Source: Desulfovibrio mangrovi (GTDB taxonomy: Bacteria > Desulfobacterota > Desulfovibrionia > Desulfovibrionales > Desulfovibrionaceae). Taken from it: a stretch of 64,000 nt of DNA. The notes under the pieces were generated by a model. It had not been told where the DNA came from. It made no database searches and was given only the letters and a program-made list of their open reading frames with translations. This document shows positions 1 through 64,000 of this stretch, piece by piece; position 1 is the first letter of the stretch; each line of letters starts with the position of its first letter. The DNA lies in assembly GCF_026230175.1 (NCBI RefSeq), contig NZ_CP104208.1, positions 930,001-994,000 on the forward strand. Direction: 5' to 3'. Both the position numbers and the translations under genes were made by a program.

Positions 1-1358
1 AAGTAGCCGTCCTCATCCATGTTGGCGATGTCGCCGGTATAGAGCCAGCCGTTACGCAGGGTTGATGCGGTTTCGTCGGGACGGTTCCAGTAGCCTTTCA
101 TCACCTGGGGACCGCGGATGACGAGTTCACCGATTTTTCCGGCAGGCACCGGTACGAAGCCCAGTTCCATGTCCACGATGCGGGCTTCGGTATCCGGGAA
201 GGGGACACCGATTGAGCCGATCTTGTGCACGCTGTCTATGGGGTTCAGGTGGGTGACGGGCGATGCCTCGGTCAGGCCGAAGCCTTCAATGATGCTGGCT
301 CCGGTGAGCGCGGCAAAGCGTTTCATCTGTTCCACAGGCATGGGCGAAGAGCCGGAAATACAGTAGCGAATGCACGTAAGATCGTACTTGGAAATCTCTT
401 TCTGCTGCATGAGGGCTATGTATACGGAAGGCGCACCGGGGAAGATGGTGGGCTTGTACTTCTGTATGCCGTCCAGCACATCCTTCGGCACGAAACGCGG
501 GAAGGGAATGACCGTGGAGGCAAGCAGCGTGGGGAAGACGAGGCAGACCGTCAGGCCGAAAACATGGAAATAGGGCAGAATGCCGAGGAACGTGTGGTGC
601 TCGCTTGCCAGCTTTTTGAGCATGGCGTTGCACTGCTGGGCGTTGACGCCGAGGTTGTAGTGCGTGAGCATTACGCCCTTGGCAATGCCGGTGGTGCCGC
701 CTGTGTACTGCAGCAGTGCCAACGTCTCTGTCGGGTCCGCAATGGGCGCGCTGAGTCTGTCTTTGCCTTCGGCAAGCTGCTTCCAGGGCAGAATGGTTTT
801 GCCGTCGAAGGGAATATTCTGGAAGGAGGCATCACGCTTGGACTTGACCGTATAAAGCAGGTTGAGAGGAAAGCCGAGACTCTCGGAAATTCTGGTGATG
901 AAATATTTCTTGATGGGGAGTTTGTCGCGCAGCTTTTCCAGCTTTGGCCATACAAGATCAAGGGCGATCATGTGCTTGGCGCCAGAATCCTCGATCTGGT
1001 GCACCAGCTCCTTCTCCATGTAAAGCGGGTTTGTCATGACGACAACGGCACCTGCTTTGAGCACGCCCCAGAAGGCGGCAACGGTCTGCGGCAGGTTGGG
1101 CATCATGATGGATACCCTGTCACCCGGTTCTACCCCATGGCGGCGCAGGTTGGCGGCAACGGTTTCCGCCATGACCTGAAGCTTTTTGTAGGTGATCTTC
1201 TTGTTGCGGAAGATAATGGCAGTCCGGTTGGGGTGATTGGCTGCCGCCCTGTCGAGGTAGGCGTACAGGGGAAGCTTTTCGTATTCAATGGATGCGGGAA
1301 CACCATCGTCGTAATGGGCCAGCCAGGGAAATGCGTAGGAGGGGGTCTGCTCGCTCAT
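1..1358 (-). CDS. Long-chain fatty acid-CoA ligase, C-terminus cut by window edge
   Basis: This enzyme would activate fatty acids to acyl-CoA through an acyl-adenylate, in the cytoplasm or at the inner membrane. The protein starts MSEQTPSYAFPWL and carries the ANL-superfamily P-loop-like motif YTGGTTGIAKG, the GFGLTEASP motif and, at the window edge, GWLYTGDIANMDEDGY. This order is that of FadD-type ligases, which are usually about 550 residues; about 450 are present here and the C-terminal lid domain lies outside the window. No clear Shine-Dalgarno sequence precedes the ATG at 1358. A hairpin (1388-1418) and a 13-bp palindrome (1427-1439) lie just upstream and may be regulatory. The family is certain; the chain-length preference is inferred. 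Confidence 0.93.
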   Translation of the reverse strand, partial: MSEQTPSYAFPWLAHYDDGVPASIEYEKLPLYAYLDRAAANHPNRTAIIFRNKKITYKKLQVMAETVAANLRRHGVEPGDRVSIMMPNLPQTVAAFWGVLKAGAVVVMTNPLYMEKELVHQIEDSGAKHMIALDLVWPKLEKLRDKLPIKKYFITRISESLGFPLNLLYTVKSKRDASFQNIPFDGKTILPWKQLAEGKDRLSAPIADPTETLALLQYTGGTTGIAKGVMLTHYNLGVNAQQCNAMLKKLASEHHTFLGILPYFHVFGLTVCLVFPTLLASTVIPFPRFVPKDVLDGIQKYKPTIFPGAPSVYIALMQQKEISKYDLTCIRYCISGSSPMPVEQMKRFAALTGASIIEGFGLTEASPVTHLNPIDSVHKIGSIGVPFPDTEARIVDMELGFVPVPAGKIGELVIRGPQVMKGYWNRPDETASTLRNGWLYTGDIANMDEDGY

Positions 1359-1387
1359 GAAGATATTTTTGTAATGGGTGGATGAAA

Positions 1388-1439
1388 CGCCCGCAGGACA
1401 AGTTGTACTATGCGGGCGCCTGAAACATTCAATTTGAAT
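1388..1439 (-). promoter_or_regulatory. Hairpin plus palindrome upstream of acyl-CoA ligase
   Basis: Inverted arms CGCCCGCA (1388-1395) and TGCGGGCG (1411-1418) are followed at 1427-1439 by the perfect palindrome ATTCAATTTGAAT. Both lie within 80 bases upstream of the ligase start. The palindrome could be an operator for a fatty-acid-responsive repressor, but no regulator is encoded nearby. The role is speculative. Confidence 0.3.
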
Positions 1440-1974
1440 CTGATTTGTTGATGCAGATGCTTTTACAATGGCCCGAAGATTAACGCAAGGTGCTGATTTT
1501 TCGACAGGTCACGAGATGAGTATTCACTTGTGTTGAATATATCGTTGCCCAAAGAGGCGGTCGCAGCCTGTTTTTTCTATAGATCAATGTTTCCAGAGGT
1601 ATTGAAACATGCATAGGCGTGGGCGATAAAAACCTTTGAACTGCGCATAGATCTTTACATTATCAGATTTGGGATTCCTTGCGGCAAGGAGCCAACTCCC
1701 TGCCTCACTATCTGTAAAGTGGCAGCGATGGTTGCTTTTTGTGTGGCGTGTTTTCTTGTTGCTGAAGTGTGTACGCACACAGCTTCGGGCAGGAAATGTG
1801 TAAGGATACAACTTCAGGATATGTTGACTGCGCTTTTACAGACTCTCCAGTCTGGCATCAGGACTATTTGCGGCCGGGGGGCAAGGTCGGCGAGGTGGGG
1901 AAAAACTGGTGGAGGGGTGAAGTCATGGTTGGCGCTACTGTGGGGCATCCCTGCAGCATTGAAATGGGGTGATG

Positions 1975-2007
1975 AAAAAAGCCCGCAGGCAGCGCCTGCG
2001 GGCTTTT
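1975..2007 (-). terminator. Rho-independent terminator of dapA
   Basis: A perfect 10-bp stem GCCCGCAGGC/GCCTGCGGGC (1981-1990 and 1994-2003) with a three-base loop is flanked by A-rich and T-rich tracts. It therefore has terminator form on both strands. It sits about 20 bases after the dapA stop. Confidence 0.9.
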
Positions 2008-2028
2008 GGGTAACCGGAATGAACGAAG

Positions 2029-2907
2029 TTAGAGAAGTCCCTTGGACTGTAGGCAGCTGCGAAGAGTCTTTTCGTTCTGTTCCATGAGGGGAACCAGCGG
2101 GAGACGCATCTCAAGGCTGATCTTGCCCATCATGGCCAGCGAGGTCTTTACGGGAATCGGGTTGGTCTCAATGAACATGGCCCTGCACAGTCCCTGCATG
2201 TCGAAGTGCAGCTTGCGTGCAGTGGCGATGTCGCCATCCTTGAAGGCCTTGCACAGCCCCGCCATCTTGTCGGGAATGATGTTGGACACCACGGAGATGA
2301 CCCCGCAGCCCCCCAGAGACAGCAGCGGCAGCACGGTGAAGTCATCACCGGAAAGCACCTGAAAGTCTGGGCCGCATTGTTCAATGATGTCGGAAACCTG
2401 CGTCAGATTTGCCGTGGCTTCCTTTACCCCTTTGACCTGGGGAATGTCTTTGAACAGACGGGCAAGAGTGCAGGGCAGCATGTTGGTGCCGGTGCGGCCG
2501 GGAACATTGTAGAGAATGAAGGGCATATCCACTTCGGCGGCAATGGCCTTGAAGTGCTGATAGAGCCCTTCCTGCGTGGGTTTGTTGTAGTAAGGCGTGA
2601 TGAGGAGCGCGCCGTCTGCTCCGGCCTCTTTGGCAAATCTGGTGAGGTCGATGGCTTCTTTGGTGTTGTTGGAACCTGCGCCGGCCAGAACCGGTACGCG
2701 CTTTTTCGCTTGGTCAACGCAAATGCGGATGACCTCGCGGTGTTCCTCATGGGAAAGCGTGGCGGATTCACCAGTCGTGCCACAGGGAACAACGCCGTTG
2801 ATACCCTGTTCAATCTGCCACTCGATTAATTCCCTGTATCGCTCCTCATCAACGACGCCGTTCTTGAACGGAGTCACCAGCGCCGTAAACGCACCCGTAA
2901 ATTGCAT
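2029..2907 (-). CDS. dapA: 4-hydroxy-tetrahydrodipicolinate synthase
   Basis: It condenses pyruvate with aspartate semialdehyde, the committed step of lysine and meso-diaminopimelate synthesis, in the cytoplasm. The 292-residue length is normal for this class I aldolase. GTTGES (residues 43-48) supplies the pyruvate-binding threonines, Tyr133 lies in [10 protein letters not shown], and Lys162 in VKGVKEA is the Schiff-base lysine. GGAGG stands six bases before the ATG. The gene follows dapF with a 71-base gap that contains a strong hairpin, so the two pathway genes are probably co-transcribed. It ends in a clear terminator. Confidence 0.97.
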
Positions 2908-2933
2908 ATTGCCTCCTCTTCTCTCTGTCGGAG

Positions 2934-2965
2934 CGTTCGTCCGGACAATGGTGTCCGGACGAGCG
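2934..2965 (-). other. Strong hairpin between dapF and dapA
   Basis: Perfect 11-bp arms TCGTCCGGACA (2937-2947) and TGTCCGGACGA (2952-2962) have a four-base loop and can extend to about 14 bp. No T-tract follows on the minus strand. It is more likely an mRNA-stability or partial-termination element than a full terminator. Confidence 0.55.
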
Positions 2966-2978
2966 GGCCGTTTGTTCC

Positions 2979-3824
2979 TTAGGATAGGGTGAGGCCAAGG
3001 GCCTCAAGATACATTTCGCCGGAATACACATTCAGCGCTTTGCCTTTAAGGTAGACGCAGCCGTCTTCAATGGAAATGCCGAGAATCTCGCCGCCTGAGC
3101 TGCGTACGTTCACGGATTCCTCGGTCAGGCCGAGCGCGCTGGTGACGACAACGCCCGCTGCGGCACCTGTGCCGCATGCGTAGGTTTCGTCTTCCACCCC
3201 GCGCTCATAGGTGCGCAGATGAATGTTCTTTTTGTCCAGCACGGTCACAAAGTTCGCATTGGTTCCCGCAGGGGCGAACGCCGCGTGGTAACGCACGTGC
3301 GCTCCCAGCGTTTTCACGTCCAGTCCGGCTGCGTTGTCGTGAATGTATACGGCATGGGGCACGCCGGTGTTCACGAAGTGGATGGTGCCTTCCATGCCGG
3401 GCATGTCGATGGGCTTGTTGAGCTCCAGCCCCTTGGGAGGGGTAAGCTGGACCTTGACCTCGCAGTTATCGACATCCACTTCGGCGCGGATGGGGCCCGC
3501 ATCGGAGCCGAAGGTGTGAATGGGGCCGGCGAATCCCAGCTTTACGGCCAGAAGACCGGCACAGCGGGATGCGTTGCCGCACATTTCTGCGCGTGAACCA
3601 TCGGCGTTGTAGAAATGCCAACGGTAATCGACAGAAGCTTCAGGGGCCTCTTCAAGAAAGACGAGGCCGTCGGCTCCAACTCCAAAGGCACGGCGGCAGA
3701 CCTTTTTCGCCCAATCCGCCATCGCTGACACGGGCAGCTTAAGCTCTCTGTTGTCAATGAACACGAAGTCGTTGCCGCAGCCCTGCATTTTATGGATGGG
3801 GACTGCTTTCATGTTCCTGTTCAC
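2979..3824 (-). CDS. dapF: Diaminopimelate epimerase
   Basis: It interconverts LL- and meso-diaminopimelate, the last step before lysine and the peptidoglycan precursor. The cofactor-independent two-cysteine mechanism is visible as Cys82 in EMCGNASRC and Cys217 in [10 protein letters not shown]. The 281-residue length is typical. The start is taken as the GTG at 3824 because AAGGAG lies eight bases upstream. An ATG four codons inside (3812) has a weaker site. The gene lies upstream of dapA on the same strand. Confidence 0.96.
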
Positions 3825-3875
3825 CGATTAACTCCTTGCAATGTATGCGATATGTGCCCGTTTTCGCGTTTATGA

Positions 3876-4766
3876 TCACGGGGCGGGCATGGACGCGATA
3901 ACCGGATCAGGGGCGACGGATTCATCAAGATTGACAACGGGGAAGCGGACGTTGTCATTCTCTCTCCATTCCCAGTCCGGAGTTCTCCGGGGCCATTCCA
4001 TAAGCTCGATAACGGCCAACGCCTTGCCTTTGGCGTAGCCCCGTGCCCACAGGATGGTACCTTTCGAATCCATGTTGCCCCGCATTCCTCCACCTGAACC
4101 GCTGCCGAGCAGAACATCGAAATGTCCTGAAGCAGCGGTAAGAAATTCTCGTTCCGACGGTGTGCCCCAAGGGCTTACCCCTATGATGAGGTCACACGTT
4201 TCGCGAAGAGAATCCGCAATGCGGATCAGTTCATTCTTATCCGTTTCGGATTCGTCCAGTTCTGCCGGAAGCAGGATGACTCCGATGCGTTTGTTGTCGA
4301 TCACACTCTGATGCACAACCGGTGTTTGGTCAACAAGGCGGAAGCCCGATGGCACTTTGCCTGTATGCCCTAAAAACCAATTGTGCGCAGTGGTTCCCAT
4401 CCACCCTACGTCAACCTGCATTCTTTCAAAGGCATCAATAAGATAGGGGGCTGAGGATGCGGGCAGTTCTTTGCCCTTGGCATCCGTGAATTCACCACTG
4501 CCGCCGATGACAAGGGCTGGTCCCAGCGTCCTGTATGATGTAATTTTTCCGGCCCGCCGGGCCAGTCCTCCGAGGGTTTTTCCTCCTCAGGTGGGACAGG
4601 GAAACATTTCACCATAGCCGTTGGCAAAAAACACAATGCGCAGAACGGGAAGGTTCTGCGCGTCGTGTGCTTCTGCCGCCTTTCCCGTGAGCAGTGCGAG
4701 CACACTCAACAGGGCGGCCAGGATGGCTATGCGGCCAGCGCCGGTAAGGCGCCTTGGGCTACTCAT
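3876..4766 (-). CDS. UshA-like metallophosphatase-type protein, candidate selenoprotein (in-frame UGA at codon 60)
   Basis: Reading from the ATG at 4766, which overlaps the end of the HU-like gene by 8 bases, one frame runs 296 codons to the stop at 3876 with a single internal UGA (4587-4589). Residues 13-29 form a signal peptide or anchor. The frame then reads NGYGEMFPCPT-UGA-GGKTLGGLARRA, so decoding UGA as selenocysteine gives a CPTU redox-like motif (Cys57, Sec60). The same frame is clearly protein-like on both sides. The remainder, including GVILLPAELDE and FDVLLGSGSGGGMRG, resembles periplasmic UshA/5'-nucleotidase-like proteins, but the usual DxH metal motif is absent. I recall a family called UshA-like (seleno)protein; I could not check it. 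A GC-rich hairpin lies at bSECIS distance. The alternative is a nonsense-disrupted pseudogene. Confidence 0.78.
4549..4565 (-). promoter_or_regulatory. Candidate bacterial SECIS hairpin
   Basis: On the minus strand, a 7-bp stem (CUGGCCC with GGGCCGG, one G-U pair) closes a GGC loop at 4556-4558, 28 bases after the UGA. Bacterial SECIS elements usually have an apical loop about 16-37 bases after the UGA with a G near the loop start. Only the pairing was read; no folding energy was computed. Confidence 0.45.
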
Positions 4767-5034
4767 TGAGAAATTCTTTGAGTTCCTTGCCGGCCCTGAA
4801 GAAGGGGAGCTGTTTAGGTTTCACCTTCACTACTTCGCCGGTTTTGGGGTTGCGTCCGGTGTATCCGCCGTAATCCTTGAGTTTGAAGCTGCCGAAGCCG
4901 CGAATTTCAACGCGGTCTCCATTGGCAAGGGCGGACTTCATGCTGTCCACGAAGATGTTGACCACGGTGGTCGCCTCTTCGATGGAGATGTTGTTTTCAT
5001 CGGACAGGGTCTTGATGAGTTCGCTTTTGTTCAT
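4759..5034 (-). CDS. HU/IHF-family DNA-binding protein
   Basis: This is a 91-residue nucleoid protein that bends DNA as a dimer. The family signature GFGSFKLKDYGGYTGRNPKTGE covers the start of the beta-arm, and the C-terminus VKPKQLPFFRAGKELKEFLN is typical. The ATG at 5034 is chosen because GGAG lies six bases upstream; a GTG directly before it is the alternative. The arm sequence GRNPKTGE fits both HU and IHF-beta, so I do not assign a symbol. The stop overlaps the start of the UshA-like gene by 8 bases, suggesting translational coupling. Confidence 0.93.
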   Translation of the reverse strand: MNKSELIKTLSDENNISIEEATTVVNIFVDSMKSALANGDRVEIRGFGSFKLKDYGGYTGRNPKTGEVVKVKPKQLPFFRAGKELKEFLNE

Positions 5035-5167
5035 CACCTACTCCGGGCAAATAGGGCATGAGGACATGCGCTGTGGTTAGAGGTCAAGAAGATTGCAGCT
5101 AACACAAATTGGGCATGTGGAGTATGTAATAAATCATTCTGATATTCAAGCGGTTATTAGAAAAAAC

Positions 5168-5977
5168 CTACCCCTCGATCAAAAAAGGTCCGCTCGCGAT
5201 TTGGTCGCGCATGGAAACGCGCAGTCTCTGCAACTTGACGGCAAGAGCAAACAGGTCCTGCGCTGCGGGAGAAGTGGGGGCCATTTTCAGCAGGGGCTTC
5301 TGGCGTCTTACAGATTCCGTCACCATCTTGTCGCTACGGATACCTCCCAGAAGGGTGGGCGTAAAACCGAGGAATTTATCACAGGCGGCGGCAAGGCGCT
5401 TGAAGGTGATCTCCTCTTCCCGCTTGTCTTCGACCTGGTTCACGATCACGTAGAAGTCCTTCACGCCGTGCTGGGTGGAGAGCACCTTCATGAGGGCATA
5501 GCTGTCCGTCAGCGAGGTCGGTTCAGGTGTGACGATGACAAGGCGTACATGGGTCATGGCACCGAAAGCGAGTACCGTCGGATTAATGCCTGCGCCAATG
5601 TCCATGAAGAGATAGTCATAGTCGGCGAACAGGGGGGCGAGCTTGCGGAACAGCATGGCGCGCAGGTCTGAATCCATTTCCACCAGTTCCGGCACGCCGG
5701 AGGCGGCAGGCAGGAAGTCGAAGCCGCCATTCTCGATATGTATGGCGATTTCTCTGGGGTTCATGTCGGAGTCCAGCAAGTTCTGCATGTTGTATTCGGG
5801 GGCGATGCCCAGAAGCACGTCCAGATTTGCCAGGCCGAGGTCACAGTCCATGAGCAGCAAAGGGAAGCCGCCGCGGAACATGCAGTATCCGAGGTTGAGG
5901 GCGATGTTTGATTTACCCACGCCGCCTTTGCCGCTGAGTACGGAAACGCTGAGAGTTCTGTTAATGCGCATGTTCAT
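5168..5977 (-). CDS. MinD/ParA-family ATPase, FlhG-like
   Basis: A 269-residue P-loop ATPase with the deviant Walker A SGKGGVGKSN (residues 15-24), the MDCDLGLANLDVLLG switch segment and the FMDIGAGINP motif. These belong to the MinD/FlhG (YlxH) group, which controls flagellar number or cell-pole placement. It lacks a clear N-terminal DQA(x)xLR activation motif and sits away from flagellar genes in this window, so FlhG is only the nearest label. It ends in QIASGPFLIEG rather than an obvious amphipathic membrane-targeting helix. It starts 8 bases after the diguanylate cyclase stop, so the two are probably co-transcribed. Confidence 0.85.
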   Translation of the reverse strand: MNMRINRTLSVSVLSGKGGVGKSNIALNLGYCMFRGGFPLLLMDCDLGLANLDVLLGIAPEYNMQNLLDSDMNPREIAIHIENGGFDFLPAASGVPELVEMDSDLRAMLFRKLAPLFADYDYLFMDIGAGINPTVLAFGAMTHVRLVIVTPEPTSLTDSYALMKVLSTQHGVKDFYVIVNQVEDKREEEITFKRLAAACDKFLGFTPTLLGGIRSDKMVTESVRRQKPLLKMAPTSPAAQDLFALAVKLQRLRVSMRDQIASGPFLIEG

Positions 5978-5985
5978 ATGGAGTT

Positions 5986-6855
5986 CTATTCAGTCCCGGA
6001 AAACAGGAACTGTTTCTCGTTGGAGTGTACCATGGTGGATCGATCGTATTCGAAGTCCGGCTGCTGGCGGGCAACATGTACGCAGTTCTTGCCGCTGGTC
6101 TTCGCTTCATAAAGGGCCTTGTCGGCCAGCTCCATCAGCATGGCAGGCGTAGTGGTGCCCCGTCCGCTCATGCAGGAAACGCCGGCGGAGAAGGTACAGG
6201 AGAAGGGGGCGTGGGGCTCGCAGCCGAAGAGCTGCTCGCTGAAACGCAGCAAGACACGTTCAACCATCGACTTCGCCTTGAGGGCGGAGGCACCGGGAAG
6301 CAGCAGGGCGAATTCCTCTCCGCCGAGCCGCGCCGCAACATCGTAGACCCGTTTGGTCTCAGACAGTACTTCGGCCAGGCCGCAGAGCACTTCGTCTCCG
6401 CAAGGATGACCATAGGTGTCGTTCACGTTTTTGAAGTTGTCTATGTCGATGCAGGCAAGGCTCACCGTGCCGTTGCTCCGGTCAACACGTTCAGCTTCGA
6501 TCTGAAGCTTGCGGTTGAATGCCCGTCGGTTTTCAAGGCCCGTCAGCGGATCATGTTCCGACTGGTGCGCAAGGTCTTCCAACGCCTGAAGCAGATGGCT
6601 CAGGTTCAGATGGGAAGACTCGTCCAGCGACAGGGCAAACCATTCCTGCAGGCCGTGCTTCTGGGCTACCTGTTTCCACTGCTCAATGGTTATGCCGTTG
6701 AACATGCGTGTGACGGCAATGAGGCCTGAGGTCTGTCCGGACGTGCGTTCCTTGGCAAGTTGCAGCAAAATTTGGCGCAACGATTCCAGTTCGCCAGACA
6801 GGGGGCGCAGGTCTTCCGGAATATCCCTTCCGCCGTATGTCTTAGTTTTCTGCAT
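5986..6855 (-). CDS. GGDEF diguanylate cyclase
   Basis: A soluble 289-residue protein predicted to make cyclic di-GMP from two GTP. The N-terminal 95 residues are helical with no recognised sensor domain. The GGDEF domain starts at HDPLTGLENRRAF, has the active-site GGEEF at 178-182, and the inhibitory I-site RVYD (169-172) exactly five residues before it, so product inhibition is expected. The start overlaps the end of prfB by 14 bases and has no good ribosome site of its own, suggesting coupled translation. A PilZ-like effector lies about 4 kb away on the same strand. Target and signal are unknown. Confidence 0.93.
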   Translation of the reverse strand: MQKTKTYGGRDIPEDLRPLSGELESLRQILLQLAKERTSGQTSGLIAVTRMFNGITIEQWKQVAQKHGLQEWFALSLDESSHLNLSHLLQALEDLAHQSEHDPLTGLENRRAFNRKLQIEAERVDRSNGTVSLACIDIDNFKNVNDTYGHPCGDEVLCGLAEVLSETKRVYDVAARLGGEEFALLLPGASALKAKSMVERVLLRFSEQLFGCEPHAPFSCTFSAGVSCMSGRGTTTPAMLMELADKALYEAKTSGKNCVHVARQQPDFEYDRSTMVHSNEKQFLFSGTE

Positions 6856-7952
6856 GGAGGTACAAAAGGAAATCTCTCAGGAATACGTCGATCTTGCCGT
6901 TCAGAACGGCTTCGACATCTCCCATTTCCGAGTTTGTCCGGTGGTCTTTGACCAACCGGTATGGCTGGAGCGTGTAGGTACGAATCTGGCTGCCGAAGCT
7001 GATGTCCATCTTGTTGGCATATTCTGCCTGGCGTTCGTCCTGCCTTTTACGCAATTCCAGATCATACAATCTGGCTTTGAGAATCTGCATGGCGGAATCG
7101 CGGTTCGCGTGCTGCGACTTTTCGTTCTGGCACTGGGCCACGGTTCCCGTGGGAATGTGGGTGATGCGCACCGCCGAGCTGGTGGTGTTAACGCTCTGTC
7201 CACCGGGACCGCTGGAACGGAAGAAGTCGATACGCAGATCTGCTTCCTTCACGTCCACGACGATATCGTCTCCGGCATCGGGAATGACATCCACCGAAGC
7301 AAATGACGTGTGCCGCCTGCCGGATGAGTCGAACGGGGAGATGCGGATGAGGCGATGGATGCCTCTCTCGCCTTTAAGCAGGCCATAGGTATTCGTGCCG
7401 CGGATACGCAGGGTGACACTCTTGATGCCTGCTTCATCGCCGTCCAGAAAGTCGAGGTACTCGGCCTTGAACCCTTGCGCGTCTGCCCAGCGCACATACA
7501 TGCGCAGCAGCATCTGGGCCCAGTCCTGTGCTTCGGTGCCGCCTGCACCGGGGTGGATTTCAAGAATCGCATCCTTGGAATCTTCCGGCGCGGAAAGCAG
7601 CATGTTCATTTCAGTGATCTGCAGCAGTTCTTCAAGCAGCTGGGTCTGCGCCTCAAGCGTTTCAAGGATTTCTGCGCTCTGATCATCTTCTGCAAGCAGC
7701 AGCCATTCTTCAAGATCTTCCTTGGCCTGCTTGAGCGCTTCCAGACGACTTATTTCTGCTTCAAGGCCGCTTTTTTCCTGCAGCACGGGCGTTAGCTTTT
7801 CCGGCTTGTCCCATGCGCCGGGACTGGAAAGCTGTTTCTCTATCTCATCGAGGCGGTTTTTCGCTGCCTCGAGGTCAAAGACGCCTCCACAACGTGGAGA
7901 ACTGTTCGAAGAGGGCTTGGCTTTGCGTACGCAGATCGGCAAGGTGCAACAT
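6842..7952 (-). CDS. prfB: Peptide chain release factor 2, with programmed +1 frameshift
   Basis: It recognises UAA and UGA and releases the finished protein from the ribosome. Translation starts at the ATG at 7952 and reads 25 codons (MLHLADLRTQSQALFEQF...) to an in-frame UGA at 7875-7877. The sequence there is GGAGG-CGT-CTT-TGA-C, the same layout as the E. coli prfB site: an internal Shine-Dalgarno, a three-base spacer and CUU-UGA-C. A +1 slip continues as DLEAAKNRLDEIE to 6842, giving 369 residues. The codon-recognition motif SPF (205-207) and catalytic GGQ (250-252) are present. The frameshift makes RF2 autoregulate its own level. The start overlaps neither neighbour and follows lnt by 20 bases. 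Confidence 0.96.
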
Positions 7953-7972
7953 ATATGTATCGTTGATTATGG

Positions 7973-9481
7973 TTAAGGTTTCTTCCGTTTCATCCCGATT
8001 GCGATGCAGAGCATGCAGGCTCCGGCCAGCAGTACATGGATGAACGTGTAGGCATTGTGGTACGGCGTTGTCCGGCTGACTGTCGCGGCGATACCGTTGA
8101 TGGTTTCGGCGCGGAACAGGGAACTGCGGGCTATGAGGGTGCCTTTGGGATCCACAATGGCTGAAATGCCGGTATTGGTGGAACGTATCAGATATCGGCC
8201 TTGTTCGATAGCCCTGAGAACAGCCAGATGCAGGTGCTGGTCTGGCGCGGCCGTATTACCGAACCAGGCGTCGTTGCTGATGTTGACCAGCAGATTGGCA
8301 CCTTCGGCAACTCTTTGTTGGGCCAGCTCGGGAAAGATGGTTTCGTAGCAGATGAGTACACCCAAGGCAAGGTTGCCATGGGAAACCGGATGGATGGCAG
8401 CACTGGTCTGGAATTCGCCGGTTCCTTCAAAGAAGACTTCAAGAAAGGGCAGATATTGCCCGAAAGGCAGATATTCGCCAAAGGGCACAAGGTGCTCCTT
8501 GTCATACCAGCCATTCATCAGGCCATCCGGCGTGAGCAGGTAGGCTCGGTTGAGCGTATCCCACTGCCGGCCTTCAGTCCCCTTGGCATAGGCTGGGGTG
8601 CCGACAAGCAGCGGTGTTTTTTCGGATATGACCATGTCCCGAACAACAGAAAGGTATTCCTTCTTCTCCTGCAGATAGAAAGGCATAGACGTTTCCGGCC
8701 AGACCACGAGATCGGCCGGGGCTTTGGACAGCGCGCCGAGGGTCATGTCCACGTAGCGATGCACGGTTCCGTTCTGGTAAGCGGGAACCCATTTCTGCCC
8801 CTGATCAATATTGCCTTGCACAATGGTGGTGCGGACAGGGGACGTGGTCGGTATGGCGGTTTGCCATGCATACAGGATCCAGCCTGCACATGCGGCAAGA
8901 ATTGCGGCAGCAATGCCTGCAGGGATAAGGCGGCGGGAGCGCGCCGTTTCCAGCAACAGGGCGACAACCATGACCAGAATGCCGGAATAGGCGTAGCTTC
9001 CCATCAGGGAGACGGGCTGCAGCAGTTCGGGCCACGGAACAAACGCGGCGGCAAGCACCGCCCAGGGGAAGCCTGTGAACAGGGTGCCCCGTAGAAGTTC
9101 AAGTGTTCCCCAGAGCAGGCCAGCAAACACGGCAAGGAGTACTGGCGAGAGTCTGTCGCGCATGAGCCTGATACCCAGTGCGAAAAGTCCGGCATACAGG
9201 GCCAGATAGGTTGCGAGAAGCGCGGGGGCGGGAAAGGCCAGTGCCCAGTGTATTCCCGCCTGTTCTTCAAGGGGGACAGCCACCCAGTAGATGCACGCCG
9301 TGTACCCCAGAATGCCTGAGAACAAGGCCTTGCGGAATACCGAAGCAGGAGATGCCTCGCCAGAACCGAAGCCGTAGAGGACGGCAGGAAAGAGCAGGGC
9401 AAGCGGAGGCAGCTGGAACAGCTGGTTGGCCATTCCCAGGAAGAGGCCGAGCGCGGCGATCAAAGGTAGTAGTGCGTGCAT
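7973..9481 (-). CDS. lnt: Apolipoprotein N-acyltransferase
   Basis: This inner-membrane enzyme adds the third acyl chain to lipoproteins. About six N-terminal membrane segments are followed by a periplasmic nitrilase-like domain with the Glu-Lys-Cys triad visible in WPETSMPF, KEHLVPFGEYLPF and LICYETIFPELA, then a final C-terminal helix ending KRKKP. The ATG at 9481 is preferred because the first membrane helix begins there. An in-frame ATG at 9538 would add 19 polar residues, and neither has a strong ribosome site. The gene runs into prfB with a 20-base gap and follows the corC-like gene after a terminator-like hairpin. Confidence 0.95.
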   Translation of the reverse strand: MHALLPLIAALGLFLGMANQLFQLPPLALLFPAVLYGFGSGEASPASVFRKALFSGILGYTACIYWVAVPLEEQAGIHWALAFPAPALLATYLALYAGLFALGIRLMRDRLSPVLLAVFAGLLWGTLELLRGTLFTGFPWAVLAAAFVPWPELLQPVSLMGSYAYSGILVMVVALLLETARSRRLIPAGIAAAILAACAGWILYAWQTAIPTTSPVRTTIVQGNIDQGQKWVPAYQNGTVHRYVDMTLGALSKAPADLVVWPETSMPFYLQEKKEYLSVVRDMVISEKTPLLVGTPAYAKGTEGRQWDTLNRAYLLTPDGLMNGWYDKEHLVPFGEYLPFGQYLPFLEVFFEGTGEFQTSAAIHPVSHGNLALGVLICYETIFPELAQQRVAEGANLLVNISNDAWFGNTAAPDQHLHLAVLRAIEQGRYLIRSTNTGISAIVDPKGTLIARSSLFRAETINGIAATVSRTTPYHNAYTFIHVLLAGACMLCIAIGMKRKKP

Positions 9482-9546
9482 AATGTGCAGAGAAAAATGG
9501 GTTTTCGGAAAAAGGTCAAGGGATAAAGCGGGGCGCATGAAAAAGG

Positions 9547-9575
9547 GGCAAAGAAAAGGCCCGCGGGTGCGGGCC
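9547..9575 (-). terminator. Terminator after the CorC-like gene
   Basis: A 7-bp stem GGCCCGC/GCGGGCC (9558-9564 and 9569-9575) is followed on the minus strand by TTTTCTTT. It separates the CorC-like gene from lnt, so lnt is either reached by read-through or has its own promoter. Confidence 0.75.
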
Positions 9576-9580
9576 GTTGC

Positions 9581-10399
9581 TTAATCCTGTCGTTCAACGA
9601 GTATGGATTGGATGAGTTTGGCGTTCGCATCCTTGATTGAGAACCGGTAGCCCTCAAGCATGAAGGTTTCACCGGCTTGCGGAACGTGTCCTGCAAGCTC
9701 GCTGAGGTAGCCACCGATGGTTTCCACCTGTTCGGATTCAAGCCTGATATTAAGGATAGGCTCAAGCTCTTCCAGCAGCGCTCTGCCGGACAGCATATAG
9801 CTGTTGTCATCAAGCTTTCTGATATCCTCTTCCTTGGGAAGATCGTATTCGTCGTCAATGTCGCCGACGATGATTTCCAGAATGTCTTCGATGGTGACAA
9901 CGCCCGACGTGCCGCCGTATTCGTCTACGGCAATGGCGAAGTGGAGCTTGCGGGCCCTGAATTCCTGCAGCAGATCGCTCACCATCTTTGTTTCCGGAAC
10001 AAAGAACGGCTTGCGCATCATGGTTCTGAGAGGGGTATTGTGCAGGGCAGGGTCATACAGGAAGCGCAACACATCCTTGGCATAGGCAACGCCGACGATG
10101 TTGTCACGGTTTCCTTCGTAGATGGGAATGCGTGAGTGACCGGATTCTATGATGAGTTTGACGACCTCGCGTACGGAAGCGTTGATCTCGATGCAATGGA
10201 TGTCCGTACGGGGCACCATGATTTCATCAACCTGAGTCTCGTCTAGGCTCAGCACGTTAAGAAGCATGGAACCTTCAACCGCCTCAAGCTCGCCTTCTTC
10301 GCGGGCTTCGAGAATGGCTTTCTCCACGCTGTCACCGGATTTATTGTTAAAAATATTACTGATCAGCGACCAGAGTCGACTGTCCGAACCTCCGTCCAA
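9581..10399 (-). CDS. CorC/HlyC-family CBS-domain protein
   Basis: A 272-residue cytoplasmic protein with a pair of CBS domains ([15 protein letters not shown] onward, and [15 protein letters not shown] through [21 protein letters not shown]-like) and the C-terminal CorC_HlyC domain ending near [15 protein letters not shown]. Members are linked to Mg/Co efflux or to membrane stress and often neighbour lnt, as here. The TTG at 10399 is chosen as the start because AAGGAG lies seven bases upstream. The frame is open to 10465, but that longer version has no ribosome site. No membrane segments are present, so it is the CorC rather than CNNM/YhdP type. Confidence 0.92.
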   Translation of the reverse strand: [272 protein letters not shown]

Positions 10400-10518
10400 A
10401 ACGGGTCTCCTTGTTGAGGTGGCTGGATATTGGGTCAATGTTTGTCCCTCTGAATTCTGCGACAATATCTATCACAAGTGCCTGACGCAAGCGCAAAAAA
10501 GCGGGTTTTCTGAAATAT

Positions 10519-11490
10519 CTATTCAATCCCTTTCTCGCGGTAAAGCTCCAGATGGCGCTTCATGGCCCAGTTACCTATCTCATCAACCTCGTTGTCCCTC
10601 AGAGGGGAAAGCCAGAACAACTCCCCGTTGCTGTTGTCGACTATTTCGGCCCGTCGCATGAACTGCAGTCCCAGATCGACATCGCGGGTCTCAAAGTCGA
10701 TATAGGGCATCTGCAAGCGGCACAGGAGCCAGTAGCGGTTTCTCTGACCCGCTTCCGGTTCCCACAAGTCCAGAAGGACAAACAGTCTGTCACCTATATT
10801 GAAGGAAAGGCCGCATTCCTTGGCGTTTTGTCTTTTTACATGCAGCTTCAGGCCGCCCGCAGAAACGTTTACCAGCCGGATCTCAGCCCGTTTGCCGGGA
10901 ATGTAACTCAGAACGGGCTTGCCCCAATTCTTGAAATTCATGTCATGCGTAGCGTCGGAAAGCAGTTTTTCCGGCCAGAGGGCAATGCCCATGATGTACT
11001 GGTCCGGCGGGTCCACGCGCAATGCGGCGCGCTTCTGCTTGAGTTCCAGTTTGTTCGGCATGGCCAGATTCAGGTGGCATATGTCGTTGCCCACAGGTCT
11101 GATGCCGATGATGGGGGACGTGAACATGTAATGCAGAGGATTGTGATGCTCATCCTGAATGCGGAAGTAGCAGTCGACATACTTGCCGAGCCAGTTTCGG
11201 CTGATGTTTTTGAGGGTGGAACACTCCATCGTCACGGTGTCGGCGCTCATTTCATACAGAGAGCAGAAGGTTGAGCGACGTCTGTTGGACTCTGAATGGA
11301 ACTGGAGCTCCATCTTGCTGCGCAGTTCCATGGCTTCGTTCAGATTCTTCTGGATGGATTGAGGTTCAAGTACCCAGCCGTGGGGAATGTATACGGTATT
11401 TTTTTTTGAGCGAAACCACATGACAATGATGACGCCGACCAACACGAGAACGACGATGAGCAGCACCAAAATGGCCTGCATTGATATCAT
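10519..11490 (-). CDS. Membrane-anchored PilZ-like protein
   Basis: A single membrane helix (MQAILVLLIVVLVLVGVIIVMW) is followed by a large soluble region. That region contains a YcgR-N-like beta segment and a PilZ-type c-di-GMP signature: RAALR (the RxxxR motif) and later NVSAGG (the N/DxSxxG motif). It would bind c-di-GMP at the cytoplasmic face of the inner membrane. The frame is open to a GTG at 11580 that overlaps the upstream lipoprotein gene by 16 bases. ATGs at 11490 and 11481 just before the helix are more plausible starts, and I chose 11490. The downstream output is unknown. It is the last gene of the Mla-like cassette. Confidence 0.8.
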   Translation of the reverse strand: MISMQAILVLLIVVLVLVGVIIVMWFRSKKNTVYIPHGWVLEPQSIQKNLNEAMELRSKMELQFHSESNRRRSTFCSLYEMSADTVTMECSTLKNISRNWLGKYVDCYFRIQDEHHNPLHYMFTSPIIGIRPVGNDICHLNLAMPNKLELKQKRAALRVDPPDQYIMGIALWPEKLLSDATHDMNFKNWGKPVLSYIPGKRAEIRLVNVSAGGLKLHVKRQNAKECGLSFNIGDRLFVLLDLWEPEAGQRNRYWLLCRLQMPYIDFETRDVDLGLQFMRRAEIVDNSNGELFWLSPLRDNEVDEIGNWAMKRHLELYREKGIE

Positions 11491-11564
11491 CTCGCTGGCG
11501 GTACTATGCGTGAAGCTGCGACTTATTTCGGAGAAATAATCGGTGGTTTTATCCACGGCTGTAA

Positions 11565-12362
11565 TCAGTGGGAATCGCACGGTATTATGTATTGTTCCAA
11601 TTCGGTTATACGTTCTTCAATCCGCTGTTTCAGGGCCATGTCCTCTGTGAACAGGTGCGCAAGCCGCCAGTCTTCTCTGAGAAAGACTACCCAGCCAAGC
11701 CGCGAATCGTTTGTGCGGGCTATGCCGAGAAACATGTAGGCAACTTCAGTATTGCCTGCCGCATGGGCCTGCAGTGCAGCCTTGCGTGCATAATGCGAGG
11801 CATAGAGCTGGTCTTTCTCTTTTTCAAGTCGGCTCTTCAGGGCGGCAAAATCGTTCGTTTGCAGCAGATGCCGGTAGTTTGTGTCGCGGGAAGATATTGC
11901 CTCTTCTGCCGTCTGTCCACCCTGTGCCGTAAGGAGTGAAGCAAGGGGATGCTGCGCTGTTGAAGCGGGGCAGTCGAAGCCCATTCTCCTGTACCGTTCC
12001 GCCTGTCTTTTAAGCTCCGGATCATCAAGCCCTACATACTGCTTGAGTCTCCATGCCAGCGTATAGTTGTATGCCGCCTGACACACCATGTCCTGCCGCA
12101 GAAAATTTTCCTGACTGGTTGCAAATAACGCCTCGGACTCACACCAGTTTCCTTGCAAGAAAGAGTCCACAAAGCTTGAGCGTCCAAAGGGGGCCTGTTT
12201 GAGCTGGTCGGGTTCGGAATAGGCCTTGTCTGAACGTGGAGCGCCGCAGGCAGTGAGCACGATGATCAGGCATGCAAGGAGCAGGGGGATGAGCGTGGTT
12301 CTTTGACAACGGGCGGGGGAGTGGCTGCTGCCGTGGTTCGATTGTACCCGATATGCTTTCAT
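11565..12362 (-). CDS. Lipoprotein of the Mla-like cassette, function unknown
   Basis: A 265-residue protein with a signal peptide and the lipobox LTAC (about residues 36-39), so it should be acylated and outer- or inner-membrane bound. The rest is helical, contains several cysteines (GNWCESE, DMVCQAA, GFDCPAS, IPCDSH) and has TPR-like helix-pair character. I recognise no named family. It lies 57 bases after mlaD, so it may be the accessory lipoprotein that bridges to the outer membrane in this lipid transport system, by analogy with MlaA or PqiC-like partners. That role is inference from position only. Confidence 0.8.
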   Translation of the reverse strand: MKAYRVQSNHGSSHSPARCQRTTLIPLLLACLIIVLTACGAPRSDKAYSEPDQLKQAPFGRSSFVDSFLQGNWCESEALFATSQENFLRQDMVCQAAYNYTLAWRLKQYVGLDDPELKRQAERYRRMGFDCPASTAQHPLASLLTAQGGQTAEEAISSRDTNYRHLLQTNDFAALKSRLEKEKDQLYASHYARKAALQAHAAGNTEVAYMFLGIARTNDSRLGWVVFLREDWRLAHLFTEDMALKQRIEERITELEQYIIPCDSH

Positions 12363-12419
12363 GAGACCTGTCCTGCGGTTGTGTGCTGTTCAAAGCTCAG
12401 GAGCGTCTGCCGTGTTTTG

Positions 12420-13409
12420 TCATGGTTGAGGGTGCGCAGCCGGAACCTGTCCGTCGCCTGTGCGGCGAAGCGGCCAGGTTCGCTTCAGGCGTTCCAGCAC
12501 ATCCGTTCCCAGCTTGAGCGTGTATTCCGCCTGTGACCTGAGGCGTACCAGATCCGTTGTAGCCCTGCGGACTTCATCACTGATGGCGTTTGTGTTGTTC
12601 ACCGTTGGCTCCAGTTGGGCCCGCATGGCATCCACATTCGCCACAAGCACGTTCAGGCGGCCGAGCAGGTCTTCCACGCCGGCAAGCACTTCATTGATGC
12701 CGTCCACACTACCGGAAGCCTTGTCGGTCACCGTGTTCAGCCCTTTGAGCAATGCTTCGCTTTCCTTCAGCACGGCAGCAAGGCGTTTGACCGGTTCGGG
12801 ATCATTAAGAAGGTAGCGTACCAGTCCTTCGGCATCGGCTATGGTGCCTGTCAGGCGCTGCATGTTGGCCAGGGTTTTGTGAAAGTCCTTGTCCGGTTCG
12901 CTCAGGTCGGTCGTAATTCTGCGGGTATTCTCAAGAATGGCAGCAACGTCATCCAGCATTGCTGGCATGCGTGCCTGCAGGGAGCCCACCAGCCCCTCGT
13001 CGTGCGTCAGTTCAAGCGTGGTGCCCGGGCTGATTACCGGTCCCTCTCCGGGGCCGGGAAAGACTTCTATCCAGGCGGAACCGATGGGAAAACCGCCTGC
13101 TATCTGCACGGTAACACCTCTGGTGAACCAGCTCTGGTAGCGTTTGAGGACTTTCAGCTCAATCTTGATGTAGTCAATGCCGTGCATCTGCACATCACTG
13201 ACGGTGCCGACGCGAAAGCCGGAGATCTTCACCGGAACCCCGCGCTCGATTTTTTCTCCGGTGGGGCTCACAACGTAGTAGTAGACCTTTTCACTGAACA
13301 GTTCCTTTTGGATGCCGACAAAAACGAGTGAAAAGACGGCAAGGCCGAGCATGGCTATGACGAAAATGCCTGTTTTGAATTCCCTTGTCAGAACAGGGTG
13401 TTGCATCAC
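12420..13409 (-). CDS. mlaD: MlaD-family MCE-domain lipid-binding protein
   Basis: A 329-residue periplasmic lipid-binding subunit anchored by one N-terminal helix (TGIFVIAMLGLAVFSLVFVGI). The MCE domain follows, with ERGVPVKISGFRVGTV and the hydrophobic GFPIGSAWIEVF segment. The C-terminal two thirds are long amphipathic helices, as in larger MCE proteins such as those that form needle-like tunnels. MCE proteins assemble as hexamers on an MlaE/MlaF ABC core and shuttle phospholipids between membranes. The start overlaps the preceding ATPase-like gene by 4 bases, indicating a single operon. Confidence 0.93.
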   Translation of the reverse strand: MMQHPVLTREFKTGIFVIAMLGLAVFSLVFVGIQKELFSEKVYYYVVSPTGEKIERGVPVKISGFRVGTVSDVQMHGIDYIKIELKVLKRYQSWFTRGVTVQIAGGFPIGSAWIEVFPGPGEGPVISPGTTLELTHDEGLVGSLQARMPAMLDDVAAILENTRRITTDLSEPDKDFHKTLANMQRLTGTIADAEGLVRYLLNDPEPVKRLAAVLKESEALLKGLNTVTDKASGSVDGINEVLAGVEDLLGRLNVLVANVDAMRAQLEPTVNNTNAISDEVRRATTDLVRLRSQAEYTLKLGTDVLERLKRTWPLRRTGDGQVPAAHPQP

Positions 13410-13918
13410 AAGGCTCCTGACGCGACATGAAAAGGAAGATCATGCAGGGATTGGGCGTACTCCGGTGTGCACAGGATCCAGATACGCGTTCCCGCTGCGT
13501 GTCTGTCGCGCATGACTATGGCTGCTTCGAGTATGCTGCGGTCCATACAACTGCGAGTATCCAGAACAATAACCCGACTTTCATTCATGATGCAACGCAA
13601 CATGCTTGTCCGTATGAGAATCTCCCGCGTAACCGACAATGGAAAGCAATGCGCCAATGTATCCAACCCTTCCGTCTGCAGCAGGGCTTGAACTCTCTTG
13701 TTGATGGTCTTGCCGGTCTCCAGCCTTTTGTACAGGGCTGGTAACGCAATGTTATCCGCGATGGTAAGCTGATGCAGCAGAGGAACAGAGTGGCTTGCTA
13801 TGCCGATGCGAAGGCGTGCGGGGAGCATGCTTTGTATGGCTTTGTCCATGGCAGTTTCGGGCAAGGGAAGGATCAGGTCGTGCTCGAGTGCAAGAAGACG
13901 GGAGGGGGGCAGCATCAC
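13406..13918 (-). CDS. Degenerate MlaF-like ABC ATPase lacking Walker A
   Basis: A 170-residue protein in the position normally held by the MlaF ATPase. Its middle resembles an ABC domain: LLHQLTIADNIALPALY corresponds to the segment after the Q-loop, LSVTREI replaces the LSGGQ signature, and RVIVLDT occupies the Walker B position without the catalytic glutamate. No GxxGxGKS/T P-loop exists, and the N-terminus is too short to hold one. The gene starts inside the last codons of mlaE (4-base overlap) and overlaps mlaD, so no upstream fragment is missing. It may be a structural, non-hydrolysing subunit or a relic, with ATPase activity supplied from elsewhere. Confidence 0.72.
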   Translation of the reverse strand: MMLPPSRLLALEHDLILPLPETAMDKAIQSMLPARLRIGIASHSVPLLHQLTIADNIALPALYKRLETGKTINKRVQALLQTEGLDTLAHCFPLSVTREILIRTSMLRCIMNESRVIVLDTRSCMDRSILEAAIVMRDRHAAGTRIWILCTPEYAQSLHDLPFHVASGAL

Positions 13919-14769
13919 ATGCCTCCCGCAAGAAAGAGAATCTCCACGCCGACGATGTAGCCCACTCCCTGCAGCAGTGCGCTGACAATGCGCGGGCCCA
14001 CATCATGCGGGCTGATAACGCGCATGCCGTGGGCGACGGCAGGGGTGCTCACCGCAAGGGCCATGCATGCCGCCTTGAGAAAGAGGATAATCAGGTCGGT
14101 AAATTCGGTGCCGTACAGGAGTTGGTCCATGTAGCTGTCGAAGGTGATGTCGTGCAGGTAGCCGAAGATGAAGAAGCCCCCGATGAGGGAAAACAGGCTG
14201 AAGTAGAGGGCCAGAAGGGGGGTGCCGATCAGGGCGGCAAGATAGATGGGGGCGTGCCGGTAGGCGGCGATGCCAATGCCCATATTGGCCAGCGAGGTTG
14301 CTTCATGGTTCAGGGAAAGTATGCCGCATCCAGTGACGATGGTCGGTGCGGAACGAAGCAGCATGACAAGGGCGCAGGAGAGCGGCGCCAGTTCCCGCAG
14401 CATGGCCGGAGCGAGGTATTCACCTATGCTGTCGTAGGCGTCCAGTTGTGTGAGCAACGAAAGGAGCAGGTTGACCACAATGGAGCCAAGCGCCAACGCA
14501 AGGCAGGTAATGAGGGGTAAGGACGAGACCGCCTGAGCGTGGAGCTCTGCGAGCAGTGCCTTCAGAATGGCAGGGTTGCGCAGATTACCGAAGAGCGGCT
14601 GTTTGTATTGCGTCTCAGGTATACTTTCGGGGCTGGCGTCTTCAGGATGCAGGGCCAGAAGCGCAAAGAAAGCCCCAAGAAATAGGCTGCCTTGATACCT
14701 CAAGCCGTTCAGGCGGTGCAGGGCGGCGGCACCAACCCGCTCCACAAATGAATGCGCCAAGTTCTGCAT
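13915..14769 (-). CDS. mlaE: MlaE-family ABC permease
   Basis: The permease of the Mla-like lipid transporter, about 284 residues with five or six membrane segments. Recognisable MlaE features are LFGNLRNPAILKALLAELHAQ, the segment LAPAMLRELAPLSCALVMLLRS with the conserved RELAP core, and the C-terminal VGYIVGVEILFLAGG. The sequence is more divergent than typical MlaE. The ATG at 14769 is preferred over an upstream TTG at 14787. It is the first gene of the cassette and is divergent from the AT-rich DUF3800-like gene, with under 100 bases between their starts. Confidence 0.9.
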   Translation of the reverse strand: MQNLAHSFVERVGAAALHRLNGLRYQGSLFLGAFFALLALHPEDASPESIPETQYKQPLFGNLRNPAILKALLAELHAQAVSSLPLITCLALALGSIVVNLLLSLLTQLDAYDSIGEYLAPAMLRELAPLSCALVMLLRSAPTIVTGCGILSLNHEATSLANMGIGIAAYRHAPIYLAALIGTPLLALYFSLFSLIGGFFIFGYLHDITFDSYMDQLLYGTEFTDLIILFLKAACMALAVSTPAVAHGMRVISPHDVGPRIVSALLQGVGYIVGVEILFLAGGM

Positions 14770-14866
14770 GGTTACAGAATAGCGCAAAGAGGAAATATGA
14801 GAAAGAGCTAAGCTAAATAGTGTGATCTAATTGCAATATTGGGAGTATGAGTATAGGTGTGTGGGC

Positions 14867-16024
14867 ATGAAAGACGCATATTCTATTTTTATCGATGAGT
14901 CAGGGGGGACAAGCCCGTCGTCAAAACTTCCTGACGATAGGTATTATGTTCTTGTCGGTGTTGTAGTTGCAAACAGTAATATACCTGAATTTGAGAAGTC
15001 TTGCGATCAGATCAAGCAAGGAAATAGTGAAATCAAAGCTTCATCTATAAGAAGCCGTGATTTTCTGTCTTATGTATCAAAGATATCCAAAATAGATTAT
15101 AGGTATTATGTTTTAATTGTCGACAAACAGGAAATAGATGATAACTCGGGTGTTTATAAGAATAAACAGGTGTATATAAAATTCTTCGTAAACAAGTTGA
15201 TTGAGCAGGTTGCCGGTGTATACGACAACTTGAAAGTGTTTTTTGATGCCATTGGAGATAATGAATTTAGAGATAGTTTAACACGCTATGTGCATTCTAA
15301 GAATGATACGTATGAAATGTCGTTATTGAAAGGCACGTCCACAAGTCCCATTGTATTTGATAATGTAGATAGCAAGGCGTATAGAGGTGTGCAGATAGCT
15401 GATTTTACAGCAAATGTATTTAGAAGGCTGCTGAATAGGCGTATTTCTTTTAGCGATATTGAAGAAATAGTAAAAAAGAAGATATCTATCGATGTCTACC
15501 CAACTAGGGTGCTAGAAAGGAAGATTGAAACAATAAAAATAGAGTTTGATTCGTATGTCTCAGAAGCTGTGCACGACCAGATTACGAATTATATTTCAGA
15601 AAATATTGGTCGTGGAAACGAAGATTCAAGCATCAAAATAGATATACTTCAATACCTATTGAATAATCCTCAAGAATTTACAAATGCAGAGAAAATCAGT
15701 CGCCACCTTTCCGAAATTCGAGGAATTGATGGGGTAGATGGGGTGAGGGTCAGAAGAGAAATTTCAAAAATGAGATCAAAATCGTTGCCCATTGCATCAT
15801 CAAAGAAGGGATATAAAGTTCCTTACTCCATGGTGGATGTGAATTTGTATATCCAAAAGGTAGATTCGATCGTTGATCCTTATGTGATGCGACTTGGTAA
15901 GTTCAGAGATTTGCTGAAGAAAATTTCTGGCGGCGGCATGGATATATTAGACCATGCAAACGCAATGAAATTAAAGCACTACTTAGATACAGCAGAAAAT
16001 GCTTTATTAGATGCAGGTAAGTAA
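14867..16024 (+). CDS. DUF3800-like protein with C-terminal winged-helix region, AT-rich
   Basis: A 385-residue protein. Its N-terminal half has DUF3800 features: FIDESGG near the start (acidic pair at residues 10-11), the strand VFFDAIGD, and IADFTANVFRR. DUF3800 has a predicted RNase H-like fold of uncertain function and is common on mobile and defence-associated DNA. Residues around 270-340 (LLNNPQEFTNAEKISRHL to SSKKGYKVPYS) look like a winged helix-turn-helix. Base composition is far more AT-rich than every neighbour, codons such as AGA, ATA and AAT abound, and it interrupts a minus-strand block, so transfer is likely. The ATG at 14867 has no strong Shine-Dalgarno. It overlaps the TGA of an eight-codon frame (14847-14870). 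The function is unknown. Confidence 0.82.
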   Translation: MKDAYSIFIDESGGTSPSSKLPDDRYYVLVGVVVANSNIPEFEKSCDQIKQGNSEIKASSIRSRDFLSYVSKISKIDYRYYVLIVDKQEIDDNSGVYKNKQVYIKFFVNKLIEQVAGVYDNLKVFFDAIGDNEFRDSLTRYVHSKNDTYEMSLLKGTSTSPIVFDNVDSKAYRGVQIADFTANVFRRLLNRRISFSDIEEIVKKKISIDVYPTRVLERKIETIKIEFDSYVSEAVHDQITNYISENIGRGNEDSSIKIDILQYLLNNPQEFTNAEKISRHLSEIRGIDGVDGVRVRREISKMRSKSLPIASSKKGYKVPYSMVDVNLYIQKVDSIVDPYVMRLGKFRDLLKKISGGGMDILDHANAMKLKHYLDTAENALLDAGK

Positions 16025-16029
16025 AAGGC

Positions 16030-17913
16030 TTAGGCGCCGCGTTCCAGCTTCTTGAGGTGGATTTCAAGACAAGCTATGGCCGCCGGTGTGATGCCGGATA
16101 TGCGGGATGCCTGCCCCAGCGTACGCGGACGAATACTGCTCAGTTTTTCCACGGCTTCACGGGTAAGGCCGGCAACATCTTTGTATTCCATGGTTTCCGG
16201 CAGTACCGTATGCTCGGAACGGGCAAAGCGTTCCACCAGCTCTTCCTGTCTGCGCAGGTAACCTGCGTATTTGGTGATGGTTTCGGCCTCGCGCAGCGAG
16301 TCTTCGGGGAAATTCGTGATCTCTGGCCAGAATGGCGAGAGGTCGGCAATGTGCAGTGCCGGTCTGCGCAGCAGGTCGCCAAGGGTGATGGCCTTGCTGG
16401 GCACGGCTTCGTTCATTCCTTCAAGAATGGTGCGGGTGTCGGCATCGGGACGGATGCGACGTTCCTCAAGCTCATGCAGCAGAGCATCGAGCGCATCATG
16501 TTTGGCCGTGTAGAGCGCCCACTGTTCGTCCTTCACAAGGCCGAGTTCACGACCGATCGTCGTCAGGCGGCGGTCTGCGTTGCTCTCGCGCAGCAACAGG
16601 CGGTGTTCGGCACGGGAGGTGAACATGCGGTAAGGCTCTTTGGTGCCCTTGGTGACAAGGTCGTCCACGAGGACAGCCATGTAGGCCTGATCACGGCCCA
16701 GAACGAAAGGCTCGCGGCCGGAAATGGCACAGAAGGCGTTAATGGCTGCCCAGAGTCCCTGAGCCGCAGCTTCTTCATAGCCTGATGTGCCGTTGACCTG
16801 TCCTGCCAGATAGAGTCCGGGCAGGCATTTGGTCTCCAGCGTGGGATGCAGCTGGGTGGGGTTGGCGTAATCGTATTCTATGGCGTAGCCGGGGCGGACG
16901 ATCTGCGCCTTTTCAAGGCCGGGAATAGAGGCGATCATGGCCTTCTGCACGTCCAGCGGCAGGCTTGTGGGGATGCCGTTGGGGTAGCATTCGGGGCTGG
17001 TTGCGCCTTCCGGTTCAACGAAGATCTGATGGCGTTCCTTGTCGGGGAAGCGTGCCACTTTGTCTTCAATTGAAGGGCAGTAGCGTGCGCCGGTGCCTTC
17101 GATCACTCCCGTGAACATGGGGGAGCGGTCAAATCCGGAACGGATGGCCGCATGGGTGGCTTCGTTGGTCCACGTCATGTGGCAGGGCAGTTGCGGCAGC
17201 CGGGCTTCGGTCGAGCGGAAGCTGAAGAGTGGTGGCGGGGTATCCCCCGGTTGCTCTTCCATGACCGAGAAGTCGATGCTGCTCTTGAGAAGGCGCGGCG
17301 TGGTGCCGGTCTTGAGTCTGCCGAGGCTCAGCCCCACAGACTCCAGCGACTTGGAAAGATGCATGGCAGCAGGATCGCCGAGGCGGCCACCGGAGAAATT
17401 GGTCAGCCCCACATGAATGAGGCCGCGCATGAAGGTGCCTGCCGTGATGATGACGCTACGGGCGCGGAAGACCTGCTGCAGTCTGGTGCGCACCCCGGCG
17501 CAACGGCCGTCCTCCACAAGGATTTCTTCAGCGGTGTCCTGCCATACCCAGAGTGTGTCCTGCGCGTAGATGTCGCGCTTGACCACACGCATGTATTCGT
17601 CGCGGTCGATCTGGGCTCGGGTTGCGTGAACCGCAGGTCCCTTGCTGGTGTTGAGGGTGCGGAACTGGATGCCGGCCCGGTCGGCCCACAGGCCCATCAT
17701 GCCGCCAAGGGCGTCTATTTCACGAACCATGTGTCCCTTGGCAAGCCCTCCGATGGCGGGATTGCAGGAAAGCGCGCCGATGTGGTCGGCGTTGATGGTC
17801 ATGAGCATGGTGTTCAGGCCGAGATTGCTGGCAGCCATGGCGGCTTCGCAACCGGCGTGACCGGCGCCTACGACGATGACATCAAATATTTCCGGGGGCA
17901 GGGACTTGAGCAT
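16030..17913 (-). CDS. mnmG: tRNA uridine-5-carboxymethylaminomethyl modification enzyme MnmG (GidA)
   Basis: With MnmE it installs the (carboxymethyl)aminomethyl group at wobble uridine 34 of several tRNAs. The 627-residue length is typical. The FAD-binding motif [10 protein letters not shown] is at residues 16-25, followed by [23 protein letters not shown], the [11 protein letters not shown] region, and the C-terminal helical domain with [20 protein letters not shown] used for MnmE and tRNA binding. The stop lies only 6 bases from the convergent stop of the DUF3800-like gene, with no terminator visible between them. Confidence 0.97.
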
Positions 17914-17928
17914 GGTGTTTCAAAATGT

Positions 17929-17951
17929 CCCGGAACAATAAATGTTCCGGG
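17929..17951 (-). terminator. Hairpin after the M20 peptidase gene
   Basis: A 9-bp stem CCCGGAACA/TGTTCCGGG with a five-base loop lies between the M20 peptidase stop and the mnmG start. The downstream T-tract on the minus strand is weak (ACATTTTG), so termination is probably partial. Confidence 0.5.
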
Positions 17952-17974
17952 GCGGATAGTCGTGAAAGGGGAGC

Positions 17975-19198
17975 CTACTTGTCGAACAGCAGGCGGGTCA
18001 TCACCTTGGCATCATTGATGTTGATGGAGATGAGAGACTTTTCATCAGGCTGGTGGGCATTGCCGCTCAGTGTGCTCCAGCAGGCCACTTCAAGGCCGTG
18101 CACACGCATGTGGGCCGCCACGGTGCCGCCGCCGATGCCCATGGGGCGGGCTTCCACATTGTAGACTTCACCTATGGCCACGGCGAGGCGCTTGACTACA
18201 TCGCAGTCTGCAGGAGTGGAAACGGTGGACTGGTTGGCCTGAACGTCTTCAAAGCTGATGGTCACCCCGCGGGAGGTCTCCACCTCGTCCGCAATCTTGC
18301 GGACGGCGGCGCGTACATCGGCGAGGTCATATCCGGGCAGCACACGGCAATCAATGCAGAAAACATCAAGGCCGGGCACGGTGTTCACGTTTTCCACATT
18401 CATCTCCTTCTTTGTGGGAGTGAAGGTGGAAATGTTGGGTTCAAAAATTTCATCCACACGGGGGAAGGTGTCGTGCAGGCTGCGGACCTTGAGAATGAGT
18501 TCGGCAGCGGCTTCGAGTGAGTTCACGCCAAGTGCGGGGCGGGAAGCATGGCACTGCTTGCCGCGTACGGTCACCTTGAGCCAGAGGATGGACTTTTCCG
18601 CAACCTCGATCATGGAGCCGTCTTCATTGCCCACGTCGGGGACCACAATCAGGTCATCCTCGGCAAAAAGGTCGGGCTTGGTTTCCATAAGATAGTCAAG
18701 ACCGTACTTGCTGCCGGTTTCTTCGTCAGCAACAAGGATGAGACCGAGGGTGAAGTCGGGCGTTACCCCATTCTCAATCAGCGTCTTGGCGGTGAGCAGG
18801 GAGGAAACAATGCCCTGCTGGTTGTCTTCCACGCCGCGGCCGCAGAGCACGTCGCCGTCTACCTGCACCTTCCACGGATCATTGGTCCAGAGCGCAAGGT
18901 CGCCGGTGGGCACTACGTCGGTATGTGCGAGCAACCACACGGTTCTGGGGCTCTTGCCGGGAACTCGGGCGATGAGCGTGGGGCGGTAACCGCAGGGTAC
19001 GCGTTCATCGGGGGCGCGAACTTCTTCAACGTCGCTGATGCCGTTGGCGAGCAGCCAGTTCTTCAGGTATTCGGCCTTGTCTATTTCGCCAACGCCGCCT
19101 GCCGTGGGGCAGAGGGCAGGGCGTGCCGTCATTTCAGTCTGAAGTTCGATAACGAGATCGCGCTGGTTGTCGAGAAAAGCGTAGAGTTTTTCCAGCAT
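17975..19198 (-). CDS. M20-family metallopeptidase
   Basis: A 407-residue cytoplasmic hydrolase of the ArgE/DapE/carnosinase group, expected to cleave an amide or dipeptide with two zinc ions. Metal-site motifs are LAHTDVVPTGD, CGRGVEDNQQG and VADEETGSKYGLDYL, and the C-terminal HQPDEKS carries the last ligand. The dimerisation domain lies between. The ATG at 19198 (MLEKLYAFLDN) has GGAG eight bases upstream; an in-frame start 20 codons earlier has no site. The substrate cannot be told from the sequence, and the neighbours give no pathway hint. Confidence 0.9.
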   Translation of the reverse strand: MLEKLYAFLDNQRDLVIELQTEMTARPALCPTAGGVGEIDKAEYLKNWLLANGISDVEEVRAPDERVPCGYRPTLIARVPGKSPRTVWLLAHTDVVPTGDLALWTNDPWKVQVDGDVLCGRGVEDNQQGIVSSLLTAKTLIENGVTPDFTLGLILVADEETGSKYGLDYLMETKPDLFAEDDLIVVPDVGNEDGSMIEVAEKSILWLKVTVRGKQCHASRPALGVNSLEAAAELILKVRSLHDTFPRVDEIFEPNISTFTPTKKEMNVENVNTVPGLDVFCIDCRVLPGYDLADVRAAVRKIADEVETSRGVTISFEDVQANQSTVSTPADCDVVKRLAVAIGEVYNVEARPMGIGGGTVAAHMRVHGLEVACWSTLSGNAHQPDEKSLISININDAKVMTRLLFDK

Positions 19199-19334
19199 GA
19201 GGATGCTCCGGTGATAGTGGTTGGCGGGCACGCGAGCCTTTTCCATACCATCCTGCACTGTCTGCGGCTAGATGTATGCTGAACCGCAAAGGGGGTGGCT
19301 CCACTGCCCGAGAATCGTTGAGACAGGAAAGAAA

Positions 19335-19369
19335 AAACGGGAAGGTTGCCGAGGCGCACCTTCCCGTTT
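19335..19369 (-). terminator. Terminator of the PxxKW protein gene
   Basis: A 12-bp perfect stem AAACGGGAAGGT/ACCTTCCCGTTT (19335-19346 and 19358-19369) is followed on the minus strand by a run of T residues. It lies about 20 bases after the gene's stop. Confidence 0.88.
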
Positions 19370-19389
19370 GTCGGCTGTAACAGAAGAGC

Positions 19390-19662
19390 CTACCGGCCCT
19401 TGGCAGCGCGCTTGGAAGCCTTGAGGGGGTTAACCTTAACCTTGCCGCCCTTATCGACGGTTGCCTTAACGTGGGTGGCAAAGTTGCAAACACCCAGTGC
19501 CCACTTTGCTTCGGGCTGAGCATAGCTGCCGCAATAAGCCTGACCTTCAAACTGCTTGCTACGTTCGCAGCCCTCGCACTTCTCGACTACGGGCTGGCAG
19601 ATGACGCCATTGAAAAGCATCCCTTCTGCGGTCATGACTGCACCTTCAAATACTGCACTCAT
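19390..19662 (-). CDS. PxxKW-type small cysteine-rich protein
   Basis: A 90-residue protein starting MSAVFEGAVMTAEGMLFNG at the ATG at 19662, with AGGAGG upstream at good distance. It contains five cysteines (VICQP, EKCEGCERS, AYCGSYA, GVCNFAT) and the motif PEAKW that gives the PxxKW family its name, then a very basic tail KASKRAAKGR. The family is found mainly in sulfate- and metal-reducing deltaproteobacteria and has no known function. The cysteine spacing suggests a metal or iron-sulfur site. It has its own leader and terminator, so it is transcribed alone. Confidence 0.85.
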   Translation of the reverse strand: MSAVFEGAVMTAEGMLFNGVICQPVVEKCEGCERSKQFEGQAYCGSYAQPEAKWALGVCNFATHVKATVDKGGKVKVNPLKASKRAAKGR

Positions 19663-19836
19663 TGTATCGTCCTCCTGGATCGCGCGGGCTGCGCGCGAAT
19701 ATTGTTCTTGAAAGCAGGGTTCAATTATATAGATCCCGGGAAAAGTCAACACAAAAGTGGCTGCTTTGATCGGAATCTCTAGAATTTATACAAAAAGAGG
19801 GCTGTCCTGTCGAGAGCATGGGCGGACAGGGGACCT

Positions 19837-21156
19837 CTAAGCCAGTTTGCCGCGCACCCAGTCGCGCAGGGAGCGGATTTCGGAGACAAGGGACGGATAG
19901 TCGATTTTCAGGAACTTTCCATCATTATATAATATTTGTCCTGCAACCATGGTCATGCGTACTTCCGCGCCGGTGGCCGCGTACACGGCATGGGATACGG
20001 GGTTGTGCATGGGCAGCAGGTTGGGGGCATTGAGGTCAAGGGCAATGATGTCGGCCTTCATTCCCGGAGCAATGCTGCCAATGTCTGTGCGATGCATGGC
20101 GGCCGCTCCGCCGATGGTCGCCATATCCAGCACTGCCTGAGCGGGGGCGCAGGTGGGGTCCATGCAGCGTACCTTGTGCAGCAACGCGCAGGAGGTCATT
20201 TCCGTGAACATGTTCAGGGCGTTGTTTGAGGCAGCACCGTCTGTGCCGAGGCTGACTTTAACGCCTTTTTCAAGCATGTAGGGAATGTTGGCAATACCCG
20301 AAGCAAGCTTCATGTTGCTTTCGGGATTGTGGGCAACAACCGTGCCCGTTTCGGCCAGCAGGTCGATCTCCGCATCGGTCAGATCCACGGCATGGGCGAT
20401 GGTGGTGCGGGGAGAAAGCAGGCCGAGATCGTGCGCATACTGTACGGGGCGTTTGCCGAAAGCCTTGAGGCACTGTTCCGTTTCGGTGACCGTTTCACCC
20501 AGATGTATATTCAGGGGGATATCCAGTTCTTCAGCAAGCTCCCGGCATCGGGTGAGAATTTCCGGAGTTGTCGTATAGACGGCATGCGGCATGACGGACT
20601 GCGCGATGCGCGGATGGTTCTTCCACTTGTCGTGAAGCTCGCGCACGATTTCGAATCCGCGTTCCGTATTCGGATAGGCGGGAGAGGGGAACATGAATAT
20701 GCCCTCGCCGCCGAGGATACGCAGGCCCGCCTTGTCTACAGCAGAGTAGGTTGCATCTTCCAGCAGGTACATGTCGCAGAAGGACGTGGTGCCAAGACGG
20801 GTCATTTCGGCACAGGCCAGCAGGGCTCCAAGTTCCACGAATTCAGCGGTAAGATGCTGTTCAACCGGGAAGATGTGCTTGGTCAGCCATTCCATGAGCG
20901 GCAGGTCGTCGGCAACACCTCTTAGCAGGGTCATGGCTGCGTGGGTATGGGCGTTGACAAGGCCGGGCATGATCAGCGAATTGCCAAGATTGATCGTCGA
21001 CTCTGCATGGTAGCGGGCGTTGATGGACTCCCAGTCGCCTACGTCCATGATGGTATTGCCCGTAATGGCAATGCCGCCCTGCTCGACAATGCTTCTGAGC
21101 GGGTCCTGAGTGAGAATCATGTCTGCTCTGACGAGAATGTCGCACACCAGTGTCAT
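19837..21156 (-). CDS. mtaD: Amidohydrolase, 5-methylthioadenosine/S-adenosylhomocysteine deaminase type
   Basis: A 439-residue cytoplasmic amidohydrolase. Metal ligands are NAHTHAAM (HxH), NIHLGE, IAHAVDL and LGTDGAASNN; the family deaminates methylthioadenosine or adenosylhomocysteine to inosine derivatives. The ATG at 21156 has GGAG eight bases upstream. The frame stays open upstream to 21597 across the divergent esterase promoter, but that part is not protein-like. The gene is divergent from the esterase with about 180 bases between starts. The substrate assignment rests on overall resemblance (MEWLTKHIFPVE, TSFCDMYL); related chlorohydrolases are possible. Confidence 0.9.
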   Translation of the reverse strand: MTLVCDILVRADMILTQDPLRSIVEQGGIAITGNTIMDVGDWESINARYHAESTINLGNSLIMPGLVNAHTHAAMTLLRGVADDLPLMEWLTKHIFPVEQHLTAEFVELGALLACAEMTRLGTTSFCDMYLLEDATYSAVDKAGLRILGGEGIFMFPSPAYPNTERGFEIVRELHDKWKNHPRIAQSVMPHAVYTTTPEILTRCRELAEELDIPLNIHLGETVTETEQCLKAFGKRPVQYAHDLGLLSPRTTIAHAVDLTDAEIDLLAETGTVVAHNPESNMKLASGIANIPYMLEKGVKVSLGTDGAASNNALNMFTEMTSCALLHKVRCMDPTCAPAQAVLDMATIGGAAAMHRTDIGSIAPGMKADIIALDLNAPNLLPMHNPVSHAVYAATGAEVRMTMVAGQILYNDGKFLKIDYPSLVSEIRSLRDWVRGKLA

Positions 21157-21336
21157 GCCGGAATCTCCATAAGGCGTTTTCGCGTGAATTTGCGCGGTGT
21201 TGAGTTGTACTGTTCCAGCGGCCAAAATATGGTATCCTTGGCGCAGGCGCAAGCTTCTTGCGTCTTGTTGATGTGTAAAAGTTGCCGATACGTCGGATGT
21301 CGTTCGGGCGGCATCATTATAATAATTGGAGGATGA

Positions 21337-22086
21337 ATGAAAACGGGGTGTCTGTTGATACATGGGTGGGCTGGTGCCCCCTTTGAAATGGAGCCGCTGG
21401 TAGCTCCCCTTGAGAGCATGGGGTGTGTTGTCCGTAATTGTACACTCCCCGGGCATGGCGCCACATTCGAAGAGTTCTGCACCACCTGGTTCGAGGACTG
21501 GGCGGGTGGAGCTGAGAGTGCGTATCAGCAGTTGGCTGGCGAAGTGGACAGGGTTGTCGTCATGGGGCTGTCCATGGGGGGCGCACTGGCGTTGCACCTG
21601 GCCAGTCGGTACCCCGTTGCGGGTGTGGTTACCATGGCTTCGCCGGTTTATGTGTACCGGCTTTTTCCGCCGCAGATGAAGGATTGGCGTTTGCCTCTAG
21701 TCAGGTTTCTTCGCCATGTGCGTCCCATCTGGCCGGGAGAACCCAGGCGCGCTGAGGCCAATGCAATTGCCCCGTGGCAGGGGTATGATGGAGCAACAAG
21801 TCTGCCTCAGTTGTGGAGTCTTATAGAGGGGGTGCGCGGGGTAGGTAAAAACTTGCATAAAGTAACCGCGCCGCTTTTGGCCATGCATTGCCCGACGGAC
21901 AAAACTGCTCCATCAGGTAACGTGTGGGAGATTGTGCGCGGTGTTTCGTCACAATACAGGCGAATGGAGCTGATACCCATTGAAGAGAAGGTGACGGCGC
22001 ATCATATGCTGACAACTCACAGGGAAACCAGAGACAGGGTTTGCGGGTTGATTCAGGACTTTCTTACAAGAAACGTCTGTTTGTAG
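21337..22086 (+). CDS. Alpha/beta hydrolase, carboxylesterase Est30-like
   Basis: A 249-residue cytoplasmic esterase. The oxyanion motif is LIHGWAGAPFEM, the nucleophile elbow is GLSMGGALAL, and the acid and histidine are probably in CPTDKTAPS and TAHHMLTTHRE. The absence of a signal peptide and the size match the Est30/monoacylglycerol lipase-like group. GGAGG precedes the ATG by four bases. It is followed by an AT-rich region carrying the glutamate synthase promoter and appears to be a single-gene unit. The natural substrate is unknown. Confidence 0.9.
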   Translation: MKTGCLLIHGWAGAPFEMEPLVAPLESMGCVVRNCTLPGHGATFEEFCTTWFEDWAGGAESAYQQLAGEVDRVVVMGLSMGGALALHLASRYPVAGVVTMASPVYVYRLFPPQMKDWRLPLVRFLRHVRPIWPGEPRRAEANAIAPWQGYDGATSLPQLWSLIEGVRGVGKNLHKVTAPLLAMHCPTDKTAPSGNVWEIVRGVSSQYRRMELIPIEEKVTAHHMLTTHRETRDRVCGLIQDFLTRNVCL

Positions 22087-22214
22087 ACAAAAATGTCAAC
22101 AAGTGTGAGGTGGTGATTATATGACAATTTCGTCAAAACATATCATAACTAGTTTGTTAAATTGAATAATGATCGGATTTTCGGTGTGGCTCACGAATGC
22201 TGACAATGTGCCAG

Positions 22215-22242
22215 TTGACAATTTTAGTATTTTTGAGCTAAT
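22215..22242 (+). promoter_or_regulatory. Candidate sigma-70 promoter of the glutamate synthase operon
   Basis: A perfect -35 box TTGACA (22215-22220) is followed after 16 bases by GCTAAT (22237-22242, four of six consensus bases). It lies in an AT-rich stretch about 130 bases before the chosen TTG start of the first glutamate synthase gene. It was read by eye only. Confidence 0.42.
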
Positions 22243-22307
22243 TCGTACTTCCGTTCAATGAGAAATGCCCTCAAAGCGTTATTTTCGCATTTTTTATCAA
22301 AATTGTT

Positions 22308-22350
22308 AGCGGGTCCGGATGAACGGGGTGAGGGGATCCGGCCGCCCGCT
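22308..22350 (+). promoter_or_regulatory. Leader hairpin before the glutamate synthase operon
   Basis: Arms AGCGGG-t-CCGGAT (22308-22320) and ATCCGG-ccg-CCCGCT (22336-22350) can form a two-part stem with a G-rich 15-base loop. No T-run follows, so it is not a simple terminator. It lies just before the Shine-Dalgarno GAGGAG and could affect translation or message stability. Confidence 0.45.
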
Positions 22351-22374
22351 TCTGTGCAAAGCGAGGAGACTGTC

Positions 22375-23898
22375 TTGCTTTTCAAGCCGATCAGCCAGAA
22401 TTTTAATGATTTCGTCATAGACCGGGACAAGGAACGATGCATCAACTGTGAAGTGTGTGTGCGTCAGTGTTCCTACGAAGCCCATTTCTGGGATGATGCC
22501 CGTCAGTGTGTGAACCACGACAACACCAAGTGTGTCGGCTGTCACAGATGCGAAGCGCTTTGTCCCACCGGTTGTCTCACCATCAAAAAGAATCCTGCAG
22601 ACTTCCGTGACAACGCTCTGTGGACCCCCACGTACATGAAGTATCTGTACAAGCAGGGAGACACGGGCGGCATTCTGCTTTCCGGTATGGGCAGCCCGAG
22701 CGCAAAGCCCATCTACTGGGATAATCTGCAGCTTGATGCAAGCCAGGTAACCAACCCTTCCATCGACCCGCTCCGCGAGCCCATGGAATTGCGCACATAC
22801 CTTGGCTCCAAGCCTGACAAGGTTGAAATCGAGCAGACTCCCGACGGTCCCAAGCTGAAGACCAAGATCGGTCCGCAGATCAAGCTGGAATATCCCATGA
22901 TGTTCTCGGCCATGTCTTTCGGGTCCATCAACTTCAACCTGCACAAGGCCATGGCCATGGCGGCCACCGAACTCGGCATTGTTTACAATACCGGTGAAGG
23001 CGGCTTGCACCCCACCTTGTACAAGTACGGTGCCAACACCATCGTACAGGTTGCTTCCGGTCGTTTCGGCGTGCACAAGGACTACCTGAATGCCGGTGCC
23101 GCTATCGAAATCAAGGTCGGTCAGGGCGCAAAGCCCGGTATCGGCGGTCACCTGCCGGGCGAGAAGATCGACGAAGAAGTTTCCAAAACCCGTATGGTGC
23201 CTGTGGGCTCCGACGCCATCTCTCCCGCGCCGCACCACGACATCTATTCCATTGAAGACCTGCTGCAGCTCATCTATGCGCTGAAGGAAGCAACCGAGTA
23301 CCGTGTGCCCGTGTCCGTCAAGATCGCGGCCGTGCACAACGCTGCGGCCATCGCTTCCGGTATCGTGCGCGCAGGTGCCGACATCGTCGTTATCGACGGT
23401 TTCCGTGGCGGCACGGGTGCAGCTCCCACCATGATCCGCGACAACGTGGGTATTCCGGTGGAACTGGCCCTTGCTCAGGTGGATAACCGTCTGCGTGACG
23501 AAGGCATCCGCAACTGGGCTTCTCTGGTTGTTGCCGGCGGCACCCGCTGTTCCGCTGACGTCATCAAGGCCATCGCCCTTGGTGCCGACGCCGTCTACAT
23601 CGCAACCGCTGCTCTGGTTGCCGTGGGTTGTACGCTCTGCGGTCGCTGCTACACCGGCAAGTGTCCCTGGGGTATTGCCACCAACGAAGCGCGCCTCAAG
23701 AAGCGCCAGAATCCCGAAATCGCGGCCAAGCGCCTTACGAACCTCGTCAAGGCATGGGGTCATGAGATTCAGGAAATGCTGGGCGGCATGGGCCTCAACT
23801 CCATCGAGAGTCTGCGCGGAAACCGCGACAAGCTCCGCGGTATCGGCCTTAACGAAGTGGAACTTGACATCCTTGGTGTCAAACACGCCGGGAGGTAG
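22375..23898 (+). CDS. Glutamate synthase, FMN/iron-sulfur catalytic subunit (GltB central domain) with N-terminal ferredoxin
   Basis: The catalytic part of a split glutamate synthase; it combines 2-oxoglutarate with ammonia to make glutamate on FMN. An N-terminal two-cluster ferredoxin (CINCEVCVRQC and CVGCHRCEALCPTGC) is followed by the FMN barrel (MMFSAMSFGSINF, GQGAKPGIGGHLPGEK, GFRGGTGAAPTMIRDNVG) and the 3Fe-4S loop CTLCGRCYTGKCPWG. The TTG at 22375 is chosen because GAGGAG lies six bases upstream and homologues begin MLF-like. An ATG at 22258 has no ribosome site and would translate through the leader hairpin. The result is 507 residues, like archaeal-type GltB. Confidence 0.92.
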   Translation: MLFKPISQNFNDFVIDRDKERCINCEVCVRQCSYEAHFWDDARQCVNHDNTKCVGCHRCEALCPTGCLTIKKNPADFRDNALWTPTYMKYLYKQGDTGGILLSGMGSPSAKPIYWDNLQLDASQVTNPSIDPLREPMELRTYLGSKPDKVEIEQTPDGPKLKTKIGPQIKLEYPMMFSAMSFGSINFNLHKAMAMAATELGIVYNTGEGGLHPTLYKYGANTIVQVASGRFGVHKDYLNAGAAIEIKVGQGAKPGIGGHLPGEKIDEEVSKTRMVPVGSDAISPAPHHDIYSIEDLLQLIYALKEATEYRVPVSVKIAAVHNAAAIASGIVRAGADIVVIDGFRGGTGAAPTMIRDNVGIPVELALAQVDNRLRDEGIRNWASLVVAGGTRCSADVIKAIALGADAVYIATAALVAVGCTLCGRCYTGKCPWGIATNEARLKKRQNPEIAAKRLTNLVKAWGHEIQEMLGGMGLNSIESLRGNRDKLRGIGLNEVELDILGVKHAGR

Positions 23899-23901
23899 GC
23901 A

Positions 23902-24342
23902 ATGCGCAGAGTCTATCCCAACAAGGACTTCTGTATCGGATGCCATATTTGCGAACTGGCCTGTCTAACCGCTCACTCCGAGAGCAAGGACCTCATCATT
24001 GCCGTTCGCGAGGAGCAGGCTTCCGGCCTGCGTCCCTGCAAGGCAGTGTATGAAAAGGGCCCCGTATGCGTCTCCCTGAGCTGTCGGCACTGTGAAAACC
24101 CCAGCTGTGTTACGGCATGCATCTCCGGCGCTCTTTATAAGGATGAAGAGACCGGCAGGACCATGTATGACGAGCGTCAGTGCGTAGGTTGCTGGTCGTG
24201 TCTGATGGCCTGTCCTTTCGGAGCCATCCGCCGCAATCAGGCCAAGGGGAAGATCATCAAGTGTGACCTGTGTGAAGGAAGGGATAAGCCCGCCTGTGTC
24301 GAGGCTTGCCCCAATGCCGCACTGAGCTACGAAGATCGTTAG
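23902..24342 (+). CDS. 4Fe-4S ferredoxin-type electron transfer subunit
   Basis: A 146-residue polyferredoxin with four cysteine clusters: CIGCHICELAC, CRHCENPSCVTAC, CVGCWSCLMACPFG and CDLCEGRDKPACVEAC. The pattern is that of the four-cluster HycB/DmsB-like electron carriers. It begins 4 bases after the FMN subunit and precedes the NAD(P)H oxidoreductase subunit, so it probably carries electrons from that flavoprotein to the glutamate synthase core. Confidence 0.93.
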   Translation: MRRVYPNKDFCIGCHICELACLTAHSESKDLIIAVREEQASGLRPCKAVYEKGPVCVSLSCRHCENPSCVTACISGALYKDEETGRTMYDERQCVGCWSCLMACPFGAIRRNQAKGKIIKCDLCEGRDKPACVEACPNAALSYEDR

Positions 24343-24366
24343 CAACAAAGCATCCGGGAGAATACC

Positions 24367-25644
24367 ATGACCTATGTCATCGTAGGCAACGGCGTAGCCT
24401 CCGTTGGTGCCATTGAAGGCATCCGGAAGCTGGACAAAGAGGGCAAAATAGTGGTGGTGAGTGAAGAAAACACCCCCACCTATGGACGCCCCCTCATTTC
24501 CTACTTCCTCGCGGGCAAGATCGGGCTGGATCGCATGAGTCTCCGCCCCGACGACTACTACGAGAAGAACAACGTGGAGCTCAAGCTTGGTTCGCGCGTT
24601 GTGGGCCTGAATACCGATTCCAAGACGCTGGAGCTGTCAAGCGGCGAGAGCGTTTCATATGACAAGCTGCTGCTGGCGACCGGTGGCGTTCCCTTCATGC
24701 CTCCCATCAAGGGACTTGAAGGCCCCGGCATATATAACTTCACCACGCTGGCCCATGCTGAGATTCTGCTCGATATCGCGCAGAACATCCGTAACGTGGT
24801 GGTCATCGGTGGTGGTCTTATCGGCCTGAAGGCTGCAGAAGGCCTGTTCGATAACGGCATTAACGTGACCATCGTCGAATTGGGACCCCGCGTTCTTTCC
24901 GCCGCTTTTGACGATATCGCCGGGAAGATGGTTTCCCGTCGTCTTGAGAACGAAGGACTGGGCGTACGCTGCGGCAACACCGTTGAGGAAGTTCTTCGCG
25001 GACCCAGCGGCGGCATCAACGGTGTGCGTCTGACCAACGGTGAAGTGCTGCAGTGCGAAGCCGTGGTTGTGGCTATCGGCGTTGTGCCGAGCCTGACCCC
25101 CGCAAAGGAAGCTGGTCTTTCCATCCGGCGCGGCATCAAGGTGGATGAGTTCCTGCACACCAGCGCTGAAGGCGTGTATGCGGCTGGCGACGTGGCCGAA
25201 GCATATGACATGATCGCTGATGACGCGCGTGTTACTCCCATTTGGCCCAACGCATATAGCCAGGGCTACTACGCGGGCATGAACATGACCGGTCAGAAGC
25301 ACGAAAAGCATCCCGGCGGTCTGGCCATGAACGCCATTTCCTTCTACGGGTTGCCCACCGCTTCGCTGGGTATGGTTAATCCCACGGCTGAAGAGGGCTG
25401 CGATGTCTTCACCTTTGTTGATGAAGAGAAGCAGACCTACCGCAAGCTAGTGTTCCGCGGCGACAAGCTGGTCGGTTATGTGCTGGTCGGTGATATCGAC
25501 TTTGCGGGTCTGTACACCGGTTTTGTCCGGTTCCAGCTGCCCCTGACCGAGGAGATCAAGCAGGACCTCAAGGACGGACAGCCCTCTGCGCTGCTCTGGC
25601 CCGAACACGATTTCGATACGAGATGGACCCCCGAACACGAGTAG
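24367..25644 (+). CDS. FAD-dependent NAD(P)H oxidoreductase subunit
   Basis: A 425-residue pyridine nucleotide-disulfide oxidoreductase family protein. The FAD-binding motif is [15 protein letters not shown], the NAD(P)-binding motif is [17 protein letters not shown], and [14 protein letters not shown] is the second FAD contact. No redox-active CxxxxC pair is present, so it resembles rubredoxin/ferredoxin reductases and NADH oxidase-like proteins rather than disulfide reductases. Within this operon it would feed reductant from NAD(P)H, replacing the fused GltD subunit of common glutamate synthases. The link is inferred from operon position. Confidence 0.88.
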
Positions 25645-25669
25645 GGAACACCATCATCGGAGATTACAT

Positions 25670-26761
25670 ATGAAGGCTCCCAGCAATTTCTGGCAATTTG
25701 ACAAGGATATCTCCGGGTGCGGTGTCTTCGGTGTCATAGACAAGAAGAAGAACCTCATTTCCGGTTCCATGCCCATCAGCGCAATGTGCACCATGCACGA
25801 TCGCGGTAACGGACTTGGCGGCGGATTCGCGGCTTACGGCATCTATCCGGATCACAAGGACGAATATGCGTTCCATCTGATGTGCGATGATCAGGCTGCT
25901 CTGGACAGGGCCGAGGAAACCATCAAGGAATACTTCGAGATTTCCGTTTCCGAGCCTATCCCCACCCGCAAGGTGCTGAGCATCAAGAATCCGCCTGTCA
26001 TGTGGCGCTTCTTTGTCACTCCCAAGGCTCGACGTCCCCAGTGGGAAGGTCTGACCGAAGAAGACTACATCGTTAACGTGGTCATGCTCATCAACCGCAG
26101 GGGCGGAGCGTTCGTCTTCTCCAGCGGCAAGAACATGGGCGCTTTCAAGGGTGTTGGCTTCCCCGAAGATATCGCCGACTTCTTCCGTCTGGAAGAGTAC
26201 AGTGCATACATCTGGACCGGTCATAACCGTTTCCCCACCAACACTCCCGGCTGGTGGGGCGGAGCGCATCCCTTCACCATTCTGGATTGGGCAATTGTGC
26301 ACAACGGCGAAATCTCGTCCTACGGCATCAACCGTCGATACCTCTGTCAGCATGATTACGAATGTACCATGATGACGGATACCGAAGTTGTGGCCTACCT
26401 GCTTGACCTGCTCATTCGTAAGCACGGCCTTTCCTACGAGATGGTCAGCAAGGTTTTTGCTCCTCCTTTCTGGGATGAGATTGACCGCATGGGACCTGAA
26501 GACCGCAAGCTCTATGAGAACCTGCGTATGGTCTACGGCCCTGCCTGCCTGAACGGCCCCTTCGCCATTCTCGTGACCGATGCCAATACCATGATGGGCC
26601 TGAACGACCGCGTAAAGCTGCGTCCTCTGGTTATTGCCGAGAAGGACAGCATGGTCTTTATGTCCAGTGAAGAAAGCTCCATCCGTGAAGTCTGCCCCGA
26701 TCTTGACCGCGTATGGGCGCCCAAGGCCGGTGAACCCGTTATCGTGAAAGTGGAGGCGTAA
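25670..26761 (+). CDS. Glutamate synthase class II glutaminase subunit
   Basis: A 363-residue class II glutamine amidotransferase that releases ammonia from glutamine. The catalytic cysteine is expected at Cys17 (SGCGVFGVI) after removal of a 16-residue propeptide. Other conserved parts are [18 protein letters not shown] and [12 protein letters not shown], with TDTEVVAYL for substrate binding. In large GltB proteins this is the N-terminal domain; here it is a separate protein whose stop is followed two bases later by the next gene. Confidence 0.93.
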
Positions 26762-26763
26762 CC

Positions 26764-27522
26764 ATGGGCAAGAAGGTCACTCTGGACGCCAACGGCGTTT
26801 ACTACAAGCAGCTTAATGAGCAGATCCGCGAAGCGGTGCGCAACGGCGCTGAAGAGATTGAACTGCTTAACGTGCGCGGCCAGCGCTATATCGGCAATTC
26901 CATCGACAAGCCTATCCGTTTTATCGTGAACGGCGTGCCCGGTCAGGACATGGCTGCATTCATGCGTGGCGCTTACATTCGTGTGGAAGGCAACGCTCAG
27001 GACGGCGTGGCCAACACCATGGATGACGGCGAAATCGAAATCAACGGCATGGCCGGTGACGTGCTCGGATACGGCATGCGCGGCGGTCGCGTTATGGTGA
27101 AGCAGGACGTGGGATACCGCGTAGGCATTCACATGAAGGCCTACATGGACAAGTCCCCCGTGATTGTTGCCGGCGGCAAGGCCGGTGACTTCCTCGGTGA
27201 ATACATGGCGGGCGGTGCGATCATCCTGCTCGGCATGGATTCCACCATGCCTGTGGAGGCTCCCATAACCGGTCGCAGCCTTGGTACCGGCATGCACGGC
27301 GGTGTCATCTACATTCGCGGCGATGTGCCCGAATATCAGCTTGGACCTGGTCTCAGCTTCCATCCTCTGGAAGATGAGGATATCGCCTTCATCCGCAAAC
27401 ATGTGGAAGACTGGGCCAAGGCCTTCGGCAAGGACGCCGAAGAGGTCATGGCAGGCACCTTCCGCAAGGTGAAGCCGTTCTCCAAGCGTCCCTACGGCAA
27501 TATGTACGTGGGTACCAACTAG
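26764..27522 (+). CDS. Glutamate synthase GXGXG-domain subunit (GltB C-terminal domain)
   Basis: A 252-residue protein formed by the right-handed beta-helix that ends large GltB chains. The repeated GxxGxG pattern is clear in GDVLGYGMRGGRVMV, GGKAGDFLGEYMAGGAIIL and GTGMHGGVIYIRG. The domain has a structural role linking glutaminase and FMN domains. It is the last gene of the operon and is followed by a strong terminator. Together with the previous four genes it reconstitutes a complete glutamate synthase from separate chains. Confidence 0.93.
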   Translation: MGKKVTLDANGVYYKQLNEQIREAVRNGAEEIELLNVRGQRYIGNSIDKPIRFIVNGVPGQDMAAFMRGAYIRVEGNAQDGVANTMDDGEIEINGMAGDVLGYGMRGGRVMVKQDVGYRVGIHMKAYMDKSPVIVAGGKAGDFLGEYMAGGAIILLGMDSTMPVEAPITGRSLGTGMHGGVIYIRGDVPEYQLGPGLSFHPLEDEDIAFIRKHVEDWAKAFGKDAEEVMAGTFRKVKPFSKRPYGNMYVGTN

Positions 27523-27545
27523 TCTCGCCTCATATGCTCAAGACA

Positions 27546-27571
27546 GGGCTCCCGCATGGGAGCCCTTTTTT
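27546..27571 (+). terminator. Terminator of the glutamate synthase operon
   Basis: A perfect 8-bp stem GGGCTCCC/GGGAGCCC with the loop GCAT is followed by six T residues. It begins 24 bases after the last stop. Confidence 0.93.
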
Positions 27572-27833
27572 GTTGCATGGCCGTTGAGTGAAAATAGAGC
27601 ATGGGTGAGCGGGGCGGTTTCATTTCGTTGCGACTGTGGCATCTGGTCTTTTTTTGATATATGATCCGGTACATTGTAATGGTTTTGAAGGAAGGAACAG
27701 AAGCAGTCGCTACGAAGGCTTACACCCCCATGCGATGCGTTCGAAAACGGTTGCATGTTTTTTCCCTAAAAGGTACTTCTTGCAGGTTTTCAACAAGGTT
27801 TTCATTTCATGATCACCCCATAAGGAGCAAATC
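27572..27833 (+). promoter_or_regulatory. Leader and promoter region of yajC
   Basis: About 260 bases separate the terminator from yajC. The best promoter candidate is TTGATA (27654-27659) with TGTAAT (27675-27680) 15 bases on, which is a short spacer. AAGGAG stands directly before the yajC ATG. I see no gene or riboswitch in the rest. Confidence 0.35.
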
Positions 27834-28199
27834 ATGTCGTTTATCAACACCGCTTGGGCCATGGGTAACGCCGGTCAGGCTTCCGGACAGGGTGGGGGCA
27901 TTGCCGCTTTTGCACCCCTTATCCTCATGTTCGCCATCTTCTACTTCCTCCTCATTCGTCCTCAGCAGAAGAAGGCCAAGGAACACAAGGCCATGCTCGA
28001 CGGTCTGAAGAAGGGTGATGCCATCGTCACCTCCGGTGGCCTGTATGGTACCGTTGTCGAAGCCAAGGACGAAGTTCTGACCGTGGACCTCGGTTCCACC
28101 ACTGTTAAGGTTGGCCGTCAGTTCATTTCCGGTCTGGTTTCCGCGCCTGCGCCCAAGGAAAAGAAGAAGGGCAAGGAAGAAAAGCAGGCTGAAAAGTAG
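27834..28199 (+). CDS. yajC: Preprotein translocase subunit YajC
   Basis: A 121-residue single-span inner-membrane accessory of the SecDF complex. The helix APLILMFAIFYFLLIRPQQKKAKEHKAML includes the invariant RPQQK after the membrane. The following domain has the family's GDAIVTSGGLYGTV, and the tail is highly charged (lysine-rich). AAGGAG precedes the ATG. It stands 177 bases upstream of secD on the same strand, the common order. Confidence 0.97.
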   Translation: MSFINTAWAMGNAGQASGQGGGIAAFAPLILMFAIFYFLLIRPQQKKAKEHKAMLDGLKKGDAIVTSGGLYGTVVEAKDEVLTVDLGSTTVKVGRQFISGLVSAPAPKEKKKGKEEKQAEK

Positions 28200-28376
28200 C
28201 CCGCTGATAATGTTTGTAAGGCTGTGGGGGGCGCTTTTCCGTGCCTCCCACTTGCCATATACCCCAAGCGGGCGTAAGTATTGCCTGTTTGGTTGTAATA
28301 TGCCCGGGCGGCGTCGTGTCGCTTTGGGCTTTGCTGTTTGACGGAAGTCAGTATCAGATAGCATTTAGGAGTTAGA

Positions 28377-29975
28377 ATGAAAGAAGGTCTGCGATGGCGA
28401 ATGCTGGTTGCCCTGCTGGTGACCGTGTTGGGCCTTGCCTATGCGTTGCCGAGCGTTCCTTTTGTCGGGAATTCCGCTTTGCAGAAGGTATTGCCGGAAG
28501 ACAAGATCAGTCTCGGCCTTGACCTTAGAGGCGGTATTTACCTGACTCTCGGCGTGGATGTGGATAAAGCCATCGAGAACACCCTTGCCCAGACTGGGCA
28601 GGACCTGCGTACCGTAGCACGCGAAGAGAAGATCGGCATGCTTCGTCCCCGTGTGGTTGGTGGTGACAAGATCGAATTGGTTCTTCTCAAGTCCGAGCAG
28701 AAAGAGTCTTTGAACAAGCTTATTGCCGAGAAGTTCTCGCATCTGGTCAACGAGGCTCCGGTGGATATGGAAGAGGGCAAGGTTCGCTACTCTCTTTCCT
28801 ACACCGATGAATACCGCAAATACCTTGCGAATCTTGCCCTTGATCAGGCTGTTAAGACCATCCGCAACCGTATTGACCAGTTCGGCGTGAGCGAACCCGA
28901 TATCCGCAAGCAGCAGGATTATCGCATTCAGGTACAGTTGCCCGGTCTGAGCGATCCGGAACGTGCCATTCAGATTATCGGCAAAACCGCGCATCTTGAG
29001 TTCCGCATGGTCAAGGACGATGCCAACATCGAGAACGCCAAGCGCGGCATCGTGCCCCCCGGCTATGAAGCCATGCCCCAGATGATCCGTAATCCTGACG
29101 GCACCTACACTGAAAGCGCTCTTGTTGTTGAAAAGGACGCTGCCATGACCGGTGAATACGTTCAGGACGCCTATGTGAACTTTGACCAGTTCAACCAGTC
29201 CTATGTAGGCATTACTTTCAATAATAGCGGTGCCCGCCGTTTCGAGCAGATCACCGGTGAATACACCGGACGCCGCATGGCCATCGTGCTGGACGGCAAG
29301 ATTCACTCTGCTCCCGTTATACAGGAAAAGATTCGCGGCGGTCGCGCTTCCATTTCCGGACGCTTTACCAAGGAAGAAGCTCACGATCTGGCTATTGTCC
29401 TTCGTGCCGGTTCCTTGCCCGCTCCCGTAAACATCCTTGAAGAACGTTCCGTAGGTCCTTCCCTCGGACAGGAATCCATTGATCAGGGCGTTTCCGCTGC
29501 GCTTATCGGCGGCGCGTTGGTCATGGTCTTCATGGTTGTTTACTACGGATTCGGTGGTCTGGTTGCCAACCTCGTGCTCTGCTTGAACATTGTGCTCATC
29601 ATGGCCGGTCTTGCAGCATTTGGCGCCACTCTGACCCTGCCCGGTATCGCCGGTATCATTCTGACGCTGGGTATGGCGGTTGACGCCAACGTGCTCATCT
29701 TCGAGCGTATCCGTGAAGAACTGCGTCGGGGACTTACACCTCTGGCTGCCATTGCAGAAGGCTACAACCGTGCCTCGCTGACGATCTTTGACGCCAACGT
29801 GACCACGCTGATTGCCGCCGTCATTCTGTATCAGTTCGGCACCGGTCCCATCCGTGGCTTTGCTGTTACCTTGAGCCTGGGTATCCTCGCTTCCATGTTC
29901 ACCGCCATCTTCTGCTCACGCATCCTGTTCGATCTGTGGGCAGGCGGCAAGCAGCGCGCCAAGCTCAGCATCTAA
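28377..29975 (+). CDS. secD: Protein translocase subunit SecD
   Basis: A 532-residue inner-membrane subunit that uses the proton-motive force to help pull proteins out of SecYEG. The first membrane helix is followed by the LGLDLRGGIYLTLGVD motif, the large periplasmic P1 domain (IRNRIDQFGVSEPDI, QLPGLSDPERA), and five C-terminal helices with the conserved LGMAVDANVLIFERIREELR. The length is usual for deltaproteobacteria. It is preceded by TTAGGAGTTAGA and followed by secF after 12 bases. Confidence 0.97.
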   Translation: MKEGLRWRMLVALLVTVLGLAYALPSVPFVGNSALQKVLPEDKISLGLDLRGGIYLTLGVDVDKAIENTLAQTGQDLRTVAREEKIGMLRPRVVGGDKIELVLLKSEQKESLNKLIAEKFSHLVNEAPVDMEEGKVRYSLSYTDEYRKYLANLALDQAVKTIRNRIDQFGVSEPDIRKQQDYRIQVQLPGLSDPERAIQIIGKTAHLEFRMVKDDANIENAKRGIVPPGYEAMPQMIRNPDGTYTESALVVEKDAAMTGEYVQDAYVNFDQFNQSYVGITFNNSGARRFEQITGEYTGRRMAIVLDGKIHSAPVIQEKIRGGRASISGRFTKEEAHDLAIVLRAGSLPAPVNILEERSVGPSLGQESIDQGVSAALIGGALVMVFMVVYYGFGGLVANLVLCLNIVLIMAGLAAFGATLTLPGIAGIILTLGMAVDANVLIFERIREELRRGLTPLAAIAEGYNRASLTIFDANVTTLIAAVILYQFGTGPIRGFAVTLSLGILASMFTAIFCSRILFDLWAGGKQRAKLSI

Positions 29976-29987
29976 GGAGTTGATTAC

Positions 29988-31085
29988 ATGGGTCTGAGTA
30001 TCATCAAACCGGATAGCAATATCGACTTCGTAGGGCTGCGTAAGATTACGCTTATCATCTCTCTGCTGGTCGTTCTGGCTGGTGTAGGATCGCTGCTCAT
30101 GAAGGGCGGTCCCAAGTACGGTATCGACTTTGCCGGTGGCGTCATGGTGCAGGTGCACTTTGACCAGTCGGTGGAACCCGATGCTCTCAAGGACAGCCTC
30201 AAGGACGTTGAACTGCCCGGCCTTATGGTGCAGCGTATCGGCCTTGCCGCTGATAACGAGTATCTCATTCGTGTTTCGATTTCCGATGCCAACCCGGAAA
30301 ACATGCGCGGGAAGGTGCAGGATGCCCTGAAGACGAATCTGCAGGGCGTAAACTTCGAGATTCAGCGACTGGAGATGGTCGGCCCCAAGGTGGGTAACGA
30401 CCTGCGCTCCGCAGCTCTTGAAGCGCTGTATTATGCCGTTCTCATCATCGCCATCTACATCTCCGGCCGTTTCGAACAGCGCTGGGTTGTGGCGGGCATC
30501 ATGGCGGCAGCACTGGCCACCGCACTGTATGGTCTGGGCCATCTCGGCATGTCCAAACAGTATCTCGTCATCGCCGCAATGGTGCTGACGTTGGGTCTGT
30601 GCTGGAAGCTACGGCTCAACTACGCGCTGGGCGCGGTTGTGGCTCTTATTCACGACGTGCTCATAACGGTCGGCATCTTCTCCATTCTGGACAAGGAATT
30701 CGATCTGACCATCGTTGCGGCCCTGCTGACCATTGTCGGTTACTCCCTCAACGACACCATCATCGTGTTTGACCGCATCCGCGAAAACATTCGTGCCCGC
30801 GTGGCTCCCACGTATGGTGAGGTCGTGAACAAGGCCGTCAACCAGACCCTGAGCAGAACCCTGCTTACCTCCGGTACGACTTTGCTGGTTGTTCTGGCGC
30901 TGTTCTTCCTTGGTGGCAGTGTTATCCATGACTTTGCACTGGCCATGCTGGTTGGTATCGGCGTGGGTACCTATTCGTCCATCTTCATCGCCAGCCCTGT
31001 GCTTCTGGCCCTGAGCCCCGAAGAACTGCCTGAGGAAGAGCCGAAGAAGGAACCCATCGTGAAGTCTGAACACGGCGTGGTCTAG
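29988..31085 (+). CDS. secF: Protein translocase subunit SecF
   Basis: The partner of SecD, 365 residues with six membrane helices. Motifs are YGIDFAGGVMVQVHF near the N-terminus, VALIHDVLITVGIFS, and VGYSLNDTIIVFDRIRENIR. It is slightly longer than many SecF proteins because of an acidic then basic C-terminal tail (LPEEEPKKEP). GGAG precedes the ATG by eight bases. It is the last gene of the yajC-secD-secF run, followed by a terminator. Confidence 0.97.
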   Translation: MGLSIIKPDSNIDFVGLRKITLIISLLVVLAGVGSLLMKGGPKYGIDFAGGVMVQVHFDQSVEPDALKDSLKDVELPGLMVQRIGLAADNEYLIRVSISDANPENMRGKVQDALKTNLQGVNFEIQRLEMVGPKVGNDLRSAALEALYYAVLIIAIYISGRFEQRWVVAGIMAAALATALYGLGHLGMSKQYLVIAAMVLTLGLCWKLRLNYALGAVVALIHDVLITVGIFSILDKEFDLTIVAALLTIVGYSLNDTIIVFDRIRENIRARVAPTYGEVVNKAVNQTLSRTLLTSGTTLLVVLALFFLGGSVIHDFALAMLVGIGVGTYSSIFIASPVLLALSPEELPEEEPKKEPIVKSEHGVV

Positions 31086-31108
31086 TTCTGCAGGCAATAT
31101 GAAATGCA

Positions 31109-31145
31109 ATGGGGCGTTCCGGAAACGGAACGCCCCATTTTTTTT
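31109..31145 (+). terminator. Terminator of secDF
   Basis: A 12-bp stem ATGGGGCGTTCC/GGAACGCCCCAT (31109-31120 and 31127-31138) with a six-base loop is followed by eight T residues. Confidence 0.94.
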
Positions 31146-31186
31146 CGTGTTTTGCCTTCCAGTCTCGAAAATGCTAGGTGGGGGAT

Positions 31187-32107
31187 ATGAGCTATCCCAA
31201 AACTTCCGATGATGAAAAAAAGCATCTCACGGCTTCTGCCGGCGAAGAAGGCGTTCTTGCCTCAATCGAAGATGCGTTATGGTCCCGCAGGGATGCCATG
31301 AAGCTGTATCGCGCGTTGTTCGAGCTTGTTCCTGATGCCCTGGTGCTTGCAGATTCCTCGTGCAGGATACTGGGCATAAACGGCAATGCGGCCTCGATGT
31401 TTGGCAGAACTGAGGAGGAACTGCTTGGAACAGACTGCCGAGAGCTGGTTTCCGCGTCATGTGCGAGGGAGTTCGACGCGGCACTGCGCAGTCTCGGACG
31501 GGATGCTGTCTGGAACGGCACACTTGAGGCGTTAGGGCAGGGCGAATCAGCAGTTCCCGTGGAGATTGCTGTACACAAGGTGTCCATAGCCTCGGATGTA
31601 CTGTTTCAGATAGTCTTGCATGATATTAGTGCCCACGTAACCCTTGAGCAGGATCTGCAACGCTCTGAAGCCGTTCTTGAAGGAATGAACCTTGCCCTGC
31701 GCCACGTCATTCAAAGCGTTCATGAAGAGCGCAAGGAGATGAAGGACGAACTGGTCCAGCAGGTAAAGGAACAGGTTCTGCCAGCAATTGAACGAATTGC
31801 CGAGGAAGACAGCTCGGATATACGCCAGAACTACAAGGCCGTCATTGAGGACCAACTGGTTGAAATGGCTGATACCCCCCCGGATCTGTTTGATAACGTC
31901 CTTATTCATCTGACTCCGCGTGAGAACGAGATTTGCCGCCTTATCGCCTTGGGGCGCAAAACTCGTGAGATTTGCGAGTTACTGCAGGTTTCCTTTGAAA
32001 CCATGCAGACACACCGCAAGAATATCCGCAAAAAACTCGGTCTCACGGGGAAGGGCATTTCCCTGTACGTATTCTTGCAGCAAGGTCAGCAGACATCTCC
32101 CCGATAG
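31187..32107 (+). CDS. PAS-domain LuxR-type transcriptional regulator
   Basis: A 306-residue cytoplasmic regulator. A PAS domain spans about residues 40-155 (LFELVPDALVLADSSCRILGINGNAASMFGR). A coiled-coil linker rich in Glu and Lys follows, and a C-terminal LuxR/NarL helix-turn-helix (LTPRENEICRLIALGRKTREIC, VSFETMQTHRKNIRKKLG). No receiver domain is present, so it senses directly rather than through phosphorylation, or forms a pair with a separate kinase. The ATG at 31187 is chosen with a G-rich ribosome site. It lies just before the proVWX operon, whose regulation by it is possible but unproven. The ligand is unknown. Confidence 0.88.
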   Translation: MSYPKTSDDEKKHLTASAGEEGVLASIEDALWSRRDAMKLYRALFELVPDALVLADSSCRILGINGNAASMFGRTEEELLGTDCRELVSASCAREFDAALRSLGRDAVWNGTLEALGQGESAVPVEIAVHKVSIASDVLFQIVLHDISAHVTLEQDLQRSEAVLEGMNLALRHVIQSVHEERKEMKDELVQQVKEQVLPAIERIAEEDSSDIRQNYKAVIEDQLVEMADTPPDLFDNVLIHLTPRENEICRLIALGRKTREICELLQVSFETMQTHRKNIRKKLGLTGKGISLYVFLQQGQQTSPR

Positions 32108-32141
32108 TATAAATCGGGTATGTCGCATACCCGATTTATAC
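32107..32141. repeat. Perfect 16-bp inverted repeat downstream of the LuxR gene
   Basis: GTATAAATCGGGTATG (32107-32122) is repeated inverted at 32126-32141 with a three-base spacer. It starts at the last base of the regulator's stop codon. No T-tract follows on either strand (it continues CCCAAATCCCCCCC), so it is either an atypical terminator or a protein-binding or processing site ahead of proV. Confidence 0.7.
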
Positions 32142-32331
32142 CCAAATCCCCCCCTTGTTTGTGTCTCCGCTCTCGGTGAATATTCTATGGTTACACATAG
32201 CTATAATTCACAGGCGCACCCAAGCCGCATTCCCTTTAATCAGATTGTCAGACCATGATGGTCCTTCGCCGGCCTTTTCCGGCAGTTTGCGGTTTCTTTC
32301 GCGATGGTGCGTCATGCATTCAGGAGATTCG

Positions 32332-33522
32332 ATGTCAAAAATCGTTGTTGATGGGCTGTATAAAATCTTCGGTCCTTCACCGGATACCGCCCTTGCGATG
32401 CTCAGAGAAGGGAAGAACAAGGACGAGATCATGGAAGCAACCCGGCACGGGGTCGGGGTGAACAATGCTTCATTTTCCATAGAGGAAGGCGAAATCGTCG
32501 TCATCATGGGGCTTTCCGGCAGCGGCAAGTCAACCTTGGTGCGCTGCCTCAACAGGCTTATCGAGCCGACCGCCGGTACCGTCAGCATTGACGGTCAGGA
32601 TATAACGACCATGGATACGGAGGAGCTGCGCAGGTTGCGGCAGTCCAAACTGGGAATGGTCTTTCAGAATTTTGCCTTGTTTCCCCATAGGACGGTTGCG
32701 GAAAACGCGGCCTACGGGCTTGAAATCAAAGGTATTCCCCCCGAAACCCGCATGACCAAGGCGTATGAGGCTCTTGAACTTGTCGGCTTGAAGGGGTGGG
32801 AGAGTGTGTTGCCCTCGCAACTTTCCGGCGGCATGCAGCAGCGTGTTGGTCTTGCTCGCGCCTTGGCGCTTGATCCTGATATTCTGCTTATGGACGAGGC
32901 CTTCAGTGCCCTTGATCCACTGATTCGCCGGGATATGCAGGATGAATTGATCAACCTGCAGGAAAAGATGCGCAAGACCATCGTGTTCATCAGCCATGAC
33001 CTTGATGAAGCCTTGAAGCTTGGCGACCGCATCATCCTCATGAAAGACGGCAAGATCGTCCAGATCGGCACGCCGGAAGAGATTCTGACCGAGCCTGCCA
33101 ACAGGTACGTGGAACGTTTTGTGGAGGAAGTGGATATCTCCCGCGTTCTGACTGCCGAGTCCATCATGCAGAAGGTGTTGGCCGTAGCCCATCTCGGTGC
33201 GGATGGTCCCCGTGCAGCGCTTCGGAAGATGCGGACGCATGGTATTTCCTCCCTCTTCATTCTGGACAGGGAGCATACCCTTGTCGGCGTGGTTTCCGCG
33301 GAACAGGCTGCACAACTCATCGAGAACGGCGAGTCAGACCTTTCACGCATCATCTGTACGGATCTCAAGACGGTGTTGCCGGATACCCCCGCGCAAGATC
33401 TTTTCCCCATCATGCATAACCTTGCATACCCCCTTGCCGTGGTGGACAACGCCAACCGCCTGAAGGGGGTCATTGTGCGGGGCACGCTGATTGCCGCATT
33501 GGCGGAAGGGAAGGGGGCCTAG
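32332..33522 (+). CDS. proV: Glycine betaine/proline ABC transporter ATP-binding protein
   Basis: The energising subunit of an osmoprotectant importer, 396 residues. Walker A is GLSGSGKST, the Q-loop is VFQNFALFPHRT, the signature is LSGGMQQRVGLARAL, and Walker B is ILLMDEAFSALDPL. Two C-terminal CBS domains follow (from SIMQKVLAVAHL), which sense ionic strength in OpuA-type transporters. The ATG at 32332 has AGGAG upstream; the longer open frame from 32155 is not protein-like. The gene ends just before proW. Confidence 0.96.
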   Translation: MSKIVVDGLYKIFGPSPDTALAMLREGKNKDEIMEATRHGVGVNNASFSIEEGEIVVIMGLSGSGKSTLVRCLNRLIEPTAGTVSIDGQDITTMDTEELRRLRQSKLGMVFQNFALFPHRTVAENAAYGLEIKGIPPETRMTKAYEALELVGLKGWESVLPSQLSGGMQQRVGLARALALDPDILLMDEAFSALDPLIRRDMQDELINLQEKMRKTIVFISHDLDEALKLGDRIILMKDGKIVQIGTPEEILTEPANRYVERFVEEVDISRVLTAESIMQKVLAVAHLGADGPRAALRKMRTHGISSLFILDREHTLVGVVSAEQAAQLIENGESDLSRIICTDLKTVLPDTPAQDLFPIMHNLAYPLAVVDNANRLKGVIVRGTLIAALAEGKGA

Positions 33523-33523
33523 C

Positions 33524-34354
33524 ATGAGTTACAGAATTCCTGTGGGCGATGTCATTGAAGCGGGGATCAATTTCCTTGTCGAGCATCTCGCCTTTGCCAC
33601 TAAAGCCTGCTCTGTCGTAGTAGAAGCCTCTTTACGCCTTCTTGAAAAGGGAATGGTTGCCATTCCCGAACCCATTTTCATTCTCTTGTCCGGCCTTGCC
33701 GTATGGCGCCTGACCCGTGAGCGTAATCTGGGCATATTCACCGTGCTGGGATTGGCGCTTATCTGGAACATGGGCCTGTGGAAGGCAACCATGAGCACCA
33801 TAGCCCTCGTGCTTGTCGCCACCCTGTTCGCCATTCTGCTGGGGCTTCCCATCGGCATTTTCACGGCGGTGAACAGAACTGCCTATCGCATCATCATGCC
33901 TTCTCTGGACATCATGCAGACCATGCCTGCATTCGTGTATCTGATTCCCGCCATTCCTTTCTTTGGTCTGGGCAAGATGGCCGCCATTTTCTCAACGGTC
34001 ATCTTCTCCATGCCCCCCGCCATCCGGTTGACGTGTCTTGGTATTCGTCAGGTTCCGGCTGATCTTGTGGAATGCGCGGAAGCCTTCGGGACCAGTCGTT
34101 GGCAGCGATTGGTAAAGCTGGAACTGCCCCTTGCCAGACCGACCATTCTTGCAGGCGTGAACCAGACAGTCATGCTGGCGCTCTCCATGGTGGTCATTGC
34201 GGCCATGATCGGCGCTAAGGGGCTTGGCGGGGAAGTCTGGAAGGCTATTCAACGTCTTCAGATGGGACGCGGATTTGAAGCCGGAATCGGAATCGTTATC
34301 GTGGCGATTATTCTGGACCGTGTCCTGCAGAAGGCGGGAAAAAGTAAACAGTAG
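33524..34354 (+). CDS. proW: Glycine betaine/proline ABC transporter permease
   Basis: A 276-residue inner-membrane permease starting MSYRIPVGDVIEAGINFLVEH. It has about six helices and the permease coupling loop ECAEAFGTSRWQRLVKLELPLARPTI, which contacts ProV. The ATG at 33524 is one base after the proV stop. It shares the operon with proV and proX and is the pore for betaine or proline uptake at high osmolarity. Confidence 0.96.
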   Translation: MSYRIPVGDVIEAGINFLVEHLAFATKACSVVVEASLRLLEKGMVAIPEPIFILLSGLAVWRLTRERNLGIFTVLGLALIWNMGLWKATMSTIALVLVATLFAILLGLPIGIFTAVNRTAYRIIMPSLDIMQTMPAFVYLIPAIPFFGLGKMAAIFSTVIFSMPPAIRLTCLGIRQVPADLVECAEAFGTSRWQRLVKLELPLARPTILAGVNQTVMLALSMVVIAAMIGAKGLGGEVWKAIQRLQMGRGFEAGIGIVIVAIILDRVLQKAGKSKQ

Positions 34355-34368
34355 TGAAGGAGTTGTTG

Positions 34369-35220
34369 ATGAAACGTGTACTGTCGTTGTGTATGATTCT
34401 GGCTTTTGTTCTTGCAGGTTCCGTTGCGGCTTTTGCAAAGGATCCTGTACGTATTGCATATGTTGAATGGGACTGCGCAACCACCTCGACCAACATGGTA
34501 AAGGCCGTGCTGGAACAGGAACTGGGCTATGATGTTGAGATTCTGCCCGTCGCCGCAGCCGCTATGTGGCAGGCTGTCGGTTCCGGCGATGTTGACGGCA
34601 TGGTTACTGCGTGGTTGCCCGTCACGCATGGAGACTACCTGAAAAAGGTAGCCGATAAGGTGGAAGATCTTGGTCCGTTGGCTACCGACGCCAAGGTGGG
34701 CTGGGTTGTTCCCAAATATGTGACCATTAATTCCATTGAAGAACTCGAGGCCAGCAAGGATAAGTTTGATTCCAAGATTATCGGCATTGATCCCGGGGCA
34801 GGGTTGATGCGCATGTCTGAAGACGCCATCAGTGCCTATGGGCTGGATGACTTTGAGCTTGTTGAAGGGAGCGGTGCGACCATGACCGCAGCCCTTGCCG
34901 ATGCCGTTAAGCACGAAAAGTGGGTTGTAGTGACCGGTTGGTCTCCCCACTGGATGTTCGGCCGCTGGCAGCTGAAGTATCTTGAAGATCCCAAGGGCAC
35001 GCTCGGTGGTTCCGAAACCATCAATGCCATTGTCCGCAAGGGGCTGAAGCAGGATATGCCTGAAGTCTATGCCTTCCTTGACCGTTTTGAGTGGCAGAGT
35101 CCTGAGCAGCTGCAGATGGTAATGGCATGGAACCAGGAGCCGGGTGCCGATCCTTATGAAAACGCAAAGCGGTTTATTAAAGAGAATCCCGATGTCGTGA
35201 AGAAGTGGCTTGGCAAGTAG
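34369..35220 (+). CDS. proX: Glycine betaine/proline ABC transporter substrate-binding protein
   Basis: A 283-residue periplasmic binding protein. A signal peptide MKRVLSLCMILAFVLAGSVAAFA is followed by DPVRIAYVEWDCATTS and the OpuAC-type domain. Aromatic residues in YVEWDC, VTAWLPVTH and GWSPHWMFGRW probably form the cage for the quaternary ammonium group. AAGGAG precedes the ATG by six bases; a GTG start at 34354 is less likely. It is the last gene of the operon and is followed by a terminator. Confidence 0.96.
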   Translation: MKRVLSLCMILAFVLAGSVAAFAKDPVRIAYVEWDCATTSTNMVKAVLEQELGYDVEILPVAAAAMWQAVGSGDVDGMVTAWLPVTHGDYLKKVADKVEDLGPLATDAKVGWVVPKYVTINSIEELEASKDKFDSKIIGIDPGAGLMRMSEDAISAYGLDDFELVEGSGATMTAALADAVKHEKWVVVTGWSPHWMFGRWQLKYLEDPKGTLGGSETINAIVRKGLKQDMPEVYAFLDRFEWQSPEQLQMVMAWNQEPGADPYENAKRFIKENPDVVKKWLGK

Positions 35221-35241
35221 CTTCTTCGTCCATGAATATGC

Positions 35242-35269
35242 AAAGGCCGCCTGTGAGGGCGGCCTTTTT
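35242..35269 (+). terminator. Terminator of proVWX
   Basis: The stem AAAGGCCGCC/GGCGGCCTTT (starting 35242) with a short loop is followed by a T-run. It is 22 bases after the proX stop. Confidence 0.9.
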
Positions 35270-35382
35270 GTTCATACGCTGTATTTCTCATTTGCGCTGT
35301 AACGTGTTGCCTTTTTTTGAACAGTCATGCTAACGTAGAACTCGGACTTGTAACAATAATAATCAATTGCTTGGAGGATACA

Positions 35383-35694
35383 ATGAAACGTTTTCTGGTA
35401 GCTCTGTCTGTTTCCGGCGCACTTCTTTTCGGTTCTTCCCTTGTTGCCTTCTCTCAGGACGGCGCCTCTCTCTACAAGGCCTGTCAGGGCTGTCATGGTG
35501 CGCAGGGTGAAAAAATGGCCATGGGCGTGGGCCATCCCCTCAAGGGGCAGAGCGCTGAAGATCTGCTCAAGAAGATGCACGGATACAAGGATGGCAGCTA
35601 CGGCGACGGCAAGAAGGCCGTGATGGAGAATATGCTCAAGCGCTTTGATGACGAGCAGTTGAAGGCTCTGGCTGACCATATAGCCACGTTCTAA
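35383..35694 (+). CDS. Cytochrome c553
   Basis: A 103-residue secreted class I monohaem cytochrome c. A signal peptide MKRFLVALSVSGALLFGSSLVAFS is followed by DGASLYKACQGCHGAQGEK with the haem site CQGCH. The mature sequence closely resembles Desulfovibrio cytochrome c553 (LYKxCxGCHG, MGxxxPxKGQ, KKMxGYxDGSYG, DEELKALADY-type C-terminus). It is the periplasmic electron carrier expected to feed the adjacent oxidase. GGAGG lies before the ATG. It is the first gene of the oxidase region. Confidence 0.95.
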   Translation: MKRFLVALSVSGALLFGSSLVAFSQDGASLYKACQGCHGAQGEKMAMGVGHPLKGQSAEDLLKKMHGYKDGSYGDGKKAVMENMLKRFDDEQLKALADHIATF

Positions 35695-35731
35695 CGCGGC
35701 GATTCTTCGCTGCGCCCTTTGCGGAGTTGGT

Positions 35732-36667
35732 ATGCGATCCCTTCTTGCGATTTTGTGTCTGATTGCATCGCTGGTGTGGAGCTCTTCGCTTCCGGCGGCC
35801 TCTCACGATATGTCTACTGGTCATGCAACACATGAGCAGGGCATGAATGCCGAGTCCGGCATGCAAAAACACGATACGGAAACGCATGGCCAGCATGGTG
35901 ATGCGCAGATGGTTCCTGACGGCACGGCTCCCGGATTGGATGGACATGTGCACAAGGCTCCTGAAGCGTCTTCTCCCTTGGCCTTTGTGGATGAGAAGCT
36001 GGGTCAGACGATTCCGCAGGGGATTATGTTCAAGGATGAAACGGGGCAGATGATTGACGTGCGAACCCTGATGGACAAGCCGACAATCATCGCCCCAGTA
36101 TATTTCACCTGTCCCAGCGTTTGCCATGTACTTCAAGGTTCCATTGCCCGCGTTTTGCCGCAGATGAACTTGAAGCCGGGAGAGGAGTATCGGGTTCTCT
36201 CCGTCAGCTTTGACGAAACCGATCCCCCGGCACTCGCAGCACGGCGCAAGGCCAACTACATGGCCGCAATGCATAATAATTTCCCGCCGGAAGGCTGGCG
36301 CTTTCTGACCGGCGACAAGGCCGCTATTGATGCCTTCATGGGAGCCCTCGGCTACCACTTCACCCGGATGGAGAATGACTTTGTGCATCCTGTCGTGATT
36401 GTCATAGCTTCTCCTGAAGGCAAAGTTGTGCGCTATCTCTACGGCAACAGTTTTCTGCCTTTCGACACAACCATGGCCCTGACGGAAGCTGCTGAGGGAA
36501 AGGTGGGGCTTTCTCTCAAGCGTATTGTTTCCTACTGTTTTGCCTATGATCCGCAGGGAAAGCGCTATGTTCTTGATGTCATGCGCATTGCCGGATTTGT
36601 GGTTCTGTTCGGCGTTGTCGTTCTCTTTCTTGTCCTGACCCGCGGAGGTCGCAAGGCCCGCAGGTGA
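35732..36667 (+). CDS. SCO1/SenC-family copper chaperone for cytochrome oxidase
   Basis: A 311-residue protein that delivers copper to the CuA site or reduces its cysteines. An N-terminal signal is followed by a histidine-rich stretch (HDMSTGHATHEQ, HGQHGDAQ) and a thioredoxin-like domain. Its copper ligands are CPSVC and the later histidine in NDFVHPVVIV. A C-terminal membrane helix (VVLFGVVVLFLVLT) anchors it at the periplasmic face, which is less usual than an N-terminal anchor. It precedes subunit I by 46 bases. Confidence 0.93.
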   Translation: MRSLLAILCLIASLVWSSSLPAASHDMSTGHATHEQGMNAESGMQKHDTETHGQHGDAQMVPDGTAPGLDGHVHKAPEASSPLAFVDEKLGQTIPQGIMFKDETGQMIDVRTLMDKPTIIAPVYFTCPSVCHVLQGSIARVLPQMNLKPGEEYRVLSVSFDETDPPALAARRKANYMAAMHNNFPPEGWRFLTGDKAAIDAFMGALGYHFTRMENDFVHPVVIVIASPEGKVVRYLYGNSFLPFDTTMALTEAAEGKVGLSLKRIVSYCFAYDPQGKRYVLDVMRIAGFVVLFGVVVLFLVLTRGGRKARR

Positions 36668-36713
36668 CGCTGTTTTTCTTTGTCGTTGAACCTTCGATCT
36701 GCGAGAGGTTGTC

Positions 36714-38348
36714 ATGGCTCCGGACCAGAATTCGGCCCTCAGTTTCTTTGACAGGCAGCCAGGAACGTTAGGAGGCATCACCTCCTGGATATTCTCCACC
36801 GACCATAAACGCATAGGCATCATGTACCTGTGGGGCATCATGGCCTTTTTCATCGTGGGCATGCTGCTGGGGTTTCTCATCCGCATGGAGCTTATAGCTC
36901 CGGGGCGGGATATCATGGATCAGCAGACCTACAACGTCATGTTCACTCTGCACGGGGTGATCATGATCTTTCTTGTGGTTATTCCCAGTATCCCCGCTGC
37001 CTTCGGCAACATATTTCTTCCCATCCAGATAGGGGCTGAGGATGTTTCCTTTCCCAAACTGAACAACTTTTCATGGTGGCTGTACGTAACCGGAGCCACA
37101 CTCGCTCTCGTCTCTTTGTTCACGGGTAACGGTCCTCCTGATACCGGCTGGACCTTCTATGTGCCATTCAGCAGCAACGTGACCACTACCAACGTAAACG
37201 TTGCCGTCATTGCCGTGTTCATTCTGGGATTCTCATCCATTCTCACGGGGCTTAACTTCGTCACCACGCTGCACCGACTGCGGGCGCCGGGCATGACATG
37301 GACCCGTATGCCGCTTTTCTGCTGGTCCCTGTACGCGACTGGCTGGATTCAGATTCTGGCGACGCCTGTTCTGGGCATAACCGTCCTGCTCATCTTTGCA
37401 GAGCGCATTCTCGGAGTAGGGCTTTTCGACCCGGCCAAGGGCGGCGATCCCATTCTGTACCAGCATCTTTTCTGGCTGTATTCGCATCCGGCTGTGTACA
37501 TCATGATTCTGCCTGCCATGGGCGTCATCTCGGATGTTCTGCCGGTTTTTGCGCGGCGCGACATATTCGGTTACAAAATGATCGCCTTTTCCAGCGTCAT
37601 GATCGCCTTTGCCGGTTCATTGGTGTGGGCGCATCACATGTTCACCAGCGGTATGAGCGATACGGCGGTGCTGGTGTTCTCCTTCCTGACATTCATTGTA
37701 GCCATTCCTTCCGCCATCAAGGTCTTCAATTGGGTGTCCACGCTGTACAAGGGATCGATTTACACCGATCCGCCGTTCTGGTTCGCTCTGGCTTTCATCT
37801 TCCTGTTCTCCATAGGCGGGCTTACGGGCCTTATTCTCGGCTCGGCTGGTACGGACGTGCATGTGCACGATACCTATTTTGTTGTTGGACACTTCCATTA
37901 CGTGATCTTCGGCGGGCTCGGCTTCGGTCTGTTCTCGGCCATGCATTACTGGTTCCCCAAGATATTCGGCAGAATGTACGACAAACGCATTGCAAAGATC
38001 GCCTGCGTCATCATTTTTACCGGCTTCAATGTGTTGTATTTCCCCATGCTCATTATGGGACTGCAGGGCATGCCGCGCCGGTATTATGATTATCTGCCGC
38101 AATATGCGCTGGGGCATCTTATTTCCACCATCGGTTCCTGGATTCTGGTGGCTGGCCTGCTGCTCATGTTCGGTAATCTGATCAAGGGAGCTTTGAGAGG
38201 CAAACGTTGCAGCAGCAACCCATGGGGAGGAGCGTCTCTTGAATGGCAGATTCCTTCACCGCCTCCGCACCATAATTTCGTGACGGAACCGGTTGTAGAT
38301 CGTGGCCCCTACGATTTCAGAGGAGTGGAGCGCGATGAGTGTGATTAA
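36714..38348 (+). CDS. ctaD: Cytochrome c oxidase subunit I, A2-type
   Basis: The haem-copper catalytic subunit, 544 residues with about 12 helices. His80 (MFTLHGVIMIF) is a low-spin haem ligand. CuB ligands are His258 and His307-308 (VWAHHMF). The YSHPAVY motif (256-262) with Tyr262 forms the His-Tyr crosslink, and His393/His395 (VGHFHYV) bind the two haems. The helix VI glutamate of HPEVY is replaced by alanine, with YS before it, which marks an A2-type proton channel. The C-terminal tail overlaps subunit III. Confidence 0.95.
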   Translation: MAPDQNSALSFFDRQPGTLGGITSWIFSTDHKRIGIMYLWGIMAFFIVGMLLGFLIRMELIAPGRDIMDQQTYNVMFTLHGVIMIFLVVIPSIPAAFGNIFLPIQIGAEDVSFPKLNNFSWWLYVTGATLALVSLFTGNGPPDTGWTFYVPFSSNVTTTNVNVAVIAVFILGFSSILTGLNFVTTLHRLRAPGMTWTRMPLFCWSLYATGWIQILATPVLGITVLLIFAERILGVGLFDPAKGGDPILYQHLFWLYSHPAVYIMILPAMGVISDVLPVFARRDIFGYKMIAFSSVMIAFAGSLVWAHHMFTSGMSDTAVLVFSFLTFIVAIPSAIKVFNWVSTLYKGSIYTDPPFWFALAFIFLFSIGGLTGLILGSAGTDVHVHDTYFVVGHFHYVIFGGLGFGLFSAMHYWFPKIFGRMYDKRIAKIACVIIFTGFNVLYFPMLIMGLQGMPRRYYDYLPQYALGHLISTIGSWILVAGLLLMFGNLIKGALRGKRCSSNPWGGASLEWQIPSPPPHHNFVTEPVVDRGPYDFRGVERDECD

Positions 38349-38931
38349 GGATTATACCGGTGCAAAGCTGGGCATGTGGCTCTTCCTGTTTACGGAGGTG
38401 CTGCTGTTCGGCGGCCTGTTTCTGCTCTATGCGGCGTACCTGCACAAGTTTCCTTCGGAATTTCATCTGGCAGGCAAGGAGTTGAATGTGGTCCTTGGTG
38501 CCACGAACACCGTGGTACTCATTTCCAGTTCGTGGTTCATGGCCATGTCCATCAGCGCGCTGCAGCAGGGTAGTGTGGATCAATCAAAGAAATTCCTGCT
38601 GCTTACGCTGGCTATGGCGTTGACTTTTCTCGTGATCAAGTACTTCGAGTGGTCTGCCAAGATTGAACACGGCATCTTTCCGGATTCGCCGGAACTGTTG
38701 GCCCGTCCTGCCGGTGAAGTCGTGTTCTTCGGGTTGTATTACCTCATGACAGGCCTGCACGGATTGCACGTTATTCTGGGCGGCGGCCTGCTTAGCTTTG
38801 CCTATTTCCTGATAGTGCAGGGCAAGGTCACACCGCAGGATTTCGTCTTTCTCGAAAACTCCGGCCTGTACTGGCACCTTGTGGACCTTGTGTGGATTTT
38901 CCTGTTTCCGCTTTTCTACCTGATAGCCTAG
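38335..38931 (+). CDS. ctaE: Cytochrome c oxidase subunit III
   Basis: A 198-residue membrane subunit with five helices that stabilises subunit I. The sequence GMWLFLFTEVLLFGGLFLLYAAY and the C-terminal YWHLVDLVWIFLFPLFYL are classic for the family. The ATG at 38335 lies inside the last codons of subunit I (14-base overlap), with GAGGAG upstream. It is followed by a small subunit IV. Confidence 0.95.
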   Translation: MSVIKDYTGAKLGMWLFLFTEVLLFGGLFLLYAAYLHKFPSEFHLAGKELNVVLGATNTVVLISSSWFMAMSISALQQGSVDQSKKFLLLTLAMALTFLVIKYFEWSAKIEHGIFPDSPELLARPAGEVVFFGLYYLMTGLHGLHVILGGGLLSFAYFLIVQGKVTPQDFVFLENSGLYWHLVDLVWIFLFPLFYLIA

Positions 38932-38940
38932 GGGGATGCC

Positions 38941-39234
38941 GTGACTGAGCATCATGAAGAGCATCATACCGTCACCTACAAGCTCAACACCATCATCTGG
39001 GGGCTGCTGCTGGTCCTTACCGCGGTGACCGTGGCTGCAGCCCAGTTCGATTTCGGCTTCCTGAATGTGGTGGTCGCGTTGAGCATTGCCACCGTCAAGG
39101 CCGGTCTGGTCATTCTTTTCTTCATGCATCTGAAGTACGAGAAGCCGTTGTTCAAGATCATTGTGTTCATTACGTTTCTGCTGCTGGCGATAGCCATCGG
39201 GTTCACCTTTTTCGACATTGGCTACAGATACTGA
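38941..39234 (+). CDS. Cytochrome c oxidase subunit IV, prokaryotic type
   Basis: A 97-residue protein with three membrane helices and the family core LSIATVKAGLVILFFMHLKYEK. The start is a GTG at 38941 with a G-rich ribosome site. Its N-terminus is histidine-rich (EHHEEHH). It is translated between subunits III and II, as is common in deltaproteobacterial oxidase operons. Confidence 0.92.
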   Translation: MTEHHEEHHTVTYKLNTIIWGLLLVLTAVTVAAAQFDFGFLNVVVALSIATVKAGLVILFFMHLKYEKPLFKIIVFITFLLLAIAIGFTFFDIGYRY

Positions 39235-39243
39235 GGAGGCGCA

Positions 39244-40464
39244 ATGAATCCGCAGAATCTCAATCCCGTGGCAGAGGTGGACTTCGCGTTCTACGTCATC
39301 TTCGGCATTTCCATTATTCTGCTGCTTGGCATCAGTGCCACGGCAGTGTGGTTTGTCTATCGATACCACCACACCAGAAACCCGAAGGCAGAGGATATAA
39401 CCGGGAACCTGCTGGCTGAGATTGTGTGGATCGCCATTCCCACCATCATCGTCATGGCGTTGTTTTATTACGGCTGGGCCGGATACAAGGCGCTTCGCAC
39501 CGTGCCGGAAGATGCCATGAACGTGAAGGTGACGGCACGTATGTGGTCATGGGTGTTCGAGTATGAAAACGGCAAGCGGAGCAGTGTGCTCTATGTTCCC
39601 AAGGACAGGCCCATCAAACTGCTCATGACCTCTGCTGACGTCATTCACAGCCTGTATATTCCTGCCTACCGCATCAAGATGGACACCGTGCCGCGCATGG
39701 AGACCTATGCCTGGTTCAACCCCGATTCCGAAGGTTCTTTTGACGTGTTTTGTGCCGAATATTGCGGTCTGAAGCATGCCAATATGATCACAACGGTAGA
39801 GGTCATGCCGCCTGACGAATTCAACAAGTGGTATAACGGCAAGAGTGATTCCAGCGGCGCAGGCAAGGCTATGACTTTACTTGAAAACTACGGCTGTCTC
39901 GGGTGCCATTCAACGGATGGTTCGCAGAATACCGGACCGACCTTCAAGAATCTTTATGGCAGACGCCAGACGGTTGAACTTGAGGACGGCACGAAAAAGG
40001 AAATAGTTGTGGATGAGCCGTACCTGCGCCGTTCCATTCTCAATCCGCAGGCCGAGGTGGCCGAAGGCTTTGTTCCTGCCATGATGCCTTATGAGGGTGC
40101 CATTTCCGATGAAGACCTCAAGACCATAGTGAAATGGTTCATGCATGGAAACGAGGTTTCCCTTGATGCAGGGCGCGAGCTCATGATGGCGGAAGGCTGC
40201 ATTTCCTGCCATTCCACGGACGGCAGCCTTGTGGCTGCGCCTTCCTTGAAGGGAATATGGGGGCGCAAGGTTGTTGTACTGGACGGAGGCAAGGAACGGA
40301 CGGTTGTTTCGGATGAGGCGTATATCAGAGAGTCCATTCATGAACCGGAAAAGCTTGTTGTGAAGGGCTTTGATCCCATCATGCCGCCTTATGGACATCT
40401 TACGCCGGAGCAGGTCGATCAGATGCTTGAGTATATGCGGTCCTTGTCCGGAGATAGCAGGTAG
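39244..40464 (+). CDS. ctaC: Cytochrome c oxidase subunit II with two fused cytochrome c domains (caa3-like)
   Basis: A 406-residue subunit with two N-terminal helices and a periplasmic cupredoxin domain carrying CuA. His135 and the motif C170-A-E172-Y-C174-x3-H178-x2-M181 are intact. Two tandem haem c sites follow: CLGCH (218-222) and CISCH (319-323), each followed by a repeated MMPYEG/MPPYGHL segment that may hold the methionine ligand. Single-haem fusions define caa3 oxidases; a two-haem tail is unusual. It would accept electrons from cytochrome c553 and pass them to CuA. Confidence 0.95.
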   Translation: MNPQNLNPVAEVDFAFYVIFGISIILLLGISATAVWFVYRYHHTRNPKAEDITGNLLAEIVWIAIPTIIVMALFYYGWAGYKALRTVPEDAMNVKVTARMWSWVFEYENGKRSSVLYVPKDRPIKLLMTSADVIHSLYIPAYRIKMDTVPRMETYAWFNPDSEGSFDVFCAEYCGLKHANMITTVEVMPPDEFNKWYNGKSDSSGAGKAMTLLENYGCLGCHSTDGSQNTGPTFKNLYGRRQTVELEDGTKKEIVVDEPYLRRSILNPQAEVAEGFVPAMMPYEGAISDEDLKTIVKWFMHGNEVSLDAGRELMMAEGCISCHSTDGSLVAAPSLKGIWGRKVVVLDGGKERTVVSDEAYIRESIHEPEKLVVKGFDPIMPPYGHLTPEQVDQMLEYMRSLSGDSR

Positions 40465-40465
40465 C

Positions 40466-41323
40466 ATGCTGCGCATGATGGCCAAGCTTGTGCGGCTGCC
40501 TGTCTCCCTGATGGTGGCTGTATCCGCAGGATTCGGCTATCTGCTGGTGCGCCCGGTGCCCGATGCCGGTCTGGGGCTCGCTTGTGCCGGTACTTTTCTG
40601 TTGGCCTCGGCCTGTTCCATATTGAACCAAATTCAGGAGCGGGATACGGACGCTATGCTTTCCCGCACGGCATCGCGTCCTTTGCCGTCAGGTCAGATAG
40701 CCCCGCATTCGGCGCTTGTTCTGTCATTGGTGGCAGCGTTCATGGCGTTTGGCTGTTTCTTTCTGCTTGGAGTGCCCGCGTTGCCATGGATGGCTTGTCT
40801 TATTGTGGCGCTTTACAATGGCGTATACACCCCTCTCAAACGCAGGACGGGGTTTGCGTTGCTTGTGGGGGCTGTTCCCGGTGCCATGCCTCCCGTAATG
40901 GGATGGGCGGCAGCGGGAGGCAATCTTTCAAGCCTTGAAATTCTCGTCGTTTTTGCCGTGTATTATTTATGGCAGGTGCCGCATTTCTGGCTGCGAGTGG
41001 AACGCGATGCTTCCGAGTATGTCAGGGCAGGTTTGCCCATTCCCGTTACCTGCTTTGGTCAGGAACGATACCGGTTGCTGTTGCGCCTGTGGTTTCATGC
41101 CTATGTAGCCGGTATTCTGCTTTTGCCACTCTTTTCCCAGATGCAGACGGCTTTCATGCGGATAGCCGTGACACTTTCCGCAATGCTGCTGTGCCTGATT
41201 TCGGGATTGTTACTTCACAGGCGTCGCCACGAGACGGTGTTTCATTGGGTTAACGCATCCCTTGTGCTGGTCATGTGTTTTCTTCTGACAGACAGGTTGT
41301 ATGCTGTTTATGCAGGCGCGTAA
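40466..41323 (+). CDS. ctaB: Protohaem IX farnesyltransferase, UbiA superfamily
   Basis: It makes haem O from haem B, a precursor of haem A. The protein has 285 residues with about eight helices. The prenyltransferase motif NQIQERDTDAMLSRTASRPL and the second motif YNGVYTPLKRRT are present. The ATG at 40466 follows the subunit II stop by one base. No haem A synthase is seen in this window, so the oxidase may use haem O, or that gene lies elsewhere. Confidence 0.93.
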   Translation: MLRMMAKLVRLPVSLMVAVSAGFGYLLVRPVPDAGLGLACAGTFLLASACSILNQIQERDTDAMLSRTASRPLPSGQIAPHSALVLSLVAAFMAFGCFFLLGVPALPWMACLIVALYNGVYTPLKRRTGFALLVGAVPGAMPPVMGWAAAGGNLSSLEILVVFAVYYLWQVPHFWLRVERDASEYVRAGLPIPVTCFGQERYRLLLRLWFHAYVAGILLLPLFSQMQTAFMRIAVTLSAMLLCLISGLLLHRRRHETVFHWVNASLVLVMCFLLTDRLYAVYAGA

Positions 41324-41395
41324 GTCTGCATATACATGTCTTATCAGATGCAAAAGCAGGTTCCGTTTATTCTTGAAGGTGAAGAAGAGGTGAAT

Positions 41396-41836
41396 ATGGA
41401 TACCCGGATTATGATGTGGATTCATCCGTTGATTCAGATTGTTGCGACCATAGTCGGATTTACGGCAATGTACTGGGGATTCAGAAGGTTCCTGACCGTG
41501 CATATGAAGCAGAAGCTGGTGTTTCCGTGGAGACGGCACGTGCTGTGGGGGACTATAGGGTTGGGGCTTTGGGGCATCGGTCTGGGTCTTGGGCTTGTTT
41601 TCGCCGACGCGGGGTGGGGATCCATAATGATTACCGACATCCACTACAAGGTAGGTTTTGCCGTTGCACCGCTTTGTATCACAGCCTTTGTAACCGGTTG
41701 GATCATGGACAGGCACAAACAGAAACGCACCGTGTTGAATGTGTTCCACGGATTGAACAACCTGCTGTTATGCTCGCTTATTGGTGTACAGATTGTGACC
41801 GGAGTGTGGGTTATCAAGGTGTTTCTGATGTATTAA
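41396..41836 (+). CDS. Four-helix membrane protein (DUF4079/cytochrome b561-like) of the oxidase cluster
   Basis: A 146-residue inner-membrane protein with four predicted helices, each preceded or started by a histidine: MWIHPLIQ, WRRHVLWG, DIHYKVGF and VFHGLNN. This pattern resembles DUF4079 and the haem-binding cytochrome b561 fold, but haem binding is not proven. The ATG at 41396 is chosen with AGAGGTGAAT before it; an earlier start at 41336 has little support. It is the last gene of the oxidase cluster and is followed by a shared terminator. Confidence 0.75.
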   Translation: MDTRIMMWIHPLIQIVATIVGFTAMYWGFRRFLTVHMKQKLVFPWRRHVLWGTIGLGLWGIGLGLGLVFADAGWGSIMITDIHYKVGFAVAPLCITAFVTGWIMDRHKQKRTVLNVFHGLNNLLLCSLIGVQIVTGVWVIKVFLMY

Positions 41837-41894
41837 TCTCTGCCTCAAGGGGATTTGAGGTTGTCCGCAGCCTTAAACCAATACTTTAAATAAA

Positions 41895-41925
41895 AAGGGC
41901 CGCCATGCGTTGCACGGCGGCCCTT
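41895..41925. terminator. Bidirectional terminator between the oxidase cluster and the PaaK-like gene
   Basis: A 10-bp stem AAGGGCCGCC/GGCGGCCCTT (41895-41904 and 41916-41925) lies between the convergent genes. The T-tract is stronger on the minus strand. Confidence 0.88.
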
Positions 41926-41947
41926 GTGTATTCCTGTCGCAGAAGGA

Positions 41948-43249
41948 CTAGGCTGTGCGTTTGTCGAAAACGCGCTTGGCCTTGCCTGCGGAGCGTTCGA
42001 TGGTTCTGGGTTCGACGAGGCGGACCTTGGTGGATACGCCGAGGAACTCCTTGATCGTTTTCTGGATGCGGCCCTCGATGCGCTGCAGGTTCTTGATGGC
42101 GTCGGAGAACATGGTCTCGTCCACTTCCACCTGAATCTCCATATGGTCGAGGTTGCCTTCGCGGGTGACTATTATCTGGTAATGGGGCGATGCGCCTTCG
42201 GTTTCCAGAATGATGGATTCGATCTGGGAGGGGAAGACGTTCACGCCACGGATGATCAGCATGTCATCGCTGCGTCCGGTGACGCGACGCATACGTACGT
42301 GCGTTCTGCCGCATGCGCAGGGGGTGTAGTTGAGCGACGTGATGTCGCGGGTGCGGTAGCGGATGAGCGGAATGCCTTCCTTGGTCAGCGTGGTGATGAC
42401 CAGTTCGCCGGTCGCGCCGGGGGGCAGCTGTTCTCCGGTGACGGGGTCAATGATCTCCGGCAGGAAGTGGTCTTCCCATATATGCATGCCGTCCTTGGCC
42501 ACGGCGCATTCCATGGAGACACCGGGGCCCATGATCTCGGAAAGGCCGTAGATGTTGACAGCGGTGATGCCCATCTTTTCTTCGATGTCGGCGCGCATGG
42601 CGTCGGTCCAGGGCTCAGCGCCGAAAATGCCGATTCGGAGCGGAAGGTCGCGAATGTCTATGCCAGCTTCCTGTGCCGCTTCGTACAGGACCAGACCATA
42701 GGACGGCGTGGAACAGAGCACTGTTGCCCCGAAGTCACGCATGAGCTGCACCTGACGCTTGGTTCCGCCGCCGGAAACGGGGATGACGGTTGCGCCGAGT
42801 TTTTCTGCACCGTAATGGGCTCCGAGTCCGCCGGTAAACAGGCCGTATCCGTATGCGTTGTGGATGAAATCCTGACGGGAAGCTCCTGCACACATGAAGG
42901 AGCGTGCCATAAGTTCAGCCCAGTTGTTCACGTCTCGCTGCGTGTATCCCACCACGGTTGCCTTGCCCGTGGTACCCGATGATGCGTGCAGGCGTACGAT
43001 GGTATCCTTGGGCACGGCAAAGAGGCCGAAAGGATAGTTGTTGCGTAGGTCCTGCTTCTCGGTAAACGGTAGATACTTGAGGTCGCTAAGGGACTTGATG
43101 TCGGAAGGGTTTACTCCCGCCTCGTCGAACCGTTTGCGATAATGCGGCACATTGGCGTACACGCGTTCGCAAAGGTTTTTCAGCCGCCGCAGTTGAAGCG
43201 CTTCCAGTTCTTCACGGGGAAGCGTTTCGCGGTCAACGTCGTAAATCAT
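41948..43249 (-). CDS. Phenylacetate-CoA ligase family protein
   Basis: A 433-residue ANL-superfamily enzyme of the PaaK group, ligating CoA to an aryl acid with ATP. Motifs are [17 protein letters not shown], the SGGGTKRQ segment, [16 protein letters not shown], and the C-terminal [15 protein letters not shown]. Desulfovibrio genomes carry several such genes, often linked to indolepyruvate or aromatic amino-acid oxidation; here no partner gene is adjacent. The start ATG has GGAGAAACGGT before it. The substrate is inferred from the family. Confidence 0.92.
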
Positions 43250-43420
43250 ACCGTTTCTCCTGCATCTTGAAAAAAAGGATAGCTGTTCGTACTAGATACC
43301 AGTATAAACTGAATACTGAGATGTGCCTGATTCCCCGAGTGTGGTCAAGCCGTCACAGATGGCAGATTGGTATTGTGCACAATCTCATCCTGCTTGGTTG
43401 AACGGAGGATAGTCACTACG

Positions 43421-44833
43421 ATGAAGGTACTGATTTGCGGGGCCGGTCTCGTCACCGCCGAATTGCTCAAGCGCTTGGGAAAGAAGTGGCAGGTAACGCT
43501 GGTGGAAAAGGACCAGGCAAAGACCGGACTGTGCCTGCAGGGTTGCGACATGGTGGTGAAGACCCTGTTTGAAGATGCCTCCAGTCCTTTGGCGCTTGAG
43601 GCGGCCGGTATTGCTGAGCAGGAATATGTTCTGGCCCTTACCGACCGGGACGACGTGAACCTGGCTGTGGTCAGGCTGGCTCGCGAAGCAGGGGTTGCCC
43701 ATGTGCTTGCGCTTGTTCACGCGTCTTCCCGTGTGGATGTGTTTGAGACGCTTGGGGCTCGTGTCGTTCAGGTGGGCTCCCTGCCTGCCCGACATATATA
43801 CCACTACCTTGAAGATCCCAGAATTGCCGTGACGCCGTTGGCAACGGGCAGGGGAGAGGTGCTTGAGATAGACACCTCCGTATATTTCAGAATGATAGGC
43901 AAACCGGCCCTCAGCATCCGTGGCGAAGGCTGGCGGCTTGCCGCGTTGTTTCGTAACGGCAAGTTTCAGTTGCCGGAGTTCGGTACGAGGGTTGAAGCCG
44001 GTGACCGCATGGTCATCGTCGGCGATGCGGGGTCCTTCCAACCGGTTTGCTCCCTCTTGGAATGCGACTCTCCCCATTTTCCGCTGGCCTATGGTCGCGG
44101 AGTGCTGGTGGCACTCATTCCCGACTGCGAGACGCAGGATGCCGTGCTGGATGAGGCTCTGTATGTAGCCCGCTATACCAAAGTATCGCATATGAGTGTT
44201 GTTTGTACCGAGGACCTCTGCAATGTAGAGAAGCGAATCAAGGAGCTCTCGCATGTCTTTGAAAAACATCCGGAAATGAATACGGAAGGCGTCTTGCGCA
44301 GAGTGCGGGAGGTTGTGGAGGAAGGAAGTGTTGGGTGTGTTGTCGTCCCTCCTTTTGAAACAGCGCTCTGGAACAGGCTGCTCAAACCGCCGCTGGTGGG
44401 GCTCGCTCACTCTCTGGGGTGTCCGGTGCTCTTTTCCCGTGGCTCGGAACCCTATTCAAAGATTCTGGTGCCCTTCAATAACAATCCAGTCGCCGAGTTG
44501 ACCCTTGAGCTTGCTCTGGATTTTGCCAAACAGGTGCAGGCTGATGTGACGGTCATTATTGTCGAGGAAGAGGACTTTGTGCACGGTGAGGACTGGATGC
44601 TTTCCGCCGAAGATATGACAACGCGCATCAAGGAAATCAGCCATGTGCATAAGGTGAAGATTGACGTAATGGTCTGCAAGGGGAATCCGGTGAAGGAAGT
44701 AATCTCTGTCGCGAAGGGATATGATCTGCTTGTCGTGAGCAGTTCAACCGATCATAAGGATCTGTTCTTCCCGCATGTGGGTGAAATGCTGACGGCCGGC
44801 GTTTCATGCTCCGTGCTGGTTGTCACCTCTTAG
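43421..44833 (+). CDS. TrkA-like protein with two RCK regions and a C-terminal USP domain
   Basis: A 470-residue cytoplasmic protein. It starts MKVLICGAGLVTAELLKRLG with a nucleotide-binding RCK_N domain, followed by an RCK_C domain (about residues 130-215). The middle section (GVLVALIPDCETQDAVLDEALYVAR onward) and the end (KILVPFNNNPVAELTLELALDFAK, LLVVSSSTDH) look like tandem universal stress protein domains. The next gene, a CPA2 antiporter, begins nine bases after this stop, so this protein is probably its regulatory gate responding to nucleotide or redox state. GGAGG precedes the ATG at a rather long distance. Confidence 0.87.
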   Translation: MKVLICGAGLVTAELLKRLGKKWQVTLVEKDQAKTGLCLQGCDMVVKTLFEDASSPLALEAAGIAEQEYVLALTDRDDVNLAVVRLAREAGVAHVLALVHASSRVDVFETLGARVVQVGSLPARHIYHYLEDPRIAVTPLATGRGEVLEIDTSVYFRMIGKPALSIRGEGWRLAALFRNGKFQLPEFGTRVEAGDRMVIVGDAGSFQPVCSLLECDSPHFPLAYGRGVLVALIPDCETQDAVLDEALYVARYTKVSHMSVVCTEDLCNVEKRIKELSHVFEKHPEMNTEGVLRRVREVVEEGSVGCVVVPPFETALWNRLLKPPLVGLAHSLGCPVLFSRGSEPYSKILVPFNNNPVAELTLELALDFAKQVQADVTVIIVEEEDFVHGEDWMLSAEDMTTRIKEISHVHKVKIDVMVCKGNPVKEVISVAKGYDLLVVSSSTDHKDLFFPHVGEMLTAGVSCSVLVVTS

Positions 44834-44841
44834 AGGCTGTC

Positions 44842-46020
44842 ATGATTCTGGATCAGGCATATTCCCTGCTGCTTGTCTCCGGTGCGGCGCTTTTTCTGCC
44901 CGGGGTGAGCCGTATCCTGCGTATTCCTGCGCCTGTTGCAGAAATCCTGTTCGGTGTCCTGCTGGGTAAGAGCCTGCTGCACTTGCAGTTCTCGGGCGAG
45001 TGGTTGCCATTTCTTGCGGAATTGGGATTTCTGATGCTCATGTTCCAGTCGGGCATGGAGATCGACTTCAGCGTGCTTTCCCGCCAGTCCGCAAGGGATA
45101 TCGTTTTGCAGTTCCTTGTGTTCTGCGGAACTGTGCTGGGAGCCTTTATTGTCACATTGCTGCTCGGGTTGCACCCGTTCATGGCGCTTGTGCTTTCCAC
45201 CACATCGCTGGGGCTCGTCATGCCCACGCTACGGGAAATGGGTGTGCTTAAAACCACATTTGGTCAGCGGGTGCTCATTGCATCGACCTTGGCTGATTTT
45301 CTCACGTTGCTGGCCATAACCCTGTTTATGCTGTGGGATGAATACGGGCTTTCAATCCGTCTTGTTGCACCTGTCCCGCTGTTCATTGGCTTCACCTTGC
45401 TGTTGCGCCTCGGTCGCCTATGGGCATGGTGGAATCCTGACAAGGCCCGCAGGCTGCTGGACTCCGAAGGAAGCCTTGAAATAGGCGTGCGGCTTTCGCT
45501 CGCGCTGCTGTTCCTGTTTGTGGCCTTTTCGGAGTTGGTACACCTTGAGCCGGTGCTCGGTGCTTTTATGGGGGGGTGCGTCCTGTCATATGTGTTCCGG
45601 GCCAAGGAAGAGCTGGAAAGCAAGCTTTCCGCTCTCGGTTTTGGCTTTCTGGTGCCTGTGTTCTTTATCAATGTGGGCATGCAGTTCGACCTTTCCAATG
45701 TCATGAGGCCGGATATGCTCGCCCTGACTGCAATATTGCTGGTATGCGCCTTTCTGGTCAAAGTACTGCCTGCGTTGTTATTCAGGGCGCGCGGCATGCC
45801 TTTGCGAGATGCCGTGCGTGCAGGTTTACTCCTTTCTTCGCGGTTGAGCCTTATCGTGGCTGCTGCAGAACTTGGCGTCAGCCGCGGTTTCGTGACGCAG
45901 GCGCAGCAGGATGCAATCATCCTTTTGGCCATGTTGACCTGCCTGCTCGGACCTACACTGTTCAAGATGCTCAGTCGCAGGCGGGCGGTTTCCGTGAATG
46001 CCACGGATGGCGTAGTGTAG
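44842..46020 (+). CDS. CPA2-family cation/proton antiporter
   Basis: A 392-residue membrane protein with about 12 helices of the Na+/H+ exchanger (KefB/CPA2) family: RIPAPVAEILFGVLLG, LGFLMLMFQSGMEIDF and FINVGMQFDLSNV. It lacks its own RCK tail, unlike KefB/KefC, so the adjacent RCK-USP protein likely provides regulation. The ATG at 44842 is chosen; the frame is open upstream into the previous gene. The ion (Na+ or K+) cannot be told from the sequence. Confidence 0.9.
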   Translation: MILDQAYSLLLVSGAALFLPGVSRILRIPAPVAEILFGVLLGKSLLHLQFSGEWLPFLAELGFLMLMFQSGMEIDFSVLSRQSARDIVLQFLVFCGTVLGAFIVTLLLGLHPFMALVLSTTSLGLVMPTLREMGVLKTTFGQRVLIASTLADFLTLLAITLFMLWDEYGLSIRLVAPVPLFIGFTLLLRLGRLWAWWNPDKARRLLDSEGSLEIGVRLSLALLFLFVAFSELVHLEPVLGAFMGGCVLSYVFRAKEELESKLSALGFGFLVPVFFINVGMQFDLSNVMRPDMLALTAILLVCAFLVKVLPALLFRARGMPLRDAVRAGLLLSSRLSLIVAAAELGVSRGFVTQAQQDAIILLAMLTCLLGPTLFKMLSRRRAVSVNATDGVV

Positions 46021-46113
46021 CGACATGATTCGTGGGGTTTGCCACCCGTGCGAGAGTATTGTAGTAATTCCTGAGCATATGTTTGTGCTTTCACTCGACT
46101 CGTCAGGAGGCGC

Positions 46114-46698
46114 ATGATGGATTTTGGAAAGCTGGTACTGCAGAATCGCAGTTACCGCAGGTTCAATGAAAAGGACAGGGTGCCTGTACAACTGCTGGAA
46201 GAACTGGTGGACTTTGCGCGTCACTCTCCGGCCAGTGCCAATCGGCAGCCTCTGAAGTATGTTCTTGTGACTGGGCAAGACATGTGCGATGACATCTTCC
46301 CCGCGCTGGGGTGGGCCGGATATCTGCCGGAATGGAAAGGCCCTGAGGCGGGAGAACGCCCTGCGGCCTATATCGTCGTTCTCGGCGATGACGCCATCAG
46401 CACGGACACGCAGATTGACCTTGGCATAGCCTGCCAGACCATCATGCTGGGAGCTGCATCCAAAGGACTCGGCGGATGCATGATGGGCTCCATAAACAGG
46501 GAAAAAATTCACGCCTCGCTGGCGTTGCCGGAGGCTCTGCGAGTGCTTCTGGTACTGGCGTTGGGGCGACCGGCTGAAAAAGTGGTCCTCGAACCTCTTG
46601 GCGAGGATGGAAATATCAAGTATTGGCGAGACGCCGAGGGCGGACATCATGTGCCCAAGCGCAGTCTTGATGATCTTATTGTCGCCCGACATGCATAA
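46114..46698 (+). CDS. Nitroreductase family protein
   Basis: A 194-residue FMN-dependent oxidoreductase. The N-terminal motif RSYRRFNEKDRVP binds the FMN phosphate, and ARHSPASANRQPLKYVLV and LGIACQTIMLGAASKGLGGCMMG are typical. CAGGAGG lies just before the ATG. The natural substrate could be a quinone, flavin or nitro compound. The gene is followed by rsfS 21 bases later. Confidence 0.92.
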   Translation: MMDFGKLVLQNRSYRRFNEKDRVPVQLLEELVDFARHSPASANRQPLKYVLVTGQDMCDDIFPALGWAGYLPEWKGPEAGERPAAYIVVLGDDAISTDTQIDLGIACQTIMLGAASKGLGGCMMGSINREKIHASLALPEALRVLLVLALGRPAEKVVLEPLGEDGNIKYWRDAEGGHHVPKRSLDDLIVARHA

Positions 46699-46719
46699 TA
46701 TCTTACCATCGGATTTGTT

Positions 46720-47103
46720 ATGACGTTACCTACCAACAAAAAGTTCGCCGTTGTTCCCGTTGCGGAAAAGGTTGAAAATATTGTGAAGTGGCTTGAAGAA
46801 AAGCATGCCGCTGATGTTCTTGCGCTCAGCCTTGAACGTGTGAATTCCTTTACCGATGCGGTTGTCATCGCATCTGCCAAGTCTGTGCGTCAGGCACAGG
46901 CCATTGCCGAGCATGTGTATGCCATGGCCAAGCAGTCCAACTATGAATACCTGCGTATTGAAGGCAAGGACTCCGGTCAGTGGATTCTGGTTGACCTGAA
47001 CGATGTTGTCGTCAACGTGTTCCAGGATGACGTGCGCAAGCTCTTCAATCTCGAAAGCCTCTGGGCTGACGCAACTGTCCTGCATCAGGACGAACCGAAA
47101 TAA
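46720..47103 (+). CDS. rsfS: Ribosomal silencing factor RsfS
   Basis: A 127-residue protein that binds uL14 and blocks subunit joining when nutrients fall. The family core is visible: LSLERVNSFTDAVVIASAKSVRQAQAIAEHV, YLRIEGKDSGQWILVDLNDVVVNVFQDDVRKLFNLESLW. It precedes gpmI by 5 bases, a synteny common in this group. Confidence 0.95.
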   Translation: MTLPTNKKFAVVPVAEKVENIVKWLEEKHAADVLALSLERVNSFTDAVVIASAKSVRQAQAIAEHVYAMAKQSNYEYLRIEGKDSGQWILVDLNDVVVNVFQDDVRKLFNLESLWADATVLHQDEPK

Positions 47104-47108
47104 GCATA

Positions 47109-48656
47109 ATGAGCAACTTCACTCCGACCCTGCTGCTGATTCTGGACGGTTGGGGTATTGCACCGGAAGGACCGGCCAATGCCGTCTCTTGTGCCTGCAC
47201 CCCTTCGCTTGACGCTCTGCCTGCGACCTATTCCTCTACCAGCCTTGCCTGCTCCGGCCGTTCTGTCGGGTTGCCTGACGGCTTCATGGGTAACTCTGAA
47301 GTCGGGCATATGAACATCGGTGCCGGTCGTATCATCTATCAGGATATGACCCGTATCGATATTGCCATCGAGAAGGGCGAGCTTGCCGTCAATCCGGCCT
47401 TGCTGAAGCTTGTGGCGGACACCAAGGCCAAGGGCGGCAGGTTGCATCTCATGGGCCTTGTTTCCGACGGCGGAGTACACAGCCATTTACAGCATGTGTA
47501 TGCCTTGCTGGAACTTGCCAGGGCGCAGGGTGTGGAGGTGTTCATTCACGCATTCATGGACGGGCGTGACACGCCTCCCTCAAGCGGCAAAGGATATATG
47601 GAGCAGCTTGTTGATGCCTGCAATCGCATAGGTGTCGGCACTGTTGCTTCCGTTTCCGGTCGCTTCTATGCCATGGACCGTGACAAGCGCTGGGACCGCG
47701 TGAAGGTTGCCTGGGACTGTCTGGTGCTGGGGCAGGGGGAGAAGGCTGCTGATCCCGTAGCTGCCATGCAGGCCGCTTACGATGCAGGCAAGACCGATGA
47801 ATTCGTCATGCCGTGCAACATCGTTTCTGCTGACGGTTCTCCCGTTGCCTGCATTGATGATAACGACGGCGTGTTTTTCTTCAACTTCCGCGCCGACCGC
47901 GCCCGTGAACTTTCTCAGGCCCTGTTCGACGAATCATTCGCGGAGTTCGAGCGTGTTCGTATGCCCAGGCTGGCTGGCTTTGCCACCATGACTGCTTATG
48001 AATCCTCCTTCCCCATGGATGTGGCCTTCGTGAAAGAGAAGGGCACCGATACGCTGGGCGAGGTTGTTGCCTCTCTGGGCTTGAAGCAACTGCGTATTGC
48101 CGAGACCGAGAAGTATGCCCACGTGACATACTTTTTCAACAGCGGCCGGGAAGAGCCTCTGCCGGGAGAAGACCGTATTCTGGTCAATTCCCCCCGCGAA
48201 GTGGCTACCTACGATCTGAAGCCGGAAATGAGCGTGTACGAAGTGACGGACAAGCTCATCGCGGAATGGAATTCCGGTAAATATTCCCTTGTGGTGTGTA
48301 ACCTTGCCAACCTGGACATGGTTGGCCACACCGGCATCCTGCCTGCCGCTCTTGCTGCGTGTCAGGCTGTCGATTCGTGTGTGGGGCGCATCATTGAGGC
48401 TGTTATTGCATCCGGAGGCCGTGCACTCGTGACTGCAGACCATGGTAATGCCGAGGAAATGCAGGATGCCTCCGGCAATCCGCACACGGCGCATACCATG
48501 AACAAGGTCCCCTTTGTGCTGGTGGAGAAGGACTCATCGGTATCTCTGAAAGAAGGCATTCTCGGAGATATTGCTCCCACCATTCTGGATTTGTGGGAGA
48601 TTGAAAAACCTGCCGTCATGTCCGGCACAAGCCTGCTGGTAAAGCCGGTGGCGTAG
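47109..48656 (+). CDS. gpmI: 2,3-bisphosphoglycerate-independent phosphoglycerate mutase
   Basis: It interconverts 3- and 2-phosphoglycerate in glycolysis, using two manganese ions. The protein has 515 residues. The N-terminal metal motif is LLILDGWG, the phosphoserine site is GNSEVGHMNIGAG (Ser62), the substrate segment is HAFMDGRDTPPSSG, and the C-terminal metal motif is VTADHGNAE. All conserved parts are intact. It is translated directly after rsfS. Confidence 0.97.
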   Translation: MSNFTPTLLLILDGWGIAPEGPANAVSCACTPSLDALPATYSSTSLACSGRSVGLPDGFMGNSEVGHMNIGAGRIIYQDMTRIDIAIEKGELAVNPALLKLVADTKAKGGRLHLMGLVSDGGVHSHLQHVYALLELARAQGVEVFIHAFMDGRDTPPSSGKGYMEQLVDACNRIGVGTVASVSGRFYAMDRDKRWDRVKVAWDCLVLGQGEKAADPVAAMQAAYDAGKTDEFVMPCNIVSADGSPVACIDDNDGVFFFNFRADRARELSQALFDESFAEFERVRMPRLAGFATMTAYESSFPMDVAFVKEKGTDTLGEVVASLGLKQLRIAETEKYAHVTYFFNSGREEPLPGEDRILVNSPREVATYDLKPEMSVYEVTDKLIAEWNSGKYSLVVCNLANLDMVGHTGILPAALAACQAVDSCVGRIIEAVIASGGRALVTADHGNAEEMQDASGNPHTAHTMNKVPFVLVEKDSSVSLKEGILGDIAPTILDLWEIEKPAVMSGTSLLVKPVA

Positions 48657-48670
48657 TTGGGGATCAAGTA

Positions 48671-48916
48671 ATGTCCCAGAAAAGCAATAAGCCTCTGGCT
48701 CCGGTGAAACCTGCCGGGCTTGAGATGATCTTTTTCTATCCGTGTCCGCATTGCGGACACAACGTACCGTTGCTGACGCCTGTACAGCCATCCATGGCTC
48801 AGTGCGACGCCTGCGCGCAGCATTTCCCCATCGTTCCGGTGGATGAGAAGACGTTGCGCTTCATGCGGACCATGCTGGCCAACGGCAGGGCAGCCATCGA
48901 CCCGGATTTCATGTAG
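48671..48916 (+). CDS. Small zinc ribbon protein, function unknown
   Basis: An 81-residue protein with two CxxC pairs (PCPHCGHNVPLL and QCDACAQHF), the pattern of a zinc ribbon. No other domain is visible. It follows gpmI by 14 bases and precedes a bidirectional terminator, so it is the last gene of that operon. I do not recognise a named family. Confidence 0.78.
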   Translation: MSQKSNKPLAPVKPAGLEMIFFYPCPHCGHNVPLLTPVQPSMAQCDACAQHFPIVPVDEKTLRFMRTMLANGRAAIDPDFM

Positions 48917-48936
48917 AGAAAGAACAGTGACTATAA

Positions 48937-48974
48937 AAAAAGCCCCCGCAGTGAGAACTGCGGGGGCTTTTTTC
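48937..48974. terminator. Bidirectional terminator
   Basis: A 12-bp stem AGCCCCCGCAGT/ACTGCGGGGGCT (48941-48952 and 48957-48968) with the loop GAGA is flanked by A-run and T-run. It serves the convergent zinc ribbon gene and the conserved hypothetical gene. Confidence 0.95.
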
Positions 48975-48991
48975 ATTACCTTCGGCTGCGT

Positions 48992-49414
48992 TTAGGCCTT
49001 TGCGTTTTCATACGCTTCGGTCAGGCGGGCTTTGATGTATGCGCGCATATCTGCGTCATCTTCTTCAAGATTGAGGCAGCAGGCGTCTTCGCCCATAAGA
49101 CCGCCGGGAACCCAGTCGCCGAGTTCGTCGGGGTCCTGAATCATGTCAGCATAGAAGCAGACGGAGAGCCAACGGGCTTCGGGCTCGTCATCGACAACGT
49201 CAACCAGTACAAACAGGCTGCGTTCCTTCTGTGCAGAATGGGTGGCCCGCAGGGAGTAGCTTACACCGGGGCGGCCCTTGAACTGCAGGGTAATGCCATC
49301 CATGGTGGCGAGGTGGTCCTTGAATTCAACAAAGGCTGCGCGGGTTCTGTTTTCGTTATCCGTCCACTGCTCGAGCAGTGCGTTCAGTTCCTTTTCGGCA
49401 TTTTCAGCAAACAT
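48992..49414 (-). CDS. Conserved hypothetical protein
   Basis: A 140-residue acidic cytoplasmic protein. It begins MFAENAEKELNALLEQWTDNEN, then has a beta-rich core (ITLQFKGRPGVSYSLRATH, LFVLVDVVDDEPEARWLSVCFYADMI) and an acidic end (EEDDADMRAYIKARLTEAYENAKA). AAGGAG lies six bases before the ATG and a terminator follows, so it is clearly a gene. I do not recognise a family or domain. No partner gene is in the same transcript. Confidence 0.8.
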   Translation of the reverse strand: MFAENAEKELNALLEQWTDNENRTRAAFVEFKDHLATMDGITLQFKGRPGVSYSLRATHSAQKERSLFVLVDVVDDEPEARWLSVCFYADMIQDPDELGDWVPGGLMGEDACCLNLEEDDADMRAYIKARLTEAYENAKA

Positions 49415-50042
49415 GCGAGTCTCCTTGGTCGGGCCATGCGTTCAGCGACGAATGTCATTCATGGATTACGATAAGTAAGTGGGTGCTTTCTCACGATAGG
49501 CCGCATCTGTCAACGAATCGCAGGAGCAGGCAAGAATTCGCCAGATCGCCAGCCATATACTTACTGTATGTAGAGAGACTGGCTGATTGATCCATGCCGC
49601 ATCAGCCGTTTTTGTGCTGATTAGGTCGTCGCTGCAACATTGTGTGCGTGAACATGTGGTTTTGTAAGGAAGGCACTCATTATTTCATGTGCTTACGTTT
49701 GTATTCGTTAAAAAATGACAAAATAATGAATTTTCAATCAACAAAATTGTGGACAACTGAACGATACGAACGTAATTCAATCGGCCTTGAATGCCCGATC
49801 AGGGCGAATGGGCTTTCCGGAGATTTTTAGCATTCCTTGCCGGATAAACACGGTGTCGGGGCGCCCGGTGTGCCTCTGTCTTTTGATAGTATGTCTATCA
49901 TGCCGGATTGATTGGTGTTGTTAAGTTGCAACGCATTCTTCCGGACACACCGACAGCGAGTGCTTTCAGTGGCGTGTGTGCTCACTGTGGCGATTTGCAA
50001 AAATGGTAAAACGGCAACCAAGACGTTCAGGACGGTACTTAC
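49415..50042. other. Long AT-rich intergenic region upstream of the NSS transporter
   Basis: About 630 bases with divergent genes on either side. It must contain promoters for both. A short imperfect inverted repeat (AGCCATATAC...GTATGTAG...GGCT, near 49550-49585) is the only structure I notice. Open frames in it have no ribosome site. I see no riboswitch family I can name. Confidence 0.4.
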
Positions 50043-51530
50043 ATGAAATCACGTGAACAATGGGGCTCCCGGCTCGGATTCATTCTGGCAGCCGTAGGTT
50101 CCGCAATCGGTCTCGGCAATATCTGGCGCTTCCCGTACATGGCGTATGAAAACGGTGGCGGGGCGTTCCTTATTCCTTACATTTTCGCGCTGCTGACAGC
50201 CGGGATTCCTTTCATGATTCTGGAATTCGGGCTCGGTCAGAAGTTCCGTGGCTCCGCACCCAAGGTGTTTGCCATGCTCAATCCCAAATGGGAGTGGATT
50301 GGCTGGGCGCAGGTCATGGTGGCTTTTGTCATCTCCATCTACTATGTTGCCGTTGTTGGTTGGACCCTCAACTACACCTCCTTCGCTTTTGATCAGAGCT
50401 GGGGGGCAGATCCCAAAGCCTTCTTCTTTGGCGATTATCTTGGTCTGACCGACTCGCCGCTTAACCTCGGCGGTATTCGCTGGAATATCCTTGCTGCCTG
50501 CGCCTTTGCATGGCTGATCACCTGGGCGGCCTGTACTTCCGGTATCCGCAAGGGTATTGAACGCGCATGCAAGGTGCTTATTCCCTTGCTTTTCGTTCTG
50601 GTGCTGGTGCTGATTTCCCGTGTAGTGACGCTGGACGGTGCCATGACCGGTCTTGAATACCTGTTCAAGCCCGACTTCTCCAAGATTGCCGACTTCAGCG
50701 TATGGACCGATGCATACGGCCAGATTTTCTATTCTCTGTCCGTAGGCTTCTCCATCATGCTCGCATACTCCAGCTACCTGCCCAAGGAGTCCGACACTGC
50801 AAACAATGCAGCCATGACCGTGTTCATCAACTGCGGTTTCTCCCTGCTTGCCGGTGTCATGATCTTCAGCGTGCTGGGCAACATGGCGCATGAAACTGGC
50901 CAGTCCGTTACGGACGTAGCCGGTGCCGGCGTCGGTCTGGCCTTCGTGATCATTCCCAAGGCAATCAACACGATGCCCATGCCCACCTTCTTCGGCGTGC
51001 TGTTCTTCCTCTGTCTCGTCATGGCAGGCATCAGTTCCCTGATTTCCATTGTTGAAGCTGTCTGCTCTTCTTTCATCGACAAGTTCGGCTGGTCCCGCAA
51101 GGCCACCGTTACCGTATACTGTGTCGGCGGCTTTGCCCTGACCTCCATCTTCGCAACCGGCGGCGGCCTGCTGATTCTGGATATTGTTGACCACTTCATC
51201 AACAACCTCTGCCTGCTGCCTGTGGCATTGCTCGAAATCGTGCTCATCAGCTGGTTTGTGGGCCTTGAAGACTTCCGTAAGCACGTGAACCTCACTTCTG
51301 ATTTTACTGTGGGTAACGTGTGGAAGACCTGTCTCAAGGTTGTGACCATTGTTGTTCTTGGTTACGCAACGTTCCAGAACCTGCAGGGCGACATTGCGAC
51401 TCCCTATGGCGGATACGCTTTTGACGAACTGATCGTTCTCGGCTGGGCGCTGATTCCCTTTGTTCTCATGATGGGGGTATACCTGCGCAACAAGCAGGCT
51501 GCTCCCTCCTTCCTGACCAGCCAGCACTAG
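50043..51530 (+). CDS. Sodium-dependent neurotransmitter-symporter-family (NSS) amino acid transporter
   Basis: A 495-residue membrane protein with about 12 helices of the LeuT/MhsT type. The N-terminal WGSRLGFILAAVGSAIGLGNIWRFPYMAYENGGGAFLIPY is the hallmark unwound helix 1 with sodium sites. MmetSP-like family members import hydrophobic or aromatic amino acids or methionine with Na+. It is followed 9 bases later by a tiny MetS-like membrane protein, which supports the bacterial two-component NSS type. The actual substrate is not deducible. Confidence 0.94.
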   Translation: MKSREQWGSRLGFILAAVGSAIGLGNIWRFPYMAYENGGGAFLIPYIFALLTAGIPFMILEFGLGQKFRGSAPKVFAMLNPKWEWIGWAQVMVAFVISIYYVAVVGWTLNYTSFAFDQSWGADPKAFFFGDYLGLTDSPLNLGGIRWNILAACAFAWLITWAACTSGIRKGIERACKVLIPLLFVLVLVLISRVVTLDGAMTGLEYLFKPDFSKIADFSVWTDAYGQIFYSLSVGFSIMLAYSSYLPKESDTANNAAMTVFINCGFSLLAGVMIFSVLGNMAHETGQSVTDVAGAGVGLAFVIIPKAINTMPMPTFFGVLFFLCLVMAGISSLISIVEAVCSSFIDKFGWSRKATVTVYCVGGFALTSIFATGGGLLILDIVDHFINNLCLLPVALLEIVLISWFVGLEDFRKHVNLTSDFTVGNVWKTCLKVVTIVVLGYATFQNLQGDIATPYGGYAFDELIVLGWALIPFVLMMGVYLRNKQAAPSFLTSQH

Positions 51531-51539
51531 GAGACAGAT

Positions 51540-51650
51540 ATGACAACTTCCTCTATCATCATGATGTGCGTCGGTTTTGGTGTGACTTGGGGGGGAGCAT
51601 GCTGGTGCATGCGCCTTGCCATACAGAAGCACCTTTCCAGCAAGGATTAG
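51540..51650 (+). CDS. MetS-like NSS transporter small subunit (36 residues)
   Basis: A 36-codon gene with AGGAGA five bases before its ATG, directly after the NSS transporter and before a terminator. The product has one membrane helix (SIIMMCVGFGVTWGGACWCM) and a short basic end. The pattern MTTSSIIMM...WGG is that of the MetS family, small partners of NSS methionine/alanine importers. The call rests on size, position and motif; I could not search the family. Confidence 0.82.
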   Translation: MTTSSIIMMCVGFGVTWGGACWCMRLAIQKHLSSKD

Positions 51651-51658
51651 AAAAATGG

Positions 51659-51686
51659 ACGGCCGCCATGAGCGGCCGTTTTCTTT
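51659..51686 (+). terminator. Terminator of the NSS transporter operon
   Basis: An 8-bp stem ACGGCCGC/GCGGCCGT (51659-51666 and 51672-51679) with a five-base loop is followed by TTTTCTTTT. It begins 8 bases after the small subunit stop. Confidence 0.88.
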
Positions 51687-51770
51687 TGCCGGGGAAATAT
51701 GTAGGGCGTGGCCTTTACACGCCGCAGGCAATGTATACAATGGCAGGAAATGTTCACAAGGAGCGAACTG

Positions 51771-52472
51771 ATGTCCAAAACTGTTCTGATGGTGCTTACT
51801 TCTCACGATACGCTTGGTGAAAGCGGTCATCCCACCGGATGGTGGCTTGAAGAAATGGCTGCCCCGTATCTGCTGTTTCGTGACGCGGGTCTTGACGTGA
51901 CCGTTGCGACCCCGCAGGGAGGCAAGGCTCCGCTTGATCCCCGAAGCACCTTGGATGAAGCCCAGAACGAATGGACCCGTCGTTTCATGCAGGATAAGGA
52001 AGCGCAGGATGCCGTAAATGACACCATTCCCGTGGATATGGTGCGTGCCGAGGACTATGACGTGCTGTTCTTTCCCGGCGGTCACGGTCCGATGTTCGAC
52101 CTGGCGGAAGATGAATCCGTGGCGGATATGATTACGGACTTCATTCTTGAAAAGAAGCCGGTGGCGGCTGTATGCCATGGCCCGGCCGCGCTTCTGTCCG
52201 CCATGGATGGTAACGGAAATCCCGTTCTTGCAAAGAAGCGGGTGACCGGTTTTTCCAACGCGGAAGAAACCGCCATTGCGCTGCACGAAGTGGTTCCCTT
52301 CCTTCTGGAAGATGCCCTGAAAGAGAAGGGTGCACGCTACGAATGTGGTCCTGAATGGCAGGCACATGTTGTGGAGGACGGCCTTCTGCTCACCGGACAG
52401 AACCCGGCTTCCTCTCTGCCTCTTGCAGAAGCCGTGCTCAAACGGCTGGGAGTGAACTACGTACGTAAGTAG
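51771..52472 (+). CDS. DJ-1/PfpI-family protein
   Basis: A 233-residue class I glutamine-amidotransferase-like protein of the Hsp31/HchA-like subgroup. VLMVLTSHDTLGESGHPTGWWLEEMAAPY at the N-terminus holds the catalytic glutamate region, and AVCHGPAALL carries the nucleophilic cysteine, with FFPGGHGPMFDL before it. Likely activities are glyoxalase III, deglycation or chaperone action. The ATG at 51771 has AAGGAG upstream. It is an independent unit between a terminator and the exchanger gene. Confidence 0.92.
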   Translation: MSKTVLMVLTSHDTLGESGHPTGWWLEEMAAPYLLFRDAGLDVTVATPQGGKAPLDPRSTLDEAQNEWTRRFMQDKEAQDAVNDTIPVDMVRAEDYDVLFFPGGHGPMFDLAEDESVADMITDFILEKKPVAAVCHGPAALLSAMDGNGNPVLAKKRVTGFSNAEETAIALHEVVPFLLEDALKEKGARYECGPEWQAHVVEDGLLLTGQNPASSLPLAEAVLKRLGVNYVRK

Positions 52473-52636
52473 GGCGGGTGTCGTCTTGACCAATCGGCCC
52501 TTGTAAACCATCTGAAGCGAGCGTATGGAGGGGCGTCGTTGATCGCGATGCCCTTTCTTTTCGAACTACAATCAGGCTGCATGTCTTTCAGCCGATAGTT
52601 ATTTACCCCTGAGAAACACACAGGATCATTTCATTC

Positions 52637-53605
52637 ATGCTTTACGCTATTGCCAGCATCCTCATAGGGCTTGTTCTGCTCGTCTGGAGCGCTGACCGTT
52701 TTGTGGATGGCGCTGCAGCTACTGCCCGCCACTTCGGCATGCCCCCCTTGCTTATCGGTATGGTCATTGTCGGCTTCGGCACTTCCGTGCCCGAAATGCT
52801 CGTTTCTGCCCAATCCGCCCTGCAGGGCAATCCCGGACTGGCGCTTGGAAATGCCTATGGGTCAAACATTGCCAACATCGCGCTTATTCTGGGAGCAGCT
52901 TCGCTCATAAGCCCCATTGCAGTCCATTCGCAGGTGTTGCGCCGTGAATTGCCGATTTTGCTCGGCATTTCCCTTGTGGCTCTTGTGCAGTTGTGGGATG
53001 GCCATCTTTCCCGTCTGGATGCAGCGGTACTCCTGCTGCTTTTCGCCTCCATCATGGGCTGGTCCATCATGCAGGGAATGCGGGAGCGGACCGATTCTTT
53101 CGGGACGGAGATGGACGAGGAGATGCGCTCCAATGTCATGCCCATCGGCAAGGCTGTCATGTGGCTTGTCATTGGCCTTGGCGTGCTCATGCTCAGTTCC
53201 CGCATGCTGGTGTGGGGCGCAGTTACCGTTGCCCAGTCGCTGGGGGTGAGCGACCTGATCATTGGTCTTACCGTTGTCGCTCTCGGAACCTCATTGCCGG
53301 AACTGGCGTCTTCTGTGGCGGCCGCGTTCAAGAAGGAACATGATATTGCTCTTGGCAACGTGCTTGGCTCAAACATGTTCAATACCCTTGCCGTAGTGGG
53401 CATTGCAGGTTCCATTCAGCCGCTGGATGTGGACAATGCCGTTCTTTTCCGGGATATGCCCGTAATGATTGGCCTGACTCTGTCTCTGCTGTTCATGGGC
53501 CTTCGGTTCCGCAAGGAGTCCCGCATCAATCGTTTTGAAGCGGTGTTGTTGCTTCTGGTGTATGTCGGCTACAACGGTTGGCTGGTGATGACCGCATTGT
53601 CATAA
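52637..53605 (+). CDS. Calcium/sodium antiporter, CaCA family (YrbG-like)
   Basis: A 322-residue membrane protein with about ten helices in two halves. The alpha repeats are GFGTSVPEMLVSAQSALQGN with GNAYGSNIANI, and ALGTSLPELASSVAAAFK with GNVLGSNMFN. These glutamate-containing repeats form the cation sites of Ca/Na exchangers. The start ATG at 52637 has only a weak ribosome site. It is followed by mtgA, whose start lies about 55 bases on. Confidence 0.94.
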   Translation: MLYAIASILIGLVLLVWSADRFVDGAAATARHFGMPPLLIGMVIVGFGTSVPEMLVSAQSALQGNPGLALGNAYGSNIANIALILGAASLISPIAVHSQVLRRELPILLGISLVALVQLWDGHLSRLDAAVLLLLFASIMGWSIMQGMRERTDSFGTEMDEEMRSNVMPIGKAVMWLVIGLGVLMLSSRMLVWGAVTVAQSLGVSDLIIGLTVVALGTSLPELASSVAAAFKKEHDIALGNVLGSNMFNTLAVVGIAGSIQPLDVDNAVLFRDMPVMIGLTLSLLFMGLRFRKESRINRFEAVLLLLVYVGYNGWLVMTALS

Positions 53606-53659
53606 AACCTGTTTTGTCGCATGACGGCCCTTCCCGATACGGTGGGGTTGGAGGAGCAT

Positions 53660-54481
53660 ATGCGGCAATTGCTGGAATTTCTGAAACTACCCACGCGCTC
53701 CCTGTCGGCGGAGGATTCCTCCGATGGGGAGCAGCGTCAGCATATTCTGAAAAGACTGCCGGTAAAGCGCGTGCTGCGTTTTGGGCTGCGCATTCTGCTT
53801 ATTCTGGCTGTCCTCGGCGTATTGGATGTCGCCCGCTTTCTGATCTGGCCCGATGTGGGGGCATTGAAAAAGCAGAACCCTCAGACCACCGCCTTCATGG
53901 AATACCGCAAGGAACAGTGGGCAGAGCAGGGGCGCAAGAAGACCTTGAAGCACCAGTGGGTGAAGCTGCGCGATATATCCCCGAATCTGGTCAAAGCGGT
54001 GACCATAGCCGAGGATGACCGCTTCTGGATGCATGAAGGGTTTGACTTTGAAGGCATCGAAGAGGCGTTGCTGCGCAATCTGGAAGAGGGGCGCTTTGCG
54101 GCGGGTGGCAGTACCATCTCGCAGCAGTTGGCCAAAAATCTCTATTTCACGCCCACAAAAAGTCTTGTCCGCAAACTGCGTGAAGCCGTGGTGACATGGC
54201 GGGTGGAAAACGAACTCAGCAAGTCGCGCATTCTTGAGCTGTATCTCAATTGCATTGAGTGGGGCGATGGCGTGTTTGGCGTCGGCGCAGCTTCCCGTCA
54301 CTATTTCGGCAAATCTCCCTCTGCCTTGACCCCGAATGAGGCTGCCGCTCTGGCTGCCATACTTCCCAATCCTCTTAAATGGTCTCCCACATCACAATCC
54401 CGGGTGGTGAAGCTGCGCAAGCGGATCATCCTGAGACGCCTTGAAAGACGGCTGCAGCAGGATGCGCCTGTGACTCAATAG
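53660..54481 (+). CDS. mtgA: Monofunctional biosynthetic peptidoglycan transglycosylase
   Basis: A 273-residue inner-membrane GT51 enzyme that polymerises lipid II glycan strands. A membrane helix (LRILLILAVLGVLDVARFLIW) is followed by TIAEDDRFWMHEGFDFEGI with the catalytic glutamate, and by AAGGSTISQQLAKNLYF, RKLREAVVTWRVENELSKSRILELYLN and WGDGVFGVGAASRHYFGK, all classic GT51 motifs. The ATG at 53660 has GGAGG five bases upstream, better than an in-frame ATG at 53621. It has no transpeptidase domain. Confidence 0.95.
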   Translation: MRQLLEFLKLPTRSLSAEDSSDGEQRQHILKRLPVKRVLRFGLRILLILAVLGVLDVARFLIWPDVGALKKQNPQTTAFMEYRKEQWAEQGRKKTLKHQWVKLRDISPNLVKAVTIAEDDRFWMHEGFDFEGIEEALLRNLEEGRFAAGGSTISQQLAKNLYFTPTKSLVRKLREAVVTWRVENELSKSRILELYLNCIEWGDGVFGVGAASRHYFGKSPSALTPNEAAALAAILPNPLKWSPTSQSRVVKLRKRIILRRLERRLQQDAPVTQ

Positions 54482-54498
54482 CACCAAGCAGTCGGTGG

Positions 54499-54891
54499 TC
54501 AGGAGGCGGCAGGAGTCTGCTCTTCGGATACATCGAACTGGCGTATGTGGAGCAGCGGAATGAAGCTTAATGCCTTGTCGGTGCGGGTGATCTGCAGCGT
54601 GCTTTGTTCCGTCACTTCCCACGAAAGGCAGGGAATGGTGGCAACGCCGCCGTCAGCATAGCGGATTGTCAGTTTGTAGGTCAGGGGAGCTTTGATTCTG
54701 CGGGCATTCTGTTCGTTTTGAGAAACCATGTCCGCCTTCATGGTCAGTATCCAGTGAAGGATGGCCTGCTTCTTGTTTTCCAGCGTGTTGTGCACGGCAC
54801 ACAAGCCCACCTTCTGGCTGTCCGGTGCCGGGACAAAGCCGTGTATGAAGCCGCCCGTGGCGTCTTTGCCGCAGATGAAACAGGGAACCAT
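54499..54891 (-). CDS. Zinc-binding hypothetical protein downstream of the PurQ-like gene
   Basis: A 130-residue protein starting MVPCFICGKDATGGFIHGF, with the cysteine/histidine set CFIC...LCAVHN that looks like a zinc-binding site. A beta-rich C-terminal half (LTYKLTIRYADGGVATIPCLSWEV) follows. The ATG at 54891 is chosen with GAGAGCG upstream; a longer open frame to 54939 would run into the terminator. I recognise no family. It lies downstream of the PurQ-like gene but behind a terminator, so it may be transcribed separately. Confidence 0.68.
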   Translation of the reverse strand: MVPCFICGKDATGGFIHGFVPAPDSQKVGLCAVHNTLENKKQAILHWILTMKADMVSQNEQNARRIKAPLTYKLTIRYADGGVATIPCLSWEVTEQSTLQITRTDKALSFIPLLHIRQFDVSEEQTPAAS

Positions 54892-54918
54892 GACGCGCTC
54901 TCCCTTTGCATTGAATGG

Positions 54919-54954
54919 AAAAATCCCCCTGTGCCTCAAGCGCAGGGGGATTTT
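54919..54954 (-). terminator. Terminator of the PurQ-like gene
   Basis: A stem of at least 12 bp, AAAATCCCCCTG/CAGGGGGATTTT, with a loop that can pair further is followed by a T-rich tract on the minus strand. It starts 6 bases after the stop of the PurQ-like gene. Confidence 0.92.
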
Positions 54955-54959
54955 GTCAG

Positions 54960-55769
54960 TTACAGGCTCTTCAGGTATTCAATGCCTTTCTTGAGCAGGA
55001 TGATGCCAAGCTCGCTGGTTTCGCCTGCCGTCCAGCCGGGGTGGTTCGTCGGGTGGTTGTAGGCCTCGGGGTGAGGCATCAGACCGAGAATGCGTCCGGT
55101 GGGATCGGTGAGACCGGCGATTCCCATGGGGGAACCGTTGGGGTTCAGCGGATAGGCTTCGGTTGCTTCGCCCGTGGCGGGGTCGGCATACTGCAGGGCA
55201 ATGAGGTTGTTCTTGATCAGGGCCTCACGCACCGCATCGTCACGGAAGATGATCTTGCCTTCGCCGTGACGTACGGGGAGGTAAAGCAGATCAATGCCCT
55301 TGGTGAATACGCAGGGGCTGTTCGGATTGGCCTTCAGGTGCACCCAGCGGTCTTCGAAGCGAGCCGAATCGTTGTGGGAAAGCGAAACCTGGCGGTCAAA
55401 ATATTCTCCTCCTATAGCGGGCAGCAGTCCCAGCTTCACCAGAAGCTGGAAACCGTTGCAGATGCCGAGGATGATGCCTCCATTGGCAAAAAAGGTCTTC
55501 AACTGGTTGAGCAGGGGTTCCTTCTGCTCTGTGGCGGCGTGGCGCCAGCGCTGTGCAGCGGCCAGTGCGGATCCGAGGTCATCCCCGTCCAGAAAGCCGC
55601 CGGGGAAGATCAGGAAGTTGTAGTCGGTAAGCCGGGTACGGCCGGCAACGAGATCGGAAAAGTAGGCGATATCCGCAACATCCGCGCCGGAAAGGCGGGC
55701 TGCATGGGCGGATTCCACTTCACAATTGGTGCCGTATCCGGTGATAACCAGAGTCTTAGCCTGGGCCAT
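54960..55769 (-). CDS. purQ: Phosphoribosylformylglycinamidine synthase glutaminase subunit-like (PurQ)
   Basis: A 268-residue class I glutamine amidotransferase that supplies ammonia for purine synthesis. TLVITGYGTNCEVESAHAARLSGADVADIAYFSDL at the start, GILGICNGFQLLVKLGLLP with the nucleophile cysteine, and GLMPHPEAYNHPTNHPGW with the catalytic histidine are all PurQ features. It is longer than common PurQ (about 225 residues) and resembles the C-terminal domain of fused PurL, as a stand-alone chain. The ATG at 55769 is chosen; AGGAG lies 11 bases upstream. It is divergent from pyrG. Confidence 0.92.
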   Translation of the reverse strand: MAQAKTLVITGYGTNCEVESAHAARLSGADVADIAYFSDLVAGRTRLTDYNFLIFPGGFLDGDDLGSALAAAQRWRHAATEQKEPLLNQLKTFFANGGIILGICNGFQLLVKLGLLPAIGGEYFDRQVSLSHNDSARFEDRWVHLKANPNSPCVFTKGIDLLYLPVRHGEGKIIFRDDAVREALIKNNLIALQYADPATGEATEAYPLNPNGSPMGIAGLTDPTGRILGLMPHPEAYNHPTNHPGWTAGETSELGIILLKKGIEYLKSL

Positions 55770-55998
55770 TGCTGCAATGTCTCCTGAAAAGTTGTCGTGT
55801 GGCAAAAAAGGGTCTTTACTTGCTCAACCGGTTCGGGTAGACCCTGTCGCTTTTGGGATGCTCAAATGTCCCCACAGAGTGATCCGCGCGACAAGGCGGT
55901 AGAGCAGTGCAGGGACCGATGATCATAGTTGCACACTCGGTAACAGTCAACGGCTGACGTTGGTTGAAATTTTGTGTATTACTGAGCGGATGTGTTGA

Positions 55999-57696
<1,698 letters not shown>

Positions 57697-57761
57697 CCTG
57701 CCTATGCGGCTGCAAAACGGACGCCGCGTGGTGTCCACTCCTGCCTATCCCTAAGAGGTGT

Positions 57762-57797
57762 AATCGGGGGCTCACGCATGTGTGCCCCCGATTTTAT
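57762..57797 (+). terminator. Terminator of pyrG
   Basis: A 10-bp stem AATCGGGGGC/GCCCCCGATT (57762-57771 and 57784-57793) is followed by TTTT. It separates pyrG from the kdsA operon. Confidence 0.9.
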
Positions 57798-57872
57798 GCT
57801 TTCTTTCACGGGATGATTGCGGTAGTTAATTGATTTCATGATCAAGACGCAAAACAGGATAGCAATCTCAGC

Positions 57873-58694
57873 ATGTACGCACACTTAGCTAAGCCATTAT
57901 ATGACTCTTTCGTTTCCGGCCCGTTTGTCTTTGCAGGACCTTGCGCTCTGGAAAGCTTTGAGCTGGCGTTGGAAACCGCCCATGCAGTAAAGGAAGCCGC
58001 GGCAGCCTGCGGACTCACCGCCGTATTCAAAAGTTCTTATGACAAGGCAAACCGGACATCTTTGAGCAGTTTCAGAGGTCCCGGCATGTCCAAGGGCCTT
58101 GAGTGGCTTGCCCGAATCAAGGAAGAGACTGGGCTGCCGGTCGTGACCGATATTCATGAGCACGAGCAGGCTGCTCCGGTGGCCGAAGTTGCCGACATCC
58201 TGCAGATTCCCGCCTTTCTCTGTCGCCAGACAAGTCTGTTGCAGGCAGCGGCCAGTACCGGACGCATAATTAATGTGAAAAAAGGGCAGTTTGTAGCTCC
58301 TTGGGATATGAAGCCCGCGCTGGACAAGCTTTTTGCTACCGGCAACCGTTGTATCCTTTTGACGGAGCGTGGAGCTTCCTTCGGCTACAACAATCTTGTG
58401 GTGGATTTCCGCTCTTTCCCCATTATGCAGTCCTTTGGGGTGCCCGTGGTGTTTGATGCAACGCATTCCGTGCAGTTGCCGGGAGGCCAGGGCGGTTGTT
58501 CCGGAGGCGACAGGCAGTATGTGCCCAAGCTTGCCCGTGCAGCAGTGGCTGCCGGTGTAAACGGCGTGTTCCTTGAATGTCATCCCGATCCGGACAAAGC
58601 GCTTTGCGACGGTCCCAACAGTTGGCCGCTGAACAAGCTGGCTCCTCTTTTGAAAGATCTTAAAACATTGTGGGCTGTTGATTATGCGTGCTGA
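57873..58694 (+). CDS. kdsA: 3-deoxy-8-phosphooctulonate synthase
   Basis: It condenses phosphoenolpyruvate with arabinose 5-phosphate, the first committed step of Kdo for LPS. The protein has 273 residues. Motifs are [36 protein letters not shown], and [21 protein letters not shown]. Cys23 in GPCALES indicates the metal-dependent class. The next gene overlaps its last codons by 11 bases. The operon continues with kdsC and the lpt genes. Confidence 0.97.
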
Positions 58695-59205
58695 GCAACT
58701 TGCCAAGGAAATCAAGGTCATCGTGCTTGACTGCGACGGCGTGCTCACGGATGGCGGCCTGTATTACGATGCTGAAGGAAAGGTAACCAAGCGTTTCAAT
58801 GTGCAGGACGGCCTTGGCATCAAGGTGGTGCAGAAGGTGGGCATTCCTGTTGCCGTCATTACCGGTCTGGAATCCGATGCCGTTAAGGCTCGTATTACCA
58901 CGCTGGGTATCGACGATTATTTTTCCGGTTTTCTCGACAAGATGGACTGTCTTGAGATCATCCGTTCCAAGTACGGCATCACCATGCAGAATATCGCATA
59001 TGTCGGAGACGACTGGGTTGACCTTGGTCCTATGCGCGCCGTTGGTCTGCCCATTGCTGTAGCCAACGCGCAGCCGGAAACCAAGGATGTTGCCCGTTTT
59101 GTCACACAGTCCCGTGGTGGTGACGGTGCCGTGCGTGAGGTTATCCGCTTTATTCTCAAGGCGCAGGGCAAGCTTGAGCAGGCCATGAGCCGCTGGAACG
59201 TATAG
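58684..59205 (+). CDS. kdsC: 3-deoxy-D-manno-octulosonate 8-phosphate phosphatase, KdsC-type HAD protein
   Basis: It removes the phosphate from Kdo-8-phosphate. This is a 173-residue C0-type HAD phosphatase without a cap domain. The nucleophile motif is [18 protein letters not shown], with [14 protein letters not shown] and [12 protein letters not shown] as the later motifs. The ATG at 58684 lies inside the kdsA end and is preferred to a TTG two codons earlier. It directly precedes lptC by one base, so the operon joins Kdo synthesis to LPS export. Confidence 0.95.
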
Positions 59206-59206
59206 G

Positions 59207-59818
59207 ATGCGCATTCGCTATCTGTTGATCGGGGCAGCGGTGCTCGCTATTGCCGGTGTGGTTGCCATGAATCTGGTCTCGGAAAAGGTGGTGCACGAAG
59301 TACGTATGGCTGTGCAGCAGAACCAGCAGGGACCTGAAGGCGTGGTGGACCTTACCCTGAAAGGGGTGGAACTCCTCCAGGGGGAACACGGCGAAGAGTT
59401 GTGGCACCTTGAGGCTCAGGGGGCATGGTACGACCAGAAGGAAGGTGTTATTCAGGTCTCCCATCCGGTCATTACCTATTTCCTCAAGCCTGATAAGCAG
59501 GAGCTTGTGGTCCGTTCCGTTCGAGGCGTGGTCAATCAGACAGCCAAGATTGCCCGTCTGTGGGAAGATGTTGAAATCGAACGTAATGGCGGATACATCC
59601 GTAGCAGTCTGATGATCTATAACGGCACCAGTCACACATTGCATATTCCCGGTGTTGCCCGTTTTGACGGGCCGGATCTGTTCGGCAATGCCACCAACGT
59701 GACTTGGCACCTCAATGAAAACTTCGTGCAGGCGGAACAGGATGTCTCAGTCGAAATGCGCATCCGCCAGCGTCTGGATGATTTGGTGGAAGGAGAAAAC
59801 AAGGATGTTTCGAACTAG
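59207..59818 (+). CDS. lptC: LPS export protein LptC
   Basis: A bitopic inner-membrane protein of 203 residues that passes LPS from the LptBFG transporter to LptA. One N-terminal helix (YLLIGAAVLAIAGVVAMNLV) is followed by the beta-jellyroll: VDLTLKGVELLQGEHGEELWHLEAQGAWYD and so on. The sequence is divergent, as usual for LptC, so the call also rests on its place between kdsC and lptA. The stop overlaps the lptA start by 14 bases. Confidence 0.88.
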   Translation: MRIRYLLIGAAVLAIAGVVAMNLVSEKVVHEVRMAVQQNQQGPEGVVDLTLKGVELLQGEHGEELWHLEAQGAWYDQKEGVIQVSHPVITYFLKPDKQELVVRSVRGVVNQTAKIARLWEDVEIERNGGYIRSSLMIYNGTSHTLHIPGVARFDGPDLFGNATNVTWHLNENFVQAEQDVSVEMRIRQRLDDLVEGENKDVSN

Positions 59819-60344
59819 TCGTTTACTCATTGCCATGTGTCTTGTGGCTCTTTTTGTTGCTACCGGGAGCGCTGCGTACGCCGAAGAGATGGTACCCATA
59901 AAGGTTACCTCCGATAAGCTTAACTATGATGCATCTGGCCAGAAAGTGACCTTTGAAGGCAATGTGCATGTGACGCATCCTGACGCCCAACTCTGGTCCA
60001 AGAAAATCACCATCCTGCTTACTCCCAAAGACAACAAGCCCAAAGAAAAGAAAGAAGATGACGGAGCCGCCATGGATCCCGGCCAGATCGACAAGATCAT
60101 TGCCGAAGGTACCGTCAAGGTTGTCATGACCGACGGCAAGACCGGTGACTGCGAGAAGGCGACGTACAACCTCGGCACCGGAGTTCTGATCATGGAGGGC
60201 TCACCCGTGCTGAGAGATGGCGCCAACAGCATTCAGGGCGAGACCATCAATTTTTATGTGAAGGAAAACAAGAGCGAAGTTCTTGGCTCTTCCGCACTTC
60301 CTGTAGAAGCCCTTTTCTCCGCTCCCAAGCGCGTTAAGAAGTAG
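59805..60344 (+). CDS. lptA: LPS transport periplasmic protein LptA
   Basis: A 179-residue periplasmic bridge protein. A signal peptide (MFRTSRLLIAMCLVALFVATGSAAYA) is followed by the OstA-like beta-jellyroll with IKVTSDKLNYDASGQKVTFEGNVHV, and TGDCEKATYNLGTGVLIMEGSPVLRDG. AAGGAG lies upstream. It forms the periplasmic filament that carries LPS to the outer membrane, with LptB next in the operon. A lysine-rich insertion (KDNKPKEKKEDD) interrupts the fold, a local peculiarity. Confidence 0.94.
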   Translation: MFRTSRLLIAMCLVALFVATGSAAYAEEMVPIKVTSDKLNYDASGQKVTFEGNVHVTHPDAQLWSKKITILLTPKDNKPKEKKEDDGAAMDPGQIDKIIAEGTVKVVMTDGKTGDCEKATYNLGTGVLIMEGSPVLRDGANSIQGETINFYVKENKSEVLGSSALPVEALFSAPKRVKK

Positions 60345-60349
60345 GCAGC

Positions 60350-61072
60350 ATGTCGGTTCTTGAAGCTGAATCTCTCCATAAGCAATACGGCAAGCGTGAA
60401 GTTGTTCGTGGTATTTCCCTGAGTATGAAGCAGGGCGAGGTGGTAGGCCTGCTTGGACCCAACGGGGCAGGCAAGACAACGACCTTCTATATGCTCATCG
60501 GCATGGTCAAACCCACAAGCGGTATTGTCCGCTACGATGGCAGCGAAATCACGGACTGGCCCCTGCACGAACGTGCCCGTGTCGGTCTGAGTTATCTTCC
60601 GCAGGAAAGCTCCGTATTCCGCAAGCTGACAGTTCGTCAGAATCTGGAGCTCATTCTGGAGCATACCGATATGCCCAAATCCGTCCAGCGGAAGAGGGCG
60701 GATACATTGCTTGAAGAGTTCCGCATTACCCACATTGCAGACTCCATGGCCATGCATCTTTCCGGCGGTGAGCGTCGTCGTCTGGAAATAGCCCGTGCCC
60801 TGATCCGCAAGCCGCGCTTTATCCTGCTGGATGAACCCTTTGCCGGTATCGATCCTCTTGCTGTAGACGATATTCAGGCTATCATTCGGGGGTTGAGCAA
60901 CCGGGGTATAGGTGTCCTTATTTCTGACCACAACGTGCGTGAAACGTTGAATATCTGTGACCGTGCATATCTTGTGTTCGAGGGGCAGATCATCCTCAAC
61001 GGCACTCCTGCGCAGATAGTGAACGATCCCAAGGCCAGACGCGTCTATCTTGGTGAAGGATTCAGCCTGTAA
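60350..61072 (+). CDS. lptB: LPS export ABC transporter ATP-binding protein LptB
   Basis: A 240-residue cytoplasmic ATPase driving LPS extraction. Walker A is LLGPNGAGKTTTFYML, the Q-loop is SYLPQESSVFRKLTV, the signature is LSGGERRRLEIARAL, and Walker B is FILLDEPFAGIDPLAV; the switch is SDHNVRETL. All are standard for LptB. It lies 6 bases after lptA and ends the kds-lpt operon. The permeases LptF and LptG are not in the window. Confidence 0.97.
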   Translation: MSVLEAESLHKQYGKREVVRGISLSMKQGEVVGLLGPNGAGKTTTFYMLIGMVKPTSGIVRYDGSEITDWPLHERARVGLSYLPQESSVFRKLTVRQNLELILEHTDMPKSVQRKRADTLLEEFRITHIADSMAMHLSGGERRRLEIARALIRKPRFILLDEPFAGIDPLAVDDIQAIIRGLSNRGIGVLISDHNVRETLNICDRAYLVFEGQIILNGTPAQIVNDPKARRVYLGEGFSL

Positions 61073-61133
61073 GTTTTCCAGTTTTTTCTGACAACTCTCT
61101 AAAAAGTTTTGAGAAGAGATTTCTCTATGCCGC

Positions 61134-61160
61134 AAAAGCCCGATTTTCGGGCTTTTCTTT
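61134..61160 (+). terminator. Terminator of the kds-lpt operon
   Basis: A 10-bp stem AAAAGCCCGA/TCGGGCTTTT with a three-base loop is followed by CTTTG. It lies between lptB and rpoN, so rpoN has its own promoter in the following 140 bases or is reached by read-through. Confidence 0.88.
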
Positions 61161-61297
61161 GTTGCATGGTTATTGCTTGTATGGCAAAAAGGAGCCAGGC
61201 ATAGAGATTTTGGAATGCTTCTTGATAGGGGTGGATTTTACTCAACGCAGAACAGATCTTTCCTGTCGGTGAAAATCTGGCAGGGTAACGATTTCGG

Positions 61298-62740
61298 ATG
61301 ACAGCGCCTATGGCACTTGAACTACGTCAGCAACTGAAGCTCTCTCAGCAACTCGTAATGACGCCGCAATTGCAGCAGGCGATCAAGCTGTTGCAGTTGT
61401 CCCGTCTTGAGCTCATGGAGACCGTGCAGCAGGAGTTGCTGGAGAATCCGTTTCTCGAAGAAGCTTCCGAAGCCCTCACACCGGCGGATGCCACGGAAAA
61501 GCCTGAGCTGCGTTCCGAGACCGCCGAAGCCTATGACAAGGAACTCGCCTCCAATGCCGACTGGGAAGACTATCTGGGAGACTTTTCCAGTACGACCAGA
61601 CAGGTTGCTTCCCGCGAGACCGAAATTCCCGAGGAAGGCACCTCCTTCGAGGCCCGCTTGTCTTCCCGCCCGTCTCTGGACGGCCATCTTTCCTGGCAGC
61701 TCACACTCTCCAATATAACCGAACGCCAGCACACCATAGGCGAGATCATTATCGGCAACATCGGTTCCAACGGCTATCTGCATGCCTCTCTTCAGGAAAT
61801 GGCGGAGATGGCAGGGCCCGATGTCGAAACGGCGGAAGTGGAAGAGATGTTGCGCCGCATTCAGCGCTTCGATCCAGTCGGCGTTGCCGCACGCACGCCT
61901 CAGGAATGTCTGCTGGTGCAGATTGAAGTGCTGGGCTACGACCGCGACCCCGTACTGGTGGAAATCGTCCGGGATCACCTTGAGGATCTGGAGAAGCGCC
62001 GCTACAAGCCGCTGTGTCGCAAGTTCCGTATCAACATGGATGATCTTCGGGAGTATCTTGAACTCATCCAGACCCTTGATCCCATGCCGGGTGCCAGTTT
62101 CGGCAGCAGCGAACCTCAGTATGTGGCACCGGATGTATTCGTGCACAAATATGACGGAGAGTTCGTCATCATTCTCAACGAAGAAGGTCTGCCAAGTCTG
62201 CAACTTTCTGATATAGTTGATACTCTTCCTGTGGTGACAGGATCTGACAAGGATTATTTCCAGGAGAAGATGCGTTCTGCTTCATGGCTCATCAAGAGCC
62301 TGCATCAGCGCCAGCGCACGCTCTACAAGGTTATGGAGAGTATCGTAAAATATCAGCGCGGCTTCTTCGAGGAAGGTGTAACCGCACTCAAGCCTTTGAT
62401 TCTCAAGGATATCGCTGACGATATCGGTATGCATGAATCCACGGTCAGCCGTATTACCACCAGTAAATACGTGGCGACCCCGCACGGAATTTTCGAGCTG
62501 AAGTTCTTCTTCAACAGCGCCATCGGTATGGATGATGGCAGCTCCGTAGGCTCTGAGAGCGTTAAGGCCCTCATTAAGCAGCTTATTGGCGACGAAAATC
62601 CCAAACGTCCGCTCAGCGATGAGCGCATCGGTGAAATTCTCAAAGAAAAATTGCAATTGAATATTGCCCGAAGAACCGTTGCGAAGTATCGTACAGCTAT
62701 GGACATCCCTTCATCGTCCAAGCGGAAGTCCGCTTTTTAA
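61298..62740 (+). CDS. rpoN: RNA polymerase sigma-54 factor
   Basis: A 480-residue sigma factor that works with AAA+ activators at -24/-12 promoters. The glutamine-rich N-terminal activator region is MALELRQQLKLSQQLVMTPQLQQAIKLLQLS. An acidic region II follows, then the core-binding and HTH domains with HESTVSRITTSKYVATPHGIFELKFFF. The RpoN box ARRTVAKYR is near the C-terminus. The start may be the ATG at 61298 or an ATG four codons later. It is followed by hpf and ptsN, as in many proteobacteria. Confidence 0.97.
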   Translation: MTAPMALELRQQLKLSQQLVMTPQLQQAIKLLQLSRLELMETVQQELLENPFLEEASEALTPADATEKPELRSETAEAYDKELASNADWEDYLGDFSSTTRQVASRETEIPEEGTSFEARLSSRPSLDGHLSWQLTLSNITERQHTIGEIIIGNIGSNGYLHASLQEMAEMAGPDVETAEVEEMLRRIQRFDPVGVAARTPQECLLVQIEVLGYDRDPVLVEIVRDHLEDLEKRRYKPLCRKFRINMDDLREYLELIQTLDPMPGASFGSSEPQYVAPDVFVHKYDGEFVIILNEEGLPSLQLSDIVDTLPVVTGSDKDYFQEKMRSASWLIKSLHQRQRTLYKVMESIVKYQRGFFEEGVTALKPLILKDIADDIGMHESTVSRITTSKYVATPHGIFELKFFFNSAIGMDDGSSVGSESVKALIKQLIGDENPKRPLSDERIGEILKEKLQLNIARRTVAKYRTAMDIPSSSKRKSAF

Positions 62741-62845
62741 CGGAGGGAGCTTCCGGCAGCGCCGGGTCGGGTTGGAGGCAACCTCAAAGACGTGAGAGGC
62801 ATAACTGCACAAAGTGCAGTATCTCGAACATTTAAGGAGGCATAT

Positions 62846-63385
62846 ATGAACATCGCATTCACATTCAAGAACTTCGAGCCTTCCGATCATCTGAAGAAGT
62901 ATGCCCGCCGTCGTTTTGAAAAGCTTGGCAAGTTCCTGCAGCCGCACGGTAAGTCGGAAATGCAGGTGGGAATGAGCGTTGACAATTACCGTCACAGAAT
63001 TGATGTGACGCTGGTTGCCGACAACCTGAACCTCTCTGCCAATGAGAAGTCTGAAGATATGTATGCAACGGTTGACCTGGTCTTTGACAAGCTCTCTTCC
63101 CAGGTGAAGAAGCATGTGGAGAAGGGCAAGGATCACCGTCGCGGTGCAGAGATGGCTCTGCGTGAAGACATCTTCAGCTATGCTGATACCGGTGCCGGTC
63201 GCGAACGTACCATTGTCGGTACTGACCGCTTTACCCCCAAGCCGATGGGGATTGACGAAGCCGCTCTGCAGCTCGACTCCCTGGACTATGAGTTCCTTGT
63301 GTTCCTGAATGCCGAGACGGAGCGCGTAAACGTCATCTACCGTCGTGAAAACGGAGACTTCGGTCTCATTGATCCGACCTTCTAG
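62846..63385 (+). CDS. hpf: Ribosome hibernation-promoting factor, long form
   Basis: A 179-residue protein that dimerises 70S ribosomes in stationary phase. The N-terminal S30AE domain starts MNIAFTFKNFEPSDHLKKYARRRFEKLGKF. The C-terminal dimerisation domain is DRFTPKPMGIDEAALQLDSLDYEFLVFLNAETERVNVIYRREN; both are needed for the long form. The ATG at 62846 has AAGGAGG upstream. It lies between rpoN and ptsN. Confidence 0.96.
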   Translation: MNIAFTFKNFEPSDHLKKYARRRFEKLGKFLQPHGKSEMQVGMSVDNYRHRIDVTLVADNLNLSANEKSEDMYATVDLVFDKLSSQVKKHVEKGKDHRRGAEMALREDIFSYADTGAGRERTIVGTDRFTPKPMGIDEAALQLDSLDYEFLVFLNAETERVNVIYRRENGDFGLIDPTF

Positions 63386-63396
63386 GATTCTGAAAA

Positions 63397-63846
63397 ATGA
63401 AACTGGGTGATTACCTGGATAAAGAAATGATTCTGCCCGAGCTGACCGCCAGCACCAAAGAGGAGGTGCTGGCGGAGCTCGTTGCGGCCGTGGTCAAGGC
63501 AAACCCGAATCTGGACAGTGAGCGTGTTCTCGCTGTTCTCAAGGAACGGGAAAGCCTCGGAACCACAGGCATAGGCGATGGCATTGCCATCCCGCACGGC
63601 AAGCTCGACACTCTGGACAAGATTATCCTCGTTGCTGGCCGCAGTACTTCCGGCGTGGACTTTGAATCGCTGGATTTCAAGCTCTGCAATATCTTCTTTC
63701 TTGTCCTTGCTCCGGAACAGGTGGCCGGAGTACATCTGCGCATTCTGGCTCAGATTTCCCGCCTGCTGAAGGACAAGGAATTCAGAAACGCCATTATGTC
63801 TGCCTCCGGCGTTGATGAACTCTGGCAGCTTCTTGCCGACGCCTGA
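63397..63846 (+). CDS. ptsN: PTS nitrogen regulatory protein EIIA-Ntr
   Basis: A 149-residue EIIA-type phosphocarrier that regulates potassium and nitrogen metabolism. The phosphorylated histidine lies in GIAIPHGKL, and the DVLAELV and [24 protein letters not shown] segments match the fold. It comes 11 bases after hpf and is followed by rapZ. The order rpoN-hpf-ptsN-rapZ is the conserved Ntr-PTS locus. Confidence 0.95.
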
Positions 63847-63860
63847 GGACGCCACGCATT

Positions 63861-64000
63861 ATGGACTCTACTTCTCCGTCATTTCCCGTCCTTGTCGTCA
63901 CCGGGTTGTCCGGTGGCGGCAAGAGTACCGTTCTCAAGGTCTTCGAGGATCTGCGTTACTATACGATTGACGGACTCCCCGTATCCCTCGCCATGCAGTT
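63861..64000 (+). CDS. rapZ: RNase adapter RapZ-like nucleotide-binding protein, C-terminus cut by window edge
   Basis: The first 46 residues are present. The Walker A motif [21 protein letters not shown] is that of the YvcJ/RapZ P-loop family, which binds glucosamine-6-phosphate and controls small-RNA decay in enterobacteria. [10 protein letters not shown] continues the family pattern. It lies 14 bases after ptsN. The regulatory role in this organism is inferred from the family. Confidence 0.93.

Follow-up and report, generated by a model that had tools for sequence, protein, structure and literature searches.

A UGA-containing gene of UshA-like (seleno)protein family 2 in Desulfovibrio mangrovi: a probable selenol-thiol redox protein on a predicted metallophosphatase fold without metal ligands

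Introduction

UshA-like (seleno)protein family 2 is tabulated as a CxxU selenoprotein, and marked as GenBank annotated, in a 2026 review (PMC13188914); its NCBIfam model is NF049981 (UshA_like_Sel_2). A second model, NF041198 (UshA_like_PCGU), covers relatives in which the motif is CxU. In the full-text literature searched, UshA-like selenoproteins appear as entries in tables and, for the CxU family, in a single sentence of a discussion; neither a functional account of them nor any biochemistry of family 2 was found there. Full-text searches for work linking selenoprotein, Desulfovibrio and metallophosphatase, or selenocysteine, UshA and SoxB, likewise found none.

Here, we describe a member of this family in a stretch of 64,000 nucleotides of the Desulfovibrio mangrovi genome (contig NZ_CP104208.1), referred to below in its entirety as the window. 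A preceding sequence-only reading had proposed a selenoprotein at this locus and pointed to an UshA-like (seleno)protein family in deltaproteobacteria. That family does exist, as NF049981 and the corresponding table entry (PMC13188914) attest, and the novelty that the reading implied falls away: existing catalogues already contain the family with its CxxU motif and describe it as a selenoprotein family. The window gene is a further member of an already catalogued, little-studied family. In the following sections, we set out the evidence for selenocysteine at its in-frame UGA, the fate of the metal site in the predicted fold and the role that the protein may play.

The gene and its family membership

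The gene lies on the minus strand at 3876..4766 and encodes 296 residues with a predicted selenocysteine (Sec) at residue 60. On translation, the sole internal stop of the frame running from 4766 to 3876 is the UGA of residue 60 (4587..4589, minus strand), the final stop being a second UGA at 3878-3876. The TGT codon of Cys57 (4596..4598, minus strand) precedes it, giving the motif C57-P-T-U60, followed by GGKTLGGLARRA; the Cys-x-x-Sec pair that had been proposed at residues 57 and 60 is present in the translation, and it has the form of the CxxU motif tabulated for NF049981 (PMC13188914). Residues 1-33 (4668..4766, minus strand; boundary ...KAAEA/HD) read as a likely signal peptide, and residues 9-38, in the same region, form a helix in the predicted model.

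The HU-like DNA-binding protein gene on the same strand (4759..5037; named by sequence) ends at 4759, so that it shares an 8-base overlap, ATGAGTAG, with the start of the selenoprotein gene, the tight coupling noted at the outset. Downstream is a dapF-like gene for diaminopimelate epimerase (2979..3824, minus strand; named by sequence). The split expected of a conventional gene finder was also found: under the standard code, the only open reading frame of at least 60 aa listed in this frame is 3876-4421 (181 aa). The gene would be missed by an annotation that ends at the UGA.

Against NF049981, the product scores 262.2 bits (cut-off 140), the match spanning profile positions 1-260 of 262; the corresponding match from the genome search, at C1:933888-934643, scores 253.7 bits. 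Its score against NF041198 is 32.5 bits, below the cut-off of 275 and outside membership of that family, for which no match over cut-off was found anywhere in the window genome. A Pfam scan of the protein returned a single match, under its cut-off, and a sequence search of the PDB returned none.

Selenocysteine and cysteine at codon 60

In 150 sampled genomes of the same order, 86 had an NF049981 match over cut-off, and the 92 regions fetched provided 99 family members for alignment. One search yielded 113 loci, 100 of them with a match of at least 25 bits and 13 dropped as chance. One of the 25 sub-cut-off matches listed by the NF049981 search was used (G081:C24, L135); another, L124 (33 bits), lay inside a fetched region and was left out by the 100-bit limit.

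Codon 60 in the 99 aligned members is TGA in 86, TGC in 12, TGT in one and nothing else, and Cys occupies position 57 in 97 of them, with Leu and Ile in one each. The pattern is not a matter of chance, since 99 homologues align across the UGA and place either a Sec or a Cys codon there. The sequence-only reading had named an unrelated sense codon at this position as grounds for giving up its proposal; none occurs among the 99. Its view that the frame is protein-like on both sides of the UGA also stood, the alignment being accompanied by dN/dS values below 1 in five pairs, at 0.06-0.56 before the UGA (24-42 codons only) and 0.11-0.30 after it. The loci with Leu or Ile in place of Cys57, L089 and L095, keep the UGA.

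On a quick tree of 98 members, four Cys/Sec changes are required, two of them imposed by well-supported branches, and because of these changes we regard Sec and Cys as interchanging here in the way they do in redox proteins. Seven loci (L066, L068, L069, L072, L076, L077 and L081) have one Cys and one Sec copy in tandem; the seven genomes all belong to one genus (g6). Two further alignments must be read with their selection in mind. A DNA pattern requiring Cys57 plus a Cys or Sec codon at position 60 was used to gather A2, and the motif that selected the 28 distant rows of A4 likewise called for one or the other residue at that position. The conservation of Cys57 and Sec60 in them is therefore not independent evidence; that 28/28 distant A4 rows have Sec or Cys there follows from the selection and proves nothing by itself. 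The counts given for these two residues are those from the 99 members above and the 40 phylum relatives below.

The SECIS-like hairpin and the selenocysteine machinery

A hairpin just 3′ of the UGA with a G in its loop is one mark of a bacterial selenoprotein gene, and folding of the window sequence gives one at 4549..4565 (minus strand), with a 7-bp stem and the loop GGC at 4558-4556. Across the family, the hairpin has up to nine pairs, lies 22 to 42 bases past the first base of the UGA and has GGC as its consensus loop. The pairing was scored on 83 distinct Sec genes, the same sequences from which the structure was derived, which favours the hairpin: the paired fraction of cells is 84.3%, compared with 79.4% in shuffled alignments (0/500 as high) and at most 49.7% when the hairpin is slid along the alignment. 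Both sides are changed in 36 cells, the shuffles giving 18.1 (0/500). Such two-sided changes occur in 4/9 pairs, a count reached by 69/500 shuffles, and RNAalifold on its own predicts only five pairs, for which the covariation term is small.

The full 6-bp core is found in 78/86 Sec genes and in 4/13 Cys genes; among the 8/86 Sec genes that are without it, L122 and L128 break most of the core. Codon choice gives a further sign. Arg70 and Arg71, whose codons lie inside the stem and loop, are encoded by CGG in 147/172 cases in Sec genes, as against 271/1126 among the other Arg codons of these genes (p about 4e-55, ignoring relatedness). In Cys genes, the corresponding count is 14/26, a bias weakly present against their own other Arg codons (p 0.024). 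An Rfam scan of 3000-6000 in the window found no known RNA.

The absence of the insertion machinery, a further ground on which the proposal might have been abandoned, was not what we saw. The window genome has selA (615.9 bits), selB (364.2 bits), selD (343.6 bits) and the tRNA-Sec gene selC (78.6 bits), each over its cut-off. Its selD (L252, C1:1381215-1382147, minus strand) contains an in-frame TGA, so SelD may be a selenoprotein too. The tRNA-Sec model matches all of 297 genomes at a loose threshold, the meaningful figure being the 266 that exceed its cut-off.

With the conserved UGA/Cys codon, the hairpin and the four sel genes, it is close to certain that this is a selenoprotein gene of NF049981, and the UGA at 4589-4587 is very probably read as selenocysteine.

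Predicted fold and loss of the metal site

An AlphaFold2 model built from 64 alignment rows has a pLDDT of 93.8 and a pTM of 0.87. Its best structural match is SoxB (2wdc; Z 24.5, rmsd 3.0 over 240 residues), tied with the best 5′-nucleotidases (3ivd_A, Z 23.9; 2z1a, Z 23.8) at a Z difference of less than 1, and Foldseek ranks 5′-nucleotidases first. The 50 structural matches listed have Z scores of 19.0-24.5 over 225-244 residues. A link to this fold at the level of sequence comes from L265, a PCGU protein of the phylum, which aligns with the 5′-nucleotidase 2z1a at E 2.9e-23, its Cys-Sec loop falling between the Asp of motif I and the GG-x-AR segment.

For the dinuclear metal site, we used the UshA ligands of motifs I-V. 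With the ligand columns positioned by sequence alignment through relatives, the window protein keeps 0/8 of them, and the 28 distant relatives in A4 keep between 0 and 4 of 8. In A4, N49 and Y51 stand in place of the Asp and His of motif I (N49-G50-Y51, where metallophosphatases have their metal-binding DxH; codons at 4614..4622, minus strand), E92 stands at the place of the motif II Asp, and motifs III-V hold no ligand. The protein had been described from the start as metallophosphatase-like in fold and without DxH, and the structural matches and the replaced residues agree. Tested as a dinuclear metallophosphatase, the window protein has the fold in its predicted model and lacks the metal ligands of motifs I-V. 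By computation, then, the model shows with confidence a SoxB/5′-nucleotidase fold whose metal-ligand positions are predicted to be lost.

Other positions are strongly kept despite this loss: Cys57, Sec60, Arg70, Arg71 and Glu92, with several Gly, Trp and Arg residues. The counts in the 53 rows of alignment A1 are R70 52, R71 53, E92 49, P167 53, S198 51, W200 48, E205 52, G223 53, W240 51, R242 52 and W267 49.

Gene neighbourhood and distribution

The usual neighbourhood comprises a MinD-like gene upstream (79 loci; 89 with enough flank), HU within 400 nt upstream (65/92 loci; 90 with at least 400 nt of upstream flank), dapF downstream within 700 nt (38/92 loci; 88 with enough flank) and dapA downstream (71 loci; 88 with enough flank). 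It contains no redox partner. We rejected the derivation of a function from this setting, because the MinD-like, HU, dapF and dapA genes are housekeeping genes and their arrangement looks like old synteny at the level of the order.

The gene is dispensable, since it is missing from six of nine other genomes of the genus (L303-L308). In these, HU and dapF are still together, with 570-925 bases between them and no detectable remnant of the gene; the three other genomes keep it, one copy being cut by a contig end. More widely, a sample of 297 phylum genomes yielded 4 with a match over cut-off and 118 more with weaker relatives, most of which, among the matches listed, contain one TGA. It would seem that NF049981 and NF041198 each name one part of a single larger set. 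Searches of a phage collection with the window protein (at 1e-5) and of a plasmid collection with the L102 copy gave no match; three viral contigs match the DNA pattern.

Some members have settings of their own. A Cys-only branch (L120, L123 and L127) stands beside pilin-like ORFs, as judged by eye, with T2SSE-like and AAA matches. For the distant Sec members L256, L257, L263 and L224, a nearby gene encodes an iron-sulfur protein that is CCG-domain-like and related to LdhH/GlpC, and in L257, holA lies upstream of the distant Sec member.

CxU sisters, the CcmF subgroup and c-type cytochromes

The 40 weaker phylum relatives that were fetched divide into 19 CxxU, 13 CxU, 5 without Sec and 3 with Sec and no partner Cys (L270, L288 and L289, which have no Cys at position 57). 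At least three CxxCH motifs are present in 11/13 CxU, 2/5 without Sec, 0/19 CxxU and 0/3 with Sec and no partner Cys. These motifs, three or four in number, are C-terminal in the CxU proteins L265, L266, L279-L284, L287, L291 and L292 and in the CGC members L275 and L290. Five proteins chosen for their CxxCH motifs, four CxU and one CGC (L265, L190, L280, L290 and L292), were scanned, and all five match PF13435 (Cytochrome_C554).

In a CxxU subgroup, the gene order is CcmF/NrfE-like heme lyase, TPR, selenoprotein and heavy-metal P-type ATPase. CcmF-like and TPR genes adjoin the selenoprotein gene in five loci from four distinct genomes, namely L093/L196 (apparently one genome), L102, L197 and L198, and partly in L233. 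The CcmF and TPR assignments were made by Pfam on L093 and L102, and the CcmF proteins of L196, L197 and L198 have 64-68% identity to that of L102. An M23 peptidase ends the cluster in L093, L196 and L102. Transposase- or integrase-like ORFs were seen by eye near L093 and L102; the CcmF-linked Sec paralogue may have spread by transfer, of which there is at most a hint.

Two small stand-alone proteins of the window genome, both with four CxxCH motifs, match the cytochrome portion of NF041198. Among the genomes of the order compared, 77 have both the family and such a c554-like cytochrome, 12 the family only, 27 the cytochrome only and 34 neither, at thresholds of E <=0.001 for the family (3/89 genomes below its cut-off) and E <=1e-12 for the cytochrome. 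The stand-alone cytochromes co-occur only loosely with the family, in a count that includes shared descent.

Proposed function and competing explanations

Interchange of Sec and Cys, and the CxxU and CxU spacings, are typical of redox sites. We consider it likely that the window protein, a true NF049981 selenoprotein, is a periplasmic selenol-thiol oxidoreductase built on a metal-free metallophosphatase scaffold. On this account, the protein would be exported to the periplasm, where Cys57 and Sec60, to judge from the CxxU motif and the Sec/Cys interchange, would form a selenenylsulfide/selenol pair and, where the metal pocket used to be, carry out redox chemistry of the thiol-disulfide or a similar type. 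More speculatively, c-type cytochrome metabolism might provide the protein with its electrons or with its clients. This last link is drawn because the CxU sisters are fused to a multiheme domain and a CxxU subgroup is placed between CcmF and the P-type ATPase; it rests on those sisters and that one subgroup, none of the 19 CxxU proteins of the phylum sample having a heme motif. Nor is the Cys-Sec pair universal, as 2/99 close and 3/40 distant members keep Sec without the partner Cys.

Those few members, which need no Cys-Sec pair, would also suit a protein that has remained a hydrolytic or metal-binding enzyme, its selenol serving either as the nucleophile or as a metal ligand of a new, soft kind. 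Hydrolases have this fold; Glu92, kept in 49/53 rows where motif II has its Asp, would fit metal binding, as would the heavy-metal P-type ATPase encoded downstream in the CcmF subgroup. We nevertheless judge a retained hydrolytic or metal-binding role unlikely: none of the eight classical ligand columns survives in the window protein, the multiheme fusion of the CxU sisters points to electron transfer, and the motif spacing and Sec/Cys exchange are those typical of redox sites.

The top structural Z, that of SoxB, invites another explanation, in which a SoxB-like sulfur enzyme uses the selenol to attack or carry a persulfide or S-sulfonate on a protein thiol. Many of the hosts have the names of sulfate reducers (among the 80 of 113 records listed), and the SoxB model TIGR04486 gives ten distant relatives scores of 39-106 bits. 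Their scores are nonetheless far short of its cut-off of 550, with E allowed up to 1 the window protein does not match the model, SoxB is tied with the best 5′-nucleotidase in structure, and no SoxYZ-like carrier is found among the 25 of 139 neighbour families listed, so that a sulfur enzyme of this type seems quite improbable.

That the UGA is a real stop, leaving a short peptide and a truncated remnant, can be set aside almost entirely, since the split of the frame under the standard code and the absence of the gene from six of nine congeners are outweighed by UGA at the same codon in 86 of 99 homologues with Cys in the other 13, by dN/dS below 1 on both sides and by the hairpin and sel genes; a pseudogene, a frameshift or a sequencing error is ruled out by the 99 homologues.

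Returning to the selenol-thiol oxidoreductase, its extension to the whole family is more tentative, and we put it forward as a possibility with somewhat less than an even chance of being right. UshA-like selenoproteins would be one large phylum-wide family, derived from a metallophosphatase by loss of its metals and rebuilding of the pocket around the Cys-Sec site, and would be periplasmic selenol oxidoreductases of c-type cytochrome metabolism that either receive electrons from a multiheme cytochrome, fused or separate, or serve heme-lyase (CcmF) systems. The multiheme fusion in the CxU sisters and the CcmF cluster in the CxxU subgroup point to c-type cytochromes, and a hydrolase fold has seemingly been turned into a selenium redox protein through the loss of its metals.

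Comparison with known systems

Set beside NF049981, the window gene looks like an ordinary member, and we found nothing that sets it apart. With the NF041198 proteins, it has in common the fold region and a Cys/Sec loop before GGLAR; the motif there is CxU and here CxxU, and the C-terminal CxxCH motifs borne by 11/13 CxU relatives of that type have no counterpart in the window protein, which is without any CxxCH. With the UshA/5′-nucleotidase/SoxB fold (COG0737-like), it shares the predicted structure and the GG-x-AR segment after motif I. It differs in keeping 0/8 metal-ligand columns and in having 296 residues where most of the matched chains have about 500, only the first part of which aligns, so that the window protein is without their C-terminal domain. 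In the loop after motif I, it has instead a predicted selenocysteine.
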